Assembly (NCBI RefSeq): GCF_003999255.1
Contig: NZ_CP034791.1
Coordinates: forward strand, 1,962,501-2,026,500
Source of the DNA: Caldicellulosiruptor changbaiensis
GTDB lineage: Bacteria; Bacillota; Thermoanaerobacteria; Caldicellulosiruptorales; Caldicellulosiruptoraceae
DNA: 64,000 bases
Direction of reading: 5' to 3'
The notes under the pieces are model-generated. The model did no database searches, was not told the origin of the DNA, and saw only the letters and a list, made by a program, of their open reading frames with translations. Below are positions 1 to 64,000 of this stretch, piece by piece. The position numbers were made by a program, and so were the translations under genes. Numbering within the stretch: the first letter of the stretch is position 1; every line of letters starts with the position of its first letter.

Positions 1-630
1 TTCATGTTGTGCAGTATTTTTGCCATATGTAGAGTTAAAGTAATATGTGTAGAAAAGAACATATTTTTTCTTTCTGAGATATTTTACCTTTTTCTGAACA
101 GCATTTATTTTGTCATTCATGTATTTTATAAGAGCCTGCCCCTTTTGAATTTCACCTGTTAGTCTCGAAAGATTGATAATCTCCTGCTTTATATTCGCAA
201 ATGAATTTGGATTTAGGCTCACGTATATAGGACACTTTAAACCTTTCTTTAAAAGGTCATATTTAGCCTTGTCAATATAATAAGGCACTATTACAAGGTC
301 TGGCTTTGCAGCAATTATCTTTTCAATGTCATTGCTTGAATATCTACCTTTCACATTTTTAGCTAAGTTCACAACGTTTGAATTGTTCTTATCATCTGCA
401 AATATAGAAAGACCTATAATTCTGCTTGGTGAAACCATGTTCAAAAGAATTTCATCTGTCTGAAGTGCCAATGAAAGAATTCTTTGAGGTTTTTGTTTTA
501 CTGTAATGCTATTACCTTTTCCATCTTTTACTGTAATTGGAAAGTCCGCAGCATGGGAATAAAGTGGCATTAAACTTATCGCAAGTGCAATCAATACAAC
601 AATAGCAACAATTCTTCTACTCATTTTCAT
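1..630 (-). CDS. ABC transporter substrate-binding protein, BtuF/FhuD type (partial)
   Basis: The gene runs off the left edge, so only the N-terminal 210 residues are visible. The ATG at 630 follows a GGAG ribosome site six bases upstream. A signal peptide (KMSRRIVAIVVLIALAI) ends near AHAAD and has no lipobox cysteine. The mature part carries the PQRILSLALQTDEILL segment, and IIAAKPDLVIVPYYID follows, as in the PF01497 family of vitamin B12 and iron-siderophore binding proteins. These capture the ligand outside the membrane and pass it to an ABC permease. The ligand cannot be told from this fragment, and the permease and ATPase would lie outside the window. Confidence 0.8.
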   Translation of the reverse strand, partial: MKMSRRIVAIVVLIALAISLMPLYSHAADFPITVKDGKGNSITVKQKPQRILSLALQTDEILLNMVSPSRIIGLSIFADDKNNSNVVNLAKNVKGRYSSNDIEKIIAAKPDLVIVPYYIDKAKYDLLKKGLKCPIYVSLNPNSFANIKQEIINLSRLTGEIQKGQALIKYMNDKINAVQKKVKYLRKKKYVLFYTYYFNSTYGKNTAQHE

Positions 631-678
631 CAGTGTCTCCAACCCCTTTATTTTGTAATATTCACTTGCACCATTATA

Positions 679-999
679 TCACACAAGTTGCTCTATGTCT
701 ATACTAATTATTTCTGTCTCTTCTGGGAATAAATTTAATATAGTAGGATCATAGCACAGCTTAAAATTAGCATGCTTTATAAACCCACTGATAGGAGACT
801 TTAATGTATATGTTTTATAAATTGTCTCAATACTTGCAAATTCTTCACCCTGCTGAAGATAGCCATGTGTCTTTATGAATTCAAATATGACAATATCTCC
901 AAGTTCTCTTTCTAAATTTTTTGTAATACCAACTGATGCCAGTGGTCCATTTAACTCAACCCATAAATCGCCATAAAGAAGTCTTTCATTGTAAAGCAT
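679..999 (-). CDS. Glycine cleavage H-protein-like protein with displaced lipoyl lysine
   Basis: This 106-residue protein has the H-protein/lipoyl fold order: GDIVIFEFIKTHGYLQQGEE, then ETIYKTYTLKSPISGF. In true H proteins the lipoylated lysine is the fourth residue of ESVKAASDL. Here that position is tyrosine and a lysine sits one residue later. No other glycine-cleavage gene is visible nearby. The gene starts just after the stop of the TlpA-like thioredoxin gene and follows ccdA, which suggests a redox or carrier role linked to extracytoplasmic thiol chemistry rather than glycine cleavage. Family membership is fairly clear; the function is not. Confidence 0.7.
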   Translation of the reverse strand: MLYNERLLYGDLWVELNGPLASVGITKNLERELGDIVIFEFIKTHGYLQQGEEFASIETIYKTYTLKSPISGFIKHANFKLCYDPTILNLFPEETEIISIDIEQLV

Positions 1000-1005
1000 C
1001 CTTCT

Positions 1006-1518
1006 TCAGTCCTTTTTATTCTGTTTTACAAACTTATCCAACTCATCATATGTCATCATACCAACATTCTTTGCTATTATTCTGCCATTTTCATCCAATA
1101 AAAATGTTGTAGGTATTCCCTCTATGCCAAAATTGGATGCAATTTTGCCATCTTTGTCAAGCAAAACAAGGTAACTTACACCCATTGAGTTTAAAAACTC
1201 TTTGACTGTATTTTTGTCCTCTTGAATATTTACCCCGATCAAAACAATGTCTTTGTTACTTTGATGAAACTTTTCAAAATCAGGAATTTCAGCTCTACAT
1301 GGTGGACACCAGGTAGCAAAAAAGTTCAAAATCACCTTTTTGCCTCTAAAGCTTGAGATCGAATATTCTTTGCCATCAACAGATTCAAGCTTAAAGTCAA
1401 CAGCACCATTTACTCTTACTTGTGACTTTGTCCGTGGTATAAATTGATAGACTAAAAGAGCAATGAGTACTGCAACAACTAATATAAAGATAACATTTTT
1501 TGCTCTTTGATTCAACAT
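1006..1518 (-). CDS. TlpA/ResA-type membrane-anchored thioredoxin
   Basis: One N-terminal membrane segment (residues about 9-27) anchors a thioredoxin-fold domain outside the cell. The active-site motif is WCPPC inside LNFFATWCPPCRAEIPDF, and the cis-proline loop is GIPTTFLLD. The family reduces disulfides in exported proteins or cytochrome-maturation clients, using electrons from the membrane protein CcdA, which is encoded immediately upstream on the same strand. ATG at 1518 follows AGGGGG. The length of 170 residues is normal for the family. Confidence 0.88.
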   Translation of the reverse strand: MLNQRAKNVIFILVVAVLIALLVYQFIPRTKSQVRVNGAVDFKLESVDGKEYSISSFRGKKVILNFFATWCPPCRAEIPDFEKFHQSNKDIVLIGVNIQEDKNTVKEFLNSMGVSYLVLLDKDGKIASNFGIEGIPTTFLLDENGRIIAKNVGMMTYDELDKFVKQNKKD

Positions 1519-1548
1519 GTAATATTTACCCCCTGTTTTAAATTTTTA

Positions 1549-2196
1549 TCATCTTAAAAAATTTATCTTATCAAAAAATACAAGGACTCCAAAAATTACC
1601 ATAAAAATTCCTGCTAAATACTCTACTACTTTGACATGTCTGTTTATAAAACTAAAAAAACTTTTAATCCTCTCTATAAAAAGAGAAGCTAACAAGAATG
1701 GCATGGCAAAACCAATTGAATAAAATACCAAAAGCAACACCCCTTTTACAAAAGTCTTCTGCACAGCAGCTAAACTCAAAATTGATGCTAAAATTGGTCC
1801 TACACAAGGTGTCCAGCTAATACTCAAAAGCATACCCAAAATCAGTGGAATTCTTTCTTTTTGATAATTACCATTACCACCTATGGGTATAAATAACCTT
1901 TTTAAAAAATCTGGTGACAAATCAAGCATCACCAGACCCATCAAAATTAAGATTATTGCTGCTATCTTCACAATAACCCATTTATACTGCGAAAACGCCA
2001 CCCCAAATAACGATGCCAAGATCCCAAGCCCTACAAACACTATACTAAATCCTAAGACAAATAAAAAGGCATTTTTCAATTTACTGCCTCTTTGTGAAAA
2101 AATATAAAGAATGTAAACAGGGACAAGGGGAAGAATACAAGGTGAGAAAAAAGACAAAAAACCTGCCACAATCGCTGAAATTATACTTATATCCAT
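1549..2196 (-). CDS. ccdA: CcdA-type thiol-disulfide electron transporter
   Basis: A 215-residue polytopic protein with about six hydrophobic segments. Two cysteine-proline motifs, SPCILPLVP near residue 18 and WTPCVGPIL near residue 128, match the redox pair of the CcdA/DsbD membrane domain. The protein moves electrons from cytoplasmic thioredoxin across the membrane to extracytoplasmic thioredoxins such as the TlpA-like protein encoded next. ATG at 2196 has GGGAGAG upstream. Neighbours on both sides are co-oriented with short gaps, so an operon is likely. Confidence 0.92.
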   Translation of the reverse strand: MDISIISAIVAGFLSFFSPCILPLVPVYILYIFSQRGSKLKNAFLFVLGFSIVFVGLGILASLFGVAFSQYKWVIVKIAAIILILMGLVMLDLSPDFLKRLFIPIGGNGNYQKERIPLILGMLLSISWTPCVGPILASILSLAAVQKTFVKGVLLLVFYSIGFAMPFLLASLFIERIKSFFSFINRHVKVVEYLAGIFMVIFGVLVFFDKINFLR

Positions 2197-2213
2197 ACTT
2201 TTCTACTCTCCCG

Positions 2214-2861
2214 TTATTTTATTTTATAGCCGCCATTTACTATTACCCATACATCATCAATTGCTTTAAATCCCCTGCCATCGTTCTTGACAATTAGGAC
2301 TAAATGATTTTTAGATATTTGTTGATTATTTCCAATATCCTTTGCCGCTGTTAGATCAATTAAAGATGCTCCTTTCGGAACAGTAGCAGTTGCTTTTCCT
2401 ACCCTTAAAATAAACTCAGTTGAGGCATCAAACACAATAACTTTTCCTTTTGGCACTTTTACTATTTCATATCCTTTTGTCAAAGCAAACTCACTTTTCG
2501 CCTGACCTTGTCCTTGTGCTTGAACTTTTAACTTGGCTTCTAAATCAGATACTTGTTTTCTTAGTTTTTCCACTTCTAAATTCAAATTAGAAAGCTGTTT
2601 TTGGAGCTGGATCACATCTGTACTACTCTGTGAAGCATTACTTGCTTTGCTAATTTTACTATCTAATTCATTTATCTTCGAATCTATGTAAGTTTTTAGC
2701 TGGTCAAGTTGCTTTTTAAAAAACCCGTATGTTATAAGAGCATCATTATCAATTGACTGACTGCTTGCAAAAATTACCGCTGCCCCCAATACTATTATCA
2801 CAATAGCAATAACTGTAACATTTATACCTTTTTTATACCAGCGCCTTCTTTCTTTTTCCAA
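2214..2861 (-). CDS. Membrane-anchored coiled-coil protein of unknown function
   Basis: I do not recognise a family. The 215-residue protein has a basic N-terminus, one membrane segment (about residues 14-33), a long heptad-rich stretch (about 45-115, including [16 protein letters not shown]) and a C-terminal domain of about 85 residues ending [12 protein letters not shown]. The start is TTG at 2861, preceded by GGAGGG. It lies inside the 3' end of mazF, so the genes overlap by 40 bases and are probably translationally coupled. It is followed by ccdA. A surface scaffold or sensor anchored outside the membrane would fit, but this is a guess. Confidence 0.7.
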
Positions 2862-3268
2862 TCGTATCCCTCCGCTGTCCAGTCTATCAATCCAAGGCTA
2901 ATTAAAATTGCTTGATTTACCTTTTCCATAACTTCCTCAGAGAGCTTTCCAACCTTGTTCTTTAGCCTTACCTTGTCAATTGTTCTTATCTGCTCAAGCA
3001 AAATAACAGAGTCTTTTGTAAGGCCAAACTCTCCTGCATGAATTTCAACATGAGTTGGAAACTTTGCCTTGCCAATCTGCGAGGTTATCGCAGCAACAAT
3101 TACTGTTGGACTGTATTTATTTCCTATGTCATTTTGAATTACCAGTACAGGCCGTATGCCACCTTGCTCAGACCCAACATGCGGAGCAAGGTCGGCATAG
3201 AATATGTCTCCTCTTTTAATTTCAAATGTCTGATTTTGGTTTTGATGTTGTTGCAGCACTTTTTCCAC
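2822..3268 (-). CDS. mazF: MazF/PemK-type endoribonuclease toxin
   Basis: The core [20 protein letters not shown] followed by [10 protein letters not shown] is diagnostic of the MazF/NdoA family of single-strand mRNA interferases. The family arginine and threonine are present in GGIRPVLV and AAITSQ. The gene as drawn begins at GTG 3268, which overlaps the upstream antitoxin-like gene by 47 bases. Family members usually start about 17 residues later, so the N-terminal tail QQHQNQNQ is suspect; a second in-frame GTG lies three codons in. The C-terminal extension after GLIDW is short. It cuts mRNA when free of its antitoxin. Confidence 0.92.
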
Positions 3269-3542
3269 TCTCCGCTACCCTACCTTCTTCAAATTTATAA
3301 AAATCATGGTATAAATCATCATATATTATATTCTCATACTTTACAAGTCCCTCAAAGTCAAGAGCTAACCATTCATTTGCAATTGTCCTGTTTAAATCTG
3401 CATACTTTTTATAACAACTCTCAAGTTCCTTCTCAATTCTCCTCATCCTTCTTTTTATCGCAAAAGGTTTTATAAATCCATCATCATAAAAATTTCCACC
3501 GCGATATTGCAAAAGATATTTTACAATACGTATCTGCGGCAT
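3222..3542 (-). CDS. Probable antitoxin of the MazF pair
   Basis: The gene sits directly upstream of mazF and overlaps its start, the usual antitoxin position. Residues [16 protein letters not shown] resemble the C-terminal toxin-wrapping segment of Bacillus EndoAI (INLTIASE...). The N-terminal half ([17 protein letters not shown], then basic helices) does not look like the normal ribbon-helix-helix DNA-binding domain. ATG at 3542 follows AAGGGGG. The assignment rests on position and the C-terminal similarity; the DNA-binding part is unassigned. Confidence 0.65.
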
Positions 3543-3612
3543 CTAATTTCCCCCTTGCAAAACAAAATATAAAAACATATTTATAAAAGGTATAGCGGAT
3601 GAGCTTATCTTC

Positions 3613-3642
3613 ATTATAAATTTTTTTGGTGCTTTAAATCAA
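3613..3642 (-). promoter_or_regulatory. Promoter for the antitoxin-mazF operon
   Basis: On the minus strand TTGATT (3642-3637) and TATAAT (3618-3613) are separated by 18 bases, giving a sigma-A-type promoter about 70 bases ahead of the antitoxin ATG. Confidence 0.6.
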
Positions 3643-3652
3643 TGTAAATTTT

Positions 3653-4816
3653 TCATAAGATGTAGTTTAATATTTTGACAACTCGCCCATCCCTGATATA
3701 AACACGTGGAATTCTCTTGCTGACAGAGCATATCACTTCATAGTTTATAGTGCCAATTTGTGAAGCTAAATCATCTGCTGTAATCTCATTTTTCCCTTGC
3801 TTCCCTATAATTACAACCTCATCACCAATCTTGACATCTTTAATATGAGTAACATCCACCATGCACTGGTCCATGCATACATTCCCTACAACTTTTGCAT
3901 ACTCTCCATTGATGAGAACACATCTTTTTTCACTTCCAACTCTTGTAAAACCATCAGCATATCCGATAGGTATCGTAGCAATCTTGCTCTTGCAAGGAGT
4001 CACATACCTTCTGTTGTAGCTTATAGGATACCCTTCTGGCACCTCCTTTACATTGATTACTTTTGCCTTGACAGACATAACAGGTTTCAAGGAAATTTCT
4101 GTTTTTACTGCTTCGCTCGGATAAAGTCCATAAAGTACAAGACCAAGCCTTACTATATCAAGTTGATACTGGGGGAAACGGATTGCCGCAGCGCTATTTG
4201 CAATATGCTTATATTTAAAGTATACCCCATTTTTATTTAGTTCTTTCACAAAGTTTTCAAATTTTAAAAACTGTTCATAGGTAAAATTATCAGAGTGTGG
4301 GTCATCTGCTGACGAAAAGTGTGAAAATATGCCTTCAAGTTCTATGTGTGAAAGGCTTGCAATTCTGATTATTGCTTCGATACTTTCTTTGGTACACAAG
4401 AATCCAATTCTTCCCATGCCAGTATCAACTTTGATATGTACTTTTGCCTTTTTACCTATCTTTTTAGCTGCCTCATTTAGATAATATGCTTGCTCAAATG
4501 TGTACACTGTTTGGCTAATGTCATTTTCAACAACCTGTTCAGATAATTCAAAAGGAGTAAATCCTAATATCAAAATAGGAATGTCAAAATTATAGTGCCT
4601 AAGCTGCAAAGCCTCGTCTATTATTGCAACAGCAAGCATGTTAATTCCGTTTTTGACTAAAACCCTTGACACTTCAATTGCTCCATGGCCATATGCATCG
4701 GCTTTAACAACAGCCATAATCTGAGTATTTGGCGAAATCTTTTCTTTGATGTTATTAACATTGTATATGAGGTTGTCAAGATTTATCTCTGCCCAGACAC
4801 GGTTGTAAAGAGACAA
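3653..4816 (-). CDS. alr: Alanine racemase
   Basis: A PLP enzyme that interconverts L- and D-alanine for peptidoglycan. AVVKADAYGHG (about residues 35-45) holds the Schiff-base lysine, GYADGF and CMDQCMVDVT belong to the C-terminal beta domain, and RLGLVLYGLYP is also conserved. The 387-residue length is normal. The start is TTG at 4816 with AAAGGAAA close upstream; no earlier in-frame ATG exists. It lies seven bases after a LolA-like lipoprotein gene and downstream of nnr and acpS, a cluster common in Firmicutes, where alr often sits next to mazEF as it does here. Confidence 0.96.
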   Translation of the reverse strand: MSLYNRVWAEINLDNLIYNVNNIKEKISPNTQIMAVVKADAYGHGAIEVSRVLVKNGINMLAVAIIDEALQLRHYNFDIPILILGFTPFELSEQVVENDISQTVYTFEQAYYLNEAAKKIGKKAKVHIKVDTGMGRIGFLCTKESIEAIIRIASLSHIELEGIFSHFSSADDPHSDNFTYEQFLKFENFVKELNKNGVYFKYKHIANSAAAIRFPQYQLDIVRLGLVLYGLYPSEAVKTEISLKPVMSVKAKVINVKEVPEGYPISYNRRYVTPCKSKIATIPIGYADGFTRVGSEKRCVLINGEYAKVVGNVCMDQCMVDVTHIKDVKIGDEVVIIGKQGKNEITADDLASQIGTINYEVICSVSKRIPRVYIRDGRVVKILNYIL

Positions 4817-4823
4817 TTTCCTT

Positions 4824-5339
4824 TCATCCCTTTCTGTATTTTTTATACTCTGTCAGGTAGATTGTCTTTATAAATCTTGCATCCTGATAAATTACAACTA
4901 TTTTTTTTAACCTTTCATCCTCAAAGTAGTAATGCAAATACCTAATATCATCTTTTAATTCAATTGTGATTATTGTGGATTTTTCCTGTTTTACAATAGA
5001 ATATTTTTCGCTATTTATAAGCTTATCAATATAGTATTCCAAAAAAATATCCTCTGCAATGTTTTTTAGATCTTTGCCATCTAATATAACCTTTCCATTT
5101 TCCTTAGTTATCTTTATCTTTCTACTATCTTTCTGAAACTCTGCCTCAACTTTTCCATTTATTCTTTGTTCGAAAAAAAAGTATTTTGAAACCATTTTGT
5201 TTGAAGTTATTTCCACAAATCCTTTTGCAATGTAATCTGGATAGATCTTAAGTGTACCTTGACTATTTCTACTCTTACAAGAGGTAAGTAACATGAAAAT
5301 CAAGAGTATAAAAAATACATAACAAAACCTCTTCCACAT
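4824..5339 (-). CDS. Small LolA-like lipoprotein
   Basis: The 171-residue protein has a signal peptide ending in the lipobox LLTSC, so it should be lipid-anchored on the outer face of the membrane. The rest is mostly beta-strand with alternating charge (GFVEITSNKMVSKYFFFEQ, KIKITKENGKVILDG), which resembles the LolA/GerS half-barrel fold of Firmicute lipoproteins. The position between nnr and alr is conserved in related clostridia, to my recollection. No catalytic residues are visible. Structural assignment is tentative. Confidence 0.65.
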   Translation of the reverse strand: MWKRFCYVFFILLIFMLLTSCKSRNSQGTLKIYPDYIAKGFVEITSNKMVSKYFFFEQRINGKVEAEFQKDSRKIKITKENGKVILDGKDLKNIAEDIFLEYYIDKLINSEKYSIVKQEKSTIITIELKDDIRYLHYYFEDERLKKIVVIYQDARFIKTIYLTEYKKYRKG

Positions 5340-5351
5340 TCTCTTATATAA

Positions 5352-6887
5352 TTAACCTTCAATTACTCGCTTAAATGCAAAATCAAGATTCTCAATTATT
5401 TCTGAAGGCAAGATGGTCTGCATTGACTTTCTTTCAAGCAAAATATCAGCAGAAAGTGAATGCAGATAAACAGCAAGTTTTGCTGCATCTAAACCACTAT
5501 ATCCTTGTGCAAGGATTGCAGTAACTATACCAGTTAGAACATCACCACTTCCACCCTTCGCCATACCAGGATTTCCAAGTATATTGATGTATATATTGTT
5601 GCCATCTGTAATTATAGTCCTTGCACCTTTTAAAATGCATACACAGTCAAACTTTTTTGAAAGTTGAAGGGCTACGTCAAGCGGGTTTTTAGCAACCTCA
5701 GAAACATCACAGCTAAGTATCCTTGAGGCCTCTTTGTAATGTGGAGTCAATATCTTGGGTGCCTTGTATTCGTGCAAAAGTGTTTGAGCTTCTTTATTAT
5801 TTGCCAAAACATTCAAACCATCTGCATCTATTACAATAGGTATTTGAAAGTTTTTTAAAATATGAATCAATATCTTTTCAACTTCTACAGAACTGGTAAG
5901 ACCGCATCCAAATGCAATGACATCTAACCTTTTCAAAAACTCCTCTTTCTGTTTGAAACCCTCAAAAGTTACTACTCCATCCTTGCTTTCAATCGCTACT
6001 GTGATTATTTCTGGATTTCTAAAATTGTGCAGACTCAGACTCTCAATTGGTGAGAATAAAAAGCATAGCCCACACCCACTTTTTACACAAGCATTTGCAC
6101 AAAGCACAGAGGCACCAGGAAAGAATTTTGAACCTGCTACAACTCCCACTTTTCCGTAGTCTCCTTTGTGTGTATCAGGGTAGCGGTAAAGCTTTTCAAT
6201 ATTTAGTTCTTCTCTGCTCAAAATTTTTGTACTGATCTTCTCTACAACCTTTTCAGGGATACCAATGTCTTTTACTATAAGTTTACCACACAAATAAGCC
6301 CCAGGATAAAGGATGTTTCCAATTTTAGGATACATGAAAGTAATTGTCTTGTTTGCTTTCACTGCAACTCCTTTTATCTGTCCTGTGTCAGAGCAAACTC
6401 CACTTGGAATGTCGATAGAATAAACATAGGCTTCCGAAGAATTTATATACTCAATTACCTTTCTGTACAAGCCCTCAACATCTCTTACAAGACCTATTCC
6501 AAATATCCCATCAACGATAATGTCAAATCTCTCATGATAAAGTCGCGCCAGAAGCTCTTCATTTAGTACTTGAATGTTTGCACTTAAGTTTTTTAATATG
6601 TTTAAAAAAACCTTCGAAGATGCACTTACATTCTCATCAAATATAAAAATCTGAACATTGTCTGATTGTTCTAAAAGATACCGCGCAACTACAAAACCAT
6701 CTCCCCCATTATTCCCTTTGCCACAAAAAACAGCAATCCTTTTTTGCTTTAAATCACCTAAATCTCTTTTAATTTCCTCAAATACACAAAAGCCTGCATT
6801 CTCCATCAACACTACTTCAGGAATTCCAATCTCGCTTGTTGCTTTTTTATCTATTTGCTTCATCTGTTCAGAAGTTAATACATACAT
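5352..6887 (-). CDS. nnr: Bifunctional NAD(P)HX epimerase / ADP-dependent dehydratase
   Basis: Repairs damaged NADH and NADPH hydrates. The N-terminal YjeF domain (about 1-215) has CGKGNNGGDGFVVARYL and the FGIGLVRDV segment. The C-terminal kinase-like domain (about 225-505) has KGDYGKVGVVAGS, ADGLNVLANN and the ADP-binding GMAKGGSGDVLTG. I place the start at ATG 6887, with GAGGAG nine bases upstream, giving 511 residues; the longer reading from 6926 would overlap acpS and lacks a site. The product is a fusion of both activities, as is usual in Firmicutes. Confidence 0.95.
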   Translation of the reverse strand: MYVLTSEQMKQIDKKATSEIGIPEVVLMENAGFCVFEEIKRDLGDLKQKRIAVFCGKGNNGGDGFVVARYLLEQSDNVQIFIFDENVSASSKVFLNILKNLSANIQVLNEELLARLYHERFDIIVDGIFGIGLVRDVEGLYRKVIEYINSSEAYVYSIDIPSGVCSDTGQIKGVAVKANKTITFMYPKIGNILYPGAYLCGKLIVKDIGIPEKVVEKISTKILSREELNIEKLYRYPDTHKGDYGKVGVVAGSKFFPGASVLCANACVKSGCGLCFLFSPIESLSLHNFRNPEIITVAIESKDGVVTFEGFKQKEEFLKRLDVIAFGCGLTSSVEVEKILIHILKNFQIPIVIDADGLNVLANNKEAQTLLHEYKAPKILTPHYKEASRILSCDVSEVAKNPLDVALQLSKKFDCVCILKGARTIITDGNNIYINILGNPGMAKGGSGDVLTGIVTAILAQGYSGLDAAKLAVYLHSLSADILLERKSMQTILPSEIIENLDFAFKRVIEG

Positions 6888-6894
6888 GCAAATT

Positions 6895-7266
6895 TCACTC
6901 CTCTTTTTCGGCAATTGCACAGGCAACTGCCACCGAGTTTTGATGTGAAATACTCAAGACAATATTTGTAATTTTCAAGCTCTCACAAATTTCTTTAGCT
7001 TTGTTGTAAAGCTTTACCTTCGGACATCCATTTATATCCTTTTGTATCTCAATATCTTTAAATCCAAATACAATGCCTGTTGAAAGTGTTTTTGCCACAG
7101 CCTCTTTTGCTGCAAAATACCCTGCTATTGTTAGCAGATTGAAATTTTTTGAGCTTATATACTCAAGTTCTTTTTGAGTAAATACCCTCTTCAAAAATGC
7201 ATCAAATCTTTTTATATTTTTAAATCTTTCAACCTCAATAATGTCAATCCCAATATTAAATATCAT
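6895..7266 (-). CDS. acpS: Holo-[acyl-carrier-protein] synthase
   Basis: Transfers 4'-phosphopantetheine from CoA to acyl carrier protein. The 123-residue protein has the two signature motifs: GIDIIEVERF near the N-terminus (Mg-binding aspartate) and YFAAKEAVAKTL near residue 50. Length is normal. Its stop lies just upstream of the nnr start, consistent with one operon acpS-nnr-lipoprotein-alr. Confidence 0.95.
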   Translation of the reverse strand: MIFNIGIDIIEVERFKNIKRFDAFLKRVFTQKELEYISSKNFNLLTIAGYFAAKEAVAKTLSTGIVFGFKDIEIQKDINGCPKVKLYNKAKEICESLKITNIVLSISHQNSVAVACAIAEKEE

Positions 7267-7352
7267 TCCTGAAATTATTCCCCTTTTTGCTTAAAAATTA
7301 CTTAAATTTTATTCGCAAAACTACAAAAAATAAAAATGGGAGGGGACAAAAC

Positions 7353-7517
7353 ATGAGTTTTATTAACTGCTCATATCCATGTAAATATCAAAAAGATGGA
7401 TATTGTATTAAAACCCATATTTGCCCACCGTCAAAATACAACGCTGGCTTTTGTTTATTTTTTGAACCGGAAGAAAATTTTAAAAGAAAAAAGGAAAAAG
7501 AAAAAGAAGAACTTTAA
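7353..7517 (+). CDS. Small cysteine-rich protein
   Basis: A 54-residue protein on the plus strand, with ATG at 7353 after a strong GGGAGGGG site. Five cysteines occur in the pattern NCSYPCKY...GYC...HICPP...GFC, followed by a very basic/acidic tail rich in Lys and Glu (KRKKEKEKEEL). Small proteins with this NCxxxC opening are common in clostridia; I know no function. The cysteines could bind a metal. It lies alone between two minus-strand operons. Confidence 0.6.
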   Translation: MSFINCSYPCKYQKDGYCIKTHICPPSKYNAGFCLFFEPEENFKRKKEKEKEEL

Positions 7518-7519
7518 AT

Positions 7520-8086
7520 TTATTTTATCACATTCTCAACAAAGAAAGAATGCCAATAATTTTGAGATGTGAGTTCAGGATGAAATGTTGTTGCCAAAAT
7601 AGTTCCTTGCAACACAGCAATAGGGGTGTCAAGCTGTGCCAAAACCTCTACATTTGAGCCAACATCAACTATCTTGGGCGCTCTTATAAATACACATTCA
7701 GTTGTCTTATTAAACCTTAGCACAAAAACTTCTTTTTTGAAGCTGTCAAGCTGGCTTCCGTAAGCATTTCTTTCAATTACTATGTCAAGTAGTGGCAAAA
7801 CACCACTTCCCTGGTTTTTTATGGTCTTTGACAGAAGTATTGCACCCGCACATGTTCCCCACATTGGCATACCTTGTTCTGCCAAGCTCAAAATTTTCTC
7901 CTTTACCCCAGTTTCTATTAAAAATTTTCCTATGGTTGTGCTCTCACCGCCTGGCAAAATCAAACCATCTATTCCATCTAAGTCTTCAATTTTCTTTACT
8001 AAAACTGGTATGTGTCCTATTTCTTCAATCTTTTTTACATGCTCAATAACTCCGCCTTGAAATGCCAATACTCCAATTTTTTTCAA
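7520..8086 (-). CDS. pdxT: PLP synthase glutaminase subunit
   Basis: Hydrolyses glutamine and channels ammonia to PdxS for pyridoxal 5'-phosphate synthesis. The class I glutaminase features are GGESTTIGKFL, the cysteine nucleophile in WGTCAGAILL (near residue 79) and the His-Glu pair in TFHPELT. The 188-residue length is standard. It starts four bases after the pdxS stop, so the two are co-transcribed and probably coupled. Confidence 0.97.
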   Translation of the reverse strand: MKKIGVLAFQGGVIEHVKKIEEIGHIPVLVKKIEDLDGIDGLILPGGESTTIGKFLIETGVKEKILSLAEQGMPMWGTCAGAILLSKTIKNQGSGVLPLLDIVIERNAYGSQLDSFKKEVFVLRFNKTTECVFIRAPKIVDVGSNVEVLAQLDTPIAVLQGTILATTFHPELTSQNYWHSFFVENVIK

Positions 8087-8089
8087 CTT

Positions 8090-8986
8090 TTAATTCCCCC
8101 TAAACTGCAAAAGTTCATTTTGTGAAAGGCCTCTTAAATCAATTCCTTCCATCTCTTCACCAAGGTCATAAGAAATCTCTGCTAAGATTTTGGGGTCATT
8201 GTAGTAGGTTGTTGCCATTACAATTGCTCTTGCTCTTTTTTCGGGATTTTTTGACTTAAATATTCCAGAGCCAACAAACACACCATCTGCTCCAAGTTGC
8301 ATCATCAAAGCTGCATCAGCTGGTGTTGCAATTCCACCTGCTGCAAAATTGACAACAGGAAGCCTTTTTAGCTCAGCAGTTTTTTTCAAAAGCTCATATG
8401 ATACACCTAATTCCTTTGCATATGCATAAAGCTCATCCTCATTTAAAGATGCTGCGTATGCAATCTGTTTGTTAATCCTTCTTAAGTGTCTTACCGCTTC
8501 AACAACATTTCCTGTTCCAGCCTCACCTTTTGTTCGTATCATGGACGCACCTTCTTGGATTCTTCTGAGTGCCTCTCCTAAATCCCTTGCACCACATACA
8601 AAAGCAGCTTTAAACTTCCACTTGTCAATATGGTGCTCCTCGTCAGCAGGTGTCAAAACCTCACTCTCATCTATATAGTCAATTCCTAACGCTTCTAAAA
8701 TCTGAGCCTCAACAAAATGTCCTATTCTTACCTTTGCCATAACAGGTATTGAAACAGCTTTTTTAATTTCTAATATAATTTTTGGGTCAGCCATTCTTGC
8801 AACTTTGCCCTCTTTGCGCAGGTCTGCTGGAACCTTTTGAAGTGCCATTACAGCAACAGCACCTGCTTTTTCTGCAATCTCTGCCTCCCTTGGGGATGTC
8901 ACATCCATAATAACACCGCCTTTTAACATCTGGGCAAGGTTTTTATTCAGTTCGTATCTTTCATTCACATTCACAACTTCGCTCAT
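8090..8986 (-). CDS. pdxS: PLP synthase synthase subunit
   Basis: Builds PLP from ribose 5-phosphate, glyceraldehyde 3-phosphate and ammonia in a dodecameric complex with Pdx[19 protein letters not shown] and [16 protein letters not shown] carry the substrate lysines and the catalytic aspartate; [20 protein letters not shown] is the phosphate-binding region. The best start is ATG 8986 with GGAGGTG seven bases upstream, giving 298 residues; the TTG at 9034 lies beyond the predicted transcription start. Confidence 0.97.
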
Positions 8987-9000
8987 AAGTTTGCACCTCC

Positions 9001-9010
9001 GTATCGATAT
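9001..9010. promoter_or_regulatory. Operator-like palindrome, left copy
   Basis: GTATCGATAT, a near palindrome just upstream of the pdxS ribosome site. A second copy (GTATCGATAC) lies 83 bases away at 9084-9093, about eight helical turns. The pair flanks the overlapping divergent promoters, so both are candidate sites for the MocR-type regulator encoded here. Confidence 0.4.
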
Positions 9011-9016
9011 AATTTG

Positions 9017-9045
9017 TTGAACACTTTTGTCCATTTTATTATAAT
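9017..9045 (+). promoter_or_regulatory. Promoter of the MocR-type regulator gene
   Basis: TTGAAC at 9017-9022 and TATAAT at 9040-9045 with a 17-base spacer. The -10 hexamer overlaps that of the opposing pdxS promoter, so simultaneous open complexes at both would be impossible. Confidence 0.65.
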
Positions 9046-9065
9046 GAAAATAAACTTTGTGTAAA
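9038..9065 (-). promoter_or_regulatory. Promoter of pdxST
   Basis: On the minus strand TTTACA (9065-9060) and TATAAT (9043-9038) are 16 bases apart. Transcription would begin near 9031, about 45 bases ahead of the pdxS ATG at 8986. Confidence 0.65.
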
Positions 9066-9071
9066 GGCAGG

Positions 9072-10469
9072 ATGACTATGTGTGTATCGATACAGCTTGA
9101 TAAAAAGTCTAAAAAGCCACTTTACATTCAGCTCTATGAAGCTCTCAAAGAAAAGATATTATCTGGTGAGTACAGCTACATGCAAAAATTGCCTTCTGTC
9201 CGTCACCTTTGCAAGGCTTTAAATGTCAATCTTTCCACTGTTACAAAGGCTTTGAATCAATTGCAGCTTGAGGGGTATATCAAGGCAGTTGCTGGAAGTG
9301 GGTATTATGTTATTTATAATGAATATCAGGACAAGGTAATATTTGAAGAGGAGATTTTAAGCACACCGTCAAGTGAGTTCATAAACCTTTCTTCTTCAAA
9401 ACTGCCATATAGCTTGTATCCAATTGAACAGTTTAAATCATCTATAAATAGTGCAATTGAAACCTTTGGGCCGCAGATTTTTGACTACATTGAACCATTT
9501 AAAAATCCATTGAAAGAGTATCTTGTTGAAAATTACTTAAAAAAATTTAAAGTTTATACTGATATTTCAAATGTAATAATTGTATCTGGTGCTCAACAAG
9601 GGATAGAAATCACAACAAAAAGCCTTTTAAAACCAGGTGATACTATATTTATGGAAAATCCTTCGTATTTAGGGGCATATCATATTTTTAGTAACATGCA
9701 CTTGAATGTCATAGGAATTGATATAGACCAGATGGAGCAAATTGAAGACTATGTTAAAAAATTTTCTCCAAAGGCTTTTTACATAATTCCTTTTTCCCAA
9801 AACCCAACTGGTATTTCTTATACTGAAGAATACAAAAGATATTTGTGTGACATTGCCGAAAAATATAACTTTTATCTTATTGAAGATGACTTTCTTAGCG
9901 ATGTAGTAGTAGAAGAGGGAAATTTCTCTATAAAGGCTTATGACAGACATGACAGGGTATTTTACATCAAAAGTTTTTCAACCCTCACAATGCCAGCGCT
10001 GAGGATTGGATTTGTGGTATCACCAGCAGAGTTTGCAGATGAAGTGGCTTATTACAAATCTACAGCAGATATCTCAACGTCTCTATTTATCCAGGTGTGT
10101 TTTGCAGATTTTTTGAAAAATCATTTTGATTTGTACATTCAAAAACTTAAATCTTATATCCAAGAAAAGCAAAAATTGTTTTTAGATTTGATAGAAAAAT
10201 GTGATCTGGCAAGTAGACTATTTACTAAGAGTCCAAAAGGTATATTTGTATCATTCTTGCTTCCACAAAAAATCTCATCAGCGTATATTTACAATAAACT
10301 GAAAGCTGAGAAAGTATTTATACAACCCCATACATGTTTTTATCACAAGCCAAATTCTATTAATTTCTTTAGAGTGAGCTTTTTAAACTGTAGTGACGTG
10401 GAACTTCAAATTGGAATTGAGAAGATAAGAGATGCTCTAAAACTTATTTTACAAAAGGACGGTGAATAG
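9072..10469 (+). CDS. MocR/GabR-type transcriptional regulator, PdxR-like, without PLP lysine
   Basis: An N-terminal GntR winged helix (residues about 10-75; [20 protein letters not shown]) is joined to a fold type I aminotransferase domain ([26 protein letters not shown]). In GabR and PdxR the lysine that binds PLP follows the serine of FSK; here the segment reads [17 protein letters not shown], with threonine in its place. The neighbouring family tyrosine (EDDY) is phenylalanine. The protein may therefore bind PLP without a Schiff base or sense something else. It is divergent from pdxST, which points to control of PLP synthesis, and is followed three bases later by an amidohydrolase gene. 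Start ATG 9072 or 9078 is uncertain. Confidence 0.85.
9084..9093. promoter_or_regulatory. Operator-like palindrome, right copy
   Basis: GTATCGATAC is a perfect 10-base palindrome lying within the first codons of the regulator gene. It matches the copy at 9001-9010. Confidence 0.4.
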
Positions 10470-10472
10470 GTC

Positions 10473-11600
10473 ATGAGCTTGCAAACTGATAAAATTAAAG
10501 AAGTAATTGAGAAAAATATGAACCTTTTCGAAAATATCCGAAAAGAACTCCACAACATACCTGAACTATCGTTTGAGGAATATAAAACACAAAAATACAT
10601 AAGAGAAAAATTGACTGAATGGGGAATAGAAAACTTTCCTGTTGCAAAAACAGGTGTAATTGGAATTATAAACAATTCGGATGAATGTGTAGCAGTCAGG
10701 GCTGATATGGATGCAATATTAGTTGAAGGAAAACCAAGGCACTGCTGTGGTCATGACTTTCATATGGCAATTGTACTTGGCATTGCAAAGACCCTGGTTG
10801 ACATTGGCTATACAGGGTGCGTAAAATTTATTTTCCAACCTGCTGAAGAAGGACCTGGCGGTGCTAAAAAGGTAATCGAAGAAGGTGGATTGAAAAATCC
10901 AAACGTGAAACAGCTCATTGGCTTTCATGTATGGCCAAATCTTGATGTTGGAATGATCGAAATATCAAGTGAAGCTATTATGGCAAGTGTTGATGATTTC
11001 GATATAGAATTTATTGGAAAAGGTGGACATGCAGCCATGCCAGAGCTTACTAAAAACCCTATTTATCCTGCAATAGACTTTATACAGAGTGCAAATAACT
11101 TTTTTTCAGCATTCTCCAAAAAAGTTTCTCCTTTTCATATATCCTTTTCGTCCATTAGCAGTGGCGAAACTTATAATGTGATTGCAAATACATGTAAAAT
11201 AAAAGGTACTGTGAGAACATTTGACGCTAAAATCCAAGATTTCATTTACGAGAACATAAAAAAATTAGCAAAGTGCTCAGCTGAGAAATATGACACACAG
11301 GTAGATATAAACTACTATTTCCAATATCCACCTTTGATAAATAACTCTAAGATTGCAGCAGAATTCTCAAAATCTGCTGAAAATATATTGGGTAAGGAAA
11401 ATGTAAAGAAGGCCGAAATGAGCTTTACTGCCGAGGACTTTGCATTCTACTGTAAAGAAGTACCTTCTTTTTATTTTAGGCTTGGAATAAAAGAAAATGG
11501 CAAAGGAGAAAATCCTTTGCACTCACCATCTTTTGATGCATCAGAAAAGTGTATTTTCTATGGAATATACCTTGTTGTTAACTATTTACTTACTATTTAG
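10473..11600 (+). CDS. M20-family amidohydrolase/peptidase
   Basis: A 375-residue dinuclear-metal hydrolase of the N-acyl-amino-acid amidohydrolase (HipO/AbgB) group. Metal ligands are visible in VRADMDA, CCGHDFHMA and FQPAEEGPGGAKK (catalytic Glu pair), with the last histidine in LHSPSFDA. The lid domain starts near IEFIGKGGHAAMPE. Such enzymes cleave N-acetyl or other acyl amino acids or small peptides in the cytoplasm. It is probably co-transcribed with the upstream MocR-type regulator. The substrate is unknown. Its 3' end overlaps the convergent lipoprotein gene by 15 bases. Confidence 0.9.
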   Translation: MSLQTDKIKEVIEKNMNLFENIRKELHNIPELSFEEYKTQKYIREKLTEWGIENFPVAKTGVIGIINNSDECVAVRADMDAILVEGKPRHCCGHDFHMAIVLGIAKTLVDIGYTGCVKFIFQPAEEGPGGAKKVIEEGGLKNPNVKQLIGFHVWPNLDVGMIEISSEAIMASVDDFDIEFIGKGGHAAMPELTKNPIYPAIDFIQSANNFFSAFSKKVSPFHISFSSISSGETYNVIANTCKIKGTVRTFDAKIQDFIYENIKKLAKCSAEKYDTQVDINYYFQYPPLINNSKIAAEFSKSAENILGKENVKKAEMSFTAEDFAFYCKEVPSFYFRLGIKENGKGENPLHSPSFDASEKCIFYGIYLVVNYLLTI

Positions 11601-12176
11601 AAGAGTAAGCAGTACCTTTTGTGCACGTGAAAACTTATTGCTTCTTACGTAAATGGCAATGTATTTGTTCTTTGTATCAAACCCATATTTTTTAAGTATT
11701 TCAACATTGTCTGCCTTAATGCCATACAAGTCTTTTGCAGATTTGTCTTTTTCTTTAACATAACATGTATCATCAATAAATTTATTTAGCTTATTCTTGC
11801 TTACAAAAGATTTTAGTGAATAGAATGCTCCATTTTGAGCATAGTTTGTAAAGAGTTTTTTATCAAGGACATATATATCACCTTCACCTGCTGCAAGCAT
11901 TACCATGAGTTTTTGCATAAACGCAAATTCTTGTTCAGATTTAGGAGTATCTCCTGTGTAGAGAATCTGGTCAATGTAAACTTTATCACCCGACTTTCTT
12001 TCCAGCTCAGAAATCAATTTTTTAGCATTTTCATCCCCTATGAAATTGCCAACAAGGACAATCCTCACTTTTTTGTTGATATCATCTGCACTGCTTGAGC
12101 AGCCTTGTAGCAAAAACGCTAAAAAACCAATGAGAACTATCAAACTCAGACTCTTTTTTAAATTTCTTTGAATCAA
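11586..12176 (-). CDS. Lipoprotein of unknown function, extracellular-binding-protein-like
   Basis: The signal peptide ends in the lipobox LLQGC, so this 196-residue protein should sit on the outer membrane face. VRIVLVGNFIGDENAKKLISE and GEGDIYVLDKKLFTNYA resemble parts of sugar ABC binding proteins, where a strand is followed by a loop handling an Asp-Ile-Tyr segment, but it is about half their length. The start is TTG at 12176 after AGGTGATG. A TGCCTTTTT / AAAAAGGCA inverted repeat at 12188-12213 includes the ribosome site and could hide it. Confidence 0.6.
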   Translation of the reverse strand: MIQRNLKKSLSLIVLIGFLAFLLQGCSSSADDINKKVRIVLVGNFIGDENAKKLISELERKSGDKVYIDQILYTGDTPKSEQEFAFMQKLMVMLAAGEGDIYVLDKKLFTNYAQNGAFYSLKSFVSKNKLNKFIDDTCYVKEKDKSAKDLYGIKADNVEILKKYGFDTKNKYIAIYVRSNKFSRAQKVLLTLLNSK

Positions 12177-12229
12177 ATCACATCACCTGCCTTTTTTTAT
12201 TTTTAAAAAGGCAATGCCATCTAAAGCAA

Positions 12230-12273
12230 AAAGGGAAGAGCTATATACAATCTGCTAAATAGCTCTTCCCTTT
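12230..12273. terminator. Bidirectional terminator
   Basis: A perfect 14-base stem, AAAGGGAAGAGCTA paired with TAGCTCTTCCCTTT, with a 16-base loop. On the minus strand a T-rich tail follows, so it ends the opp operon. Confidence 0.85.
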
Positions 12274-12293
12274 ATATTTTACTCCATTTTCTC

Positions 12294-13898
12294 TTATTTT
12301 ACAATCTTCGCATACATGAAGTAGTTAAATCCAAGTGGGGAGATGTAGTAGTTCTTTACATAGTCTCGCAGAAGCTGTCCTTTTACATAGAAGTAGATTG
12401 GAATAACAGCATAATCTTCCATTAAGATCTTTTCTGCTTGCATCATGTATTGCATTCTCAGTTTTCTGTCTGTTGTTCTCTTTGCCTTGTCGATAAGCTC
12501 ATCATACTTTTTGTTGCTCCAATTTGTGTTGTTGTTGTCGCTGTATGATGTAAATAGATCTAAGAAGGTCATTGGGTCAACATAGTCGCCTACCCAACCA
12601 TCTCTCGCAACCATGTAGTCTTTCTTCTGTCTTCTGTCTTGCAATACTTTCCATTCCATATTGGAAAGCTTGACTTTGATACCAAGCTGCTGCCACATAT
12701 TTTGAATAGCCTCTGCAATTTTCTTATGTCCTTCGTTTGTGTTGTAGATAATTTCAATTTCTGGGAAACCTTTGCCGTTTGGATAACCAGCTTCAGCCAA
12801 AAGTTTCTTAGCTTTTGCCAAATCTGCTCTCACCGGCAGATAATTACCACTCTCTACTCTGAAATCTTTTGAAATACCTGTAATTCCATATGGTACAAAT
12901 CCAGTTGCTGGTTTTTGACCAAGCTTTCCTATATTCTCTACAATATAAGTCCTGTCAATAGCAAGTGAAAGTGCTGCTCTTACTCTTTTGTCATTAAATG
13001 GTTTTACTTTGCAGTTAACATCATAGTAGTATGTTCCAAGAAGAGGCCATACTTTTAGCTTTTTCTCTTTGAGTAATCTTGGTATCTCTTCTGTTGGAAC
13101 AGATTCTGCACCGTCAACTTGTCCTGCTTCGTATGCTAAGAGGTTTGCTTTATCATCTTCTGAAAGTTTATATACAATCTTTTCAAGTGTTATTGATTTT
13201 GCATCCCAATATTTTGGGTTTTTCTTGAACTCAATGTATGAGTTATGAACCCACTTTGTCATTACAAATGGACCATTGCCTATATATGTCTTTGGATTTG
13301 TTGCCCATTTGTCACCATACTTCTCAACTATATCTTTTCTTACAGGGAAGTATGTTGGGAAGTTTGTCAAATCAATAAAGTATGGTGTTGGTGCTTCTAA
13401 TGTTACTTGCAAAGTCTTTGCATTTAAAGCTTTTACACCAACATCAGATGCTTTTGCCTTGCCTTCATTAAATTTACGACCATTTTTAATATAGTAGAGC
13501 TGGTAAGCATATTCAGAGGCTGTCTTTGGATCTAATGCTCTTTTCCATGCGTACTCAAAATCATATGCTGTGACAGGTTTTCCATCTGACCACTTTGCAT
13601 CTCTTAAGTAGAAAGTGTAAGTAAGACCATCTTTTGATACTGTCCACTTGTAAGCCATGCCCGGTACTGTTTCACCTTTTACATTAACTCTTGTTAAACC
13701 TTCAAACACATTAATGATAATGTTTGCTCCATCAACTGCATTATTTAAAGCAGGGTCTAAATATCTTGGTTCAGCACCGTTGATGTAGGTCAAAACCTGC
13801 TTTGCCGCCGCCTCTGTTGACTTGTAATTTGAGTTAATAAATAGGCCTGTCACCAAAAACATAACAAGTATAAACGCGGCAATAAGACGCTTTTTCAT
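12294..13898 (-). CDS. oppA: Oligopeptide ABC transporter substrate-binding protein
   Basis: A family 5 extracellular binding protein of 534 residues: LTYINGAEPRYLDPALNNA at the mature N-terminus, NVFEGLTRVN, LRDAKWSDGKPVTAYDFEYAWKR and RVRAALSLAIDR are all typical. ATG at 13898 follows GGAGGG. The signal sequence (KKRLIAAFILVMFLVTGLF) has no lipobox cysteine, unlike most Gram-positive OppA proteins, so it may be held by an uncleaved segment or released. It is the last gene of the operon oppBCDFA. Confidence 0.93.
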   Translation of the reverse strand: MKKRLIAAFILVMFLVTGLFINSNYKSTEAAAKQVLTYINGAEPRYLDPALNNAVDGANIIINVFEGLTRVNVKGETVPGMAYKWTVSKDGLTYTFYLRDAKWSDGKPVTAYDFEYAWKRALDPKTASEYAYQLYYIKNGRKFNEGKAKASDVGVKALNAKTLQVTLEAPTPYFIDLTNFPTYFPVRKDIVEKYGDKWATNPKTYIGNGPFVMTKWVHNSYIEFKKNPKYWDAKSITLEKIVYKLSEDDKANLLAYEAGQVDGAESVPTEEIPRLLKEKKLKVWPLLGTYYYDVNCKVKPFNDKRVRAALSLAIDRTYIVENIGKLGQKPATGFVPYGITGISKDFRVESGNYLPVRADLAKAKKLLAEAGYPNGKGFPEIEIIYNTNEGHKKIAEAIQNMWQQLGIKVKLSNMEWKVLQDRRQKKDYMVARDGWVGDYVDPMTFLDLFTSYSDNNNTNWSNKKYDELIDKAKRTTDRKLRMQYMMQAEKILMEDYAVIPIYFYVKGQLLRDYVKNYYISPLGFNYFMYAKIVK

Positions 13899-13954
13899 AA
13901 AAAACCCTCCTCCTTCTGAAAAAATTTTTTTATTTATCTTTACGTAGCCCACCT

Positions 13955-14929
13955 TTACTTTCTATCCATTAGATGGCAGGCTACGTAATGACCAGAACCA
14001 ACATCCTTAAATTCTGGTTCTTCCTCTTTGCACCTGTCAAACGCATACTTGCACCTTGTTCTGAACCTGCAACCAGTTGGCGGATTTAGCGGGCTTGGAA
14101 CATCACCCTCTAATATGATTCTTGTTCGCTCTCTTGAAATCTTTGGGTCAGGAATAGGTATCGCAGAAAGCAACGCTTGTGTATAAGGATGAAGAGGCTT
14201 TTCATACAGTTCATTGCTACTTGCCAGTTCAACAAGTTTTCCTAAGTACATAACACCTACTCGACTGCTTATATGCTTTACCATTGACAAGTCATGTGCA
14301 ATAAATAGGTAGGTTAACCCAAGCTCTTGCTGCAGGTCTTCAAGCATATTTACAATCTGAGCCTGAATTGAAACGTCAAGTGCTGATATTGGCTCATCAC
14401 AAATTATAAACTCAGGCTCAACAGCCAGTGCCCTTGCAATACCAATTCTTTGCCTCTGCCCACCAGAAAATTCATGAGGGTATCTGCTCGCATGCTCGCT
14501 ATTTAGTCCAACAAGCCTCAACAGCTCTTGGACCCTTTCCTTTTTCTCATTGCCTTTTGCAATATTGTGAATTTCAAGCGGCTCACCTATTATATCTCCA
14601 ACAGTCATTCTCGGATTTAGTGATGCATATGGGTCTTGGAAGATCATCTGCATGTATTTTCTGTAAGGAAGCATGTCCTTTTTTGTTATATCCTCACCTT
14701 TGAATATAATCTGACCACTTGTTGGCTCATAAAGTCTAATTATCGTCCTTCCTGTGGTAGACTTTCCACATCCACTTTCTCCAACAAGACCAAGCGTTTC
14801 GCCTTTTTTTATAAAAAAGCTAACATCGTCTACTGCCTTGATATAAGCTTTTTTGCCAAATCCACTTCTTACTGGAAAATATTTTTTAAGGTTCTTTATT
14901 TCAATAAGGATTTCATCCAATTTTTTCAC
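13955..14929 (-). CDS. oppF: Oligopeptide ABC transporter ATPase
   Basis: Cytoplasmic ATPase of the peptide importer. Walker A is GESGCGKST, the signature is [15 protein letters not shown] and Walker B is PEFIICDEP. The C-terminal oligopeptide-transporter extension has [17 protein letters not shown], a four-cysteine region known to bind an iron-sulfur cluster in related proteins. The start is GTG 14929, with a TTG three codons in as alternative. The 324-residue length is standard. Confidence 0.94.
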
Positions 14930-14977
14930 CTACCTCTTTAGGTAAATTGACAATTACAAAATCTTAAGCCCAGCTTT

Positions 14978-15994
14978 TTATTCATTTACTACCTTTGCAC
15001 TACTTAGTAACTCCTGCGGAGCATATTCATGATTGAGCCAACACCTTGCCTGATGCCCATCCCCTACATCAAAAAGTGGTGGTCGTACTTCTAAGCACAC
15101 TTTCATTGCATAATCACACCTTGGTGCAAAAGGACATCCTTTTGGGGGTTTTAGTAAGTCTGGTGGCTGTCCTTCAATAGGAACAAGCCTTTTCTTGAGC
15201 CCTAAGTGCATCTTTGGTACAGACCTCAAAAGCCCCCATGTGTAAGGGTGTTTTGGATTGTAGAAGATATCATCAACACTTCCTTCTTCAACAACTATTC
15301 CACCATACATGACAATAACCTTTTGGCATATATCAGCAACAACTCCAAGGTCATGTGTGATAAGTATTATAGACATTTTTAGCTGCTGCTGAAGCTTTTT
15401 TAAAAGGTCTAATATCTGCGCCTGTATAGTAACATCAAGAGCAGTTGTTGGCTCATCTGCAATCAAAAGCTTTGGATTGCAAGACAGTGCCATTGCAATC
15501 ATTACCCTCTGACGCATACCACCTGAAAACTCATGCGGATATTGCGAAAGTCTTCTTTCAGGGCTGGGAATTCCAACCAACCTTAACATCTCAACTGCTC
15601 TTTTTTTAGCCTCGGCAGTTGAAACTTTATTGTGAATCTTTATAGCTTCAATTAGCTGATTTCCTATTGTGAAAACAGGGTTTAAAGATGTCATTGGGTC
15701 CTGAAATATCATACTGATTTTATTTCCTCTTATATCTCTCATCTCTTTCTCGGATAGCTTTAGCAAGTCCTTTCCTTCAAAAATAATCTGACCATCTATT
15801 ATCTTGCCCGGTGGGGCAATAAGTCTCATTATAGACATTGATGTTACACTCTTGCCACTTCCAGATTCACCTACAATGCCTACCGTCTGTCCTTCATATA
15901 CATCAAACGAAACATCGTTTACTGCCTTTACTTCGCCAACATGTGTAAAAAATGAGGTTTTCAAGTTTTTTACTTCTAACAGTTTATTGGCCAA
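14978..15994 (-). CDS. oppD: Oligopeptide ABC transporter ATPase
   Basis: Second ATPase of the importer. Walker A is GESGSGKSV, the signature FSGGMRQRVMIAMAL and Walker B KLLIADEPTTALD. The C-terminal region PKGCPFAPRCDYAMKVC matches the OppD/DppD extension. TTG start at 15994 is preceded by GAGGTG. It forms a heterodimer with OppF on the membrane pair OppB-OppC. Confidence 0.94.
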   Translation of the reverse strand: MANKLLEVKNLKTSFFTHVGEVKAVNDVSFDVYEGQTVGIVGESGSGKSVTSMSIMRLIAPPGKIIDGQIIFEGKDLLKLSEKEMRDIRGNKISMIFQDPMTSLNPVFTIGNQLIEAIKIHNKVSTAEAKKRAVEMLRLVGIPSPERRLSQYPHEFSGGMRQRVMIAMALSCNPKLLIADEPTTALDVTIQAQILDLLKKLQQQLKMSIILITHDLGVVADICQKVIVMYGGIVVEEGSVDDIFYNPKHPYTWGLLRSVPKMHLGLKKRLVPIEGQPPDLLKPPKGCPFAPRCDYAMKVCLEVRPPLFDVGDGHQARCWLNHEYAPQELLSSAKVVNE

Positions 15995-16030
15995 CTTCTT
16001 TCACCTCAAATTCTATTAGTATGAAGATAA

Positions 16031-17008
16031 TTATTTCCTCATTCTTGGGTCAAGTGCATCTCTAAGTCCATCGCCAAACAGGTTAAATGCCAATATTATT
16101 AAACACAACAAGAGCGACGGGAAAAATAGTCTGTAAGGGTATGATATAAAGCCATTTATACCATCAGATGCAAGAGAGCCAAGCGATGGAACAGGTGCAT
16201 CAACGCCAAGTCCTATAAAGCTCAAGAAAGACTCAGTAAAAATAGCACTTGGAATCTGCAGCGTAGCCGTAACAATGATTGAACCCATGCTGTTTGGAAT
16301 AAGGTGTCTAAGTAAAATTCTCCATCCACTTGCACCAATTGTCTTCGCAGCAGTAACATACTCTTGCTGTTTTAGGCTTAAAATTTCGCCACGAACAATT
16401 CTTGCCATTGATATCCAATATGTTAATCCCAAGGCAATATAGATACAAACAAGTGGTGCTCCTACTGTTTGAAGACCGCTTAAAAAAGAGTATTTGTCAA
16501 ACAATTTCTCCAATGCAGGTTTTAATGAAACTGAAAGAAGAATTACATAAATCATCAAGGGCACGCTATATAAAATATCAACTATTCTCATCATTATATT
16601 GTCAACTTTTCCACCTATGTACCCTGAAATCCCGCCATACAATACACCAATCACAATATTTATAATTGTCGCAACTATACCAATGGACAAGGATATTCTC
16701 ATGCCATACAAACATCTTACGAAAAGGTCTCTTCCCAACTCGTCAGTCCCAAATAAGTGTTTCAGTGACGGCCCTAACGCTTCTTGTCCACGAAGCTGCT
16801 CATCATACCTGTATGGCATAACCATTGGCCCAACTATTGCAAGGACTATAAAAAATATTATTGCCCACATAGAAGCCATTGCAACCTTGTTAGCTTTGAG
16901 TCTTCTCCAAGCGTCTTGCCAATAGCTCATGCTTGGACGGACTATTGTCTCAAGTTGTTTTTCTTCTTTTGAAATTGGCACAAAAAGTTCTCTTGATATA
17001 TTCTCCAT
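16031..17008 (-). CDS. oppC: Oligopeptide ABC transporter permease
   Basis: An integral membrane permease with the extended cytoplasmic N-terminus typical of OppC (through WRRLKANKVAMAS) and about six membrane segments. The EAA-type coupling loop is EYVTAAKTIGASGWRILLRH. The best start is ATG 17008; the longer TTG reading from 17041 overlaps oppB. The region FGTDELGRDLFVRCLYGMR is highly conserved in DppC/OppC proteins. Confidence 0.93.
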   Translation of the reverse strand: MENISRELFVPISKEEKQLETIVRPSMSYWQDAWRRLKANKVAMASMWAIIFFIVLAIVGPMVMPYRYDEQLRGQEALGPSLKHLFGTDELGRDLFVRCLYGMRISLSIGIVATIINIVIGVLYGGISGYIGGKVDNIMMRIVDILYSVPLMIYVILLSVSLKPALEKLFDKYSFLSGLQTVGAPLVCIYIALGLTYWISMARIVRGEILSLKQQEYVTAAKTIGASGWRILLRHLIPNSMGSIIVTATLQIPSAIFTESFLSFIGLGVDAPVPSLGSLASDGINGFISYPYRLFFPSLLLCLIILAFNLFGDGLRDALDPRMRK

Positions 17009-17030
17009 TATTTTCTTTGCCCCCTTAAAA

Positions 17031-17951
17031 TCAGTCCTCAAGTTTGATACGTGGGTCTATAAATACATAGATGATATCAACAATAAGATTCATAAATATC
17101 AAAAATGCAGCATAGAATATTGTAGTTCCCATTACAAGCGAATAGTCTCTATTTGAGATACTATCAACATAAAATCTTCCCATTCCCGGTATTGAGAAAA
17201 TCTTTTCAACCACGAAACTACCTGTCAAAACACCTGCAATAAGCGGTCCCAAATATGTTACAACAGGAATTAAAGAGTTTTTCAATGCGTGCTTGTACAC
17301 AACTTTAAAATTAGAAAGTCCCTTAGCCCTTGCAGTTCTTATATAGTCTTGGGACAAACTTTCAAGCATACTGCTTCGAATGAGCCTTGCAATAAAAGAT
17401 ATTGGATATGCTGCCAAGGTTATCACCGGCAGAATATAACTTCTTGGCTCATCTAAGCCCATTATAGGCACAAGTTGAAACTTTACGCCAAAGATGTACA
17501 TCAAAATTATCGCAAGAACAAAGCCAGGTATTGTTATAAATATTGTAGCTAACACCATTGAAAGATGGTCTTGCCACTTTCCTTGATTCACAGCCGACCA
17601 AATTCCCAAAGGGATCCCAACCAACAGACTTACAATTATAGCTATAATACCAATCTTTGCAGAAACCGGAAAAGTCTCAGCAATAATCTCATTTACTGTT
17701 CTTCCCTGGTTTCTCATCGAAATTCCTAAATCGCCTTGAAGAAGGCTTTTTAGGTATTTTACATATTGAACACCAATTGGCTGATTTAAGCCATATTTTT
17801 CATTTAAATTCTTCAAAATCTGTTCAGGTAGTGTTTTTTCACCTGTAAAAGGCCCACCGGGTATCATTCTCATAAGGAAAAAAGTTACAGTTATAATTAC
17901 AAACAGAGATACAGCTGACCATAATAACCTCTTTAATATGTATCTTGCCAC
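17031..17951 (-). CDS. oppB: Oligopeptide ABC transporter permease
   Basis: First gene of the operon. The N-terminus ARYILKRLLWSAVSLF, the extracytoplasmic RMIPGGPFTGE loop and the coupling helix DYIRTARAKGLSNFKVVYKH identify the OppB/DppB family; about six membrane segments are present in 306 residues. GTG at 17951 follows AGGAGAG. A promoter and operator-like repeats lie upstream. Confidence 0.93.
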   Translation of the reverse strand: MARYILKRLLWSAVSLFVIITVTFFLMRMIPGGPFTGEKTLPEQILKNLNEKYGLNQPIGVQYVKYLKSLLQGDLGISMRNQGRTVNEIIAETFPVSAKIGIIAIIVSLLVGIPLGIWSAVNQGKWQDHLSMVLATIFITIPGFVLAIILMYIFGVKFQLVPIMGLDEPRSYILPVITLAAYPISFIARLIRSSMLESLSQDYIRTARAKGLSNFKVVYKHALKNSLIPVVTYLGPLIAGVLTGSFVVEKIFSIPGMGRFYVDSISNRDYSLVMGTTIFYAAFLIFMNLIVDIIYVFIDPRIKLED

Positions 17952-18001
17952 TTCTTCTCTCTCCTTTAGAATTAGTTTTATATAAAACGTGTATATTCAT
18001 G

Positions 18002-18139
18002 CAATTGTTTGAATATTTATAAAGTACTTAATTCTGAATTTACTGTTGATTATTATAGCACTAAGTTTTTGTATAATCAATACATGTGAACACATTCAAT
18101 TGTCTGAATATATCAAAAAATTTTCAATCGTTTGAATTG
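18002..18139. promoter_or_regulatory. Three operator-like repeats upstream of opp
   Basis: The motif CAATYGTYTGAAT occurs at 18002-18016, 18097-18111 and 18125-18139. The third copy is a near palindrome (CAATC GTTTG AATTG). Two copies lie upstream of the opp -35 box and one in the 5' leader, which suits an activator or a looping repressor. The remainder of the 410-base gap toward ldh (18140-18361) shows only AT-rich sequence and no convincing promoter. Confidence 0.5.
18052..18080 (-). promoter_or_regulatory. Promoter of the opp operon
   Basis: On the minus strand TTGATT (18080-18075) and a perfect TATAAT (18057-18052) are spaced 17 bases. Transcription would begin near 18045, leaving a leader of about 95 bases. 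Confidence 0.75.
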
Positions 18140-18361
18140 TATGCATGTATTTGTTCATACTTATTAAGTTATCTTCTCATTTTTCAATTATTCTATCCCG
18201 TAAAAATGAAGGCTTAAAATTATTGGTATTCAATTGGAAAGAAAAAATCGTTTTATATTTATACTGTTTTATGTTTTAAAAAATTTTTTCGTCAGTTTAA
18301 ATATCTTATTTTGAGGGTAAAATTAAGCTAGAAAAGTTCAATAAAATAGGAGGAATACTTT

Positions 18362-19306
18362 GTGAGAAAACCTGGTAAAATTGTTATTGTTGGTACTGGT
18401 TTTGTTGGATCTTCAACAGCTTTTGCAATTATGGATGCGGGACTTGCAACAGAGCTTGTTTTGATCGATGTGAACCGCGCAAAAGCTGAAGGAGAGGCAA
18501 TGGATTTAAATCATGGAATATCTTTTGTAAAGCCAGTTAAAATCTGGGCGGGCGATTATGAAGATTGCAAAGATGCAGATATAGTGATTATAACAGCTGG
18601 TGCAAATCAAAAGCCGGGTGAGACAAGGCTTGATTTGACAAAGAAAAATGCACAGGTTACAAAATCGATTGTTGAGAATATTATTAAATATACAAAGGAT
18701 GCCATATTGCTGATGGTGACAAACCCAGTTGATGTCTTGACATACGTTGTGTATAAAGTATCAGGGTTTCCAAAAAATCAGGTTTTGGGCTCTGGGACCG
18801 TTTTAGACAGCTCAAGGTTTAGATATCTTTTGGCACAGCATTGCCAAGTTGATGTGAGAAATGTTCATGCATATATATTAGGTGAACATGGAGACAGCGA
18901 GATTGCAGCATGGAGTCTCACAAACATCGGTGGTGTGAATTTTATGCAAGAGTGTCTGTTATGCGGTAAGAACTGCTCACCTGAGGTCAAAGAGGAAATA
19001 TTCAACAAGGTCAGAAATGCTGCCTATGAAATAATTGGAAGAAAAGGAGCAACTTACTATGCAATTGCTTTAGCAGTAAGAAGAATTGTTGAAGCAATTA
19101 TAAGAGATGAAAACTCAATCTTGCCTGTGTCTTCAGTAGTTGATGATGTATATGGGATAAAGGATGTTGCTTTGTCACTTCCTGCAATTGTGAACAAAAA
19201 TGGAGTTGCAAAAGTTTTTGATATACCTTTGACAGATGAAGAAAAAGAAAAACTAAAAAATTCTGCACAAATTATCAAAAACGTAATAAATTCTCTTGAT
19301 ATTTAG
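18362..19306 (+). CDS. ldh: L-lactate dehydrogenase
   Basis: Reduces pyruvate to lactate with NADH, regenerating NAD+ in fermentation. The Rossmann motif is [12 protein letters not shown], the substrate-binding arginines are in KPGETRLDL and DSSRFRYLL, and the catalytic histidine is in [16 protein letters not shown] start at 18362 follows AGGAGG. The 314-residue length and active-site context favour LDH over malate dehydrogenase. Monocistronic, with its own terminator. Confidence 0.95.
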
Positions 19307-19336
19307 ATTAAGTTCGGTTATAAATTTGTAATGGGT

Positions 19337-19370
19337 GGTAAGGTTAAAAGCCTTACCCTTTTTGTTTTAA
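19337..19370 (+). terminator. Terminator of ldh
   Basis: GGTAAGG (19337-19343) pairs with CCTTACC (19351-19357), followed by CTTTTTGTTTT. Confidence 0.8.
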
Positions 19371-19388
19371 CTTCTGGTAAGACATCTG

Positions 19389-19417
19389 TTGCAATTTTAT
19401 TTTGCTCGTGGTAAAAT
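19389..19417 (+). promoter_or_regulatory. Promoter of rpsT
   Basis: TTGCAA at 19389-19394, a 17-base spacer and TAAAAT at 19412-19417, placing the start of transcription about 30 bases ahead of rpsT. Confidence 0.65.
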
Positions 19418-19455
19418 AGCAATTAGTCTTAAATTTTGAGTGGAGGTGAAAAGGG

Positions 19456-19755
19456 TTGGCAAATACAAAATCTGCAAAAAAGAAGATAAAAGTTATAAGA
19501 CGCAGAACTATTGAGAATAAAATTCAAAAGTTTAAGATGAAAAAGGCTATCAAAGAAGTAAAGAAAGCACTTTTAGCAGGTGACATTGAAAAGGCAAAAG
19601 AGCTCTATTCAAAAGCTGCAAAGCTAATTGACCAAACAGCTGCAAAGGGTGTTATCCACAAGAACAATGCCTCAAGGAAGAAGTCAAGATTAATGAAGCT
19701 AATCAACAAGTATGCTGCTTTGTCTACACCACAACCAGAAAAGAAAGCTCAATAA
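19456..19755 (+). CDS. rpsT: Ribosomal protein S20
   Basis: Small-subunit protein that binds 16S rRNA. The N-terminus ANTKSAKKKIKVIRRRT and the RKKSRLMKLIN stretch are diagnostic; the sequence is almost entirely basic helices. The start is TTG at 19456 behind GGAGGTG. E. coli rpsT also uses UUG, where it supports autoregulation. The neighbours holA and comEC, here convergent, are the same genes found beside rpsT in Bacillus. Confidence 0.97.
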   Translation: MANTKSAKKKIKVIRRRTIENKIQKFKMKKAIKEVKKALLAGDIEKAKELYSKAAKLIDQTAAKGVIHKNNASRKKSRLMKLINKYAALSTPQPEKKAQ

Positions 19756-19763
19756 AGAAAAAG

Positions 19764-19800
19764 GGCTGTCCAGCTATTCTCTATTGGATAGCCTTTTTAT
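19764..19800 (+). terminator. Terminator of rpsT
   Basis: GGCTGTCCA (19764-19772) pairs, with one G-U, with TGGATAGCC (19785-19793), followed by TTTTTAT. Confidence 0.8.
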
Positions 19801-19816
19801 ATTTTTTATTACCTTT

Positions 19817-20827
19817 TTATTTGACAATCTGGTACAAAAGCATCTCAAGTGCTGTCTCGTCATCAATTTGTCCTCTTTTGATCATGTATTCATATTCAAT
19901 TGTTCTTTGGATAATATTTCTAATCTTGTCTAATGTAAACGCTTCAGATTGTTTTTTATACTTGTCAACAAAAAACTCAAGTATACCAAGCTGTTTTGCA
20001 ATCTGTTTTTTATTTGTCTCCTGCAACTCTTTCATCATTCCAAGTATTTTAAAATGACGAAGAATAAGAGCAAGAATCTTGCTCACACTTGTTTTAAGTT
20101 GATAAAGTTCTTTTAAATACCTAAAACCACTTTCAACATCCTTTGTCGCAAAAGCGTCAAGCATCTGGAAGATGTGATCCTGTGGATTATCTGTTAAAGT
20201 TTTTAAAATGTCATCATGCATAACTTTACTCCTTTTCCCAAGGTATGAAATGAGCACCTGCAAGTAATTGTATATGAGCATCATATCTTTGTTGTAATGC
20301 ACAATAATCTCCTGTGCCATGTTCTCTGAGATAACTTTGCCTTCCTTTGCCATGATGTTTTGAACCCATTTTATCAAGTCTGGCATAGAAGGAGTTGTAA
20401 ACTCAGCAGAAAATGCTATTGACTTTAAACTGTTGAACAATTTATTTTCTCTTGCTTCATACTCTTTAAAAATTATATAAACTTTATCACTGTTAAAGTC
20501 TTTTAGTCTTTCAACTATAGCAGAGAGATTCAAGTTTGAGTTTGTTGTGCTGAATTTGAAAAAGTTTTTGAATATCAAAACTCGTGGCTGTAAATCAAAT
20601 GATATTGAAATCATCTCGTTTATGATATCGTTGTAGTTTGCCTCCTCGCCATCAAACTTTATAATGTTGTTTATATTGCCATTTACAATTGTCATACTTA
20701 TTCTTTTTGTATACTCATCTATGAGGAAAATCTCTTGACCATAAAAAAGATAAATCTTTTTAAACTCTTTTTTTAGAAGCTGAGAGTTTAACTCTTTTAT
20801 TATCTCTTTTGACTTGTCCATTTTCAA
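19817..20827 (-). CDS. holA: DNA polymerase III delta subunit
   Basis: Clamp-loader subunit that opens the sliding clamp. The 336-residue protein has the family N-terminus (KKIYLFYGQEIFLIDEY), the DLQPRVLIFKNF and PDLIKWVQNIM segments and an all-helical C-terminal domain with LILRHFKILGMMKEL. It starts three bases after the comEC stop. TTG 20827 fits the GAGG site better than the ATG two codons later. Confidence 0.93.
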   Translation of the reverse strand: MKMDKSKEIIKELNSQLLKKEFKKIYLFYGQEIFLIDEYTKRISMTIVNGNINNIIKFDGEEANYNDIINEMISISFDLQPRVLIFKNFFKFSTTNSNLNLSAIVERLKDFNSDKVYIIFKEYEARENKLFNSLKSIAFSAEFTTPSMPDLIKWVQNIMAKEGKVISENMAQEIIVHYNKDMMLIYNYLQVLISYLGKRSKVMHDDILKTLTDNPQDHIFQMLDAFATKDVESGFRYLKELYQLKTSVSKILALILRHFKILGMMKELQETNKKQIAKQLGILEFFVDKYKKQSEAFTLDKIRNIIQRTIEYEYMIKRGQIDDETALEMLLYQIVK

Positions 20828-20830
20828 AAA

Positions 20831-23083
20831 TCACCTCATATAAGGATTTATTAAAACCTCATTTTTGGTCTTTACTATTTTAATTGTACCATTTAAATCT
20901 GTCCTGAATACTTTTATCTTTTTCTTTTTAAGCCTTTGTAAAACATCCTCCGACGGATGTCCAAATATGTTGTTCTTTCCAACAGATATCACTGCCACCT
21001 TTGGAGCAACACTTTCCAAAAATTCTTCAGATGTTGCAGTATTGCTACCATGATGACCAATTTTTAATACAGTTGCCCGAAGGTTAAATTTCTTTATATA
21101 TTCTTTTTCTGACTCATAAGAAGCATCTCCAGTAAAAAGCATACTGAAGTTCCCCAAAACAATCTTCGTGACCACAGACGAATTTGGGTCCCGTTCAATT
21201 GGTGGAAAGAAAAAGACTTTTAAGTCTTTATAAGAAAACCCTTTTAATTTATCAATTAAAACCACATATCTTCCTTTTAATTTTTCAATATTTTCAGTAT
21301 AAACCTCTCTTGATGTTACAATTACACGCACCTTCATCTCATTTAAAAGATAATCAAAATCACCTATGTGGTCGTTATGTTTGTGTGTAAGGACCAAAAC
21401 ATCAATCTTTGAGACATTGTTTTTCAAGATGTATGGCAAAACTATACGCTTGAGAGAACTAAAATCTTCGTTGGTCGGCCCTGTATCAATGAGCATCGAA
21501 AAACCTTTGTATGTTACAAGATTGCTATCCCCTTGTCCTACATCAATCACGCTGATAGTTAGTCTATTGTAGTTTATAACTACCTGTAAAATAAATATTA
21601 GCACAAGAGCTGAAATAGTTGAATACATTAAAAGTTTTATAAATTTTGGAATAACCTTTTTATAAAGTAGGAACAAAATAAGTATGTAGTAGGCAATAAT
21701 TAATCTTTCATCCCAAAATGCAATCTTTATATGTGAAAATCTCATATGCGAAAGCTGGGAAACCCAAATTAAAACTTTGACAACTACTAATAGCACCCAC
21801 TTCAACACAATGAAGTCTATTCCAAATAGTAAAAGTATGTAATACACAAGTCCTATAGGTACCAGCGCTCCTGCTAAGGGCACTGCAATGAGATTTGTCA
21901 AAAAGGAAATCAATGAAACTTCACAAAAGTAGTAAGCTAAAAGTGGCAAAATCAAAATTTGGGCTGAGACTGAAACTGCGCAAAGTGAAGATATACTTGT
22001 AGGAACTTTGACCTTTATAAAATACTCATATATTCTTCTGTAAAAAATTACTATAGAGAGCACACTTAAAAAAGAGAGCTGAAATCCAATGTCAAAAAGG
22101 TAAAGAGGATTTATAACCAGCATTAAAACTGCGGCTACTGCTAAACTATTTAATGTGTCTGGATTTCTATATATTATCCTCCCAAGATAATATATTATTG
22201 CCATAATAGAGGCTCTCACAACTGAGGGAGAAAGACCTGTTATGATTGCAAATATGACTATGATGCCAATTATTATCAGATTTACTCCTCTTCCGTAAAC
22301 TTTTAAAACTTTTCTGAATAAAACCTCAATAAACGCACAAAGCACACCCACATTTCCACCTGAAACAGCAAGAAGATGCGCAAGCCCACTTCTTTGAAAA
22401 TCCTTGTAAACGTCATCAGGAATTGTAGATTTGTTCCCAAGGATTAAACCATTTAAAAGTGATGATATTTCAGTTTTAAAAGAAGTATTTATAAGATGGT
22501 TTAATTTGCTTGAGAACATGTTAAGATAAGTTAGAATATTGTGAGATGCAGAAACAATATATAGCTTTTTAGCATAAAGAGTATATAAAGCACCTTTAGC
22601 TTTTAAGTATTCCTTATAATCAAATCCATACCTGCTCGTCTTTCCTTTCGGTATCTTCAATTTGCCATATACCTTTACAATATCTCCATAATAAAAATTT
22701 TTCCCTGTATTAGTGGTAATTCTTATGTTTACATACCTCTTATTTACTCTTGTCTTTAAATAAAAAGAAACCTTGTCCTTGCTAATCTCTGGAAACGAAG
22801 AAACCTTACCAATAATAATAACTTCTTTATTATCTAAGGAAACTTCTGGCTCAAAAAAGTTAAAGATATAAAATGTTCTAAAAGAAGCATATACAAAAAG
22901 ACCTATTGCTAACAGAAAGAGAATCATATCAATTTTTTCTTTTAAAAAATAGAAATTTAAAGTGAAAAAGCCAAATGTCAATACAACAAGGAAAGTAAAT
23001 AACAGACTAATGGTGGATAAATTTTTGCCAAGCATAATGCCAATAATTAGAAATACAGCCAAAAACAAAGCGTCTCTTCTCAT
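20831..23083 (-). CDS. comEC: DNA uptake channel / ComEC-Rec2 competence protein
   Basis: A 750-residue membrane protein that carries single-stranded DNA across the membrane in transformation. The order is an N-terminal OB-like domain, the Competence membrane domain (NGLILGNKSTIPDDVYKDFQ, then SGLAHLLAVSGGNVG, near residues 205-250) and a C-terminal metallo-beta-lactamase domain (VGQGDSNLV, LTHKHNDHIGDFDYL, IGHHGSNTATS). The metal histidines look intact, so the nuclease-like domain may be active. Its ATG overlaps the stop of the upstream PHP gene (ATGA). Confidence 0.95.
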   Translation of the reverse strand: MRRDALFLAVFLIIGIMLGKNLSTISLLFTFLVVLTFGFFTLNFYFLKEKIDMILFLLAIGLFVYASFRTFYIFNFFEPEVSLDNKEVIIIGKVSSFPEISKDKVSFYLKTRVNKRYVNIRITTNTGKNFYYGDIVKVYGKLKIPKGKTSRYGFDYKEYLKAKGALYTLYAKKLYIVSASHNILTYLNMFSSKLNHLINTSFKTEISSLLNGLILGNKSTIPDDVYKDFQRSGLAHLLAVSGGNVGVLCAFIEVLFRKVLKVYGRGVNLIIIGIIVIFAIITGLSPSVVRASIMAIIYYLGRIIYRNPDTLNSLAVAAVLMLVINPLYLFDIGFQLSFLSVLSIVIFYRRIYEYFIKVKVPTSISSLCAVSVSAQILILPLLAYYFCEVSLISFLTNLIAVPLAGALVPIGLVYYILLLFGIDFIVLKWVLLVVVKVLIWVSQLSHMRFSHIKIAFWDERLIIAYYILILFLLYKKVIPKFIKLLMYSTISALVLIFILQVVINYNRLTISVIDVGQGDSNLVTYKGFSMLIDTGPTNEDFSSLKRIVLPYILKNNVSKIDVLVLTHKHNDHIGDFDYLLNEMKVRVIVTSREVYTENIEKLKGRYVVLIDKLKGFSYKDLKVFFFPPIERDPNSSVVTKIVLGNFSMLFTGDASYESEKEYIKKFNLRATVLKIGHHGSNTATSEEFLESVAPKVAVISVGKNNIFGHPSEDVLQRLKKKKIKVFRTDLNGTIKIVKTKNEVLINPYMR

Positions 23084-23919
23084 CTTCCTGCTACCTTTCT
23101 TTCCAGCTCCTCTAAAATCCTTACTTCTATATTCAAATTACCTCTGCCAATTCCTATCTCAATATCAGGTTTGTTAGCTCCGTGAAAATCACTTCCGCCG
23201 CTTACAACAAAGTCAAGCTTTCTTGCAATCTCCAAAAGTTCTCTTGTCTCTTTTTCTGTGTGCTCCGAATGAAAAACTTCAATTCCGTCTAAGCCATATT
23301 CTTTTAGCTCTTCGAATACATTTTCTGGACCCTCTTCAAGGTACAAATATTTGTGAGGATGTGCTAAGATGGCAATTCCTTTTGCTTCTTTTATAGCCCC
23401 AATTGCTTCATATGGCTTTAGTTTTTCCTTTTTTACATATGCAGGCTTTCCAAAACCCAAAAGATTTTCAAACACAGCCTTTGTACTGTCAAAATATCCC
23501 TTTTGAACAAGTACACGTGCAATATGAGGTCTTCCTATCACCTCACCTGAGGCAACCTTCTCAACATCTTCCATTGAAATGTCGTATCCCATTTTTCTGA
23601 GTTTTTCTATTATCTTTGGGTTTCTCTCTTTTCTGAATCCCTCAAGCATTTTTAATTTCTCTTGCAATAAAGTATTGTCAACATCTATAAAAAGTCCTAA
23701 TATGTGCATCTCAATCTCAAAATCTGCGCTAATTTCAACCCCGCTTATAATTTTTAGACCAATCTCCTGTCCTTTTTTCAAAGCAATCTTCACACCATCT
23801 GTTGTGTCATGATCAGTAATTGCAATAGCAAAAAGTCCCTTTTCCTTTGCAAGCTCAACAACATCCTCTGGCGAATATGTTCCATCTGAAAAAGTTGTAT
23901 GGACGTGCAAGTCTATCAA
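23080..23919 (-). CDS. PHP-domain phosphoesterase (YciV/TrpH type)
   Basis: A 279-residue protein with the four PHP metal motifs: DLHVHTTFSDGTYSPED at the N-terminus, ITDHDTTDGV, AHPHKYLYLEE and VSGGSDFHGANKPDIEIG. Family members hydrolyse 3',5'-bisphosphonucleotides or act as 5'-3' exoribonucleases (RNase AM). It is translationally coupled to comEC by an ATGA overlap. TTG start at 23919 follows GAGGTG. Confidence 0.9.
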   Translation of the reverse strand: MIDLHVHTTFSDGTYSPEDVVELAKEKGLFAIAITDHDTTDGVKIALKKGQEIGLKIISGVEISADFEIEMHILGLFIDVDNTLLQEKLKMLEGFRKERNPKIIEKLRKMGYDISMEDVEKVASGEVIGRPHIARVLVQKGYFDSTKAVFENLLGFGKPAYVKKEKLKPYEAIGAIKEAKGIAILAHPHKYLYLEEGPENVFEELKEYGLDGIEVFHSEHTEKETRELLEIARKLDFVVSGGSDFHGANKPDIEIGIGRGNLNIEVRILEELERKVAGR

Positions 23920-23970
23920 AACATTCTCACCTCTTTTTCCAAACTATTATATCGCAAATATTAAATATTG

Positions 23971-23997
23971 AAAAAGGCGGTCAAAAAATGACCACCT
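23971..23997 (-). terminator. Terminator after the FAD dehydrogenase gene
   Basis: On the minus strand AGGTGGTCA and TGACCGCCT form a stem followed by TTTTT. Confidence 0.75.
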
Positions 23998-24016
23998 CTG
24001 CCAAAAAATCATTTTT

Positions 24017-25399
24017 TTATAGCTTTGCTGCAATATCTCTTGCAATCAAAACACCGTTTACACTTGCCTGCATAAGCCCCCTTGTAATTCCTGCACCATC
24101 GCCTCCAAAATAAAGGTTCTGGATTGTTGTACATTCAAAGTTCTGCTTTACTTTTACTTCATTTGAATAAAACTTTACTTCAACCCCATAAAGAAGAGTG
24201 TCAAACGACGCAACACCCTGGACAACATAGTCTAAAGCCTCTATCATCTCTTTTATATCAAGCATAATTCTGTAAGGCAAAACAAGGCTCAAATCCCCTG
24301 CAACTGCATCTTGCAATGTAGGAACAACAGAGTTTCTCCTTATTCTCTCTTCGTTAGACCTTCTTCCTCTAATAAAGTCACCATACCGCTGCACAAGAAC
24401 TTTGCCACCAGATAGCATATTCGCAAGTTCTGCAATGTACTTTCCATATTTTATACTGTCTTTGAACGGATCTGTAAAGTGTTTCGAGACAAGCAATGCA
24501 AAGTTTGTATTGTCGCTTTTGATGTTCTTATAGCTGTGGCCGTTTACAACTGCCAAGTTGTCATAGTGCTCAACTGCAACATAGCCGCCCGGGTTCATAC
24601 AAAATGTCCTTACTTTGTCATCAAAGGTTTTTGTATAATAAATAAATTTGCTTTCATACAGGTGCTCAGTAATGCCCTTCCAAATGTGATTAGGTGTTTC
24701 AACTCTAACACCTATGTCAACTCTATTGTTATCACACGGAATATTGTACTTTTCTATTACTTTAGAAAGCCAACTTGCACCCTCACGACCAACGCATACA
24801 ACCACATTTTTCCCAAAGTAGCTTTTTTCATCCTCTGCTATAACACCTATAACCTTGTTATTTTCAACTATCAAGTCTTTGACAGCAGTTTTAAATTTTA
24901 TCTCCACATTGTTGTTTAAAAGAAAATCTTGAAGTCTTTTATATATCTTTTTTGCCTCTTCAGTACCCAAATGCCTTATTGGACTTTCAACAAGCATGAG
25001 GTTGGCAACAGTTGCCTTTCTTTTTATCTCTTCAATGACTTGACTATTCGTGCCATAAACCTTTGTATCAGCCCCATTTTCAAGGTAGATATTGTCTACG
25101 TATTTTATCAGCTCATACGCTTTGCTTTGGCCAACATATTCTTGAATTCTTCCTCCTACGTTTGGAGAAAGCGAAAGTTTCCCATCAGAAAAAGCCCCCG
25201 CACCCGAAAAGCCTGTTGTTATATTGCAAGGTTTGCAATTTGCGCATACATTTGTAATTCTTTTTGGACACTCACGTGACTCAATGTCTCTTCCTTTTTC
25301 AAACATAATTATCTTTGCATCTTTGTTTTGTTTTACAAGCTCATATGCAGTAAATATACCACATGGACCTGCTCCTACAATGATAACATCGTACTTCAT
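24017..25399 (-). CDS. FAD-dependent dehydrogenase (COG2509 type)
   Basis: A 460-residue cytoplasmic flavoprotein. The dinucleotide-binding motif VGAGPCGIFTAYEL opens the protein, followed by FEKGRDIESRECPKR and a CANCKPC cysteine cluster, and FGGDGAGITRGLMQA at the C-terminus closes the FAD site. This matches the uncharacterised FAD-dependent dehydrogenase group widespread in Firmicutes. Substrate unknown. ATG at 25399; the gene stands alone, with a terminator behind it. Confidence 0.88.
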   Translation of the reverse strand: MKYDVIIVGAGPCGIFTAYELVKQNKDAKIIMFEKGRDIESRECPKRITNVCANCKPCNITTGFSGAGAFSDGKLSLSPNVGGRIQEYVGQSKAYELIKYVDNIYLENGADTKVYGTNSQVIEEIKRKATVANLMLVESPIRHLGTEEAKKIYKRLQDFLLNNNVEIKFKTAVKDLIVENNKVIGVIAEDEKSYFGKNVVVCVGREGASWLSKVIEKYNIPCDNNRVDIGVRVETPNHIWKGITEHLYESKFIYYTKTFDDKVRTFCMNPGGYVAVEHYDNLAVVNGHSYKNIKSDNTNFALLVSKHFTDPFKDSIKYGKYIAELANMLSGGKVLVQRYGDFIRGRRSNEERIRRNSVVPTLQDAVAGDLSLVLPYRIMLDIKEMIEALDYVVQGVASFDTLLYGVEVKFYSNEVKVKQNFECTTIQNLYFGGDGAGITRGLMQASVNGVLIARDIAAKL

Positions 25400-25488
25400 T
25401 TCTGTTTTTCACCCTTTTGAAATTTAAATTCTCTTTGAAATATTACATCAAAATGGGACATTTGTCTATCATAATTTTACACACTTTT

Positions 25489-25516
25489 TTAACATAAAAG
25501 AAAAGAAAAATATATA
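25489..25516 (+). promoter_or_regulatory. Possible promoter of the secreted coiled-coil protein gene
   Basis: TTAACA (25489-25494), a 16-base spacer and TATATA (25511-25516). The region is AT-rich, so this is weak. Confidence 0.35.
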
Positions 25517-25573
25517 TGTATGGGGTATTATATAAGTTAAGAAGAGAAAATTTAACAAGGAGGTTTATTCCTT

Positions 25574-26644
25574 ATGAAAAGAAAGTTTGTCACTTTGCTA
25601 ATAGTTCTGGTATTCGGACTTTCAATAATACTACCTGTTTTTGCAGAGGGAAACACAACTTCATCAGTTGCAACAAATAATCAAACTGTAGTCAGTGCAA
25701 CGTATACCACAACAGTAAGCTCAACTTATCAAACAACTACAAACACCACCAGTTCTTCAACATCATCGACAACCTATAACTCTACTTATAGCGTAAGCAC
25801 TCCAGAGGTTATTCCACCAATTAGCAATGATAATATAACCATTAAAGAGTCTGAAAAGTTAACAAAAGAACAAAAGAAGAATATCTCCAAGTTAATATTA
25901 CAAATCAATCAGCTGAAATCAAAATTTAATAAAATCAACGCTGAGGTAAATCATTTGCGTGCAAAAATTAACAGTTATATCGCAGCTGCTCAAAGATACG
26001 ACAAAAAGTTCTTTAATCAAGAGCTGCAAAAGATAATCAATGAGGCAAATAAACTAATTTCCCAAATTAAAAAAGAAATAAATAATAAAAAGCTTTCATC
26101 CTCACAAATTGATGAGTACTCAAAACAGCTTACCCAAAAATTAAATGACCTTAAAGTCTACCAAGAAGCTTACAAAAATGAAAATGAAGCAACTGTGGCA
26201 CAAGCTGTTTACCAAATAAAGCTTTTAGCGGACCAAGTCCAGCCAACTGTAAAAGATAAGGTATATCAAATAGAACAAATAAACAATCAAATAAAGATAA
26301 AGACAAAAGAATATGAACAAGCTAAAAAAGAAAATAACTATAACAAGATGGTAGCTACGTTGAATGAGTTAATTGCCCTCTATCAGCAAAAGGTTGATAA
26401 AATTACCGAAGTTAAGAATTTATATACAGACATCTTGACAAAGATTGAAAATATAGTGAAGAACTCTTTAAAGCTGCCAGTTCAAAATAAGAACCATAAT
26501 ATTCAAAAGGAACAAAATAAAGAAAAAGAAAAAGAACGGGTACTAAATAAGAATCAAAACATTCAGGAAGAACAGAATAGAGAAAAAGAGAGAGAAAAAG
26601 AAAAAAATAAGAATGAGAATAAAGGTAACGGAAAGAAAAAGTGA
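25574..26644 (+). CDS. Secreted coiled-coil protein of unknown function
   Basis: ATG at 25574 follows a strong AGGAGG. A signal peptide ends near VFAEG. A Ser/Thr/Tyr-rich linker (about residues 25-85) leads to a long coiled coil (about 95-285; QLKSKFNKINAEVNHLRAKI). The C-terminal 45 residues are almost all Lys, Glu, Asn and Gln and contain a repeated unit, NKNHNIQKEQNKEKEKE then NKNQNIQEEQNREKERE. No catalytic motif is visible. An extracellular wall-associated scaffold seems likely. Monocistronic, closed by a strong terminator. Confidence 0.75.
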   Translation: MKRKFVTLLIVLVFGLSIILPVFAEGNTTSSVATNNQTVVSATYTTTVSSTYQTTTNTTSSSTSSTTYNSTYSVSTPEVIPPISNDNITIKESEKLTKEQKKNISKLILQINQLKSKFNKINAEVNHLRAKINSYIAAAQRYDKKFFNQELQKIINEANKLISQIKKEINNKKLSSSQIDEYSKQLTQKLNDLKVYQEAYKNENEATVAQAVYQIKLLADQVQPTVKDKVYQIEQINNQIKIKTKEYEQAKKENNYNKMVATLNELIALYQQKVDKITEVKNLYTDILTKIENIVKNSLKLPVQNKNHNIQKEQNKEKEKERVLNKNQNIQEEQNREKEREKEKNKNENKGNGKKK

Positions 26645-26723
26645 GATTAATATCAAAATATAAAAACTGCTCCCCTCAAATAAAGAAGAAATAATATATA
26701 ATATGGTTGTTGTACAAAAAGAT

Positions 26724-26756
26724 AGGTGTATACCTTACCTAAGAAGGTATACACCT
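26724..26756. terminator. Bidirectional terminator
   Basis: A perfect 13-base stem, AGGTGTATACCTT and AAGGTATACACCT, with a 7-base loop and T-rich flanks on both strands. It separates two convergent genes. Confidence 0.9.
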
Positions 26757-27498
26757 AATTTTTTTCTATCAAATACTTCCAATATTTCTTTGGCATATTT
26801 TGCCGTTGTAATTTTAAATTCTTTCTTTCTTCAATTGCCATCGTCTTGAAATAAAGTTTCCACAGCTTTTGATACAAATTCTCATTATCTGAAAAGCTTG
26901 CATTTAAATTCATCCCATTGAGGAACTTTATCATTCTGGTATCATAAATCGAGAGTTTGCTCCTTTTTTTGTCATGTATGATCCATTTGAAACTCTTCAA
27001 CCTCTCTTTGAAAAAGTAAGAAATGGGAACCAAGATATCATTTGTAGGTTCAAATTGAGCATAAAGTACTCCACCCTTTATTTCATTAAACCTCATAAGC
27101 CCCATATACTTTCCTATTTCTCTGCTTACATTCTTGGATGCCTTTTCAACAAAATTGACAACATCATCATGGTAAAGATACTTAACTTTTTTGCCGTGTT
27201 TTAAAATAAGCTTTATATACTTATAGATATACGTTTCTTTGTTTTGAGCTTCAGATAGAAAACAATAATATATCTTTTTAAAAGTAACCTTATCAGAAGC
27301 ATTTATTACCTTTTGCCGAAGTTCCTGACTTCTATTTTTATCCAAAGCTACATAGACTGGATTATCAAAAAACATGGGCTGATATTTATCTTTTTCTACA
27401 ATGACAACTTCATCTTCATTAATATGTGTGGATAAAATCTCATCTATACACGTTAAAAGCCCTTCGAATGTCCCATCATACAAAAAAACATTATACAT
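26755..27498 (-). CDS. TIGR03915-type DNA-metabolism protein
   Basis: A 247-residue partner of the radical SAM gene that precedes it by one base. The opening VFLYDGTFEGLLTCIDEI and the later YMGLMRFNEIKGGVLYAQFEP and FKWIIHDKKRSKLSIYD segments fit the family found paired with TIGR03916 radical SAM proteins and, in some genomes, with a uracil-DNA glycosylase-like domain. It is proposed to act in DNA repair or modification; no biochemical role is settled as far as I know. Here the glycosylase part is absent. Confidence 0.8.
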   Translation of the reverse strand: MYNVFLYDGTFEGLLTCIDEILSTHINEDEVVIVEKDKYQPMFFDNPVYVALDKNRSQELRQKVINASDKVTFKKIYYCFLSEAQNKETYIYKYIKLILKHGKKVKYLYHDDVVNFVEKASKNVSREIGKYMGLMRFNEIKGGVLYAQFEPTNDILVPISYFFKERLKSFKWIIHDKKRSKLSIYDTRMIKFLNGMNLNASFSDNENLYQKLWKLYFKTMAIEERKNLKLQRQNMPKKYWKYLIEKN

Positions 27499-27499
27499 T

Positions 27500-28747
27500 C
27501 TAAATCTCCCCAGTTATCACTGATGTGAAAACCTCTTTGTCAAAAAAGGAAAGCTGCTGCATTCTTTGCTGAGCCACTGCTTTTTCTGTCAATTGCAATT
27601 TTATTTTTTCTGGCTGAAGGTCAATCAAATGCCTTTCATAAGTCTTACCGTTGCACGTTATGAAAAACTTTGCTCTTTTTAAGACAACTCCTATTTTTTT
27701 CAAGTCATCAAAGTCAAGAGAATGAAATACTCTATTTTTGATAATCCTTCTCGCACTTTTTATACCTATTCCCGGCACTCTTATTAGCTCTTCATAGTTT
27801 GCTTTGTTTACCTCAACAGGAAACTTATCAAGGTGTCTGAGCGCCCACATAACTTTTGGGTCAACTTCAAGATCAAGGTTTTCATCCTTTTCAAAAAGCT
27901 CATCAGCAGAAAAATTGTAAACCCTAATCAGCCAGTCTGCTTGATATAGTCTATGCTCTCTTAAAAGAGGTGGTTTTTCTACTCTCAAAATCCTTGGGTC
28001 ATTGTTCACAGGTGTATAAGCAGAATAGTAAACTCTTTTTAGCTTGAATTTTCTATACAAATGCTGGCTTAAGTTTATAATCTTATAATCACTATCGTCT
28101 GTTGCACCAATTATCATCTGAGTACTTTGCCCAGCTGACACAAAGTTTCTTTCTTCCTCACCTACTTTTGTTATAAACTCCATTGGTTTTAAAATGCTCT
28201 CTTTTGACTTGTTTGGACAAAGAAGTTTTAAGCTCTTTTCAGATGGAAGCTCAATATTGACACTCATTCTGTCTGCTAAAAACCCTGTTTTTCTAATCAA
28301 ATCAAGTGATGCATATGGGATTGCTTTTACGTGAATATATCCATTGAACTGATACTTGTGTCGCAAAAGATATACCGTTTTGTACAACATCTCCATTGTC
28401 CAGTCAGGAGAGTTTTTGATAGCAGAACTTAGAAAAAGGCCTTCAATGTAATTTCTCTTGTAAAAATTCATGGTAAGCTCAGCAACTTCATGAGGAGTAA
28501 AAGTTGCCCTTTTTATGTCGTTGCTCTTTCTGTTAATACAATAGGCACAGTCAAAGATGCATTCGTTTGTAAAAAGAATTTTCAAAAGAGATATACACCT
28601 GCCATCATCTGTCCAGCTGTGACAAATACCCGCTGTAAAGGTTGAACCAATACCATAATTTGTTTCACGTTTACTACCGCTTGAAGCACAAGAAACATCA
28701 TACTTTGCTGCTGCACCCAGTATCTGAAGTTTTTCAAGGATGTCCAT
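27500..28747 (-). CDS. Putative DNA modification/repair radical SAM protein (TIGR03916 type)
   Basis: The radical SAM cluster motif is CIFDCAYC (CxxxCxxC, about residue 65). A C-terminal helix-hairpin-helix, YEELIRVPGIGIKSARRII, suggests DNA binding. KYDVSCASSGSKR and CHSWTDDGRCISLLK near the N-terminus are family signatures. The start is placed at ATG 28747; a GTG three codons upstream is possible. It forms a two-gene module with the downstream TIGR03915-type gene. Confidence 0.85.
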   Translation of the reverse strand: MDILEKLQILGAAAKYDVSCASSGSKRETNYGIGSTFTAGICHSWTDDGRCISLLKILFTNECIFDCAYCINRKSNDIKRATFTPHEVAELTMNFYKRNYIEGLFLSSAIKNSPDWTMEMLYKTVYLLRHKYQFNGYIHVKAIPYASLDLIRKTGFLADRMSVNIELPSEKSLKLLCPNKSKESILKPMEFITKVGEEERNFVSAGQSTQMIIGATDDSDYKIINLSQHLYRKFKLKRVYYSAYTPVNNDPRILRVEKPPLLREHRLYQADWLIRVYNFSADELFEKDENLDLEVDPKVMWALRHLDKFPVEVNKANYEELIRVPGIGIKSARRIIKNRVFHSLDFDDLKKIGVVLKRAKFFITCNGKTYERHLIDLQPEKIKLQLTEKAVAQQRMQQLSFFDKEVFTSVITGEI

Positions 28748-28830
28748 TTCAATCACTTCTTTGTTTATTCTTTGACTTTATAACTATATAATAACCGAAT
28801 ACATATTCTATTTCAATAGTTTAGGTCACA

Positions 28831-28874
28831 TCAAAAAAAACTGGGACCCTTCAAAAAACAATTTGAAGAGCCCC
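28831..28874 (-). terminator. Terminator of the GH42 operon
   Basis: On the minus strand GGGGCTCTTCAAA pairs with TTTGAAGGGTCCC (two mismatches) and is followed by AGTTTTTTTT. Confidence 0.8.
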
Positions 28875-28905
28875 ATGTAATTAGCGAATTGCGGTAAAAA
28901 ATGCT

Positions 28906-30936
28906 TTATTTTCTTAATATCATGACCTCTTTTGCACTCATCATTACTTTGCCACTTAAGGTCCTTTGAGTTACCAGTTCATAGAACTCTTGTGGCAAAT
29001 CAATGTAAACATCATGGTTATTGAAATTCAAAAGGAAAATATACTCTTTGCCATCTTTTGTTCGTTTTGTAACCTCAACACCTTCTGGTACAGGCAAAAT
29101 TGGTTTTACACCAGCCATATCAGCATAGTATTTAATAAGTCCTTCTATAAACCTCTGCTCTGGCCTTGTACCTATATACACTGCCTTGCCATTGCCATAT
29201 GTATTCTCCAAAATAGCAGGCATTCCTTTGTAATAATCTTGCTCATAATATGCAAGCGCTTTTGCACCTTCTAAGTGAATGACATCACATATAAAGTCAC
29301 ACTCATACCTGCCATCAAGTGTTCCAAGTGGCTTTTCAAGAATGATTGCGTTTTTCATATCTGGAAAGAGTGCATCAATCTCCTCAATCCAGATTCCCAA
29401 AAGTTTTCTGAACCAGCCAGGATATCCTCCAAGAATTACCCTGTCGTTTTCATCAACAAGACCTGAAAGGAACGTAGTAATAAATATTCCCCCATTTTTC
29501 ACGTACTCTTCTATATTCTTTGCAGTCTTGTTATCGAGCAAATACAAAAGAGGTGCAACAACAAGTTTATACCTTGATAAATCTTCGGTTGGGTCAACAA
29601 CATCAATGTTTGTTTTCAGCTTGTACAAAGCCTTGTAATACGAATCAATGTGCTCTAAATACGAAATGTCATTTCTAAATCCCATACTCTCTTCAAGTGC
29701 CCACCAGTTTTCCCAGTCAAACAAAAGTGCTACATCGCTCTTGTTTACTGATTCTAAAATCTCATCTAAGCGCAAAAGCTCATCGCCAATCTGTTTTAGC
29801 TCTTTGCTAACTCTTGTATTCAAGTGCCCGGCATGTGGTACCATTGCAGAGTGGAATTTTTCACATGACCCCACCGACTGTCTCCACTGGAAATACAAAA
29901 CAGAATCTGCACCATGAGCTATTGCATGGTAGCTTAAAAGTCTTATCATTCCAGGGCGTTTTGCTGAATTGTACCACTGCCAATTTGTCTGGTTTGGTGT
30001 CTGTTCCATTAATATAAATGACTGATCTCTTTTTAGACCTCGCATAAGGTCATGCTTGAAAGCTATAGAATGTGGAGAGTCTTTGATAGAAGGATAATTG
30101 TCCCACGAAACTACGTCCATATACTGTGCCCATTTATGGTAATCGAGTGGTTTAAATGGGCCCATAAGGTTTGTTGTAACAGGCACATCTGGCATGTATT
30201 TTTTGATAATCTCAACTTCCATCTTATAAAGATTTAGAAGGCTGTCTGACATAAACCTCTTGTAATCAAGCGAAAGTCCCTGGAATGAGCTTTTTTGTCT
30301 GCCTGGCATATATTCATATTCTTCGTTCAGATACGATGGAACTTCTATCTCATCCCAATCATAGAATGTATGTCCCCAGAAAGCTGTGTTCCATCTCTTG
30401 TTAAGCTCATCCAATGTTTTATATCTTTCTTTTAGCCACTCTCTAAAGGCTTTAGCGCAGTTTTCACAGTAGCAGTAAGGACCATATTCATTACTTATAT
30501 GCCACATTATAACTGCCGGATGGTCTTTGTATCTCTTTGCCATCTCTTCAACAATTCTTTTTGCAGCCTCTTGGAAGTTTTTGCTGTTAGGACAGTAGTT
30601 CTGTCTTGCTCCATGCTTTCTCTTTCGTCCATAGATATCAACTGGCAGCACATCAGGGTATTTTTTTGATAGCCAAGCTGGTTGTGAAGCTGTTGGTGTT
30701 GCCAAGATGACGTGAATACCATTTGAATAGAGCTTATCAATTATTCTGTCAAGCCACTCAAACGTAAACTTGTCCTCATTTGGCTGAAGCTGAGCCCATG
30801 AAAATATTGGCATCGACACTGCATTTACATTGTAATACTTCATAAACTCAATATCTTTTTCCCATACCTCTTCTGTCCACTGGTCAGGATTATAATCTCC
30901 ACCGTGTAGGAATTTTTTCAATTTGATTTTGCCCAT
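28906..30936 (-). CDS. GH42 beta-galactosidase
   Basis: A 676-residue glycoside hydrolase. The N-terminal TIM barrel starts HGGDYNPDQWTEEVWEKDI; the acid/base glutamate is in WHISNEYGPYCYCENC, whose cysteines match the zinc cluster of thermophilic GH42 enzymes, and the nucleophile is in FILMEQTPNQTNW. A glutamine-amidotransferase-like trimer domain and a small C-terminal beta domain follow. No signal peptide, so it acts in the cytoplasm on imported galactosides or arabinosides. ATG at 30936 follows AAGGGGG. It is the last gene of an operon with a hydrolase and an ASRT-like protein. Confidence 0.95.
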   Translation of the reverse strand: MGKIKLKKFLHGGDYNPDQWTEEVWEKDIEFMKYYNVNAVSMPIFSWAQLQPNEDKFTFEWLDRIIDKLYSNGIHVILATPTASQPAWLSKKYPDVLPVDIYGRKRKHGARQNYCPNSKNFQEAAKRIVEEMAKRYKDHPAVIMWHISNEYGPYCYCENCAKAFREWLKERYKTLDELNKRWNTAFWGHTFYDWDEIEVPSYLNEEYEYMPGRQKSSFQGLSLDYKRFMSDSLLNLYKMEVEIIKKYMPDVPVTTNLMGPFKPLDYHKWAQYMDVVSWDNYPSIKDSPHSIAFKHDLMRGLKRDQSFILMEQTPNQTNWQWYNSAKRPGMIRLLSYHAIAHGADSVLYFQWRQSVGSCEKFHSAMVPHAGHLNTRVSKELKQIGDELLRLDEILESVNKSDVALLFDWENWWALEESMGFRNDISYLEHIDSYYKALYKLKTNIDVVDPTEDLSRYKLVVAPLLYLLDNKTAKNIEEYVKNGGIFITTFLSGLVDENDRVILGGYPGWFRKLLGIWIEEIDALFPDMKNAIILEKPLGTLDGRYECDFICDVIHLEGAKALAYYEQDYYKGMPAILENTYGNGKAVYIGTRPEQRFIEGLIKYYADMAGVKPILPVPEGVEVTKRTKDGKEYIFLLNFNNHDVYIDLPQEFYELVTQRTLSGKVMMSAKEVMILRK

Positions 30937-30961
30937 AGAAACAAAGCCCCCTTTTTAGTTT

Positions 30962-31333
30962 TTATTCAAGTGGAAATCCAATGACACTCAAAAGCGCCAT
31001 GTTACCCAATCGTGTGTCTAAACGTGACATCTGAACAACAATGTTTTGGTCACTTTCAACAACCAAAGAGTAGGGAACTTCTTTTGGAATAACAAGATTC
31101 CCTATAAGCTCTGATTTGTTTAGCCATGCATGAATTGTTCTTTTTGCCTTGACAACAAAATAATCACTTTCAATTGGGTCTCTGTCTTCAAAAAAAACTG
31201 TGAGTTTCACCTTTGCATCAACATCTCCAGTATTCACTATACACAAACATTCATGTCCAGGGATTGACATTGAACCCTCAGATGGAATATATCCATCAGG
31301 GATTACCCATACCTTCTTACCCAAGGCTTTCAT
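30962..31333 (-). CDS. Sensory-rhodopsin-transducer-like (ASRT fold) protein
   Basis: A 123-residue beta-rich protein starting KALGKKVWVIPDGYIPSEG, with CIVNTGDVDAKVKLTVFFED and VVQMSRLDTRLGNMALLS. These match the family of the Anabaena sensory rhodopsin transducer (PF07100), a tetrameric beta-sandwich. No rhodopsin gene is visible. The location between an esterase-like gene and a GH42 gene suggests a sugar-binding or regulatory role. Gaps of 22 and 25 bases support one operon. Confidence 0.82.
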   Translation of the reverse strand: MKALGKKVWVIPDGYIPSEGSMSIPGHECLCIVNTGDVDAKVKLTVFFEDRDPIESDYFVVKAKRTIHAWLNKSELIGNLVIPKEVPYSLVVESDQNIVVQMSRLDTRLGNMALLSVIGFPLE

Positions 31334-31355
31334 TTACAAAACCTCCCAAACATTT

Positions 31356-32489
31356 TTATTTTTGAATATTTAAAAACAAATAATCAAACGCATCTTTTTG
31401 CATGTATGAATTAAATTGATGAGGATTTGGATAAAATTTGTACGAAAAATTGTGTCTACAGCCTGCTCTGCTATAATACTCTTCAATCTTGGCTACTGCA
31501 CTCTTCATTGCATCAACTGGAAATAGAGAATCTTCGCTACACTGCATCACAAAAAGTTTTCTTGGAAGGATAAGCCCGGCTATATCTGGCAAGTCTAAAA
31601 AGCGCGTAAAGCTGGGGATATGTACCATGAATGTATGCCTTGAAGTTTGACCCAGCATTTTTGAAAACTCAGACATAAAAGCTATTACTAAGCTTGCCTT
31701 TATCTCTTTTTTCAAAGCGCTTAAAAATAAAGTTCTAAAACCACCCAAGGAAAACCCCATACACGCAATTCTACTTTTATCAACATCTTCTCTTTTCAAG
31801 AGATAATTTAGCCATGCAATGTCTTCGTTAATCAAGATACTTGGCCAGTTTGTCCCATAAAAATTGATATTCTTAAATATTATCTCTTCAAGCTCAGAAG
31901 AAATCCTATTAAAAAGCTTAATAAATTCGTAGCTACCCTCAGTAAGACTTGTTAGCTGTTCATAGGTTTTATTATCAACAAATATCTTTATTAGCTCTTG
32001 TGGGAACCTTCTCTTCCCAAAATAAAACGCATCAGGGCAGAAAACTGCAAACCCTCTTTCAAGCAGGTCAAGAGCCCATCTTTTTGATGAATAAAACTTT
32101 TCTCTGTACTCTCTTATAAAAGGCTGTGTACTATCATCCATAAAGATTCTCTCTTTGCCGTAGTAATAAAATCCACCATGGTCATGCAAAACTACAACAA
32201 CAGGATAAGGTGGACTTGAATTGGATGGTTTTAAAAATGCTGCCTCTGATTCAATACCATTTAGGTTAGCTGTTACTATTTCTTCTGTGAAGGCTTCATA
32301 GAAGCTCTCTTTTTTGTTTTTTTCAACAAAACACAAATCTAACTTTAAATAAAGCAAAGATTGTAGCTTTTCAAGTACATTTTTTTGGAATTCAAAATCA
32401 TATGAGTTTAAGATATCATATGCCCATTGTGGATTATGTGCATCCGGTTTGTTGTGAATTCCAAAATACTCTTCAAAAATCCTAAGCAT
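31356..32489 (-). CDS. Alpha/beta-hydrolase, acetyl-esterase-like
   Basis: A 377-residue serine hydrolase of the dienelactone-hydrolase/acetyl xylan esterase (Abhydrolase_7) group. The oxyanion region is VVVLHDHGGFYYYG, the nucleophile is in MGFSLGGFRT, the acid is probably the aspartate of QCSEDSLFP and the histidine lies in YPNPHQFN. No signal peptide, so a cytoplasmic deacetylase acting on imported oligosaccharides is plausible given the GH42 partner. First gene of the operon, ATG at 32489. Confidence 0.82.
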   Translation of the reverse strand: MLRIFEEYFGIHNKPDAHNPQWAYDILNSYDFEFQKNVLEKLQSLLYLKLDLCFVEKNKKESFYEAFTEEIVTANLNGIESEAAFLKPSNSSPPYPVVVVLHDHGGFYYYGKERIFMDDSTQPFIREYREKFYSSKRWALDLLERGFAVFCPDAFYFGKRRFPQELIKIFVDNKTYEQLTSLTEGSYEFIKLFNRISSELEEIIFKNINFYGTNWPSILINEDIAWLNYLLKREDVDKSRIACMGFSLGGFRTLFLSALKKEIKASLVIAFMSEFSKMLGQTSRHTFMVHIPSFTRFLDLPDIAGLILPRKLFVMQCSEDSLFPVDAMKSAVAKIEEYYSRAGCRHNFSYKFYPNPHQFNSYMQKDAFDYLFLNIQK

Positions 32490-32553
32490 TTTTACACTTT
32501 CCCTTCAAACTTAGCCTTTATAAATTTTTATTTTTTCGCTCAAGTTTTATTAT

Positions 32554-32583
32554 ATTATATCAGTTAAAATCAATGGCTGTTAA
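32554..32583 (-). promoter_or_regulatory. Promoter of the esterase-GH42 operon
   Basis: On the minus strand TTAACA (32583-32578) and TATAAT (32559-32554), spaced 18 bases. The inverted repeat at 32572-32589 overlaps the -35 box. Confidence 0.6.
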
Positions 32584-32589
32584 GCCATT
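32572..32589. promoter_or_regulatory. Operator-like inverted repeat over the -35 box
   Basis: AATGGCT GTTA AGCCATT, two perfect 7-base arms around a 4-base spacer. Its position over the -35 box suits a repressor of the sugar-utilisation operon. Confidence 0.5.
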
Positions 32590-32642
32590 TTAGCATGTTA
32601 GATATTAAGATTGATATAAGGATTTTAAGATGAATAAAAAAG

Positions 32643-32671
32643 TTGCAATTTTGTACTTTTGATTTTATAAT
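32643..32671 (+). promoter_or_regulatory. Promoter of tRNA-Arg
   Basis: TTGCAA (32643-32648), a 17-base spacer and TATAAT (32666-32671), 25 bases before the tRNA. Confidence 0.75.
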
Positions 32672-32696
32672 TTAGTATGAATAATTTAAAAGAGAA

Positions 32697-32772
32697 GCGC
32701 CCGTAGCTCAGAGGATAGAGCGTAGGACTTCGAATCCTGTGGTCGGGGGTTCGACTCCCCCCGGGCGTGCCA
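32697..32772 (+). tRNA. tRNA-Arg (anticodon TCG)
   Basis: A 76-base cloverleaf. The acceptor stem GCGCCCG pairs with CGGGCGT (one G-U), the D stem is GCTC/GAGC, and the anticodon loop is CTTCGAA with anticodon TCG. The T arm is GGGGG TTCGACT CCCCC. CCA is encoded. It reads CGA codons and marks the left edge of the accessory segment; no repeat of its 3' end was found in the window. Confidence 0.97.
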
Positions 32773-33157
32773 GAGATATAAAGGGTTTAGAAAATTGACA
32801 AATAAACAAATCAAATAAATTGACATCTATTTGACACCTATAAGAAAATAACAGAAATTGGTATGCAGTTTAGAAGTGAATATATATATGCGGCAACTAA
32901 ACTTTTACGTCTGGATTACTTCGCAGCTATTCCACAAAGAGGTCTTTGGAAACTAAATTCGCCGGTGTAGTTTAGTTATGAGAAATCATTTTTTATGTGT
33001 TTAAATCAGAAATAGATCTGTATTAAACTTCTTGAAGTTTTGAAATCTCATCAATTGTGTCTGTAACTTATTTAATTTCTTTTTTCTCGATAACTCTACA
33101 ATTTTCATATAGCACAATTCCACAAAAGTTAGAATATAAAAAAAGTGGGGTAACATT
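32773..33157 (+). other. Gap behind tRNA-Arg with a possible gene remnant
   Basis: No complete gene. An open stretch at 32824-32970 encodes a fragment with MQFRSEYIYAATKLLRL followed by AIPQRGLWKLNSPV and a stop. The RGLWKLN ending resembles the winged-helix N-terminal domain of Mrr-type restriction proteins, so this may be the relic of such a gene. The rest is AT-rich, with no integrase or repeat seen. Confidence 0.35.
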
Positions 33158-33997
33158 ATGTTATTTTCGCAAAGAAAGGGATATAAACCACTCAAAAACA
33201 TTATCCAAAAAGATAATATTGATGAAGATTTAAGAAATGGGCTTTGGAATTGTTTTACAAGGTTTTATAAGAAACTCTATCAACTTGATTCTCTTTATAA
33301 TGAATATCTCCTGAAACTTTTAGACTCTATATGGGATAGTTATTTTAAAAAACCCATTGATACAATTCCAAAGATTAGTGAAGCTTATAATTTTCTGAGA
33401 ACATATTTCTTTGAATGTAAATGGTATGAAGTGTACGATTTTATTGAATTTATTCTAAATAACAATGATTTTATTCCCTCTTACTTGTTAATTGAGTTTG
33501 CACGTTCATGTAATAAAGTACTTGAAAGAGAAAATTCTGCGTTTAGAATAATAAATAATAAGTACATAATAGAAATTACTTCTGAGGAAGAAATAAATGC
33601 TATTGAAAATGTATTGAATCTTCCTAATGATTATAAAGTGATAAGGCTCCATCTAGAAGAAGCAATTAAATTATTATCAAATAGAGAGAGTAAAGACCCT
33701 CATAAGTATAGAAATTCTATAAAAGAATCAATAAGTGCTGTCGAAGCAATATGTAGGGAAGTCTCAGGAAAAGATAAGGCAACCTTAGGAGACGCTTTAA
33801 AAGCTATTGCTAAAAATAATGTCATACATCCTGCATTAAAAGAAGCATTTGAAAAATTATATGGATATACGAATGATGCCGAAGGAATAAGGCACGCTTT
33901 ATTAGAGGAACCTAATTTAAACTATGAAGATGCTTTATATATGGTAGTAACTTGTTCTGCTTTTGTGAATTATTTAATTCAAAAATCTAACAAATAA
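33158..33997 (+). CDS. AbiJ-like abortive-infection protein
   Basis: A 279-residue protein that opens FSQRKGYKPLKNIIQ and IDEDLRNGLWNCF, the pattern of the AbiJ N-terminal domain 4. The C-terminal half (IKESISAVEAICREVSGKDK, KLYGYTNDAEGIRHALLEEP, then CSAFVNYLI) is the conserved helical domain found in such proteins, with an R-x-A-L histidine-arginine cluster reminiscent of HEPN proteins. AbiJ-type proteins are linked to phage abortive infection. ATG at 33158 follows GTGGGG. It sits directly behind a tRNA in an accessory segment, consistent with a defence role. Confidence 0.75.
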   Translation: MLFSQRKGYKPLKNIIQKDNIDEDLRNGLWNCFTRFYKKLYQLDSLYNEYLLKLLDSIWDSYFKKPIDTIPKISEAYNFLRTYFFECKWYEVYDFIEFILNNNDFIPSYLLIEFARSCNKVLERENSAFRIINNKYIIEITSEEEINAIENVLNLPNDYKVIRLHLEEAIKLLSNRESKDPHKYRNSIKESISAVEAICREVSGKDKATLGDALKAIAKNNVIHPALKEAFEKLYGYTNDAEGIRHALLEEPNLNYEDALYMVVTCSAFVNYLIQKSNK

Positions 33998-34374
33998 CTC
34001 CATACTTATATTAATACTTGTAGAGCCTAATAAATACAATCAAGTTTTTAATTGAGGGGGCAATTATTACGCTTTATGGACAACATGAATATTTTTTATC
34101 AAAAATTTAAGAGTCTGTGGAATAAAACCGACCTGAACAAATAAACAAAATTATCAGATTAAGCAATAAAGAGATATTAATAAAAATGCTTTCCTCCCTG
34201 AGTTAAAATCATAGTAAAAACTCCAAAATAATAATAGTGAAGAGAGTAACGACTATCTTTATTAAAAAGTACAAAAGCAAAATTTTAAAACGGTAATACT
34301 AATAAATAGAAAACAAACAAAATTATTCCAGATGATTTCTCGCAAGAAGGATGGTTTAACTTAAATACACAAAA
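33998..34374. other. Gap with a possible C-terminal gene relic
   Basis: No intact gene. At 34126-34206 the plus strand reads PEQINKIIRLSNKEILIKML and a stop, preceded in frame by a stop. This resembles the helical tail (DUF4351-like) of Rpn/PD-(D/E)XK transposase-type proteins, but it is very short. Nothing else is recognisable. Confidence 0.25.
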
Positions 34375-34837
34375 TTATTTACAGACCCTAACACTTTGGC
34401 ATATATTTTTTATAAGAGATTTATATTTGGGTATATCTAACAAGCTGCCTGTGCAGAGATAGTTCTCTCTGCTGTCAATTAGAAAAATATCAGGATTATA
34501 TATCTTTCCCTTTTTATCAAACTCTACTATTACATTGAAGTTTTGAAACAAGTTTTCAGATGATACAGGTAACTTCATTGCTTCTGTCTTACCGTTTTTT
34601 GACCAGCTATAATTTTTTTGCTTCAACATTTGTTTCTCTAATCAATTTTTTCAATTTTGAACTATTTGGATACCTCCAGAGAGGTAAAATTGATTTTTCA
34701 TCATCGACCAATAAAATGCCCATTCTGTCTTTAAGAATTTTTAACAATGGTTTTATTTTATTTGCGAACCAAGCTCTTTCAACATATTCAATATATCCTG
34801 TGTTAAATAGTTTCTCATCAGAAAATTTTCCTCCCAA
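34375..34837 (-). pseudogene. Frameshifted gene of unknown function
   Basis: Two overlapping minus-strand frames form one interrupted protein. The first (34837-34607) ends RETNVEAKKL; the second (34629-34375) continues NYSWSKNGKTEAMKL. Removing one A from the seven-A run near 34613 joins them as RETNVEAKNYSWSKNG. The joined product is about 150 residues, with ILLVDDEKSILPLWRY and KIYNPDIFLIDSRENYLC. I do not recognise the family. No good start codon is visible, so the N-terminus may also be lost. It is the last gene of the MoxR-VWA array. Confidence 0.6.
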
Positions 34838-34895
34838 ACCTTCATTTTTAAAATAGTTAAAATATTGTCGATAATATAGTAATAATGAGATTAAT

Positions 34896-36380
34896 TTACA
34901 ATACGAGTTCTATATCTTCCTCTTGTTTTATGGTCTGTACAATTTCTTCTTTTAATAATTCATTTATCAAATCATTTGGCATTGCTCCTTCGCATGTAGC
35001 AAAGATCTCTGGAATAACATCTTTACCATATAATATTTTTTGTATACTATTCCAGCTAAATTCAAAACTTGCCATATCTTTAATTTTAAAAACAACTGGC
35101 TTATGCGCGTATTCAGGTTTCTTGGCAAATTCAATCTCAAGCATTAACTCTCTATTAGTATTTGCTATCAGCTTATCCAATGTAGTTTTAAACTCCGTAG
35201 TATTATCTACAGTTCTGATTAGCGGTTGAAGAGTATAATTACCATCAGATTTTAGAGTTATCTCAAACTTAAGGCAGCTATGTTTAGCATAACAGAAATA
35301 ATTGCATTTAATCTTTACATTTTTGTTTTTAAATTTCTGTAAATCTTCGTTATTCAAAACTTCAAGCCTGTGTTCTCTACAGAGGTACTCTGTTCTAAAA
35401 ATAAGCTTATTGTTACTACTGTCATCTAAAACTTTTATTAAAAAAGCTACTTCTTCTCCCGTTTTAGTAGTACAAGATTCAACTGAATATTTGCATTTCC
35501 TGTTACTTTTGACATATTTCAAAAAAACATTTATTAAACATTGAACTATATCTTGCATATAAGCAGATGCCAGACCAAACCATTCTGCTGTTCTTTTTTC
35601 TGAACAAACATTGAGCCCTGAAGGTTCAATTGGAATCAAAAATGTCTCTCCCCATTTTAATAGCATGTCTTTAACTTTATGATTTACTAAAGAAAAAAGC
35701 GTTTTAGTCTGGTCATCAGGATTGAACTCCTTCGCTTTAAGCGCTGGAGAAGTTATCCAAATTATGTCATTAGTAAGTTGTTGATAATGAAAATAACTTT
35801 TTAGTCCATACATAACTTCATAAATTGTATCTATGAATAATTTTCTTATTACTTCATAGCCTTTTTCTGTTTGCCTTATAAAAATAAAATAAGGAAAAAT
35901 TTTTATTTTGTTTTCCATTTTTTCGAGGTTAAGTTCATCACTAAACTTGACAAAACACCACCACTTGTCTTTTTCAAAAGTATATAAGTAACCTCCAATA
36001 AAAATAGTGTTATTTTTCTTCTTTTTCTGTGGTTTATCCCAGTTAGTGTAAATCATATAAACTTTTGAACTTCTCTCATCAGTATTGCTGCATGGCACTC
36101 CAATAATACTTTTACCATTGAACTCTGGAATGTAAGCCTTTGCTATTTTTTTAGTAACAATATCAACACGGTACATCTTATACTCTTTCTTCGAAAGCAA
36201 GTATTCAAAAAGAGATATACTTTTTTTGCCAGTGTTTATATCACAAAGATAACCTATTATTTTTTCGTGGTTGCGATAGTTATCAAAGTTACAAAAAACT
36301 TCATTGTCTATGTCAATATTATATTTTCTGAGTTCTTGTTTTGCATAATCTATTTTTTGACTGATATACTCAGAAATCAA
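34896..36380 (-). CDS. Unknown 494-residue protein of the MoxR-VWA array
   Basis: I recognise no domain. The protein has no signal peptide or membrane segment. Features are an N-terminal helical stretch (ISEYISQKIDYAKQELRKY), a central GGYLYTFEKDKWWCFVKF segment with repeated aromatic residues, cysteine-rich IKCNYFCYAKHSCLKFEI and a C-terminal acidic tail (EEDIELVL). It follows the MoxR ATPase by 50 bases on the same strand. By analogy with MoxR-VWA systems that have a third, system-specific protein, it could be the effector or substrate-recognition partner; this is inference from position. Confidence 0.7.
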   Translation of the reverse strand: MISEYISQKIDYAKQELRKYNIDIDNEVFCNFDNYRNHEKIIGYLCDINTGKKSISLFEYLLSKKEYKMYRVDIVTKKIAKAYIPEFNGKSIIGVPCSNTDERSSKVYMIYTNWDKPQKKKKNNTIFIGGYLYTFEKDKWWCFVKFSDELNLEKMENKIKIFPYFIFIRQTEKGYEVIRKLFIDTIYEVMYGLKSYFHYQQLTNDIIWITSPALKAKEFNPDDQTKTLFSLVNHKVKDMLLKWGETFLIPIEPSGLNVCSEKRTAEWFGLASAYMQDIVQCLINVFLKYVKSNRKCKYSVESCTTKTGEEVAFLIKVLDDSSNNKLIFRTEYLCREHRLEVLNNEDLQKFKNKNVKIKCNYFCYAKHSCLKFEITLKSDGNYTLQPLIRTVDNTTEFKTTLDKLIANTNRELMLEIEFAKKPEYAHKPVVFKIKDMASFEFSWNSIQKILYGKDVIPEIFATCEGAMPNDLINELLKEEIVQTIKQEEDIELVL

Positions 36381-36430
36381 TTACATTATCCTCCCCTCAT
36401 TGAACAATTATTTAAAAAATAAAATATATC

Positions 36431-37933
36431 TCATGATTTTTTTATGCTTCCCAGCAATCCCTCTATTGCCTCATCGGTAGTTAAAAGTTCTTTAAGCTTA
36501 TCGCTTTCTACCATCGTATTAAAAACTATAGCAAAAACACTTTTGAGGTTTTTTTGAAACTTACCTTGACCAGATACAATAGTGTTTAGAATTTCTTTTT
36601 CAAAAACAGAATAATTTAAATACCTTCCTAAGTGACTTGTTCTCATCTGTTCTATTTCGTTAATTTTCTCAATAGTATTTTGATAATTAAGACCATTGCC
36701 AAGAATATCGCTGAATAAACCACCAATGAGAATTGATTTACCCAAAAATTCCCTAAAGTCATCCCAGTTCTTGAATCGTAACTTCTCGTCATGCATCTCA
36801 CGCGAAAAAATTGCATAAATCATATTAGACATATTTTGGTTATTTTCTCTGCAAAGTATATCTGCAAACTTCTTAAAAGTCTCAAAAACTTTTTGGTCTT
36901 TCAATATTTTGTTAAACTCTTTTATTGATTGAGGTAGATAAGATACCAACATTATAGGCATAACTAGTTTGTCAAAATTATCTAATCCTTCATATCTTGC
37001 TTTTACAGTTTCAAAATCCCCTTCTTTAAGAGCATTTAAAATTTCTCCGGAAACTGTTAGATAATGGATTATTTTTGAACATTTATCTTTATCAGCACCA
37101 AAGAAACTTTCAGCTAAAAAACTAACAAACTCTCTCCGTTCAGTGTTATACGGAGTTCGGAAATTTATGCCATTTACAATGCACGCTTTAATAAAGTATT
37201 CTGCAGAACGCGGCGTTAAATAATTTTGAGTACCTTTTATTTTTGAAATTCCACTTTCAGCCATAACTCTGCCAATATATTCAAAAACGTGTTGTGGTAT
37301 CTCTCTCCACTTATCAGACATATAATTTACCCATGCGTCCTTGTCAAATACCACCTGGATAGTTTGAAACCTGTTGACAAGAGATTCAGGCAAATCATTT
37401 GCAAGCTCACTAAACTCAGGAGGATTACATGCAGAAACAATATGAACCTGTGGATGCAACCTCACATCGCCCACACATTTTTCTGCAATAACCTTGTGGA
37501 GTGCACTAAACATATCAGCCCTTTGAATGTTAGTTATCTCGTCAAGAAATAATATACCTGGATTTTTAACCATCAAAACAACCCATGCTGGAGGGTAATA
37601 TATTGTTTTCCCATCTTCTTTGGCAGGAAGACCCTGAAAATCAATAGGTTCTATAATTGATAGATTCACATTATGAAAGATAAAGGCTTTTTTCTCGCCA
37701 GTTTCGTATGGTTTAAGGTGCTTTGGCAGCATATCCCTTATTTTTGAAGTATCTAAAAACTCAAGGTTAAGCCTTTCGGCAATTTCTCGTGCTAATTGGT
37801 GTATGCTCTCTGTTTTACCTATACCCGCAGCAGAACTTATCAGTATAGCAGGAATTTCTAACCCTTTATTGTATGCGTTTAGATAATAATCTCTGTAAAA
37901 CTTATTAAATTTGCCAAGAGGAATAACAGACAC
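36431..37933 (-). CDS. MoxR-type AAA+ ATPase
   Basis: A 500-residue AAA+ protein. Walker A is SSAAGIGKTES, Walker B is GILFLDEIT with the ring-insert PAKEDGKTIYYPP before it, sensor 1 is HIVSACNPPEF and the arginine-finger region is LPESLVNRFQ. The C-terminal 250 residues are helical and specific to this subgroup. I place the start at GTG 37933 behind AAAGGGGG; the longer reading from 38023 overlaps the upstream gene and lacks a site. MoxR ATPases act as chaperones that remodel or load metals onto partner complexes, often with a VWA protein such as the one encoded immediately upstream. Confidence 0.9.
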   Translation of the reverse strand: MSVIPLGKFNKFYRDYYLNAYNKGLEIPAILISSAAGIGKTESIHQLAREIAERLNLEFLDTSKIRDMLPKHLKPYETGEKKAFIFHNVNLSIIEPIDFQGLPAKEDGKTIYYPPAWVVLMVKNPGILFLDEITNIQRADMFSALHKVIAEKCVGDVRLHPQVHIVSACNPPEFSELANDLPESLVNRFQTIQVVFDKDAWVNYMSDKWREIPQHVFEYIGRVMAESGISKIKGTQNYLTPRSAEYFIKACIVNGINFRTPYNTERREFVSFLAESFFGADKDKCSKIIHYLTVSGEILNALKEGDFETVKARYEGLDNFDKLVMPIMLVSYLPQSIKEFNKILKDQKVFETFKKFADILCRENNQNMSNMIYAIFSREMHDEKLRFKNWDDFREFLGKSILIGGLFSDILGNGLNYQNTIEKINEIEQMRTSHLGRYLNYSVFEKEILNTIVSGQGKFQKNLKSVFAIVFNTMVESDKLKELLTTDEAIEGLLGSIKKS

Positions 37934-37982
37934 ATAAAAACCCCCTTTAACACCTGAGTAACTTTTTATGACGAAATTAAAC

Positions 37983-39689
37983 TTATGAATCTGTAAAAGA
38001 CTCATCTTTGTTAAACACAACACAAGCAGGTAATTCCGGTATTTTAGCCTTTTTGGTTGTATTGAAAATTAAAATTGTGTTACCTGTTTTTCGAGATATT
38101 TCAATAAGAGTTTTTTTGGTTTCCTCTTCACATATATCGCTAATATACATGTCAGAAATAATAAATACTACATCTCTCCACTTTACGCGTTTGCTAACGT
38201 CCTCAAGTGCAGGCTTTATAACAGTTCCACCGCCGCCTTTTAGATTTGCCAATGCTTTTCTTATATCACTCTCTGTCTTTATCTTAATAGGTGCATATAC
38301 AGCAGCATCCCAACAAATTATTTGTGATTCTACATTATGTTTATTTAATTCGTTTGCAATATCTGCACATGTTGTAATACTGTCTGAATCCATAGAACCA
38401 CTCGTATCAACCAGGATAAATGCCCTGTTTGCTCTTGAGAAAAACCCAATACTTGGAAAATCATCACCTACCCTTCGCGAAGGCCGATTGTAATTGCTAA
38501 AAACTTTTTTACCATGATAACTATTCACTGTTATTCTAACAAACTTATTCCAATCTCTTTTCATTTTTTTCTTTTTCCATTTATCAATACAAATTTTCAA
38601 ACCTGCTGGAACATAGCCGGATGCCATTCCACTTAATACCTCCAGAATTTTATCCAATAGTTGCTCTATAGTATTATCTGCAACTTGCTGGTCTTTCTTA
38701 CCTATTCCTCCGTCTTGAATAGTTCTACTCTGTCTTATTAGCATTTCTAACCTTTTTTGTGAAACTTGTCCACTTGACAGTTCACGTGAAAGAATTACTT
38801 TTTCGTTTACCTCTACTCTTTTTCCTATTGTCAATTCTTGAAGTTCGTTGTTATTAGAATCCAACCGTAAAGAGTCTTCCAAACTTTGCACTTCTCTAAA
38901 TAATTGATTCTCACTACTGCAAATAATCATCTTCTCCTCTTTTTTAGATTGGTGAGTTTTTCTCAGCTGGTTAACACCTGAAATATATACTTCAAAAGGT
39001 TCTTTCCAATCGAAATCACCCTCTTTTATGTTATATATTATCTTATATACTTTTTCCCTGTTAGATGAAAAAGGAAATAACCCAGCTGAAATGCCGAATT
39101 CAATTGCCTTCTTAACATTCTCGGGTTTAAAAATGCCACTTTTCAGCAAAACAGAATTTCGGATATAGTTACTAAAGAAACTTAATTTGGCACTATTTTC
39201 AAAATATTTCTCCACCACCCATCTGTTTATAACGTAATCTTGGAATATATTAGTTAAGCTGTTTATTTCCTCGGTTGTAAGTAGAGATTTATAAACTTGA
39301 TGTATAGTTTTAACTTCTCTCACATGTTCCATCAACACATGCGACTCTTCATGGAGTATCAAAGCTTTTACGTCGTTTTTGAAATAAATATTTACTGCAG
39401 CATTATCATAAAGCCCTTTATAAGTTTCAAGAAGTCCTTTAAGCAGGGCTGGATTTATATAAATTCGGTAATCTTCAGATGTAAACGCACTGGTAATAGC
39501 ATCGGGGGGAGTAATTTCAATAGATGCTATTGTCAATAAGAATCTAATCGCTGGATTTGCTTCACTTGAGACAATTTCGTCATATATGGCTTTAAAACGT
39601 TGACTAAATTCGTCAGGATTATATCCTTCTTTTATAAGGTTTTCAAAACCTCTTTTTATTACAACTCCTAAGTCAAAAATCTCCGGCAT
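37983..39689 (-). CDS. Putative metallopeptidase-VWA fusion protein
   Basis: A 568-residue protein. The N-terminal domain has a zinc motif, HEESH at residues 113-117, with NIFQDYVIN near 147-155 as a possible third-ligand region. A charged linker (about 230-400) leads to a C-terminal VWA domain (about 423-568) with the metal-ion-dependent adhesion site: DTSGSMDSD, a conserved threonine in KGGGGTVIKP and a late aspartate in VVFIISDMY. This order matches the DUF2201/COG3864 family found beside MoxR ATPases. ATG at 39689 follows GGGGG. The 277-base gap upstream separates it from the Ro60-like gene. Confidence 0.85.
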   Translation of the reverse strand: MPEIFDLGVVIKRGFENLIKEGYNPDEFSQRFKAIYDEIVSSEANPAIRFLLTIASIEITPPDAITSAFTSEDYRIYINPALLKGLLETYKGLYDNAAVNIYFKNDVKALILHEESHVLMEHVREVKTIHQVYKSLLTTEEINSLTNIFQDYVINRWVVEKYFENSAKLSFFSNYIRNSVLLKSGIFKPENVKKAIEFGISAGLFPFSSNREKVYKIIYNIKEGDFDWKEPFEVYISGVNQLRKTHQSKKEEKMIICSSENQLFREVQSLEDSLRLDSNNNELQELTIGKRVEVNEKVILSRELSSGQVSQKRLEMLIRQSRTIQDGGIGKKDQQVADNTIEQLLDKILEVLSGMASGYVPAGLKICIDKWKKKKMKRDWNKFVRITVNSYHGKKVFSNYNRPSRRVGDDFPSIGFFSRANRAFILVDTSGSMDSDSITTCADIANELNKHNVESQIICWDAAVYAPIKIKTESDIRKALANLKGGGGTVIKPALEDVSKRVKWRDVVFIISDMYISDICEEETKKTLIEISRKTGNTILIFNTTKKAKIPELPACVVFNKDESFTDS

Positions 39690-39966
39690 AATTTACCCCC
39701 CAATTTCTTCTTTAACTGTTTTTTTAATCATAAATAAACTATAGTCTTATATCCCTATTTACTGTTAACACATTGTGCTCTATATTTTAGTAGTGTTTTA
39801 CTTTTCTATTGCTGCTAAAAATTTATATTATTTATTTCTGTTCTATGATAATTTAGAAAAAATAAATATATCAAGTAAGTTCTCTCTTAGGTCGCATAAT
39901 ATATTTTCAGTTTATAATTTTTTGCTTTTAGACTATAAGTGTAAGATAAGAGTAATGTTTGCCAAA

Positions 39967-41411
39967 CTATATTTCATATTTTTTTATCCTATCAACCAAT
40001 GTTGTTACGCCATGCTCAGCAAGAGGTATAAACTCCAACACCTTTTCACTCCATCCGGCTATAATGTTAACTTTATCTCCTTTGAACTGCTGTGTGCCAT
40101 ATCCTTCCAAATCAACAGCATGAACCCATACGTTTGGATTTATCATCTTTCGGTACCTGTCAACAAGTTTCTGGCACACATAGTCAAAATCAACATTGAT
40201 TTGATTATCACTGAAAATAATAATTCTGTCAACAAATATATTATTTTTAAGAAGATATTTTATGGGCAAATTAATATCAGTACCGCCACCCGTAATCGGT
40301 ATGTTCTTTGCATTAGCTATAATATTACCATTCGGGTCAAGAACAACTTTTTTAAGCTCTGTGTCAAATGTAACTGTTATGGTATCCTCACATATATAGT
40401 TTGCCATTGCCAAGAAAAGCACTGCTATATCTGCCACACTAAAAGAAGACTCTCTTGAAAGCCTTGTCCATGCCATAGAAGCTGATACATCAGCTGCTAT
40501 AAACGTCTTTCCTACAAGTTTTGGTATGTTTTTTATAGACTTTTTCAGAACTTCTCCCAAAACTGCATACAGATTATTTGTTCTCAAATGTGAATTTTCA
40601 AGCTCTCTGTGTGCAGCAAAAAACCTGAATGGCAAAACTTTGCTGCCTTCTATTCGTTTTTCATCCAAAAGTATTTCATATACTCTATCAATATTCGAAA
40701 CACTTGCTTTTGACTATACTTCGAAAGTTTCTCAGAAGTGCCATATAAGGAAGTTTTCCAGAATCAATATGCTCTTCCCAAACTTCTTTTTTGTTGCCCT
40801 TGGTAGATATTTCAGTTTCCCATGTATATGGAGTAGAAAGCTTATTTTCAATTAGTCTTTTCCATAAATCTGCCTGACCACTGTCTCTGGGCTTTGGATG
40901 AAAAATAAATAGAACCCCCCTTAACTTTACAGTAGTACGTCTGTTATCCTTTGCAAGCTGATATTCATCAAATTTATGAAGAGCATCGGTAACACCTTTT
41001 TTAAGAGAATTTGGAATTAGCTTCCATATGTTGAAAGATAATATGAAAGTATTTCGGTCATATCATCAGGTCTTTGACAAACTTTCGGAGTTATTCTTCT
41101 TACATAATGTTTTCCTTCCTGTGCATGTGCAAGCTCTCCGACAGGCACATGAGAAATGCTCCTCATGCCAAACTCGTTTCTTACAAATATTGTAAGTTTT
41201 GCCATAAACTTTAGGTCTTCTTTAATAACCTCTCTAAATTGTCTAAAATCTCTTGTAAATTGTCTCCGTAAAACCTGTCTTCATCAAAAAAAGAAGTCAG
41301 AACTTAAGTTACAAGTTTTTCGACAGATCTCATCTTAAACGCTACATGTCTCTCTTTGTTGGAAGTCAGTTCATCTGGATTATATTCACCCGCTTTTTGA
41401 TTAAATTTCAC
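39967..41411 (-). pseudogene. rsr: Ro60/Rsr (TROVE) ring protein, broken
   Basis: The fragments together spell a TROVE protein of about 480 residues from GTG 41411 (after GGAAGGGATAAGG). In order: TSFFDEDRFYGDN; then AKLTIFVRNEFGMRSISHV and RRITPKVCQRPDDMTEILSY; then IPNSLKKGVTDALHKFDEYQ; then YMALLRNFRSIV; then VLPFRFFAAHRELE and the VWA site AADVSASM with GGGTDINLP. Lesions are an in-frame TAA at 41306-41304, a one-base deletion near 41226, a one-A deletion near 41022 and a one-A insertion at 40708-40711. Only the last 233 codons (39967-40668) form a continuous frame. Ro60 is a ring that binds misfolded RNA and Y RNA; a Y RNA-like sequence lies just upstream. The breaks could be sequencing errors, but the surrounding genes are intact. 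Confidence 0.85.
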
Positions 41412-41574
41412 CCTTATCCCTTCCTTGAATATTCCTCCAAAAACAAAATGAACCAACCCCCATGTATCTCTCTCTTCCGCATTCGAGTTTCAATGGAATA
41501 AAAGCAGCAATGTTTTTCAATTTTTCATATAGGTCAAAAACTGTTTTTTGTCTATTAGCAATACTTAGAAACTC
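41412..41574 (-). other. Leader between the Y RNA and the Ro60-like gene
   Basis: About 160 bases. A 67-codon open frame (41604-41401) crosses it but its start lies inside the Y RNA stem and its sequence has no recognisable family, so I do not call a gene. The end carries the ribosome site for the TROVE frame. Confidence 0.4.
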
Positions 41575-41687
41575 TAAAACAGGGGAAAAAAGCGGAAACA
41601 GCAACCCACCAGAAAACTGGTGAGTGTGGGAGTTGAACCCAATCCTGACTATCTGAAGTACCTGTTTCCTGCACTACCCCTGTCTTA
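41575..41687 (-). ncRNA. Putative Y RNA with tRNA-like module (YrlA type)
   Basis: The two ends pair, as in Y RNAs. AAGACAGGGG (41686-41677) pairs with CCCCTGTTTT (41585-41576) over 10 bases with one G-U; after an internal loop of seven and eight bases, GGAAACAG (41669-41662) pairs with CTGTTTCC (41601-41594) over 8 bases. Inside lie three small arms: ACTTCAGATAGT (41659-41648) in D-arm position, a T-arm mimic TGGG TTCAACT CCCA (41641-41627) and a hairpin CACCAG TTTT CTGGTG (41622-41607). Bacterial YrlA RNAs combine a Ro-binding end stem with a tRNA-like domain and are encoded near rsr; this one lies about 160 bases upstream of the Ro60-like gene on the same strand. Confidence 0.7.
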
Positions 41688-41780
41688 AGCTAACATGCTT
41701 ACATCTTACAGATAACGAAATGAAAAATATTATCCCTTTTTGACCAAAAAAGATTTGCTAAACAAACTTTTATATGTAAT

Positions 41781-41809
41781 ATAATATCACAACTAAACAA
41801 AAATGTAAA
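41781..41809 (-). promoter_or_regulatory. Possible promoter of the Y RNA-Ro60 unit
   Basis: On the minus strand TTTACA (41809-41804) and TATTAT (41786-41781) are 17 bases apart. The predicted start, near 41774, is about 87 bases upstream of the Y RNA stem, so a 5' extension or processing would be needed. Confidence 0.45.
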
Positions 41810-41864
41810 TTAACTTTTTAAAAATGGCTGTTTCTCTTCCATCTAATTTTAACTGCAAACACTT

Positions 41865-42869
41865 TTACAAAATTTCCAGCCCAATATCATAATCTTTCTC
41901 ATTTATCCTTACATGAAAATACCTAACCATGTTTAAGCTTTTCTTAATCTGCCCAATTTTATCCTCAAATTCAGAAAGAACTTGATGAGCTTGCAAAAGG
42001 TCAATTGCTTTAAACTTAAGCCTATCTCCCGGTTTTAGCTGTGCAAGCTTTGATAAATCAGGTGAAATAACTGTGGCTATCTTTACATACCCACCTGTAG
42101 TTGGGGCGTCTTTTAGAAGGATAATTGGCTTTCCGTTTGCAGGTACCTGAATACTCCCCGGAACAACCCCATCAGTAATTATATCATGTTTTTCTTTTGC
42201 TTTTATCGGAGGCCCTTCAAGTCTGTAGCCCATTCTATTAGAATCTTCTGTAATGAGATATGTAGAATTTAAAAAGATTTCGATAGCCTCTTTAGTAAAG
42301 TAATTGTCTTGAGGCCCTAATATCACTCTTATTTCCTCTTCTTCAGAATAGATCGGCAAAAACTCATCCCTGATCTTTTTAGGCACAAGACCGTGTTTTG
42401 GAACTCCACTTTCAAGTATGTCCCCTTTTGCGATTGGTCTTCCTTTTACTCCACCTAACTTACCATTAACATATGTAGAAAAACTCCCCATTGCAAATTC
42501 TCCTTTAAGTCCTCCGGCAACTGCTAAGTATGCTCGAAAACCAGATTTAACTGGTCTAAAGGTTATAACATCTCCCTTTCTTACAGGAAATGATGACCAG
42601 CATGGCCGCGAAAAACCATTTACTAAAGGTTGAATTTCTGCACCAGCAACGGCTATCATTGTATCATTTAAAACTTCAAGCACAGGCCCCACCAAGGTTA
42701 TCTCTAAACAAGGAGCATTTTCATGGTTATCCACTAGAATATTTGCAATTCTAAGTGCAAATTCGTCCATTGCACCTGCATTAGGAACACCTTGACTTTC
42801 ATAACCATATCTTCCTAAGTCTTGTATTGTTGTGAAAAACCCTGGGTTTAAAACTTTAAAGCATTCCAT
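41865..42869 (-). CDS. pxpC: 5-oxoprolinase subunit C
   Basis: A 334-residue carboxyltransferase-domain protein (KipA/biotin-dependent carboxylase homologue). PGFFTTIQDLGRYGYESQGV, AMDEFALRIANILVDN and the later EDSNRMGYRLEGPPI are typical. With PxpA and PxpB it forms the ATP-dependent enzyme that opens 5-oxoproline (pyroglutamate) to glutamate. All three genes lie here in the order pxpA-pxpB-pxpC on the minus strand. ATG at 42869. Confidence 0.93.
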   Translation of the reverse strand: MECFKVLNPGFFTTIQDLGRYGYESQGVPNAGAMDEFALRIANILVDNHENAPCLEITLVGPVLEVLNDTMIAVAGAEIQPLVNGFSRPCWSSFPVRKGDVITFRPVKSGFRAYLAVAGGLKGEFAMGSFSTYVNGKLGGVKGRPIAKGDILESGVPKHGLVPKKIRDEFLPIYSEEEEIRVILGPQDNYFTKEAIEIFLNSTYLITEDSNRMGYRLEGPPIKAKEKHDIITDGVVPGSIQVPANGKPIILLKDAPTTGGYVKIATVISPDLSKLAQLKPGDRLKFKAIDLLQAHQVLSEFEDKIGQIKKSLNMVRYFHVRINEKDYDIGLEIL

Positions 42870-42912
42870 TTATTACACCTGCTTTCCGGGAAGGCAAGTA
42901 ATTTGATGTTTT

Positions 42913-43659
42913 TTAGAATATTTTGTGATTGGCAAAATCACTGATCTTCACTTGATAAACATTCATTTTTACTTCATTCTCTATCTGGTAATACTGTTCT
43001 TCTGTTATCCGTACAAACTTTACATAATCACCAGCTTCAAAGAGAAATGGTTTCTGGCTTGATGGATTATATAATTTTACAGGAGTTCGCCCAATTATTC
43101 TCCAACCGCCTGGAATAGAAAGTGGATAGATACCTGTTTGACTACCAGCAATACCTACTGAACCTGCTTTTACCTCCGTTCTTGGCTTTTCCAAACGGGG
43201 AGTTGCAATTCTTTCAGACATACCCCCTAAATACGCAAATCCCATTGTAAACCCAATCATATAGATTTTATAAAGAGGCTGTGTGTGGATATTTATCACT
43301 TCTTCTGCAGTTAAATTATTATATTTTGCTACAAAATCCAAGTCTGGTCCAAATTCCCCGCCATAAACAACTGGAATTTCATACACTTTAGCACTCACAG
43401 CTTCTTGGTTTTCAGCTTTGCTTTCGCTAATTTCTTTAACTATTTGTAAAAGCTTTTCATAAGTAATCTTCAAAGGGTTGTATTTAATGAGAAGTGACCT
43501 ATAAGTTGGAATCACTGAGTCAATACCTTCAATATTCTTTTTTTGGAGCATCTTATAAAGTCTTATAACACTTTCATTGCACTCTTTGCTTATTTCATCA
43601 CCAAATTCAACTGCAATAGCTCTATCTCCACACACCAAAATTTTAGGCTCTTTGTACAT
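42913..43659 (-). CDS. pxpB: 5-oxoprolinase subunit B
   Basis: A 248-residue KipI-type allophanate-hydrolase subunit 1 homologue. CGDRAIAVEFGDEI opens the protein and VYGGEFGPDLDFVA, GFTMGFAYLGGM, PRLEKPRTEVKAGSVGIAG and LSIPGGWRIIGRTP are family signatures. It partners with PxpC in the carboxyltransferase-like part of the oxoprolinase complex. ATG at 43659. Confidence 0.93.
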   Translation of the reverse strand: MYKEPKILVCGDRAIAVEFGDEISKECNESVIRLYKMLQKKNIEGIDSVIPTYRSLLIKYNPLKITYEKLLQIVKEISESKAENQEAVSAKVYEIPVVYGGEFGPDLDFVAKYNNLTAEEVINIHTQPLYKIYMIGFTMGFAYLGGMSERIATPRLEKPRTEVKAGSVGIAGSQTGIYPLSIPGGWRIIGRTPVKLYNPSSQKPFLFEAGDYVKFVRITEEQYYQIENEVKMNVYQVKISDFANHKIF

Positions 43660-43695
43660 CTTATATCCAACCTCTCTTCACTGCAAAGGCAATTA

Positions 43696-44466
43696 TTACA
43701 AAATATTAGCCAGCGGCATAACTTTAACTCCATTTTCTTCTAAAGTTATTTTGATTTTTTTAGCAAATTGTACAGCTTGTGGATTATCACCATGGACACA
43801 TATTGTATCAACTTTTACTTTAATAAGGCTTCCATCTATGGCTTCACAAACCCCTTCTTTGACCATCTGAAGTACTCTCCTGCAAGCAAGCTCTTGGTCA
43901 TGAATAATTGCGTTTGGATACTTTCTTAAAACCAAGGTACCATCGGGGTTTATATTTCTGTCAGCAAATACCTCACAAGCAAATCTCAAGCCCACTTTTT
44001 GTGCTGCAAATTCCATAGCTGTATTAGCCATCCCAACAAATATGAGGTTTTGGTCTACCAAAGCAATGGATTCAGCAATAGCCAGAGCAAGCTTTTCATC
44101 TACTGCCGCCATGTTATACAAAGCACCATGAACCTTTACATGTTGAAGCTTTGTCCCAAAGACCTTTGCAAATGCTTGCAGCGCACCAATTTGATATATA
44201 ACATAATTCTTTACCTCAAGTGGTGAGATATCCATATTTCTTCTTCCAAATCCCAGCAAATCAGGATATCCAGGATGAGCACCAATCCCCACACCTTTTA
44301 CAACACATTTTCTGACAGTGTCAGCCATCACATTAGGGTCACCTGCGTGAAATCCACATGCAATATTTGCAGACGAAATTTGCTCTATTACATCATCATC
44401 CATCCCTATTTTATATACACCAAAGCTCTCTCCAATATCACTATTTATATCAACTTTGACAACCAT
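43696..44466 (-). CDS. pxpA: 5-oxoprolinase subunit A
   Basis: A LamB/YcsF family TIM-barrel protein of 256 residues. The N-terminal [28 protein letters not shown] and [17 protein letters not shown] stretches carry the conserved metal and substrate residues; [15 protein letters not shown] ends the barrel. It hydrolyses activated 5-oxoproline within the PxpABC complex. First gene of the three. Confidence 0.95.
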
Positions 44467-44509
44467 TATAATCCCCCATCCCTCTTTTATCCTTTGAAGT
44501 AAACAAACT

Positions 44510-46975
44510 TTAAATCTTTAAATAAAATCCTGTTCTTTCATAAAATTCATTTGCAATTTTATCTACAATACCCTCTGAAACTTCCTCAGCCAATTTTACC
44601 CTAACTTCTCTTGTTGTAGGATAAATACTTGGATTTTTTACCAAATCGATGTTATGCCGAGCCAAAATATCTTTCAGAATATTTACCATTTCAACCTGGT
44701 TTATTGTCTGTGAAATCCTTATCTCCCAGCCTGTTTTTTGCGAAAGTTCATTGAGCTTATCTTTGTACTTTTCGGCAACAAAGGGTGTTACAAATGATAG
44801 TTCAATGTATTTTCCACCCTCTTTTATGCTCTTCTTGTAAACCTTGTCTTTTTCATTTTCAAAATACAGGTCTATCAGGAGCAAAGCCTTGTTCTGCTCC
44901 ATCCTGTCTTTATTTTGAAGTCTTGCTGTACAATCCTCTTTATTTTCAATGTCAAATATAAGCTCAATGCCTGTCTCATCAAGAAATTTAGAGCACAGTT
45001 CCTTCATCGAATCAAATTCTTTGTTTGGTTTTACTACAATAGCATTTATCACAGGATTGTATGAAAATTTTAAAAGCTTAACACCTTCATCTTCTAATAA
45101 CTTTTGTAGATATTTTTGAGCATATGTTAGATTTATATTTGGATTTACCTCTACCTTCCACAGGGTCTTTTCCTCAAACTCTTTTATTTTATCTTCAAGC
45201 CTATTTGCTATGTGTGGAAAGTTAAAATAAAAGGTGACCACAACATTTTCGATATCCATTCCAACTTTGTAAAGTCCAAAATCTTTAAACATTTCAAAAG
45301 CAAGTTCTCTCATCTTGTTCTGTTCCATAGGCTTTGGCTTCAGCTTGTCTTCAACTTCAGTTCTTGACAAAATCCTAAAAAGATAAGGTTTTCGTGGATT
45401 TTGCTCAAAATATGGGGAAGATTTTAAAAGTTCAAATACCCTATTTACCTCATCTCTTTCTAAAAACTGTTTCCCATTCCAAATCAGAATTGCATGCTCT
45501 GCTGTAATATGGTTTGCTTCTTGTTTGCTTTCAAGAAGATATTCCCACAAACTTTTGATATTTTCTTCATTCAGAGGTTCAATGTTACTTAGTTTTTTGA
45601 CATTGAAAAATGAAAGCTGTCTTCTTGGCTTTTCAATTGAAATTGTATTCATCTCTCCATTTTGCGGAATTAAAACAGCACTTTCTATCTCTTTTATTGC
45701 CATATCCGATAGTTGCGAAATTGCCTCCTCACTTCCATGAGCAAAAACTACAGTTTTTGGTTTTAGCATTGCTAAAAATCCTAATATACTATCCCTGTCT
45801 GCATGTGCAGAAAGACCATACTTTTCAACCTTGCACTTTACTTCATATTCCTTGCCATTTAGTTCAATCTTTCTCTCACTCTCTGGAAGCTCAGTCAGTT
45901 CAAGAAGTTTCCTGCCCGGCGACTCTTCGTCTTGATATCCTGTAATTGCAATCAGCGCATTTTGATTTTCTACTAATTTCTCTGCATAGAATACAGAAGG
46001 ACCGCCAGTTAACATTCCTGAGCTTGAAATGATAACACATGGGTCTGATGAGGACATAATCTCTTCTCTTTGTTTTTTGTCAGTAATTATATCGATGTTA
46101 TCTGATAAAAAAATCTCTTCACCTTTCAATACTTTTTTGTAATATCTTGAAGACAAAAATGTTGGATTGTTTTTATAAACTCTTATGACTTCTCTTACCA
46201 TTCCATCAATAAATACATTGAACTCTACTTTTTTCTTTTTCATGTAGTTTCTTAAAATCAAAATTATCTCCTGCGCTCTTCCAATTGCAAATGCAGGAAT
46301 TAAAACTTTGCCTCCTTTTGAAATAAATTCGTATATACTGTTAAATAGTCTTTCCTCCTCATAGTTTCTGTTGGTATGAAGCCTGTCACCATAGGTTGAC
46401 TCACAAATTACAACATCTGGTCTTATTTTAGGAATTGATGCTTTGTCAACAGTAAGCTGCTTGTCAGTGGAAAAATCTCCTGTGTATAGAACACTCCCTT
46501 CCTGAGTTTGTATAAAAATCATCGAAGCACCAAGGATATGTCCTGCAGGGAAAAAAGTAACCTTTATCCCTTCTAAAGGCTCAAATGTACAATTAAACCC
46601 GTATGTGATTGTTCTATCAAGTAAATCTTCAACATTCTTTTCTGCATAAATAGGAATCTCATCTTCTTTTGAGTCCATAATCTTTAAGCTGTCGTACAAA
46701 AGCACTTTTATCAAATCTTTTGTTGGCTGATTGGTATAGAAGAATATATGAGGATACTCTCTTGCAATAAGCGGAAGACTCCCTATGTGGTCAAGGTGAG
46801 CATGTGAAATAAGACAGATATCAGCCCCACCAAGCTCGCGAAGAAGTTGCAAGTTTGGTAGCTTGTCTTCTTTCATTCTTATGCCAGAGTCAACTAAGAT
46901 GTTCTTGCCACCAGCTTTAATTAAAACACAAGATGCACCAACCTCTTTAGCACCACCTAAGAAAACTATCTCCAT
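44510..46975 (-). CDS. Beta-CASP metallo-beta-lactamase nuclease with duplicated C-terminal unit
   Basis: An 821-residue protein. Residues 1-450 form an MBL/beta-CASP nuclease core of the CPSF type: [39 protein letters not shown] and the late [10 protein letters not shown] and VVFAHGSEE. These residues are intact, so RNase activity is expected. The C-terminal 350 residues are unusual: a linker, then two related units near residues 565-690 and 695-821, each with a F-x-x-P-x-(I/V)-A pattern, a D-K-(I/L)-x-E motif and K-T-x-W-(K/E). They may bind RNA. ATG at 46975. Co-oriented with a DMT transporter gene upstream. Confidence 0.88.
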
Positions 46976-46979
46976 TTTT

Positions 46980-47912
46980 TCAGCTCAACTCCATATCCAG
47001 ATTTTTATTAAAGCTTAGCTCAGCTATGACCATACCAATTAAGATTAAACCACATCCTATGTAAGAAATCAAAGGCAAAATTTCAGTTGTGTGAGTAACT
47101 GTAGAAGGAATTAATGCAGAAAATATCGCACCAAACACAGGTTCGGCAGAGAATATCAAAGCCGTGTGAGTTGGTGTTGTGTATTTTTGAACAAAAACTT
47201 GTGCTGTAAAAGCAAGAGCCGTTCCAAAAATGCCTGTGATTAAGATTGTAAGTATTGAATTTAATGTAAGCTTGATACTAAAAGGATTTACTCCAAAAAA
47301 CAAAGAAAAAATAATATACAAAACAGCAGCGCTCATGAGCTGAAATATTGCAATGTTGATTGTACTCACATCTTCTTTTGATGTAAAGATGTCAATGAAT
47401 ATAATCTGAAAGACAAATCCAAAGTCTGCAAGCAAGGTAAGAAAATCTCCAAAATTAAAATGTGAGATTTTAGCTCCATTTAAAAGGAAGAGCCCTACAA
47501 AAGCAAAAATTACACCAACTATGACATTTACTCTGGGAATCTTTCTTTCAATTATACCTGCAAAAATAGGCACTAAAACTACTGTCAAACCTGTTATAAA
47601 CGCTGATTTTGATGCGTACGTGTATTTTAATCCCACAACCTGCAGAGCCATTCCTAAGAAAAGAAAAAAACCAATTATGCTTCCATAAACTATTTCTTTT
47701 GGTTTTAATTTTTTAAGATTTCTCCAGAATATTGCTGTGACAACAAGCCATGCTAACAAAAACCTTATTGCCAAAAATGTCAAAGGATGAAGCTGGGAGA
47801 TTGTATTCTTCATAAGTACAAATGAACTTCCCCACACCATTGTGACAAAAAGAAGTATTCCATCCGCTAAAATCCTTTTTCTTGTGCTCAATTTAATACT
47901 TCTTCCTTTCAT
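46980..47912 (-). CDS. EamA/DMT-family transporter
   Basis: A 310-residue membrane protein with about ten hydrophobic segments and two EamA repeats, starting with ILLFVTMVWGSSFVLMK and LHPLTFLAIRFLLAWLVV. SAEPVFGAIFSALI marks the second repeat. Members export amino acids or other metabolites; the substrate is not evident. ATG at 47912. Confidence 0.88.
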   Translation of the reverse strand: MKGRSIKLSTRKRILADGILLFVTMVWGSSFVLMKNTISQLHPLTFLAIRFLLAWLVVTAIFWRNLKKLKPKEIVYGSIIGFFLFLGMALQVVGLKYTYASKSAFITGLTVVLVPIFAGIIERKIPRVNVIVGVIFAFVGLFLLNGAKISHFNFGDFLTLLADFGFVFQIIFIDIFTSKEDVSTINIAIFQLMSAAVLYIIFSLFFGVNPFSIKLTLNSILTILITGIFGTALAFTAQVFVQKYTTPTHTALIFSAEPVFGAIFSALIPSTVTHTTEILPLISYIGCGLILIGMVIAELSFNKNLDMELS

Positions 47913-47932
47913 TTAAAATTTTGTAAACAAAC

Positions 47933-47974
47933 TTAAAGGGCTGCCAATATTGCTCTTCAGACAGCCCCTTTAAA
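47933..47974 (-). terminator. Terminator of the amino-acid transporter operon
   Basis: On the minus strand AAAGGGGCTGTC pairs with GGCAGCCCTTT, followed by a weak T-rich tail. Confidence 0.75.
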
Positions 47975-48008
47975 AATCCAGCTAAACAGTTTATTTTCTT
48001 TAAACTGT

Positions 48009-48776
48009 TCACAATATCTTTTGCAAAAACTGTCTTGTTCTCTCTTCTTTCGGGTTTGTAAAAATCTCATCCGGAAGCCCCTCTTCGATTATCCTCCCTT
48101 TGTCCATAAACACAACCCTGTCAGCAACCTCTCTTGCAAACCCCATCTCGTGAGTTACAACAAGCATTGTCATTCCTTCATTTGCAAGCTCTTTCATAAC
48201 GTTCAAAACCTCGCCGACAAGTTCAGGGTCGAGTGCCGATGTCGGCTCATCAAACAGCATCACTTTAGGTTTCATGGCTAAAGCTCTTGCAATAGCAACT
48301 CTTTGCTGCTGCCCACCAGAAAGCTGAGCAGGGTATGAATTTGCCTTATCTTTTAATCCCACCTTATCAAGAAGCTCAAGCCCAATCTCAATTGCTTCTT
48401 CCTTTTTCATTTTATTGACAACAATCGGACCAATTATGACATTCTCAAGTGCTGTCATGTGAGGGAAAAGGTTAAATCGCTGAAACACCATCCCTATCTG
48501 AGAACAAAACTTTGCTATCTCCTTTGGGCTGTGCTTTTTGTGTTTTTCATGAAGCCTTTTGTCTTCAATCACAAACCCATCAATCTCGATGTACCCTGAG
48601 TTAATCCTCTCTAAGTGATTAAGACACCTCAAAAAAGTGCTCTTGCCTGAACCAGAAGGTCCTATAATTACTACAACCTCTCCTCTGTCAACTTCCAATG
48701 AAATCTTGTCCAATATGAGGTTGTGTCCAAAGTATTTGACGATGTCCTTTGCTATTATCATCTTCTTTTTTGTCAT
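48009..48776 (-). CDS. glnQ: Polar amino-acid ABC transporter ATPase
   Basis: A GlnQ/ArtM-type ATPase. Walker A is GPSGSGKST, the signature [15 protein letters not shown], Walker [16 protein letters not shown], with [19 protein letters not shown] downstream. I place the start at ATG 48776, four bases after the permease stop, with AAGGA upstream; this gives 255 residues, the usual size. The longer reading from 48812 overlaps the permease gene. Confidence 0.93.
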
Positions 48777-48777
48777 C

Positions 48778-49440
48778 TCACTGTCCTTCATATCTCCCCA
48801 GCCTCTTTTCAAGCCAATTAAATATTGTGGAAAAAACTGTGGTGAGTGCTAAATAAATAATAAGCGCAGCAATATAAATCTCTGCATCCCTTCCTGTTTG
48901 AGATGCTTTTAGCTGTGCTGCACGCATTAGTTCAACCATTCCTATTGTTGACACAAGTGATGAGTCTTTCAATAGCGCAATAAATTCATTGCCAATAGGT
49001 GGTATAAGTCTTTTGTATGTCTGTGGCACAATTACATACCTCATTGTCTGAAGGTATGTCATACCCAAGGCTTTTGCTGCTTCATACTGACCTTTGTCAA
49101 TAGACAAAATAGCAGCTCTTATTATCTCTGCTGTGTATGCCCCAGAGTTAATAATAAGAGCAATTGCTCCTGCCAAAAAAGCAGGCAGTGTAAGTGCGGG
49201 AATAATTTTGGGAAGACCATAGTAAATGAAGAATATCTGCAAAAGTAGCGGAGTACCTCTAAATAGCCAAACATAAAAGCTACCTATTAAATTTAAAATT
49301 TTCAGCTTCGAAATTCTAAACAGCGCTGCAATCAGTCCAAAAACAAGCCCAATTGTTACTGCAATTGCAGTAAGCTCGATTGTAACAACGCTTGCTTTCA
49401 AAAGCACAGGGAAGTATTTTATTATGACATTTTCAGCCAA
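48778..49440 (-). CDS. glnP: Polar amino-acid ABC transporter permease
   Basis: A 220-residue permease with the HisM/GlnP family features: [33 protein letters not shown], the coupling motif [20 protein letters not shown] and [22 protein letters not shown] start at 49440 after AGGTGG. It forms a homodimeric channel with GlnQ. Confidence 0.93.
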
Positions 49441-49456
49441 CTTTTGCCACCTCTAT

Positions 49457-50266
49457 TTACTTGGTAATATCTTCGCCAAACCATTTCTTTGATATCTTTG
49501 CGATAGTTCCATCTTCCTTTAGCTGATTCAAAATCTTTTGAATCTCTTCATAAAGATCTTTATCCTCTTTTCTGAGTGCAATACCAACAGGCTCCTTTTC
49601 AAGCTCAGCTGGTGCTATATCAAACTTTTCAGGGTTTTGTTTTTTGTAGTAATATGCAACAACACTATCAATTACAACAGCCTTTATTCTCCCAATGTCC
49701 AGATCATTAAAAGCATCAGTAATCCTCTCATACCTTGTTACATCTTTTTCATAGTTTATAAACTTCATCTTTTGAACAGCACTATCACCTGTGGTGTTTG
49801 CCTGAACACCTATCTTAATACCTTTCAAATCTTCAAAACTCTTAATAGAGGTATCGCCTTTTTTAACAGCAATAACCTGACGAATATAAAGGTATGGGCC
49901 AGCTAAGTTAAATGCCTTCTTTCTTTCATCTGTAATACTAAAGCATGAAATTATGGCATCAAATTTCTTGGATTTGAGAGCACTTTGAATCCCGCTCCAG
50001 TCAACTGCAACAATTTTAAGTTTGGCACCAAGCCTTTTTGCTATTTCATTTGCAAGGTCAACATCAAACCCAACTGTGTTGTTGTTATCATCTGTAAACT
50101 CCATGGGCGGGAACGTATTGTCCATTCCAACTACAAACTCTTTATTTTGTTTTATTTTTTGCAGTGTGGAAATGTTTTGGTTTTTATTACTACAACCACT
50201 CAAAAATGTAGCTATAAATAGAACAAGTAGACAAATAGTAATTAGTTTTTTATACACCACCTTCAT
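49457..50266 (-). CDS. glnH: Polar amino-acid ABC transporter binding lipoprotein
   Basis: A family 3 extracellular binding protein. The signal peptide ends at the lipobox LSGC. FVVGMDNTFPPMEFTDD, NTVGFDVDLANEIAKRLG and KIGVQANTTGDSAVQ are typical; ALRKEDKDLYEEIQKIL closes the second lobe. Substrate is an amino acid, probably glutamine or arginine. The start is ATG 50266, but AGGAG is only one base away, so the in-frame GTG at 50260 is equally possible. Confidence 0.92.
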   Translation of the reverse strand: MKVVYKKLITICLLVLFIATFLSGCSNKNQNISTLQKIKQNKEFVVGMDNTFPPMEFTDDNNNTVGFDVDLANEIAKRLGAKLKIVAVDWSGIQSALKSKKFDAIISCFSITDERKKAFNLAGPYLYIRQVIAVKKGDTSIKSFEDLKGIKIGVQANTTGDSAVQKMKFINYEKDVTRYERITDAFNDLDIGRIKAVVIDSVVAYYYKKQNPEKFDIAPAELEKEPVGIALRKEDKDLYEEIQKILNQLKEDGTIAKISKKWFGEDITK

Positions 50267-50304
50267 ACTCCTTTCGTTGGTCAGATTTATAAACATACGT
50301 TATA

Positions 50305-50332
50305 ATTATACACCCATTTTTGTTTTTATCAA
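50305..50332 (-). promoter_or_regulatory. Promoter of the glnHPQ operon
   Basis: On the minus strand TTGATA (50332-50327) and TATAAT (50310-50305), spaced 16 bases, about 40 bases ahead of glnH. Confidence 0.7.
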
Positions 50333-50358
50333 TACCTTATTTCTGGCTCTCATTGTAC

Positions 50359-51186
50359 CTATCTTAATACAGCTTTGCTCAAAATGTATGCAATCCACTC
50401 ACGTGTTGCAAAGCTATTCAATTTTAAAACATTTATCTCTTTTTCGCTCAGAAGATTATTGTCAATAAAGGCATTTATATAATCATTTGCCCACGACTTA
50501 TAATCTTTCTTTGAAACAGCCTCTAATTTTAAATATCTTGCAATAATAGTAATTGCCTGCTCATAAGTAATGCCATCTTGTGGCTTAAAGTACAAAACCC
50601 CATTTTTGCCTTTCACACCTGTTAATATCCCCATTTTAGCCAAAGTTTCAATCTCATTTTTCGCCCAGCAATCTTTTATATCTGCAAAAGAATATCTTGT
50701 TACACTTTGATTTGTCTTTATATCAAAAACATTTACAAAAAGCTTTGCAAACTCTTGGCGTGTTACGCCTTTTTTGGGCCTGAAAGTACCATCTTTATAT
50801 CCATCAATCTTTCCAATACTTGCAAGGTATAAGATATAATCTTTATATGGAGAATCTTTAATATCGCTAAACAAAGGGGAACCATTTGAATTTACCAATA
50901 TTACTCTTACCGGCATCAGAAACATGCTTTGTGGTATAAGAACTGTATTTGTGTCAGAAATTAAATTTTTCTTATCTGAAAAATATATACTCACCTGATT
51001 GTCAGAATCCCTGGTAAATCCTTTCACATAATAAGTTTTGTTACTCTTCGAATAAAGCGTCACCTTCATATAATTTGTGCCATTGTAATAATACTCTACC
51101 TTGCACCACACATCAGCTGCAAAAGTTTTGATTGCGCTAAATATTAATAAAATAAAAATGCACAAGCTCAATATTCTTTTTCTCAA
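50359..51186 (-). CDS. SLH-domain surface protein, small
   Basis: A 275-residue exported protein with a signal peptide (ends near FAADVW). An N-terminal beta domain (about 25-100) is followed by SLH repeats: SPYKDYILYLASIGKIDGYK with DGTFRPKKGVTRQEFAKLF, then FADIKDCWAKNEIETLAKMG and a third degenerate copy. SLH domains bind pyruvylated wall polymer and hold proteins in the S-layer. It ends the surface-protein operon. TTG start at 51186. Confidence 0.85.
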   Translation of the reverse strand: MRKRILSLCIFILLIFSAIKTFAADVWCKVEYYYNGTNYMKVTLYSKSNKTYYVKGFTRDSDNQVSIYFSDKKNLISDTNTVLIPQSMFLMPVRVILVNSNGSPLFSDIKDSPYKDYILYLASIGKIDGYKDGTFRPKKGVTRQEFAKLFVNVFDIKTNQSVTRYSFADIKDCWAKNEIETLAKMGILTGVKGKNGVLYFKPQDGITYEQAITIIARYLKLEAVSKKDYKSWANDYINAFIDNNLLSEKEINVLKLNSFATREWIAYILSKAVLR

Positions 51187-51202
51187 TTTTTAAACTGCCC
51201 CC

Positions 51203-54200
51203 TTACTTTCCAGTAATTCTTGAAACAATGTGATAAAACACTGCCAAAACATACTCTCTTGTTGCAGTCTCTTTTGGATTGAACGTCACATAGTCAAAAA
51301 GCCATCCCATTTTATAAGCTTTCTTAATTGAATCAATATATGCATCGTCAACCCCTATCTTATTCCACGCCACATCTTCAGTAGCAATCTTATCACCTGT
51401 GTAAATCTCATAAAATTTAACAAGCATATCAACTGCAGCTTCTTTTGTAAGATAAGAATTATCATCAATGCTGCTAATAAGACCTGCTTTATATGCCTTT
51501 TCTACATATTCACTTATAACCCCAAACCTGTAAAGTTTTTTCTTCTCTGCAAAGTAAACCAAAAATGAAGCCAATTCTAACTTTCCAACAGGATTTTTTA
51601 TGCCTATGGAACTACTTTGGTCATCACTTGGAATGGTTTGAAATAAATAATAGAGTTTTGCTGCATAACTACTTTGTACAATGTCATTGTAAAAGCTTTT
51701 TCTTGTAAGTACAACTGCTTGTGGATAGTTTAAGATGAAAGATACATTTTTGTTATCATTTGAAAGCTTATAAGAACTCGGTAGCTTCCAGTTCATAATA
51801 ACCGGATCAAATACATAAGGTACGATGGTTGACCAAGGTTCCCTATTTGAAATACTAAAACTTATTGGAGAGTTAAAACTGCTAATACCAATTTGCTGTG
51901 TTGATGTCAAGGCCAAAAATTTTATGTCATAAATTTCTGAGATAGCATTTGGTATGTTAAACTTGCTACTGCTCTTTACAAAAGAAAGCTGTACATATAT
52001 ATTACTTGGCGAAAAATTAGAAATGGAAAGCTTTTTTAACTCATCTACATTAAGACTGCTAAAATCAAACTCGGCATTTGCTTCATCCAAGATAACTTGA
52101 CAACTCTTGTTAAGTCTTATAAGTGCACCTAAAACATCATATCTTATCTTTAATACAAACTGCGAAATTACATTATTTGCCCTTTTTGTAAAGTCAATTA
52201 CAACTGGTTTTGAATCTAATGTGCTATTTACGTATTTATAGGTAATTTCAATAGTCATTGTCTTGTTAGAAACATCTTCAGTTATCACCGTAGGAGCTGT
52301 TGTATCTTCAACTGGTTCAACTACCCCTGTGTATTCACTCACATCCTTTTTTGTAACAAATGAGATAATGTCAGTGGCCTGCGACATTTGCCCGTCTGAG
52401 CCAATTGCAAAAAGCCTTGCATAGTAACGTGTGTTGGGCTTGAGCTTCTCAACTTTGTACTCTGTCGCGTCTACATCAGTTGTATACTTTTGCGAGTTTG
52501 TAAAAGCAATGTTATCCGCAACCTCTATCATGTACTTTCTTCCTGTTTCTGCAAGTTCCCATACAAAAACAACATAGTCTTTGCCGTAATCTTTTATTCC
52601 AAAGGCAATTGGCGTCTTTGGTGGTGGCATTTTTTGCGTCTTCCCAAAGACAGGACTACTATAGTCTGAATAAATTCTCTGGTTGTCTTTTATGATATAA
52701 GCTCTTACCCTAAAGTAGTACAATGTATCTGGCTTCAAATCTTTTGCTGTAAAATAACAAATACCTGTTTGATAGTCAATCTCTTTTATAGAAGGCTTGA
52801 AACTATCAGATATTGTTTTCCATCCACTACTATTTTTTATATCCTCCGAAATCTGAATCTCAAAATAGAGGTTTTCCATAAACTGCCATGAAAGTGTTAT
52901 GGTATTGTATGTAGTTGATACTACACTCAAATTTTCGACAATCGGCGGCTTTGAGGGAAGAGGCACTTCATACTTTGCAAGTGTTGTTGCCATAACTACA
53001 TTTGAAGGCAGTGAATAATAGTCTTTGTTGTCTATCCTCCTAATTGCTCTTATGAAAAATACATATCTTGTATCAGGATTTAAATTTCCCACCTTAAAAG
53101 TTATCTTGCCACTTGAGTCAATTTGAGGATTTGAAAGTACAATTCTTTGAAAATTTGTCAAGTCAAGATTTTCTGGGTGAGTAAGGTCCATACCATCCTT
53201 ATAGAGTGCAAAGTTCACCTCATATGATATACTCTGGTCAATTACAGGTGGTTGAGTACCTGCAATGTAAATAGGCGTCCAAGAAAGCGTTACACTATCA
53301 TATGTGCAGTACACCACAGAAAGTGATGTGGGGGTGGTTGGCGGAGCAATATCTCCAGATAGTGTATAGGAGATTGCCATGGCGGGTGTTGATTCTCTGT
53401 ATATGTAAGTACCAGATTCATAGTCGAAGAACCTTTTCTTTACAACTACTTTTAAGACATATACAGTATTTTTTTCAAGTCCAGTAATGTCAAATCTATA
53501 GTAGTCAGTAGGAATGTTGTTGGCATCTTTCTCAATATCAGAATCTTTCATCTGGTAATTGGGAACATATAGAGTAAAGTCTGAGTTTGTATCAATATAC
53601 TTTTTGTAATAAAAGTCATACACAACCTCTTTATCAGAAGGAATCTTAAACCTTAGGGTTATAGTGTCCTGACTTTTTGGAAAAGCTGTCAAATCTTCTA
53701 CTGCTGGTGGAGCATAAGGCAGTGTATAGGGATGTACATACAAATCATTAGACCTTATTGAGACCTTCCTTCCAAATGCATCAATCACATCAACTTGAAT
53801 TCTGAAAAATACATCCTCGGTTATACTCACCATTGCAAAAAACTCATTTGTTGAAACCGTACCAAGCAAGGTTGGTACTTGGTCTTTGCTACCTTTATAT
53901 ATCTCATAATCATTTCCTACAGCAATACTAACCTTTGCCCATTTGAGCCACACTACATTGTCAGCAATTCTTTGGGCCTCTGCCTGAATGTAGGTTGCAG
54001 CCTCGCCAATTATCTTTGGATTTGGCGGGGTGTATGTCTGAGGGTCTCGCCAAATTACCTCAGAGGGTAGATTCCTGGGTAAAATCTTTACATAGTATAA
54101 ACTGCTCGGCGCAAGATTTGTTGCTGTATATTTTAACTTTCTGTTTGGCAGAATCTCAACTCTTCCGCCTGGTTTTTGGCTCTGCAAAAGTGTAATTCTA

Positions 54201-54826
54201 TCCCCGTCAATCTGGTATTTAGTTGGTGTCGTAAAGCTTATATCTTTTGACACATATATATCATAGTCAATCCTTTTTCCTGCATAGTACACATCATCCC
54301 AAACAATGTCAATCGAAGTTTCTGAAGCTGTAGTAGCTTCAACAAATATTGGAGTTAAAAAAACTATGGTATTAGAATAAGATGAGTAATATACAACATT
54401 TCCTGTCTGCTGTTGCAAAACTTTTACTGCTCTTATCTTTGCATAGAAGATTGTACCACTTGGTATTTTTTGCCCATCGGGAAGTCCTTGAACTTTATAA
54501 ACATAATTTTGCTCATTTGTTACAGTCAAATTTGGGTCCACGTTTTTGTAGATTGTATATACATAGCTGAACTTGTTAGGGTCATCCCCTAAGTATAGCT
54601 CGAAATAGTTAAAATCAGAATAAGAATATTGCCATGAAAAATATACTGTAATTGTACCGTCTTGCCCAACCTCTATTCTTGGCAGATTATTTTGCATTAC
54701 AATAGAAAGCTGCTGGGGTGCAGGAAGTACAATTGCAGTCTGGGATAAAACTGTTAATGGTATTAAACTAAAAATAAAAGAAATCAATAAAAATATGCAA
54801 ATTAGTTTTTTAGCAAAAAGTCTCAT
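51203..54826 (-). CDS. Large FN3-array surface protein with SLH-like C-terminus
   Basis: A 1207-residue exported protein. After a signal peptide (ends near VLSQTA) come about seven fibronectin type III repeats, recognisable by the recurring NTxYYxxVRA strand, for example LKPDTLYYFRVRAYI and LKPNTRYYARLFAIG. Residues about 850-1050 form a beta domain (VVIDFTKRANNVISQFVLKI), and the end is SLH-like (FGVISEYVEKAYKAGLISS, KAYKMGWLFDYVTFNPKETA). It probably lies on the cell surface as a structural or binding protein. Paralogous to the next gene upstream. Confidence 0.85.
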   Translation of the reverse strand: MRLFAKKLICIFLLISFIFSLIPLTVLSQTAIVLPAPQQLSIVMQNNLPRIEVGQDGTITVYFSWQYSYSDFNYFELYLGDDPNKFSYVYTIYKNVDPNLTVTNEQNYVYKVQGLPDGQKIPSGTIFYAKIRAVKVLQQQTGNVVYYSSYSNTIVFLTPIFVEATTASETSIDIVWDDVYYAGKRIDYDIYVSKDISFTTPTKYQIDGDRITLLQSQKPGGRVEILPNRKLKYTATNLAPSSLYYVKILPRNLPSEVIWRDPQTYTPPNPKIIGEAATYIQAEAQRIADNVVWLKWAKVSIAVGNDYEIYKGSKDQVPTLLGTVSTNEFFAMVSITEDVFFRIQVDVIDAFGRKVSIRSNDLYVHPYTLPYAPPAVEDLTAFPKSQDTITLRFKIPSDKEVVYDFYYKKYIDTNSDFTLYVPNYQMKDSDIEKDANNIPTDYYRFDITGLEKNTVYVLKVVVKKRFFDYESGTYIYRESTPAMAISYTLSGDIAPPTTPTSLSVVYCTYDSVTLSWTPIYIAGTQPPVIDQSISYEVNFALYKDGMDLTHPENLDLTNFQRIVLSNPQIDSSGKITFKVGNLNPDTRYVFFIRAIRRIDNKDYYSLPSNVVMATTLAKYEVPLPSKPPIVENLSVVSTTYNTITLSWQFMENLYFEIQISEDIKNSSGWKTISDSFKPSIKEIDYQTGICYFTAKDLKPDTLYYFRVRAYIIKDNQRIYSDYSSPVFGKTQKMPPPKTPIAFGIKDYGKDYVVFVWELAETGRKYMIEVADNIAFTNSQKYTTDVDATEYKVEKLKPNTRYYARLFAIGSDGQMSQATDIISFVTKKDVSEYTGVVEPVEDTTAPTVITEDVSNKTMTIEITYKYVNSTLDSKPVVIDFTKRANNVISQFVLKIRYDVLGALIRLNKSCQVILDEANAEFDFSSLNVDELKKLSISNFSPSNIYVQLSFVKSSSKFNIPNAISEIYDIKFLALTSTQQIGISSFNSPISFSISNREPWSTIVPYVFDPVIMNWKLPSSYKLSNDNKNVSFILNYPQAVVLTRKSFYNDIVQSSYAAKLYYLFQTIPSDDQSSSIGIKNPVGKLELASFLVYFAEKKKLYRFGVISEYVEKAYKAGLISSIDDNSYLTKEAAVDMLVKFYEIYTGDKIATEDVAWNKIGVDDAYIDSIKKAYKMGWLFDYVTFNPKETATREYVLAVFYHIVSRITGK

Positions 54827-54843
54827 TTGGAATCACCCATTCT

Positions 54844-57800
54844 TTAGAAATTTAGAAGTCTTTCTAAGTTGACAACGTAGTGAACAAACTCATCAACATT
54901 TATACTATCAGCTGGGTTTAAATCCAAGTCTACTACCCCAATTGACATCATAGAAAGTATATACTTTTTATACCTTCCATCAGGATTAAAATTAGTAGAC
55001 TTGGTAATTAGAATATTATCTACCGATGTATTCTTTTTAGTCTCGTAGACCTTAGCCAGAAGATAAATTGCTTCTTGTCTTGTAAGATAGCCATTTTTGA
55101 TGTTTTCTACTGCCGAGGCAAATACTGTATTCAAAACTGCCTCAGCATATTCCTGAGTCAAGACTTTAGAAAAGCTGGAGTACAAATCATTGAGATTGTA
55201 TTTTTGAGCAAGATAAACTATGTCGTCTTTGTATTTGCTACTTGTATAACTTGAAGAAGCTGAAGTTTTTAAAATACCATATATTCCTGTTTTAGTAGTA
55301 TTAAACATAACTTTGTTTGCCATCTTATCAATGCTAAAGCTACTTACAAAACTGCTATCCGAAAAGTTGTAGACAACTCTTGTTTCATTTGGCAACACAA
55401 TTGGCGTATTGTAGAACATAGTAACATCTATGGGCTTTGGAAGGTTTGAAATAGGTATATCATCATTGTAGTAATATTTGGCAAAGAATTTGAAGCTTAC
55501 AACATCCGAATCTGCACTGTACGTTGAAGGAGTACTTTGCCATGAAACCAAAGCCACTTCAGCAAAAAGCAAGATATACCCTTTATCAATGTTATATTTT
55601 TTAGAAAGCGTCTCAACCTCAGGAACATTTAGAGCACCTGCTGGTACTTTTATTGTTATATTCCTGTATTTTATCACAAGAGTTTTTTGCATCTTTTCAA
55701 GCTTGTCAGCCACTCTGTATGAAAATTGGACCTGCCCTTTTGCATTACTATACAGTGCCTTTGTCAAGTCAATAATAAATTCACTGCTATTTGATCTTTC
55801 AATCTCATCTAAAGCATTTTGGTCAATTATATAGAGAAAATATCTATCAGAGCTATTTTCTAAAACTACTGTAGTCTGTTTTTGGCTTTGAATTTCTCTT
55901 ATTCTGTTTTCCTCTTGTTCTTTAATTTTTTTCTGATCTTGGTCAAAATCACTTTGATTAAATAGTGTTCTTCCCAAAATTTCAGCAAACAAAGAAACCT
56001 TGCCTGTAGGGATATGAATACTTCTTACTCTGATGTAATAAAGAGTATTTGACTTAAGATTTCCGATATAGTATTTAAAAAGAGCTGTTCTTGAGTCAAT
56101 TATGGAAGAAGGAGTTATATTGCCAGAGTACACTAAAGTAAAACCAGTATCGCTCTCTGTTTTTACAAAAATCTGATAACCATAAGCTTGACTTCCCTGC
56201 CACTGGACTGTTAAACCATGACCACTTGAGTCTCTTGATAAAATGATTAAATTTTCAGGCTTTTCTATAGGCGATGTTGTAATGGCTATGCTTCCCCAGT
56301 AAGACTCTAAGCCATTTTCTATTGCCTTGATTGAGAAATAATAAAGCGTATTTGGAGCAAGGTTATTAAAAACACAAGGTGATGTAACATATTTATACAC
56401 CTTTGCACCAACCGGAGCATTAGGATAATTCGGGTCATATACCACCTTTTCTAACACAAAACCCCCTGATTGGCTCTGCGAATAAATTTCAACTCTTTGT
56501 TTTAAAGTATTTGTAAAATACCTAATTGTATCATCCAAGCTCAAACTATTGTCCTCTAAAGGTCTAAACGTCTGAAGAATTACATAAGACTGATTTTGTT
56601 TTGTATCCCACCTCAGCTTTACAGAAACCTGGGTCAAAGCTTCATCTTCTGGTGCTATCATAAAGTTTTTGGGAATCTCTGGTCTTGAAATGGTTGGAGG
56701 CACCGGTTGAGGTTTTGTTGTAACTACATAAGCCTTGCTAAAATCTGAAAAATAATTTTTATCAAGAAGCAAAACTCTTACTTTAAATCTGATGTAGTAA
56801 ATGGTATTTGGTTTTAAATTGTTTATCTCAATTCGATTTTGGCTCTTGAGGTCATCACTTGAAAGCTCAAAGTGTACAACCACTTTGTTTTCATCCCAAA
56901 TAGACTCACAAACATATACTTGATAATACACAGACTCTTGAACATTTTGATAATTTGTAAATACTACACTGTTTTTTACATATTCATATACCTTGTCATG
57001 TACTTCTTTTAATAGATTATCTTGATACGTATAGATTACAATTTTGTCGGTATCTGAGTCTATCTTTGTTACAAAGTTGTCGTCAATTGGAGGAACTAAT
57101 AAGGTTGGTATTGTTTCTGTTGTACCCACAAACACAAGGGAAAAATCAGATTTCTTTGGATTGTCTGGGTCAGCAATATTTATTATTCTTATCTTAAAAT
57201 AGTAAACTGTGTTGGGATTTAGGTTTTTGATAATATAGCTATATCTTGTTCCATCTTTTATAAAATCACTTGAAACAAATCCATCTATATTAGGATTATA
57301 GCTCTCGGATGGATATACAAGCTTGTACACAGTGGGATTATTATTAGCATCTAATACATCATCGTACTGAGTTGAATACCAAATCTGATACCTGTAATAC
57401 ACATCATCTGAAACAGGTTTGTCGAATGAAACCTTAATTTCGGTTTGTGATAGTTTCTCAGCTTGACAATTCCTGGGTGTTGGTGGAATGTCAGTGAGCT
57501 CAGTAACTGAAACCTTTATCAAAGCAGACGGAATTCTTGTTCCATCTGCAAAGACTGCCTCAACTCGTATGTAATAGTACTTTGTTGTCATAGAAAGACC
57601 TGGTATATAAGCCTCATTTTGATAATACGAAGTTGTTGCAAAGATATTCTGAGGAGGAAGGTTATCTCTTGGAAGTTCATTTGCACTTGTCGCATAATAA
57701 GCCTGATACTTTATCTCATCTTGCTTATAATTGCCGGGATCAACACCACGCCACTGCACTCTTACCAAAGCCAAAATCTTTCCGTCCTTTTCAATCTCGC

Positions 57801-58659
57801 CTATCTTTGCAGCACTTACTTGCATCAAAGTAGGACTAGATATATTGCTAAGTGGCTTGTATATAACAGCTGTGTTGTCTAATTTGGGATTCATAGTAAT
57901 GTAGTACATTGTACCAGGATAAAGCTCTGGTGTGTCAATTCCATCGTATTTATCATATACAGTTAAGCTCACTATTCCTCTATCTTCTGAAGCAAATTGC
58001 TCCTGCCCATCTTTTACAAGCCTTATCGGAATAGTAGTATTTACATCCCCTTGATATTTATATACTTCATTCGTAGTACTATCAACAAAATACTGATTAG
58101 CATCTGAGGCTGTTTGGCTTTTTCCAACAAAGATATTATAGCCTCTAAATCCTACATCATCTTGAAAATCGGGCGAAATGTCTATTTTGTTAAAATATAT
58201 AATAAGCTTTGGGTGTTCTCCGCCTGACCCAAGCGGAATATCCTCCTCTTTTACAGGGTCTGGCTCTGGTTGGGCAGAGAGTTTAAACTCTGTAATAACA
58301 TAAATTGATTGGGAAGTTATAACCTTGTCATTTTGATCTTTTGCAGACACCGTTATCTTATAGAGGGTTGCTGGGGCAAGTCCAGTTATATCACAATATG
58401 TATTGGTAGTTACAGTTGAAAAATCTATTCGGCTGGTTGAATAAGCAGCTTCAACTGTATAATAAGTTGCTTCTTCAACCGCACTCCATTTGATTGAAAT
58501 TGAATTTTTTGTTATTTTATAAACGCCATTGCTATCACGTACAACTGTCAAGCTTAATGAAGAACTCAAGGTCTGGGAATAACCTTGTAAATTAAAATTA
58601 GGTGTCAAAATTCCCACAATACACAAAATAGCAATCAGTTTTTTCATTATCTTGTACAT
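54844..58659 (-). CDS. Very large FN3-array surface protein with SLH-like C-terminus
   Basis: A 1271-residue exported protein, start ATG 58659 after AGGTGGG. The signal peptide ends near YSQTLS. Seven or so fibronectin III-like repeats follow, again with the motif NTxYYxxV (LNPNTVYYFKIRIIN, LKSNTLYYIRVRSIH). A charged linker near KIKEQEENRIREIQSQKQ leads to a beta domain and a C-terminal SLH-like region (DIVYLAQKYNLNDLYSSF, ILSMMSIGVVDLDLNPADSI). Same architecture as the 1207-residue protein, so the pair probably arose by duplication. Confidence 0.85.
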   Translation of the reverse strand: MYKIMKKLIAILCIVGILTPNFNLQGYSQTLSSSLSLTVVRDSNGVYKITKNSISIKWSAVEEATYYTVEAAYSTSRIDFSTVTTNTYCDITGLAPATLYKITVSAKDQNDKVITSQSIYVITEFKLSAQPEPDPVKEEDIPLGSGGEHPKLIIYFNKIDISPDFQDDVGFRGYNIFVGKSQTASDANQYFVDSTTNEVYKYQGDVNTTIPIRLVKDGQEQFASEDRGIVSLTVYDKYDGIDTPELYPGTMYYITMNPKLDNTAVIYKPLSNISSPTLMQVSAAKIGEIEKDGKILALVRVQWRGVDPGNYKQDEIKYQAYYATSANELPRDNLPPQNIFATTSYYQNEAYIPGLSMTTKYYYIRVEAVFADGTRIPSALIKVSVTELTDIPPTPRNCQAEKLSQTEIKVSFDKPVSDDVYYRYQIWYSTQYDDVLDANNNPTVYKLVYPSESYNPNIDGFVSSDFIKDGTRYSYIIKNLNPNTVYYFKIRIINIADPDNPKKSDFSLVFVGTTETIPTLLVPPIDDNFVTKIDSDTDKIVIYTYQDNLLKEVHDKVYEYVKNSVVFTNYQNVQESVYYQVYVCESIWDENKVVVHFELSSDDLKSQNRIEINNLKPNTIYYIRFKVRVLLLDKNYFSDFSKAYVVTTKPQPVPPTISRPEIPKNFMIAPEDEALTQVSVKLRWDTKQNQSYVILQTFRPLEDNSLSLDDTIRYFTNTLKQRVEIYSQSQSGGFVLEKVVYDPNYPNAPVGAKVYKYVTSPCVFNNLAPNTLYYFSIKAIENGLESYWGSIAITTSPIEKPENLIILSRDSSGHGLTVQWQGSQAYGYQIFVKTESDTGFTLVYSGNITPSSIIDSRTALFKYYIGNLKSNTLYYIRVRSIHIPTGKVSLFAEILGRTLFNQSDFDQDQKKIKEQEENRIREIQSQKQTTVVLENSSDRYFLYIIDQNALDEIERSNSSEFIIDLTKALYSNAKGQVQFSYRVADKLEKMQKTLVIKYRNITIKVPAGALNVPEVETLSKKYNIDKGYILLFAEVALVSWQSTPSTYSADSDVVSFKFFAKYYYNDDIPISNLPKPIDVTMFYNTPIVLPNETRVVYNFSDSSFVSSFSIDKMANKVMFNTTKTGIYGILKTSASSSYTSSKYKDDIVYLAQKYNLNDLYSSFSKVLTQEYAEAVLNTVFASAVENIKNGYLTRQEAIYLLAKVYETKKNTSVDNILITKSTNFNPDGRYKKYILSMMSIGVVDLDLNPADSINVDEFVHYVVNLERLLNF

Positions 58660-58721
58660 TAATAATCCCACCTTGCAAATAAATCTTCAATAACTTTCTT
58701 TCATACTTTTTAATCGGCTTT

Positions 58722-59900
58722 TCAAACCCTTCTGTAAAGTTTCTGCACGTACATGTCACTTCCTTTAAACTCTTCTGGCGTTTCTTTCTTGTAACCGAAA
58801 TAGTATAAAAGTGCATCCTTTATTCTCCTTGATGCAAATCCATCTCCATAAGGATTTACTGCATGAGCCATTTTAGCGTACTCTTCCTTGTCAATCAGAA
58901 GCTTTTCTACTATTTCAATTATCTTCTCTTTCTCTGTACCAGCAACCTTTACTGTGTTTGCCAAAACTGCTTCCGGCCTTTCTGTTGTATCTCTCAAAAC
59001 AACAACAGGTTTTCCCAATGAAGGCGCCTCTTCCTGAAGACCACCAGAGTCTGTCAAGACCAAGTAGCTTCTTGCCATAAGATTGTGCATATCATCAACA
59101 TCAATGGGACCTGTCAAGATGATTCTTGGATGACCTTTCAAAATCCTTTCTGCAACATCTTTCACATTAGGGTTCAGATGCACAGGATATACAAAAAGAA
59201 TGTCATCAAAAGAGTCTGTTAAGTGCAAAACTGCTTCAAATATGTTCTCAAGCGGTTTTCCAAAATTCTCACGCCTGTGAGCAGTGAGGGTAATTACTCT
59301 TTTTGTATAATCAATCTCATTTAGAATTGGCTCTCTAAACTTATAGTTTTGCTTTACAGTATATTTCAAAGTGTCAATAACTGTATTTCCTGTTACAAAA
59401 ATATCCTTTTCCTCAACACCTTCGTTTAGCAAATTTAGCTTAGCCCTTTTTGTGGGTGCAAAGTGAATATCGCAAAGCACTGCTGTGAGCTTTCTGTTCA
59501 TCTCCTCTGGAAAAGGTGAAAATTTATTATAAGTTCTAAGCCCTGCTTCAACATGTCCAACCTTTGTCTTAAAATAAAAGGCAGATAAAGCTGATGCAAA
59601 GGTTGTAGTTGTGTCACCATGCACCAAAACAATGTCTGGCTTTTCTTTTTTTAAAACCTCTTCAAACTTTATTATTACATCAGCTGTTAGAGAATAAAGG
59701 CTTTGATTGTGTTTCATAATGTTCAAATCATAATCCGGGTTTATTTTAAATATATCCAAAACCTGGTCGAGCATCTGCCTATGCTGGGCTGTGACACAAA
59801 CCCGAACCTCAAAGTGTGAATCACTTTGAAGCTCTTTTATCAAAGGTGCCATTTTGATTGCCTCTGGTCTTGTACCGAACACTATTAAGGTTTTTATCAT
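58722..59900 (-). CDS. wecB: UDP-N-acetylglucosamine 2-epimerase
   Basis: Converts UDP-GlcNAc to UDP-ManNAc. The 392-residue protein has FGTRPEAIKMAPLIKEL, VHGDTTTTFASALSAF, VGHVEAGLRTYNKFSPFPEE, LTAHRRENFGKPL and DSGGLQEEAPSLGKPV, all conserved. UDP-ManNAc feeds the secondary wall polymer to which SLH domains attach, so its place upstream of three SLH proteins is meaningful. ATG at 59900. Confidence 0.95.
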   Translation of the reverse strand: MIKTLIVFGTRPEAIKMAPLIKELQSDSHFEVRVCVTAQHRQMLDQVLDIFKINPDYDLNIMKHNQSLYSLTADVIIKFEEVLKKEKPDIVLVHGDTTTTFASALSAFYFKTKVGHVEAGLRTYNKFSPFPEEMNRKLTAVLCDIHFAPTKRAKLNLLNEGVEEKDIFVTGNTVIDTLKYTVKQNYKFREPILNEIDYTKRVITLTAHRRENFGKPLENIFEAVLHLTDSFDDILFVYPVHLNPNVKDVAERILKGHPRIILTGPIDVDDMHNLMARSYLVLTDSGGLQEEAPSLGKPVVVLRDTTERPEAVLANTVKVAGTEKEKIIEIVEKLLIDKEEYAKMAHAVNPYGDGFASRRIKDALLYYFGYKKETPEEFKGSDMYVQKLYRRV

Positions 59901-59928
59901 AGTTTTGCAGCCATCCTTTCTTTTGTAT

Positions 59929-60831
59929 TTATATTCCTTCTAAATCAAAATCAGGTGTGTATTCGTCGGTTGCAGAATCTAAGTCCTGAATATATCCATA
60001 ATCAAGGTCGTTTTCTAACACAAAGTTCACAACTTTTTGATACTCTCTTTTTGTAAGCCTTCTTGAAATCTCTTTATATTCACTTGCTCTGTACATTGGA
60101 TAGTACTGGCTCATAAGGCTCAAGAGAACCTTCCCTTTTAGATTATCCTTTATCCAGCTTAGCACCTTTATTGAGTCGTTTGTGTGCATTGGTAGAACCA
60201 AGTGGCGAATTATCACACCTTTTTTCATTATACCATTTTCAATCTTCACATCTCCAACAATCTCATACATCTTTAAGATTGACTTTGTAGCATATTCAAA
60301 ATAGAAAGGTGCATTTGAATATTTTTTGGCTATCTCATCATCAAAATACTTGAGGTCTGGCAAAAAAATATCAACATACCCTCTCAAAAGCTCTATTGTC
60401 TCTGGTTTTTCATAGGCTGATGTGTTGTAAACAATTGGAATAGAAAGCCCTTTTCTTTTTGCAATCTCAAGCGCCTCAATTATATATGGAACATAGATTG
60501 TGGGTGTGACAAGGTTGATATTGTGAGCACCTTTTGCCTGCAGATTTAAAAATATCTTTGCAAGTTTTTCAATATCTATATACACACCAAACCTCTTTTG
60601 GCTAATTTCATAGTTTTGGCAAAACACACAACCCATATTACATCCTGAGAAAAATACAGTGCCAGAGCCGTTTTTACCAGAGATGCATGGCTCCTCCCAA
60701 AAATGCAAAAATGCTTTTGAAACCTTAATCCCACCTGCAATTTTGCAAAACCCCATTTCACCTTTAAGTCTATTTACCCTGCACTCGCGAGGACAAATTG
60801 CACAGCTTTCAAGAAGTTGTAGGTAGCGCAA
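59929..60831 (-). CDS. Radical SAM protein of the PflA/PflX-like group
   Basis: A 300-residue protein with the cluster motif CNMGCVFC near residue 63 and an extra N-terminal CAICPRECRVNR, a four-cysteine pattern (with CKIAGG) typical of COG1313. SGKNGSGTVFFSG precedes the cluster motif, and LPDLKYFDDEIAKKYSNAP lies in the barrel. Members resemble pyruvate-formate-lyase activases; the target is unknown. Confidence 0.85.
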   Translation of the reverse strand: MRYLQLLESCAICPRECRVNRLKGEMGFCKIAGGIKVSKAFLHFWEEPCISGKNGSGTVFFSGCNMGCVFCQNYEISQKRFGVYIDIEKLAKIFLNLQAKGAHNINLVTPTIYVPYIIEALEIAKRKGLSIPIVYNTSAYEKPETIELLRGYVDIFLPDLKYFDDEIAKKYSNAPFYFEYATKSILKMYEIVGDVKIENGIMKKGVIIRHLVLPMHTNDSIKVLSWIKDNLKGKVLLSLMSQYYPMYRASEYKEISRRLTKREYQKVVNFVLENDLDYGYIQDLDSATDEYTPDFDLEGI

Positions 60832-60848
60832 AAATGATTGCCCCTCCT

Positions 60849-62309
60849 TTAAAACCTTTCAATATTTAAAATTCGTGAAATGTAAATCTGTATATCAGCA
60901 GGATTGAATACTCTTTCAATCCTGTCATTTTCAAATATGAACTTTGAAACAGCTTTTGCACCGCAAGCGTATATATTGTGTTTTTCCTGCATTATCATGA
61001 CATTGTAAAGACCCTCAAAACCTCTTTTTGAATACCCAACATTCTCAAAATTACCTATCATATTCTTTTGCCTATACATATAGTATGGAATATATCCTTT
61101 TTCTTCTAAAACGGATTTTGTCCAATCAAGAAGGCAGTTTACTGTATCTTCGTCCATGAACCAATAGTCCTGCCACTTGAACCTTAGTAAACTTGCCCTT
61201 TTTATCGAGAGTGTATGAACGGTAATTGAAGCAGGGTTCAAGCTTAGCACATCATAAATTGTCTTTTTAAAGTCTTCTTCTTTTTCGTTTGGAAGGCCTA
61301 AAATCACATCGCTGTTTATATTCTCAAGCCCGTATTCACTTGCAAGCTCAAATGCTTTTTTAATGTCATCAAATGTGTGATTTCGGCCTATTATTTGAAG
61401 TGTTTTGTCATTTGATGTCTGTGGGTTAATACAAAGCCTTATGTTAAAGTCCTTTTTATAAAGAGCTAAAAGCTCTAAAAGCTCGCGATTAATAGTATCT
61501 GGTCTTCCTGCCTCAAATGTGGTCTCACGAATATCTTTTACATCCAAATTGGCAAACAAGCTCTCAAAAATTCTTTTTATATTCTGAACACCTATGACAG
61601 CCGGACTTCCACCGCCAAAATAGATAGCAACAATCTTGTTTTTATTTTCCTCAATTAGCTTATAAGTTTTTTCAAGCTCTGTCAAAAGTGCTTGAGTGTA
61701 AAGGCTTAAAAGCGATTCTATTCTTTTGGTCAGTTCATGGCAAGAAAATGAACAATATAAACACTTTGTTGGACAGATAGGTATCCCAATGTACAAACAA
61801 GCAGCAGAAGAATCTACTCTATTCAAAATATTGGTTTCATTTTTAGCAACTTCAAGAAGAAAATGGCTTTTTTTCTTTGAAATATAGTATTCCCTTTGCA
61901 AATATTCTGAGGCTTCTTTATCTGGAAGATTTGACTCCACAAGCGGATATGCTATTTTAGTGGGTCTTATCCCTGTCAAAATACCCCATGGAAGTTCCTT
62001 ACCAGTCAAAGTCTTTAAAATGTCATAAAGATTTCGGCCAAATATCCTCTTTGACTCATGGTCATCGTCTGTGAGTATAAAGTTTTTTACTACAATTTCT
62101 TTATTTTCCATCTCTGCTTGTATCCTAACATTAAAGCCATCAAAATGTGCCTCAAAATGAATATCTCCACCATTGCCAAAACTAAGTTCAGCTCCTGGGT
62201 AAAATGCTCTGATTATATGCTGAAAATCGTATAAGAATTTCTGGCTATTTGAATAGTATGTAATCCTCAACTCAAGCTTACCCCTTTTTACAAAAAATCT
62301 AAAAAACAT
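60849..62309 (-). CDS. hemZ: Coproporphyrinogen dehydrogenase-type radical SAM protein
   Basis: A 486-residue HemZ/HemN-like enzyme. The cluster motif is CPTKCLYCSF (CxxxCxxC, with IGIPICPTK before it), GGGSPAVI follows, and VILGLPNEKEEDF lies in the barrel. The N-terminal 160 residues are the HemZ-specific extension. HemZ proteins are placed in porphyrin synthesis, though their activity is debated. The neighbours relA, dtd and an MBL hydrolase are the usual clostridial context. ATG at 62309, with TTG 62270 as a shorter alternative. Confidence 0.88.
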   Translation of the reverse strand: MFFRFFVKRGKLELRITYYSNSQKFLYDFQHIIRAFYPGAELSFGNGGDIHFEAHFDGFNVRIQAEMENKEIVVKNFILTDDDHESKRIFGRNLYDILKTLTGKELPWGILTGIRPTKIAYPLVESNLPDKEASEYLQREYYISKKKSHFLLEVAKNETNILNRVDSSAACLYIGIPICPTKCLYCSFSCHELTKRIESLLSLYTQALLTELEKTYKLIEENKNKIVAIYFGGGSPAVIGVQNIKRIFESLFANLDVKDIRETTFEAGRPDTINRELLELLALYKKDFNIRLCINPQTSNDKTLQIIGRNHTFDDIKKAFELASEYGLENINSDVILGLPNEKEEDFKKTIYDVLSLNPASITVHTLSIKRASLLRFKWQDYWFMDEDTVNCLLDWTKSVLEEKGYIPYYMYRQKNMIGNFENVGYSKRGFEGLYNVMIMQEKHNIYACGAKAVSKFIFENDRIERVFNPADIQIYISRILNIERF

Positions 62310-62310
62310 A

Positions 62311-62348
62311 AAATAAAAAACTTATAGCTTGCTTATTTGCTATAAGTT
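62311..62348 (-). terminator. Terminator after the MBL hydrolase gene
   Basis: On the minus strand AACTTATAGC pairs with GCTATAAGTT (perfect 10-base stem), followed by TTTTTATTT. Confidence 0.85.
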
Positions 62349-62363
62349 CCTTTATTATTTACC

Positions 62364-62963
62364 TTAAAAATTTTTCAACTCATCACCTATTGTAGTAGGA
62401 ATCCCATGACCCGGATAAACTTTTGTGCTCTTTGGTAAAGTCAAAAGTTTATTTTTTATAGACTCAAAAATCTGTCGTTCATCTCCAAGTGGAAGGTCGC
62501 ACCTGCCATAAGAGTCCTTAAAAAGCGTGTCGCCTGAAAAAAGAATATTGCTACCGTACAAAAAACAGCTTGACCCAGGTGTGTGCCCTGGTGTGTGAAT
62601 TACCTTAAAACTCAAATCTCCAAACTCAAGTACGTCACCTTCTTTAAAATACCCATCACAGTTTATTGTTACCTCACAGCCAACAATATATGAGAGATTA
62701 TATGCAGGATTTAGCAATATTTCTTTTTCATTTTCATGTGCATAAATTGGCAGCTTGAATCTTTGCTTAAGATAATGACAGCCCAAAATATGGTCAAAAT
62801 GACCATGAGTAAGAAGTATGGCACATGGCACAAGTTTATTCTCCACAATTACACTTTCAATCTTTGTTGCATCATCCCCCGGGTCAATTATCACAACTTC
62901 CTTCTCCCCAAAGATATAGCAGTTTGTCAGAATATCTCCAACCTCAATACATTTAAAAAACAT
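62364..62963 (-). CDS. MBL-fold hydrolase (glyoxalase II-like)
   Basis: A 199-residue metallo-beta-lactamase fold protein. The metal motif is LLTHGHFDHILG, followed by VIHTPGHTPGSSC, FSGDTLFKDSYGRCDLP and KVYPGHGIPTTIG at the C-terminus. This small group is common beside dtd and relA in Firmicutes and probably hydrolyses a thioester or similar small substrate. ATG at 62963. Confidence 0.9.
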   Translation of the reverse strand: MFFKCIEVGDILTNCYIFGEKEVVIIDPGDDATKIESVIVENKLVPCAILLTHGHFDHILGCHYLKQRFKLPIYAHENEKEILLNPAYNLSYIVGCEVTINCDGYFKEGDVLEFGDLSFKVIHTPGHTPGSSCFLYGSNILFSGDTLFKDSYGRCDLPLGDERQIFESIKNKLLTLPKSTKVYPGHGIPTTIGDELKNF

Positions 62964-63010
62964 TTAAATTCTTTACCCCCTCTACTTTATAAAAAAAACA
63001 AAAAGATAAG

Positions 63011-63460
63011 TTAAAACACCTTCTTGCTGTCAAGAAGAATTGTAACTGGACCATCATTTACAATCTCAACTTCCATATGTGCCTGGAAAATCCCGCACTC
63101 AACCTTCTTTGCCAATCCTTGTATCCTCTCCACAAAATAGTTATAAAGCCTTTCTGCCTTTTCTTTGTCAGCTGCAAACATGAAGTTTGGCCGTCTTCCT
63201 TTTCTTGCATCACCCATCACTGTAAAGTTTGAGACAACCAAAACTTCTCCATCTATATCTTTTAATGATAGATTAAATTTAGATGTTTCATCCTCAAATA
63301 TCCTAAGATTTACTATTTTCTCGCAAAGATAGTTGGCATCTTCTTCTGTATCATCGTTTGCAACTCCAAGCAATATACAAAGACCTTTGTCAATCTTTCC
63401 AATTGTATTTCCATCAACAACAACAGATGCTCTTTTTACCCTTTGTACAACTGCTCTCAA
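63011..63460 (-). CDS. dtd: D-aminoacyl-tRNA deacylase
   Basis: Removes D-amino acids mischarged onto tRNA. RAVVQRVKRASVVVDGNTIGKI at the N-terminus and the SNFTVMGDARKGRRPNF motif are diagnostic, and NDGPVTILLDSKKV ends the 149-residue protein with the family Gly-Pro turn. It starts seven bases after the relA stop and is probably co-transcribed. Confidence 0.95.
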   Translation of the reverse strand: MRAVVQRVKRASVVVDGNTIGKIDKGLCILLGVANDDTEEDANYLCEKIVNLRIFEDETSKFNLSLKDIDGEVLVVSNFTVMGDARKGRRPNFMFAADKEKAERLYNYFVERIQGLAKKVECGIFQAHMEVEIVNDGPVTILLDSKKVF

Positions 63461-63466
63461 AGTACT

Positions 63467-64000
63467 TTAGCCTCCTTTTACACGCTGAACATCAAATACA
63501 CTGTCAATTTTTCTAAGTTTTCTTATAATCTTTTCAAGCTGCTCGGTTGAGCTTATCTCAACAGTTAAATTGATGCTTGCAATCCTGTCGCGCGTTGTTC
63601 TTCCCTGAATTGCCTTTACTGAAATCTTGTTCTCACCCAATAGGTTTGTTATATCCATCAAAATACCTGTCCTGTCATTTGCCAAAACATGAATCTGGGC
63701 ATCAAACTTTGCGTCCTTTGTCACATTCCACTCAGCCTCGACTATTCGCTCAGGCTCTTTTAAATACTGTTCAACATTCGGACAGTCACGCCTGTGGATT
63801 GAAACACCTCTTCCCCTTGTTATATACCCTATCACCTCATCACCCGGTACAGGATTGCAGCATTTTGCAAACCTCACAAGTACATTTTCAACACCTTTTA
63901 CCAAAACACCATTGTTAGAAGAGGCTTTTGCTGGTTTTGGCTTTTCAGTCTGAATCTCCTTGTTTGTGTCATCTTTGATGTACTTTTTTATCTCTTCCTT
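63467..64000 (-). CDS. relA: RelA/SpoT (p)ppGpp synthetase/hydrolase, C-terminal part
   Basis: The gene runs off the right edge; the last 177 residues are visible. VRFAKCCNPVPGDEVIGYIT and RGRGVSIHRRDCPNVE form the zinc-finger/conserved cysteine region, and IHVLANDRTGILMDITNLL opens the C-terminal ACT domain. These regulatory domains sense the ribosome; the hydrolase and synthetase domains lie outside. The open frame continues to the window edge without a start. Confidence 0.93.
   Translation of the reverse strand, partial: KEEIKKYIKDDTNKEIQTEKPKPAKASSNNGVLVKGVENVLVRFAKCCNPVPGDEVIGYITRGRGVSIHRRDCPNVEQYLKEPERIVEAEWNVTKDAKFDAQIHVLANDRTGILMDITNLLGENKISVKAIQGRTTRDRIASINLTVEISSTEQLEKIIRKLRKIDSVFDVQRVKGG

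Follow-up and report, generated by a model that had tools for sequence, protein, structure and literature searches.

A probable Clostridia-type Y RNA beside a Ro60 pseudogene in Caldicellulosiruptor changbaiensis

What is the highly structured RNA predicted upstream of a broken Ro60 gene in Caldicellulosiruptor changbaiensis, and what could it do in a cell whose genome has no intact Ro60? In bacterial Y RNAs the basal stem binds Rsr/Ro60 and an effector part tethers PNPase, and in Deinococcus the three components Rsr, Y RNA and PNPase form the RNA-degrading RYPER complex (PMC8394870; PMC7790460). A first-pass annotation of the window (the 64,000-nucleotide stretch of contig NZ_CP034791.1 analyzed here, positions 1,962,501 to 2,026,500) had placed a candidate Y RNA on the minus strand at 41575..41687. 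We consider it very likely that this element is a Y RNA of the Clostridia type, its tRNA-like module shortened, in a genome now without an intact Ro60.

Both the strand and the coordinates of the element proved correct. As folded, the RNA is ~113 nt long and has a minimum free energy of -47.0 kcal/mol, against a mean of -28.8 (sd 3.3) for dinucleotide shuffles (z -5.54), with 0 of 200 shuffles matching it. Its 5′ and 3′ ends come together in a long stem interrupted by an internal loop, as is found in bacterial Y RNAs in the broad sense. Two helices separated by a loop had been annotated, of 10 and 8 bp, and this stands: the end helix, between UAAGACAGGGG (41677..41687) and CCCCUGUUUUA (41575..41585), has 11 bp by pair probabilities and covaries in relatives, and the second helix, between GC-A-GGAAACAG (41662..41672) and CUGUUUCC-GC (41592..41601), has 8 bp plus 2 bp over a bulged A, as supported by alignment, covariation and pair probabilities. 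Neither helix contains a mismatch. On its 5′ side the internal loop, UAGU, runs into the GC of the second helix (41671..41676) and the two together include the conserved RGYG, here AGUG, while on its 3′ side it is U-rich (UUUUUU, 41586..41591). A second conserved motif, UACUUC (41655..41660), lies 11 nt past AGUG in every relative aligned, and both motifs are intact in the candidate. Enclosed by this stem are a T-arm mimic, UGGG-UUCAACU-CCCA (41627..41641; pair probabilities 0.71-0.91), and a 9-bp hairpin resembling an acceptor stem, ACUCACCAG-UUUU-CUGGUGGGU (41604..41625; pair probabilities nearly all 0.99-1.0), and these two had been read correctly from the sequence. The D-arm-like hairpin of the original fold is not a D arm; it amounts to only 3 bp with probability 0.59-0.65 and covers the conserved UACUUC segment. 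An alternative pairing of the 3′ GGGUUG with CAACUC, noted at first as possible, has a probability of 0.0. When both strands of the window were scanned, the full Y RNA signature occurred once, at the candidate, with 8/8 and 6/6 pairs; the chance level, with the rules relaxed to 7/8 and 5/6 pairs, was 3 matches in 150 single strands of Markov-random sequence, each of 64 kb.

Is this architecture peculiar to one genome? We compared it with Ro60 loci of Clostridium beijerinckii HUN142 (L005), an uncultured Clostridia bacterium (L006) and nine further Bacillota genomes (L022-L030), in which the RNAs are mostly directly upstream of Ro60 and share one frame. In this frame an end helix is followed by an internal loop, the 5′ side of which carries RGYG and the 3′ side of which is rich in U, and then by a helix of 8 bp; URCUUC comes after RGYG at a distance of exactly 11 nt. 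The candidate, with AGUG, 11 nt and then UACUUC, fits this frame, and it has its frame, motifs, spacing and location in common with Y RNAs that precede Ro60, so far without annotation, in L005, L006, L030/G039, L027 and L028. Its closest relative, by eye, is L030 7485-7580(-), the two having AGTGCAGGAAA and UACUUC in common. The candidate RNA is present in one of 12 genomes of its genus, and no DNA homologue of it was found in the 11 congeners. A pattern scan for the class of RNAs in G039 returned that genome's own copies and four further matches, the latter equal to the chance level of a reversed control pattern. In the L005 locus of C. beijerinckii HUN142 (2523-4924(+)) one Ro60 gene is surrounded by four or more Y RNAs, one of which separates it from a gene for an RtcB ligase; upstream are two large ORFs, and downstream are two genes that resemble nucleotidyltransferases.

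The candidate copy is carried by one genome only, and covariation is therefore a property of its relatives as a set. MAFFT applied to the whole RNAs misplaced their 3′ halves; the helix alignment was instead built by a scripted rule, with slid partner columns as a check. Among 21 distinct sequences, standard pairs filled 94.6% of 294 helix cells, compared with 57.3% after shuffling and 46-57% when the partner column was displaced by 1-3 positions. The percentage of paired cells is biased upward, as relatives bearing the motif were chosen from the vicinity of Ro60 and each was aligned in whichever helix register paired best. The compensatory changes proposed as a check on the annotation are there: double-sided changes occur in 13 of the 14 helix pairs, and the covariation score is 0.988 versus 0.238 for shuffled and 0.16-0.26 for slid columns. 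Selection bias in the alignment leaves unaffected the match of the candidate to an independent covariance model (R1), trained on 12 relatives with the candidate left out. Searched against the window, R1 gave the candidate 48.6 bits (E 4.4e-13) and its next match 12.8 bits; the candidate also ranked first in the genome (E 2e-11) and was the sole strong match in the genus, the other members of which reached at most 23.9 bits. Ro60-linked RNAs on which R1 had not been trained were recovered as well, with 41.2 bits in L027 and 22.4 bits in L025. At E <= 1e-5 it matched four of 398 Bacillota genomes, all four among the ten with a TROVE match, and none of the 388 sampled genomes lacking TROVE; the association is partly built in, as three of the four matched genomes supplied relatives, but the absence from the 388 is not. 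We conclude that the element is a Y RNA because of its covarying frame, its match to R1 and its position adjacent to Ro60.

There is little room for two other readings. That the element is a tRNA pseudogene, as its canonical T-arm letters GGGUUCAACUCCC could suggest, has a negligible chance of being right, given that ARAGORN calls no tRNA and Rfam matches no tRNA at the site, that it is without a D arm or a clear anticodon arm, that its ends pair together as a Y RNA frame, and that it matches the Y RNA model. Hardly more credible is an intrinsic transcription terminator, or another strong hairpin that resembles a Y RNA by chance; a terminator scan does flag two terminator-like stems within the element, but these hairpins sit in a larger covarying structure with fixed-position motifs common to Ro60-linked RNAs, the main U-run lies in the internal loop and is followed by the end-helix strand, and the R1 match argues strongly against it.

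Which kind of Y RNA, then, is it? The answer depends on what the stem encloses, and in this the Bacillota RNAs differ. In the long relatives, UACUUC is followed by an anticodon-like arm, a T arm, an acceptor-like hairpin of 7 to 9 bp, a D arm (UAGCUCAG..GUAGAGC) and the 3′ helix strand, which is the order of a circularly permuted tRNA. The anticodon-like arm has the loop YUGUUAA, with GUU as in tRNA-Asn, in six of 22 sequences. Such nearly complete permuted tRNAs, with an anticodon-like stem-loop that has the loop YUGUUAA, are found in L024 7552-7696(-), L026 5800-5942(+), L029 4795-4934(+) and L030 7765-7905(-), and likewise in the long forms of L022/L023. A different arrangement is seen in L025 7645-7770(-), where the Y RNA frame surrounds an unpermuted tRNA-like cloverleaf with D, anticodon and T arms and without an acceptor stem of its own; this RNA is called a tRNA by Rfam and sits inside a tRNA array upstream of Ro60. 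At the other extreme, L030 7485-7580(-) has a T arm alone, and L005 3071-3152 and both L006 RNAs have no tRNA-like part. The candidate is unlike both the long forms, with their D arm and in some cases an anticodon-like arm, and the short forms that are without a tRNA-like part. Two elements of the tRNA-like part are retained in it, the T arm and the acceptor-like hairpin, but there is no D arm, nor any clear anticodon-like arm; it is thus intermediate between the short and long forms.

It had been proposed that the element is a YrlA RNA, the main papers on which (Chen 2014; Wang 2018) are cited in PMC8394870. In part this identification survives, in that a Y RNA upstream of Ro60 with a covarying frame is what we found. 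The candidate also resembles YrlA (RF02553, of the Salmonella type) in having its ends paired in a long stem, a T-arm mimic with an acceptor-like hairpin 3′ of it in permuted order, and an adjacent Ro60 gene (PMC8394870, PMC7790460). An RNA of the YrlA class would further be expected to undergo modification by TruB/DusA and to bind PNPase. YrlA as Rfam defines it is another matter. Rfam gave nothing at the candidate site at gathering score and no Y RNA match, RF02553 included, in the candidate region at E <= 10. A whole-genome scan with RF02553, the covariance search suggested on first pass as a check, returned ten weak matches, the candidate not among them. This model at its gathering score also misses Ro60-linked RNAs of other Bacillota, including all the long forms of L022/L023, L024, L026, L029 and L030, and L030b scored 33.8 of the 69 bits needed. 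Moreover, the candidate differs from YrlA in its stem frame (the fixed AGUG-11 nt-UACUUC), in its broken Ro60, and in the D-arm mimic of YrlA between the acceptor-like hairpin and the 3′ stem strand, a place in which the candidate has just a few bases. A full YrlA of the Rfam/Salmonella kind, its D, T and acceptor mimics all complete and working with a functional Ro60 in this cell, is accordingly mostly refuted already, notwithstanding the T arm, the acceptor-like hairpin and the Ro60-like sequence downstream, and we regard it as very improbable.

The state of the Ro60 gene is central to what the RNA can do. The Ro60-like gene had been noted at its correct position, on the same strand and ~160 nt downstream of the RNA, but that it is a pseudogene had been missed. 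The sequence (TROVE + vWA; 39967..41412, minus strand) is interrupted near codon 34 by a single in-frame stop, and its frame changes three times or more. Pfam still identifies TROVE in its middle piece (3e-19) and the Ro60 vWA domain in its C-terminal piece (5e-11), and the pieces are 45-61% identical to intact Clostridium Ro60. This is the only place in the genome with TROVE, and so the adjacency to Ro60 that is typical of Y RNAs in the broad sense is here provided by a pseudogene. Sequencing error is an unlikely source of the breaks because several lesions fall within ~650 bases, none of them obviously at a long homopolymer run. A truncated Ro60 occurs in G039 as well (L030 6941-7458(-)), adjoining three well-formed Y RNAs. 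Searches for close relatives of the Ro60 among viral contigs found none, and phages and plasmids gave distant Ro60 only.

How did a Y RNA and a Ro60 gene come to be in this one member of the genus? The gap between pxpC and tRNA-Arg is ~9 kb in the window (32773..41864) and ~0.7 kb in a congener (G004) with an identical outer neighbour, an empty site, and by this comparison the Y RNA/Ro60 unit sits in a strain-specific island. Besides that unit the segment holds three further minus-strand genes, which come after the Ro60 pseudogene (34896-39689). They encode a CoxE-like vWA protein that also has a metallopeptidase-like match, though a weak one, an ATPase that is weakly AAA-like, and a protein of 494 aa without Pfam, NCBIfam or PADLOC match; neither PADLOC nor NCBIfam offered a useful name for any of the three. 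Near the tRNA-Arg end of the island, on the opposite strand, is a 279-aa ORF (33158-33997 (+)), the C-terminal half of which by eye resembles AbiJ/HEPN-type abortive-infection proteins.

We prefer to read the segment as encoding a Y RNA such as those found ahead of Ro60 (Rsr) genes in Bacillota. The stem of two helices, the U-rich internal loop and the fixed AGUG and UACUUC would be the frame to which Ro60 is expected to bind, and the enclosed T arm and acceptor-like hairpin seem to be what is left of a tRNA-like effector module, to which longer relatives add an anticodon-like arm and a D arm; the candidate would thus have part of a module for tethering PNPase. Most likely the island beside tRNA-Arg brought both the RNA and Ro60 with it, and the Ro60 gene probably decayed after arrival. 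The expected job is that of the Y RNA in RYPER of Deinococcus radiodurans (Rsr, Y RNA, PNPase), in which the stem binds Ro60 and the effector part tethers PNPase (PMC8394870), but this genome is without an intact Ro60. With Ro60 broken, a RYPER-type complex with a normal Ro60 cannot form, and therefore the RNA, if transcribed, would be a relic that still folds or would act without an intact Ro60.

Of these, a relic is the more likely. That the decaying island has left both the RNA and Ro60 as remnants without function, the RNA not having lost its fold yet, is a version of our preferred explanation and not a different identity, and we give it somewhat less than an even chance. The broken Ro60 and the occurrence in a single genome of the genus favor it; against it, the RNA helices and AGUG/UACUUC are undamaged versus four or more lesions in Ro60, a weak objection given that a 113-nt target takes few hits. 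That the Y RNA was instead kept and is active after the loss of Ro60, in a job independent of it, for instance via the tRNA-like module or the neighboring vWA/AAA proteins, seems to us doubtful.

Our observations show that Bacillota have a well-defined Y RNA frame that is missed by the public YrlA model, and that the effector parts carried on this frame range from none, through the T arm and acceptor hairpin of the candidate, to a nearly complete permuted tRNA. The genome of C. changbaiensis and G039 are natural cases of Y RNAs adjoining a broken Ro60, and with two such genomes at hand it becomes testable whether Y RNAs can function independently of Ro60.
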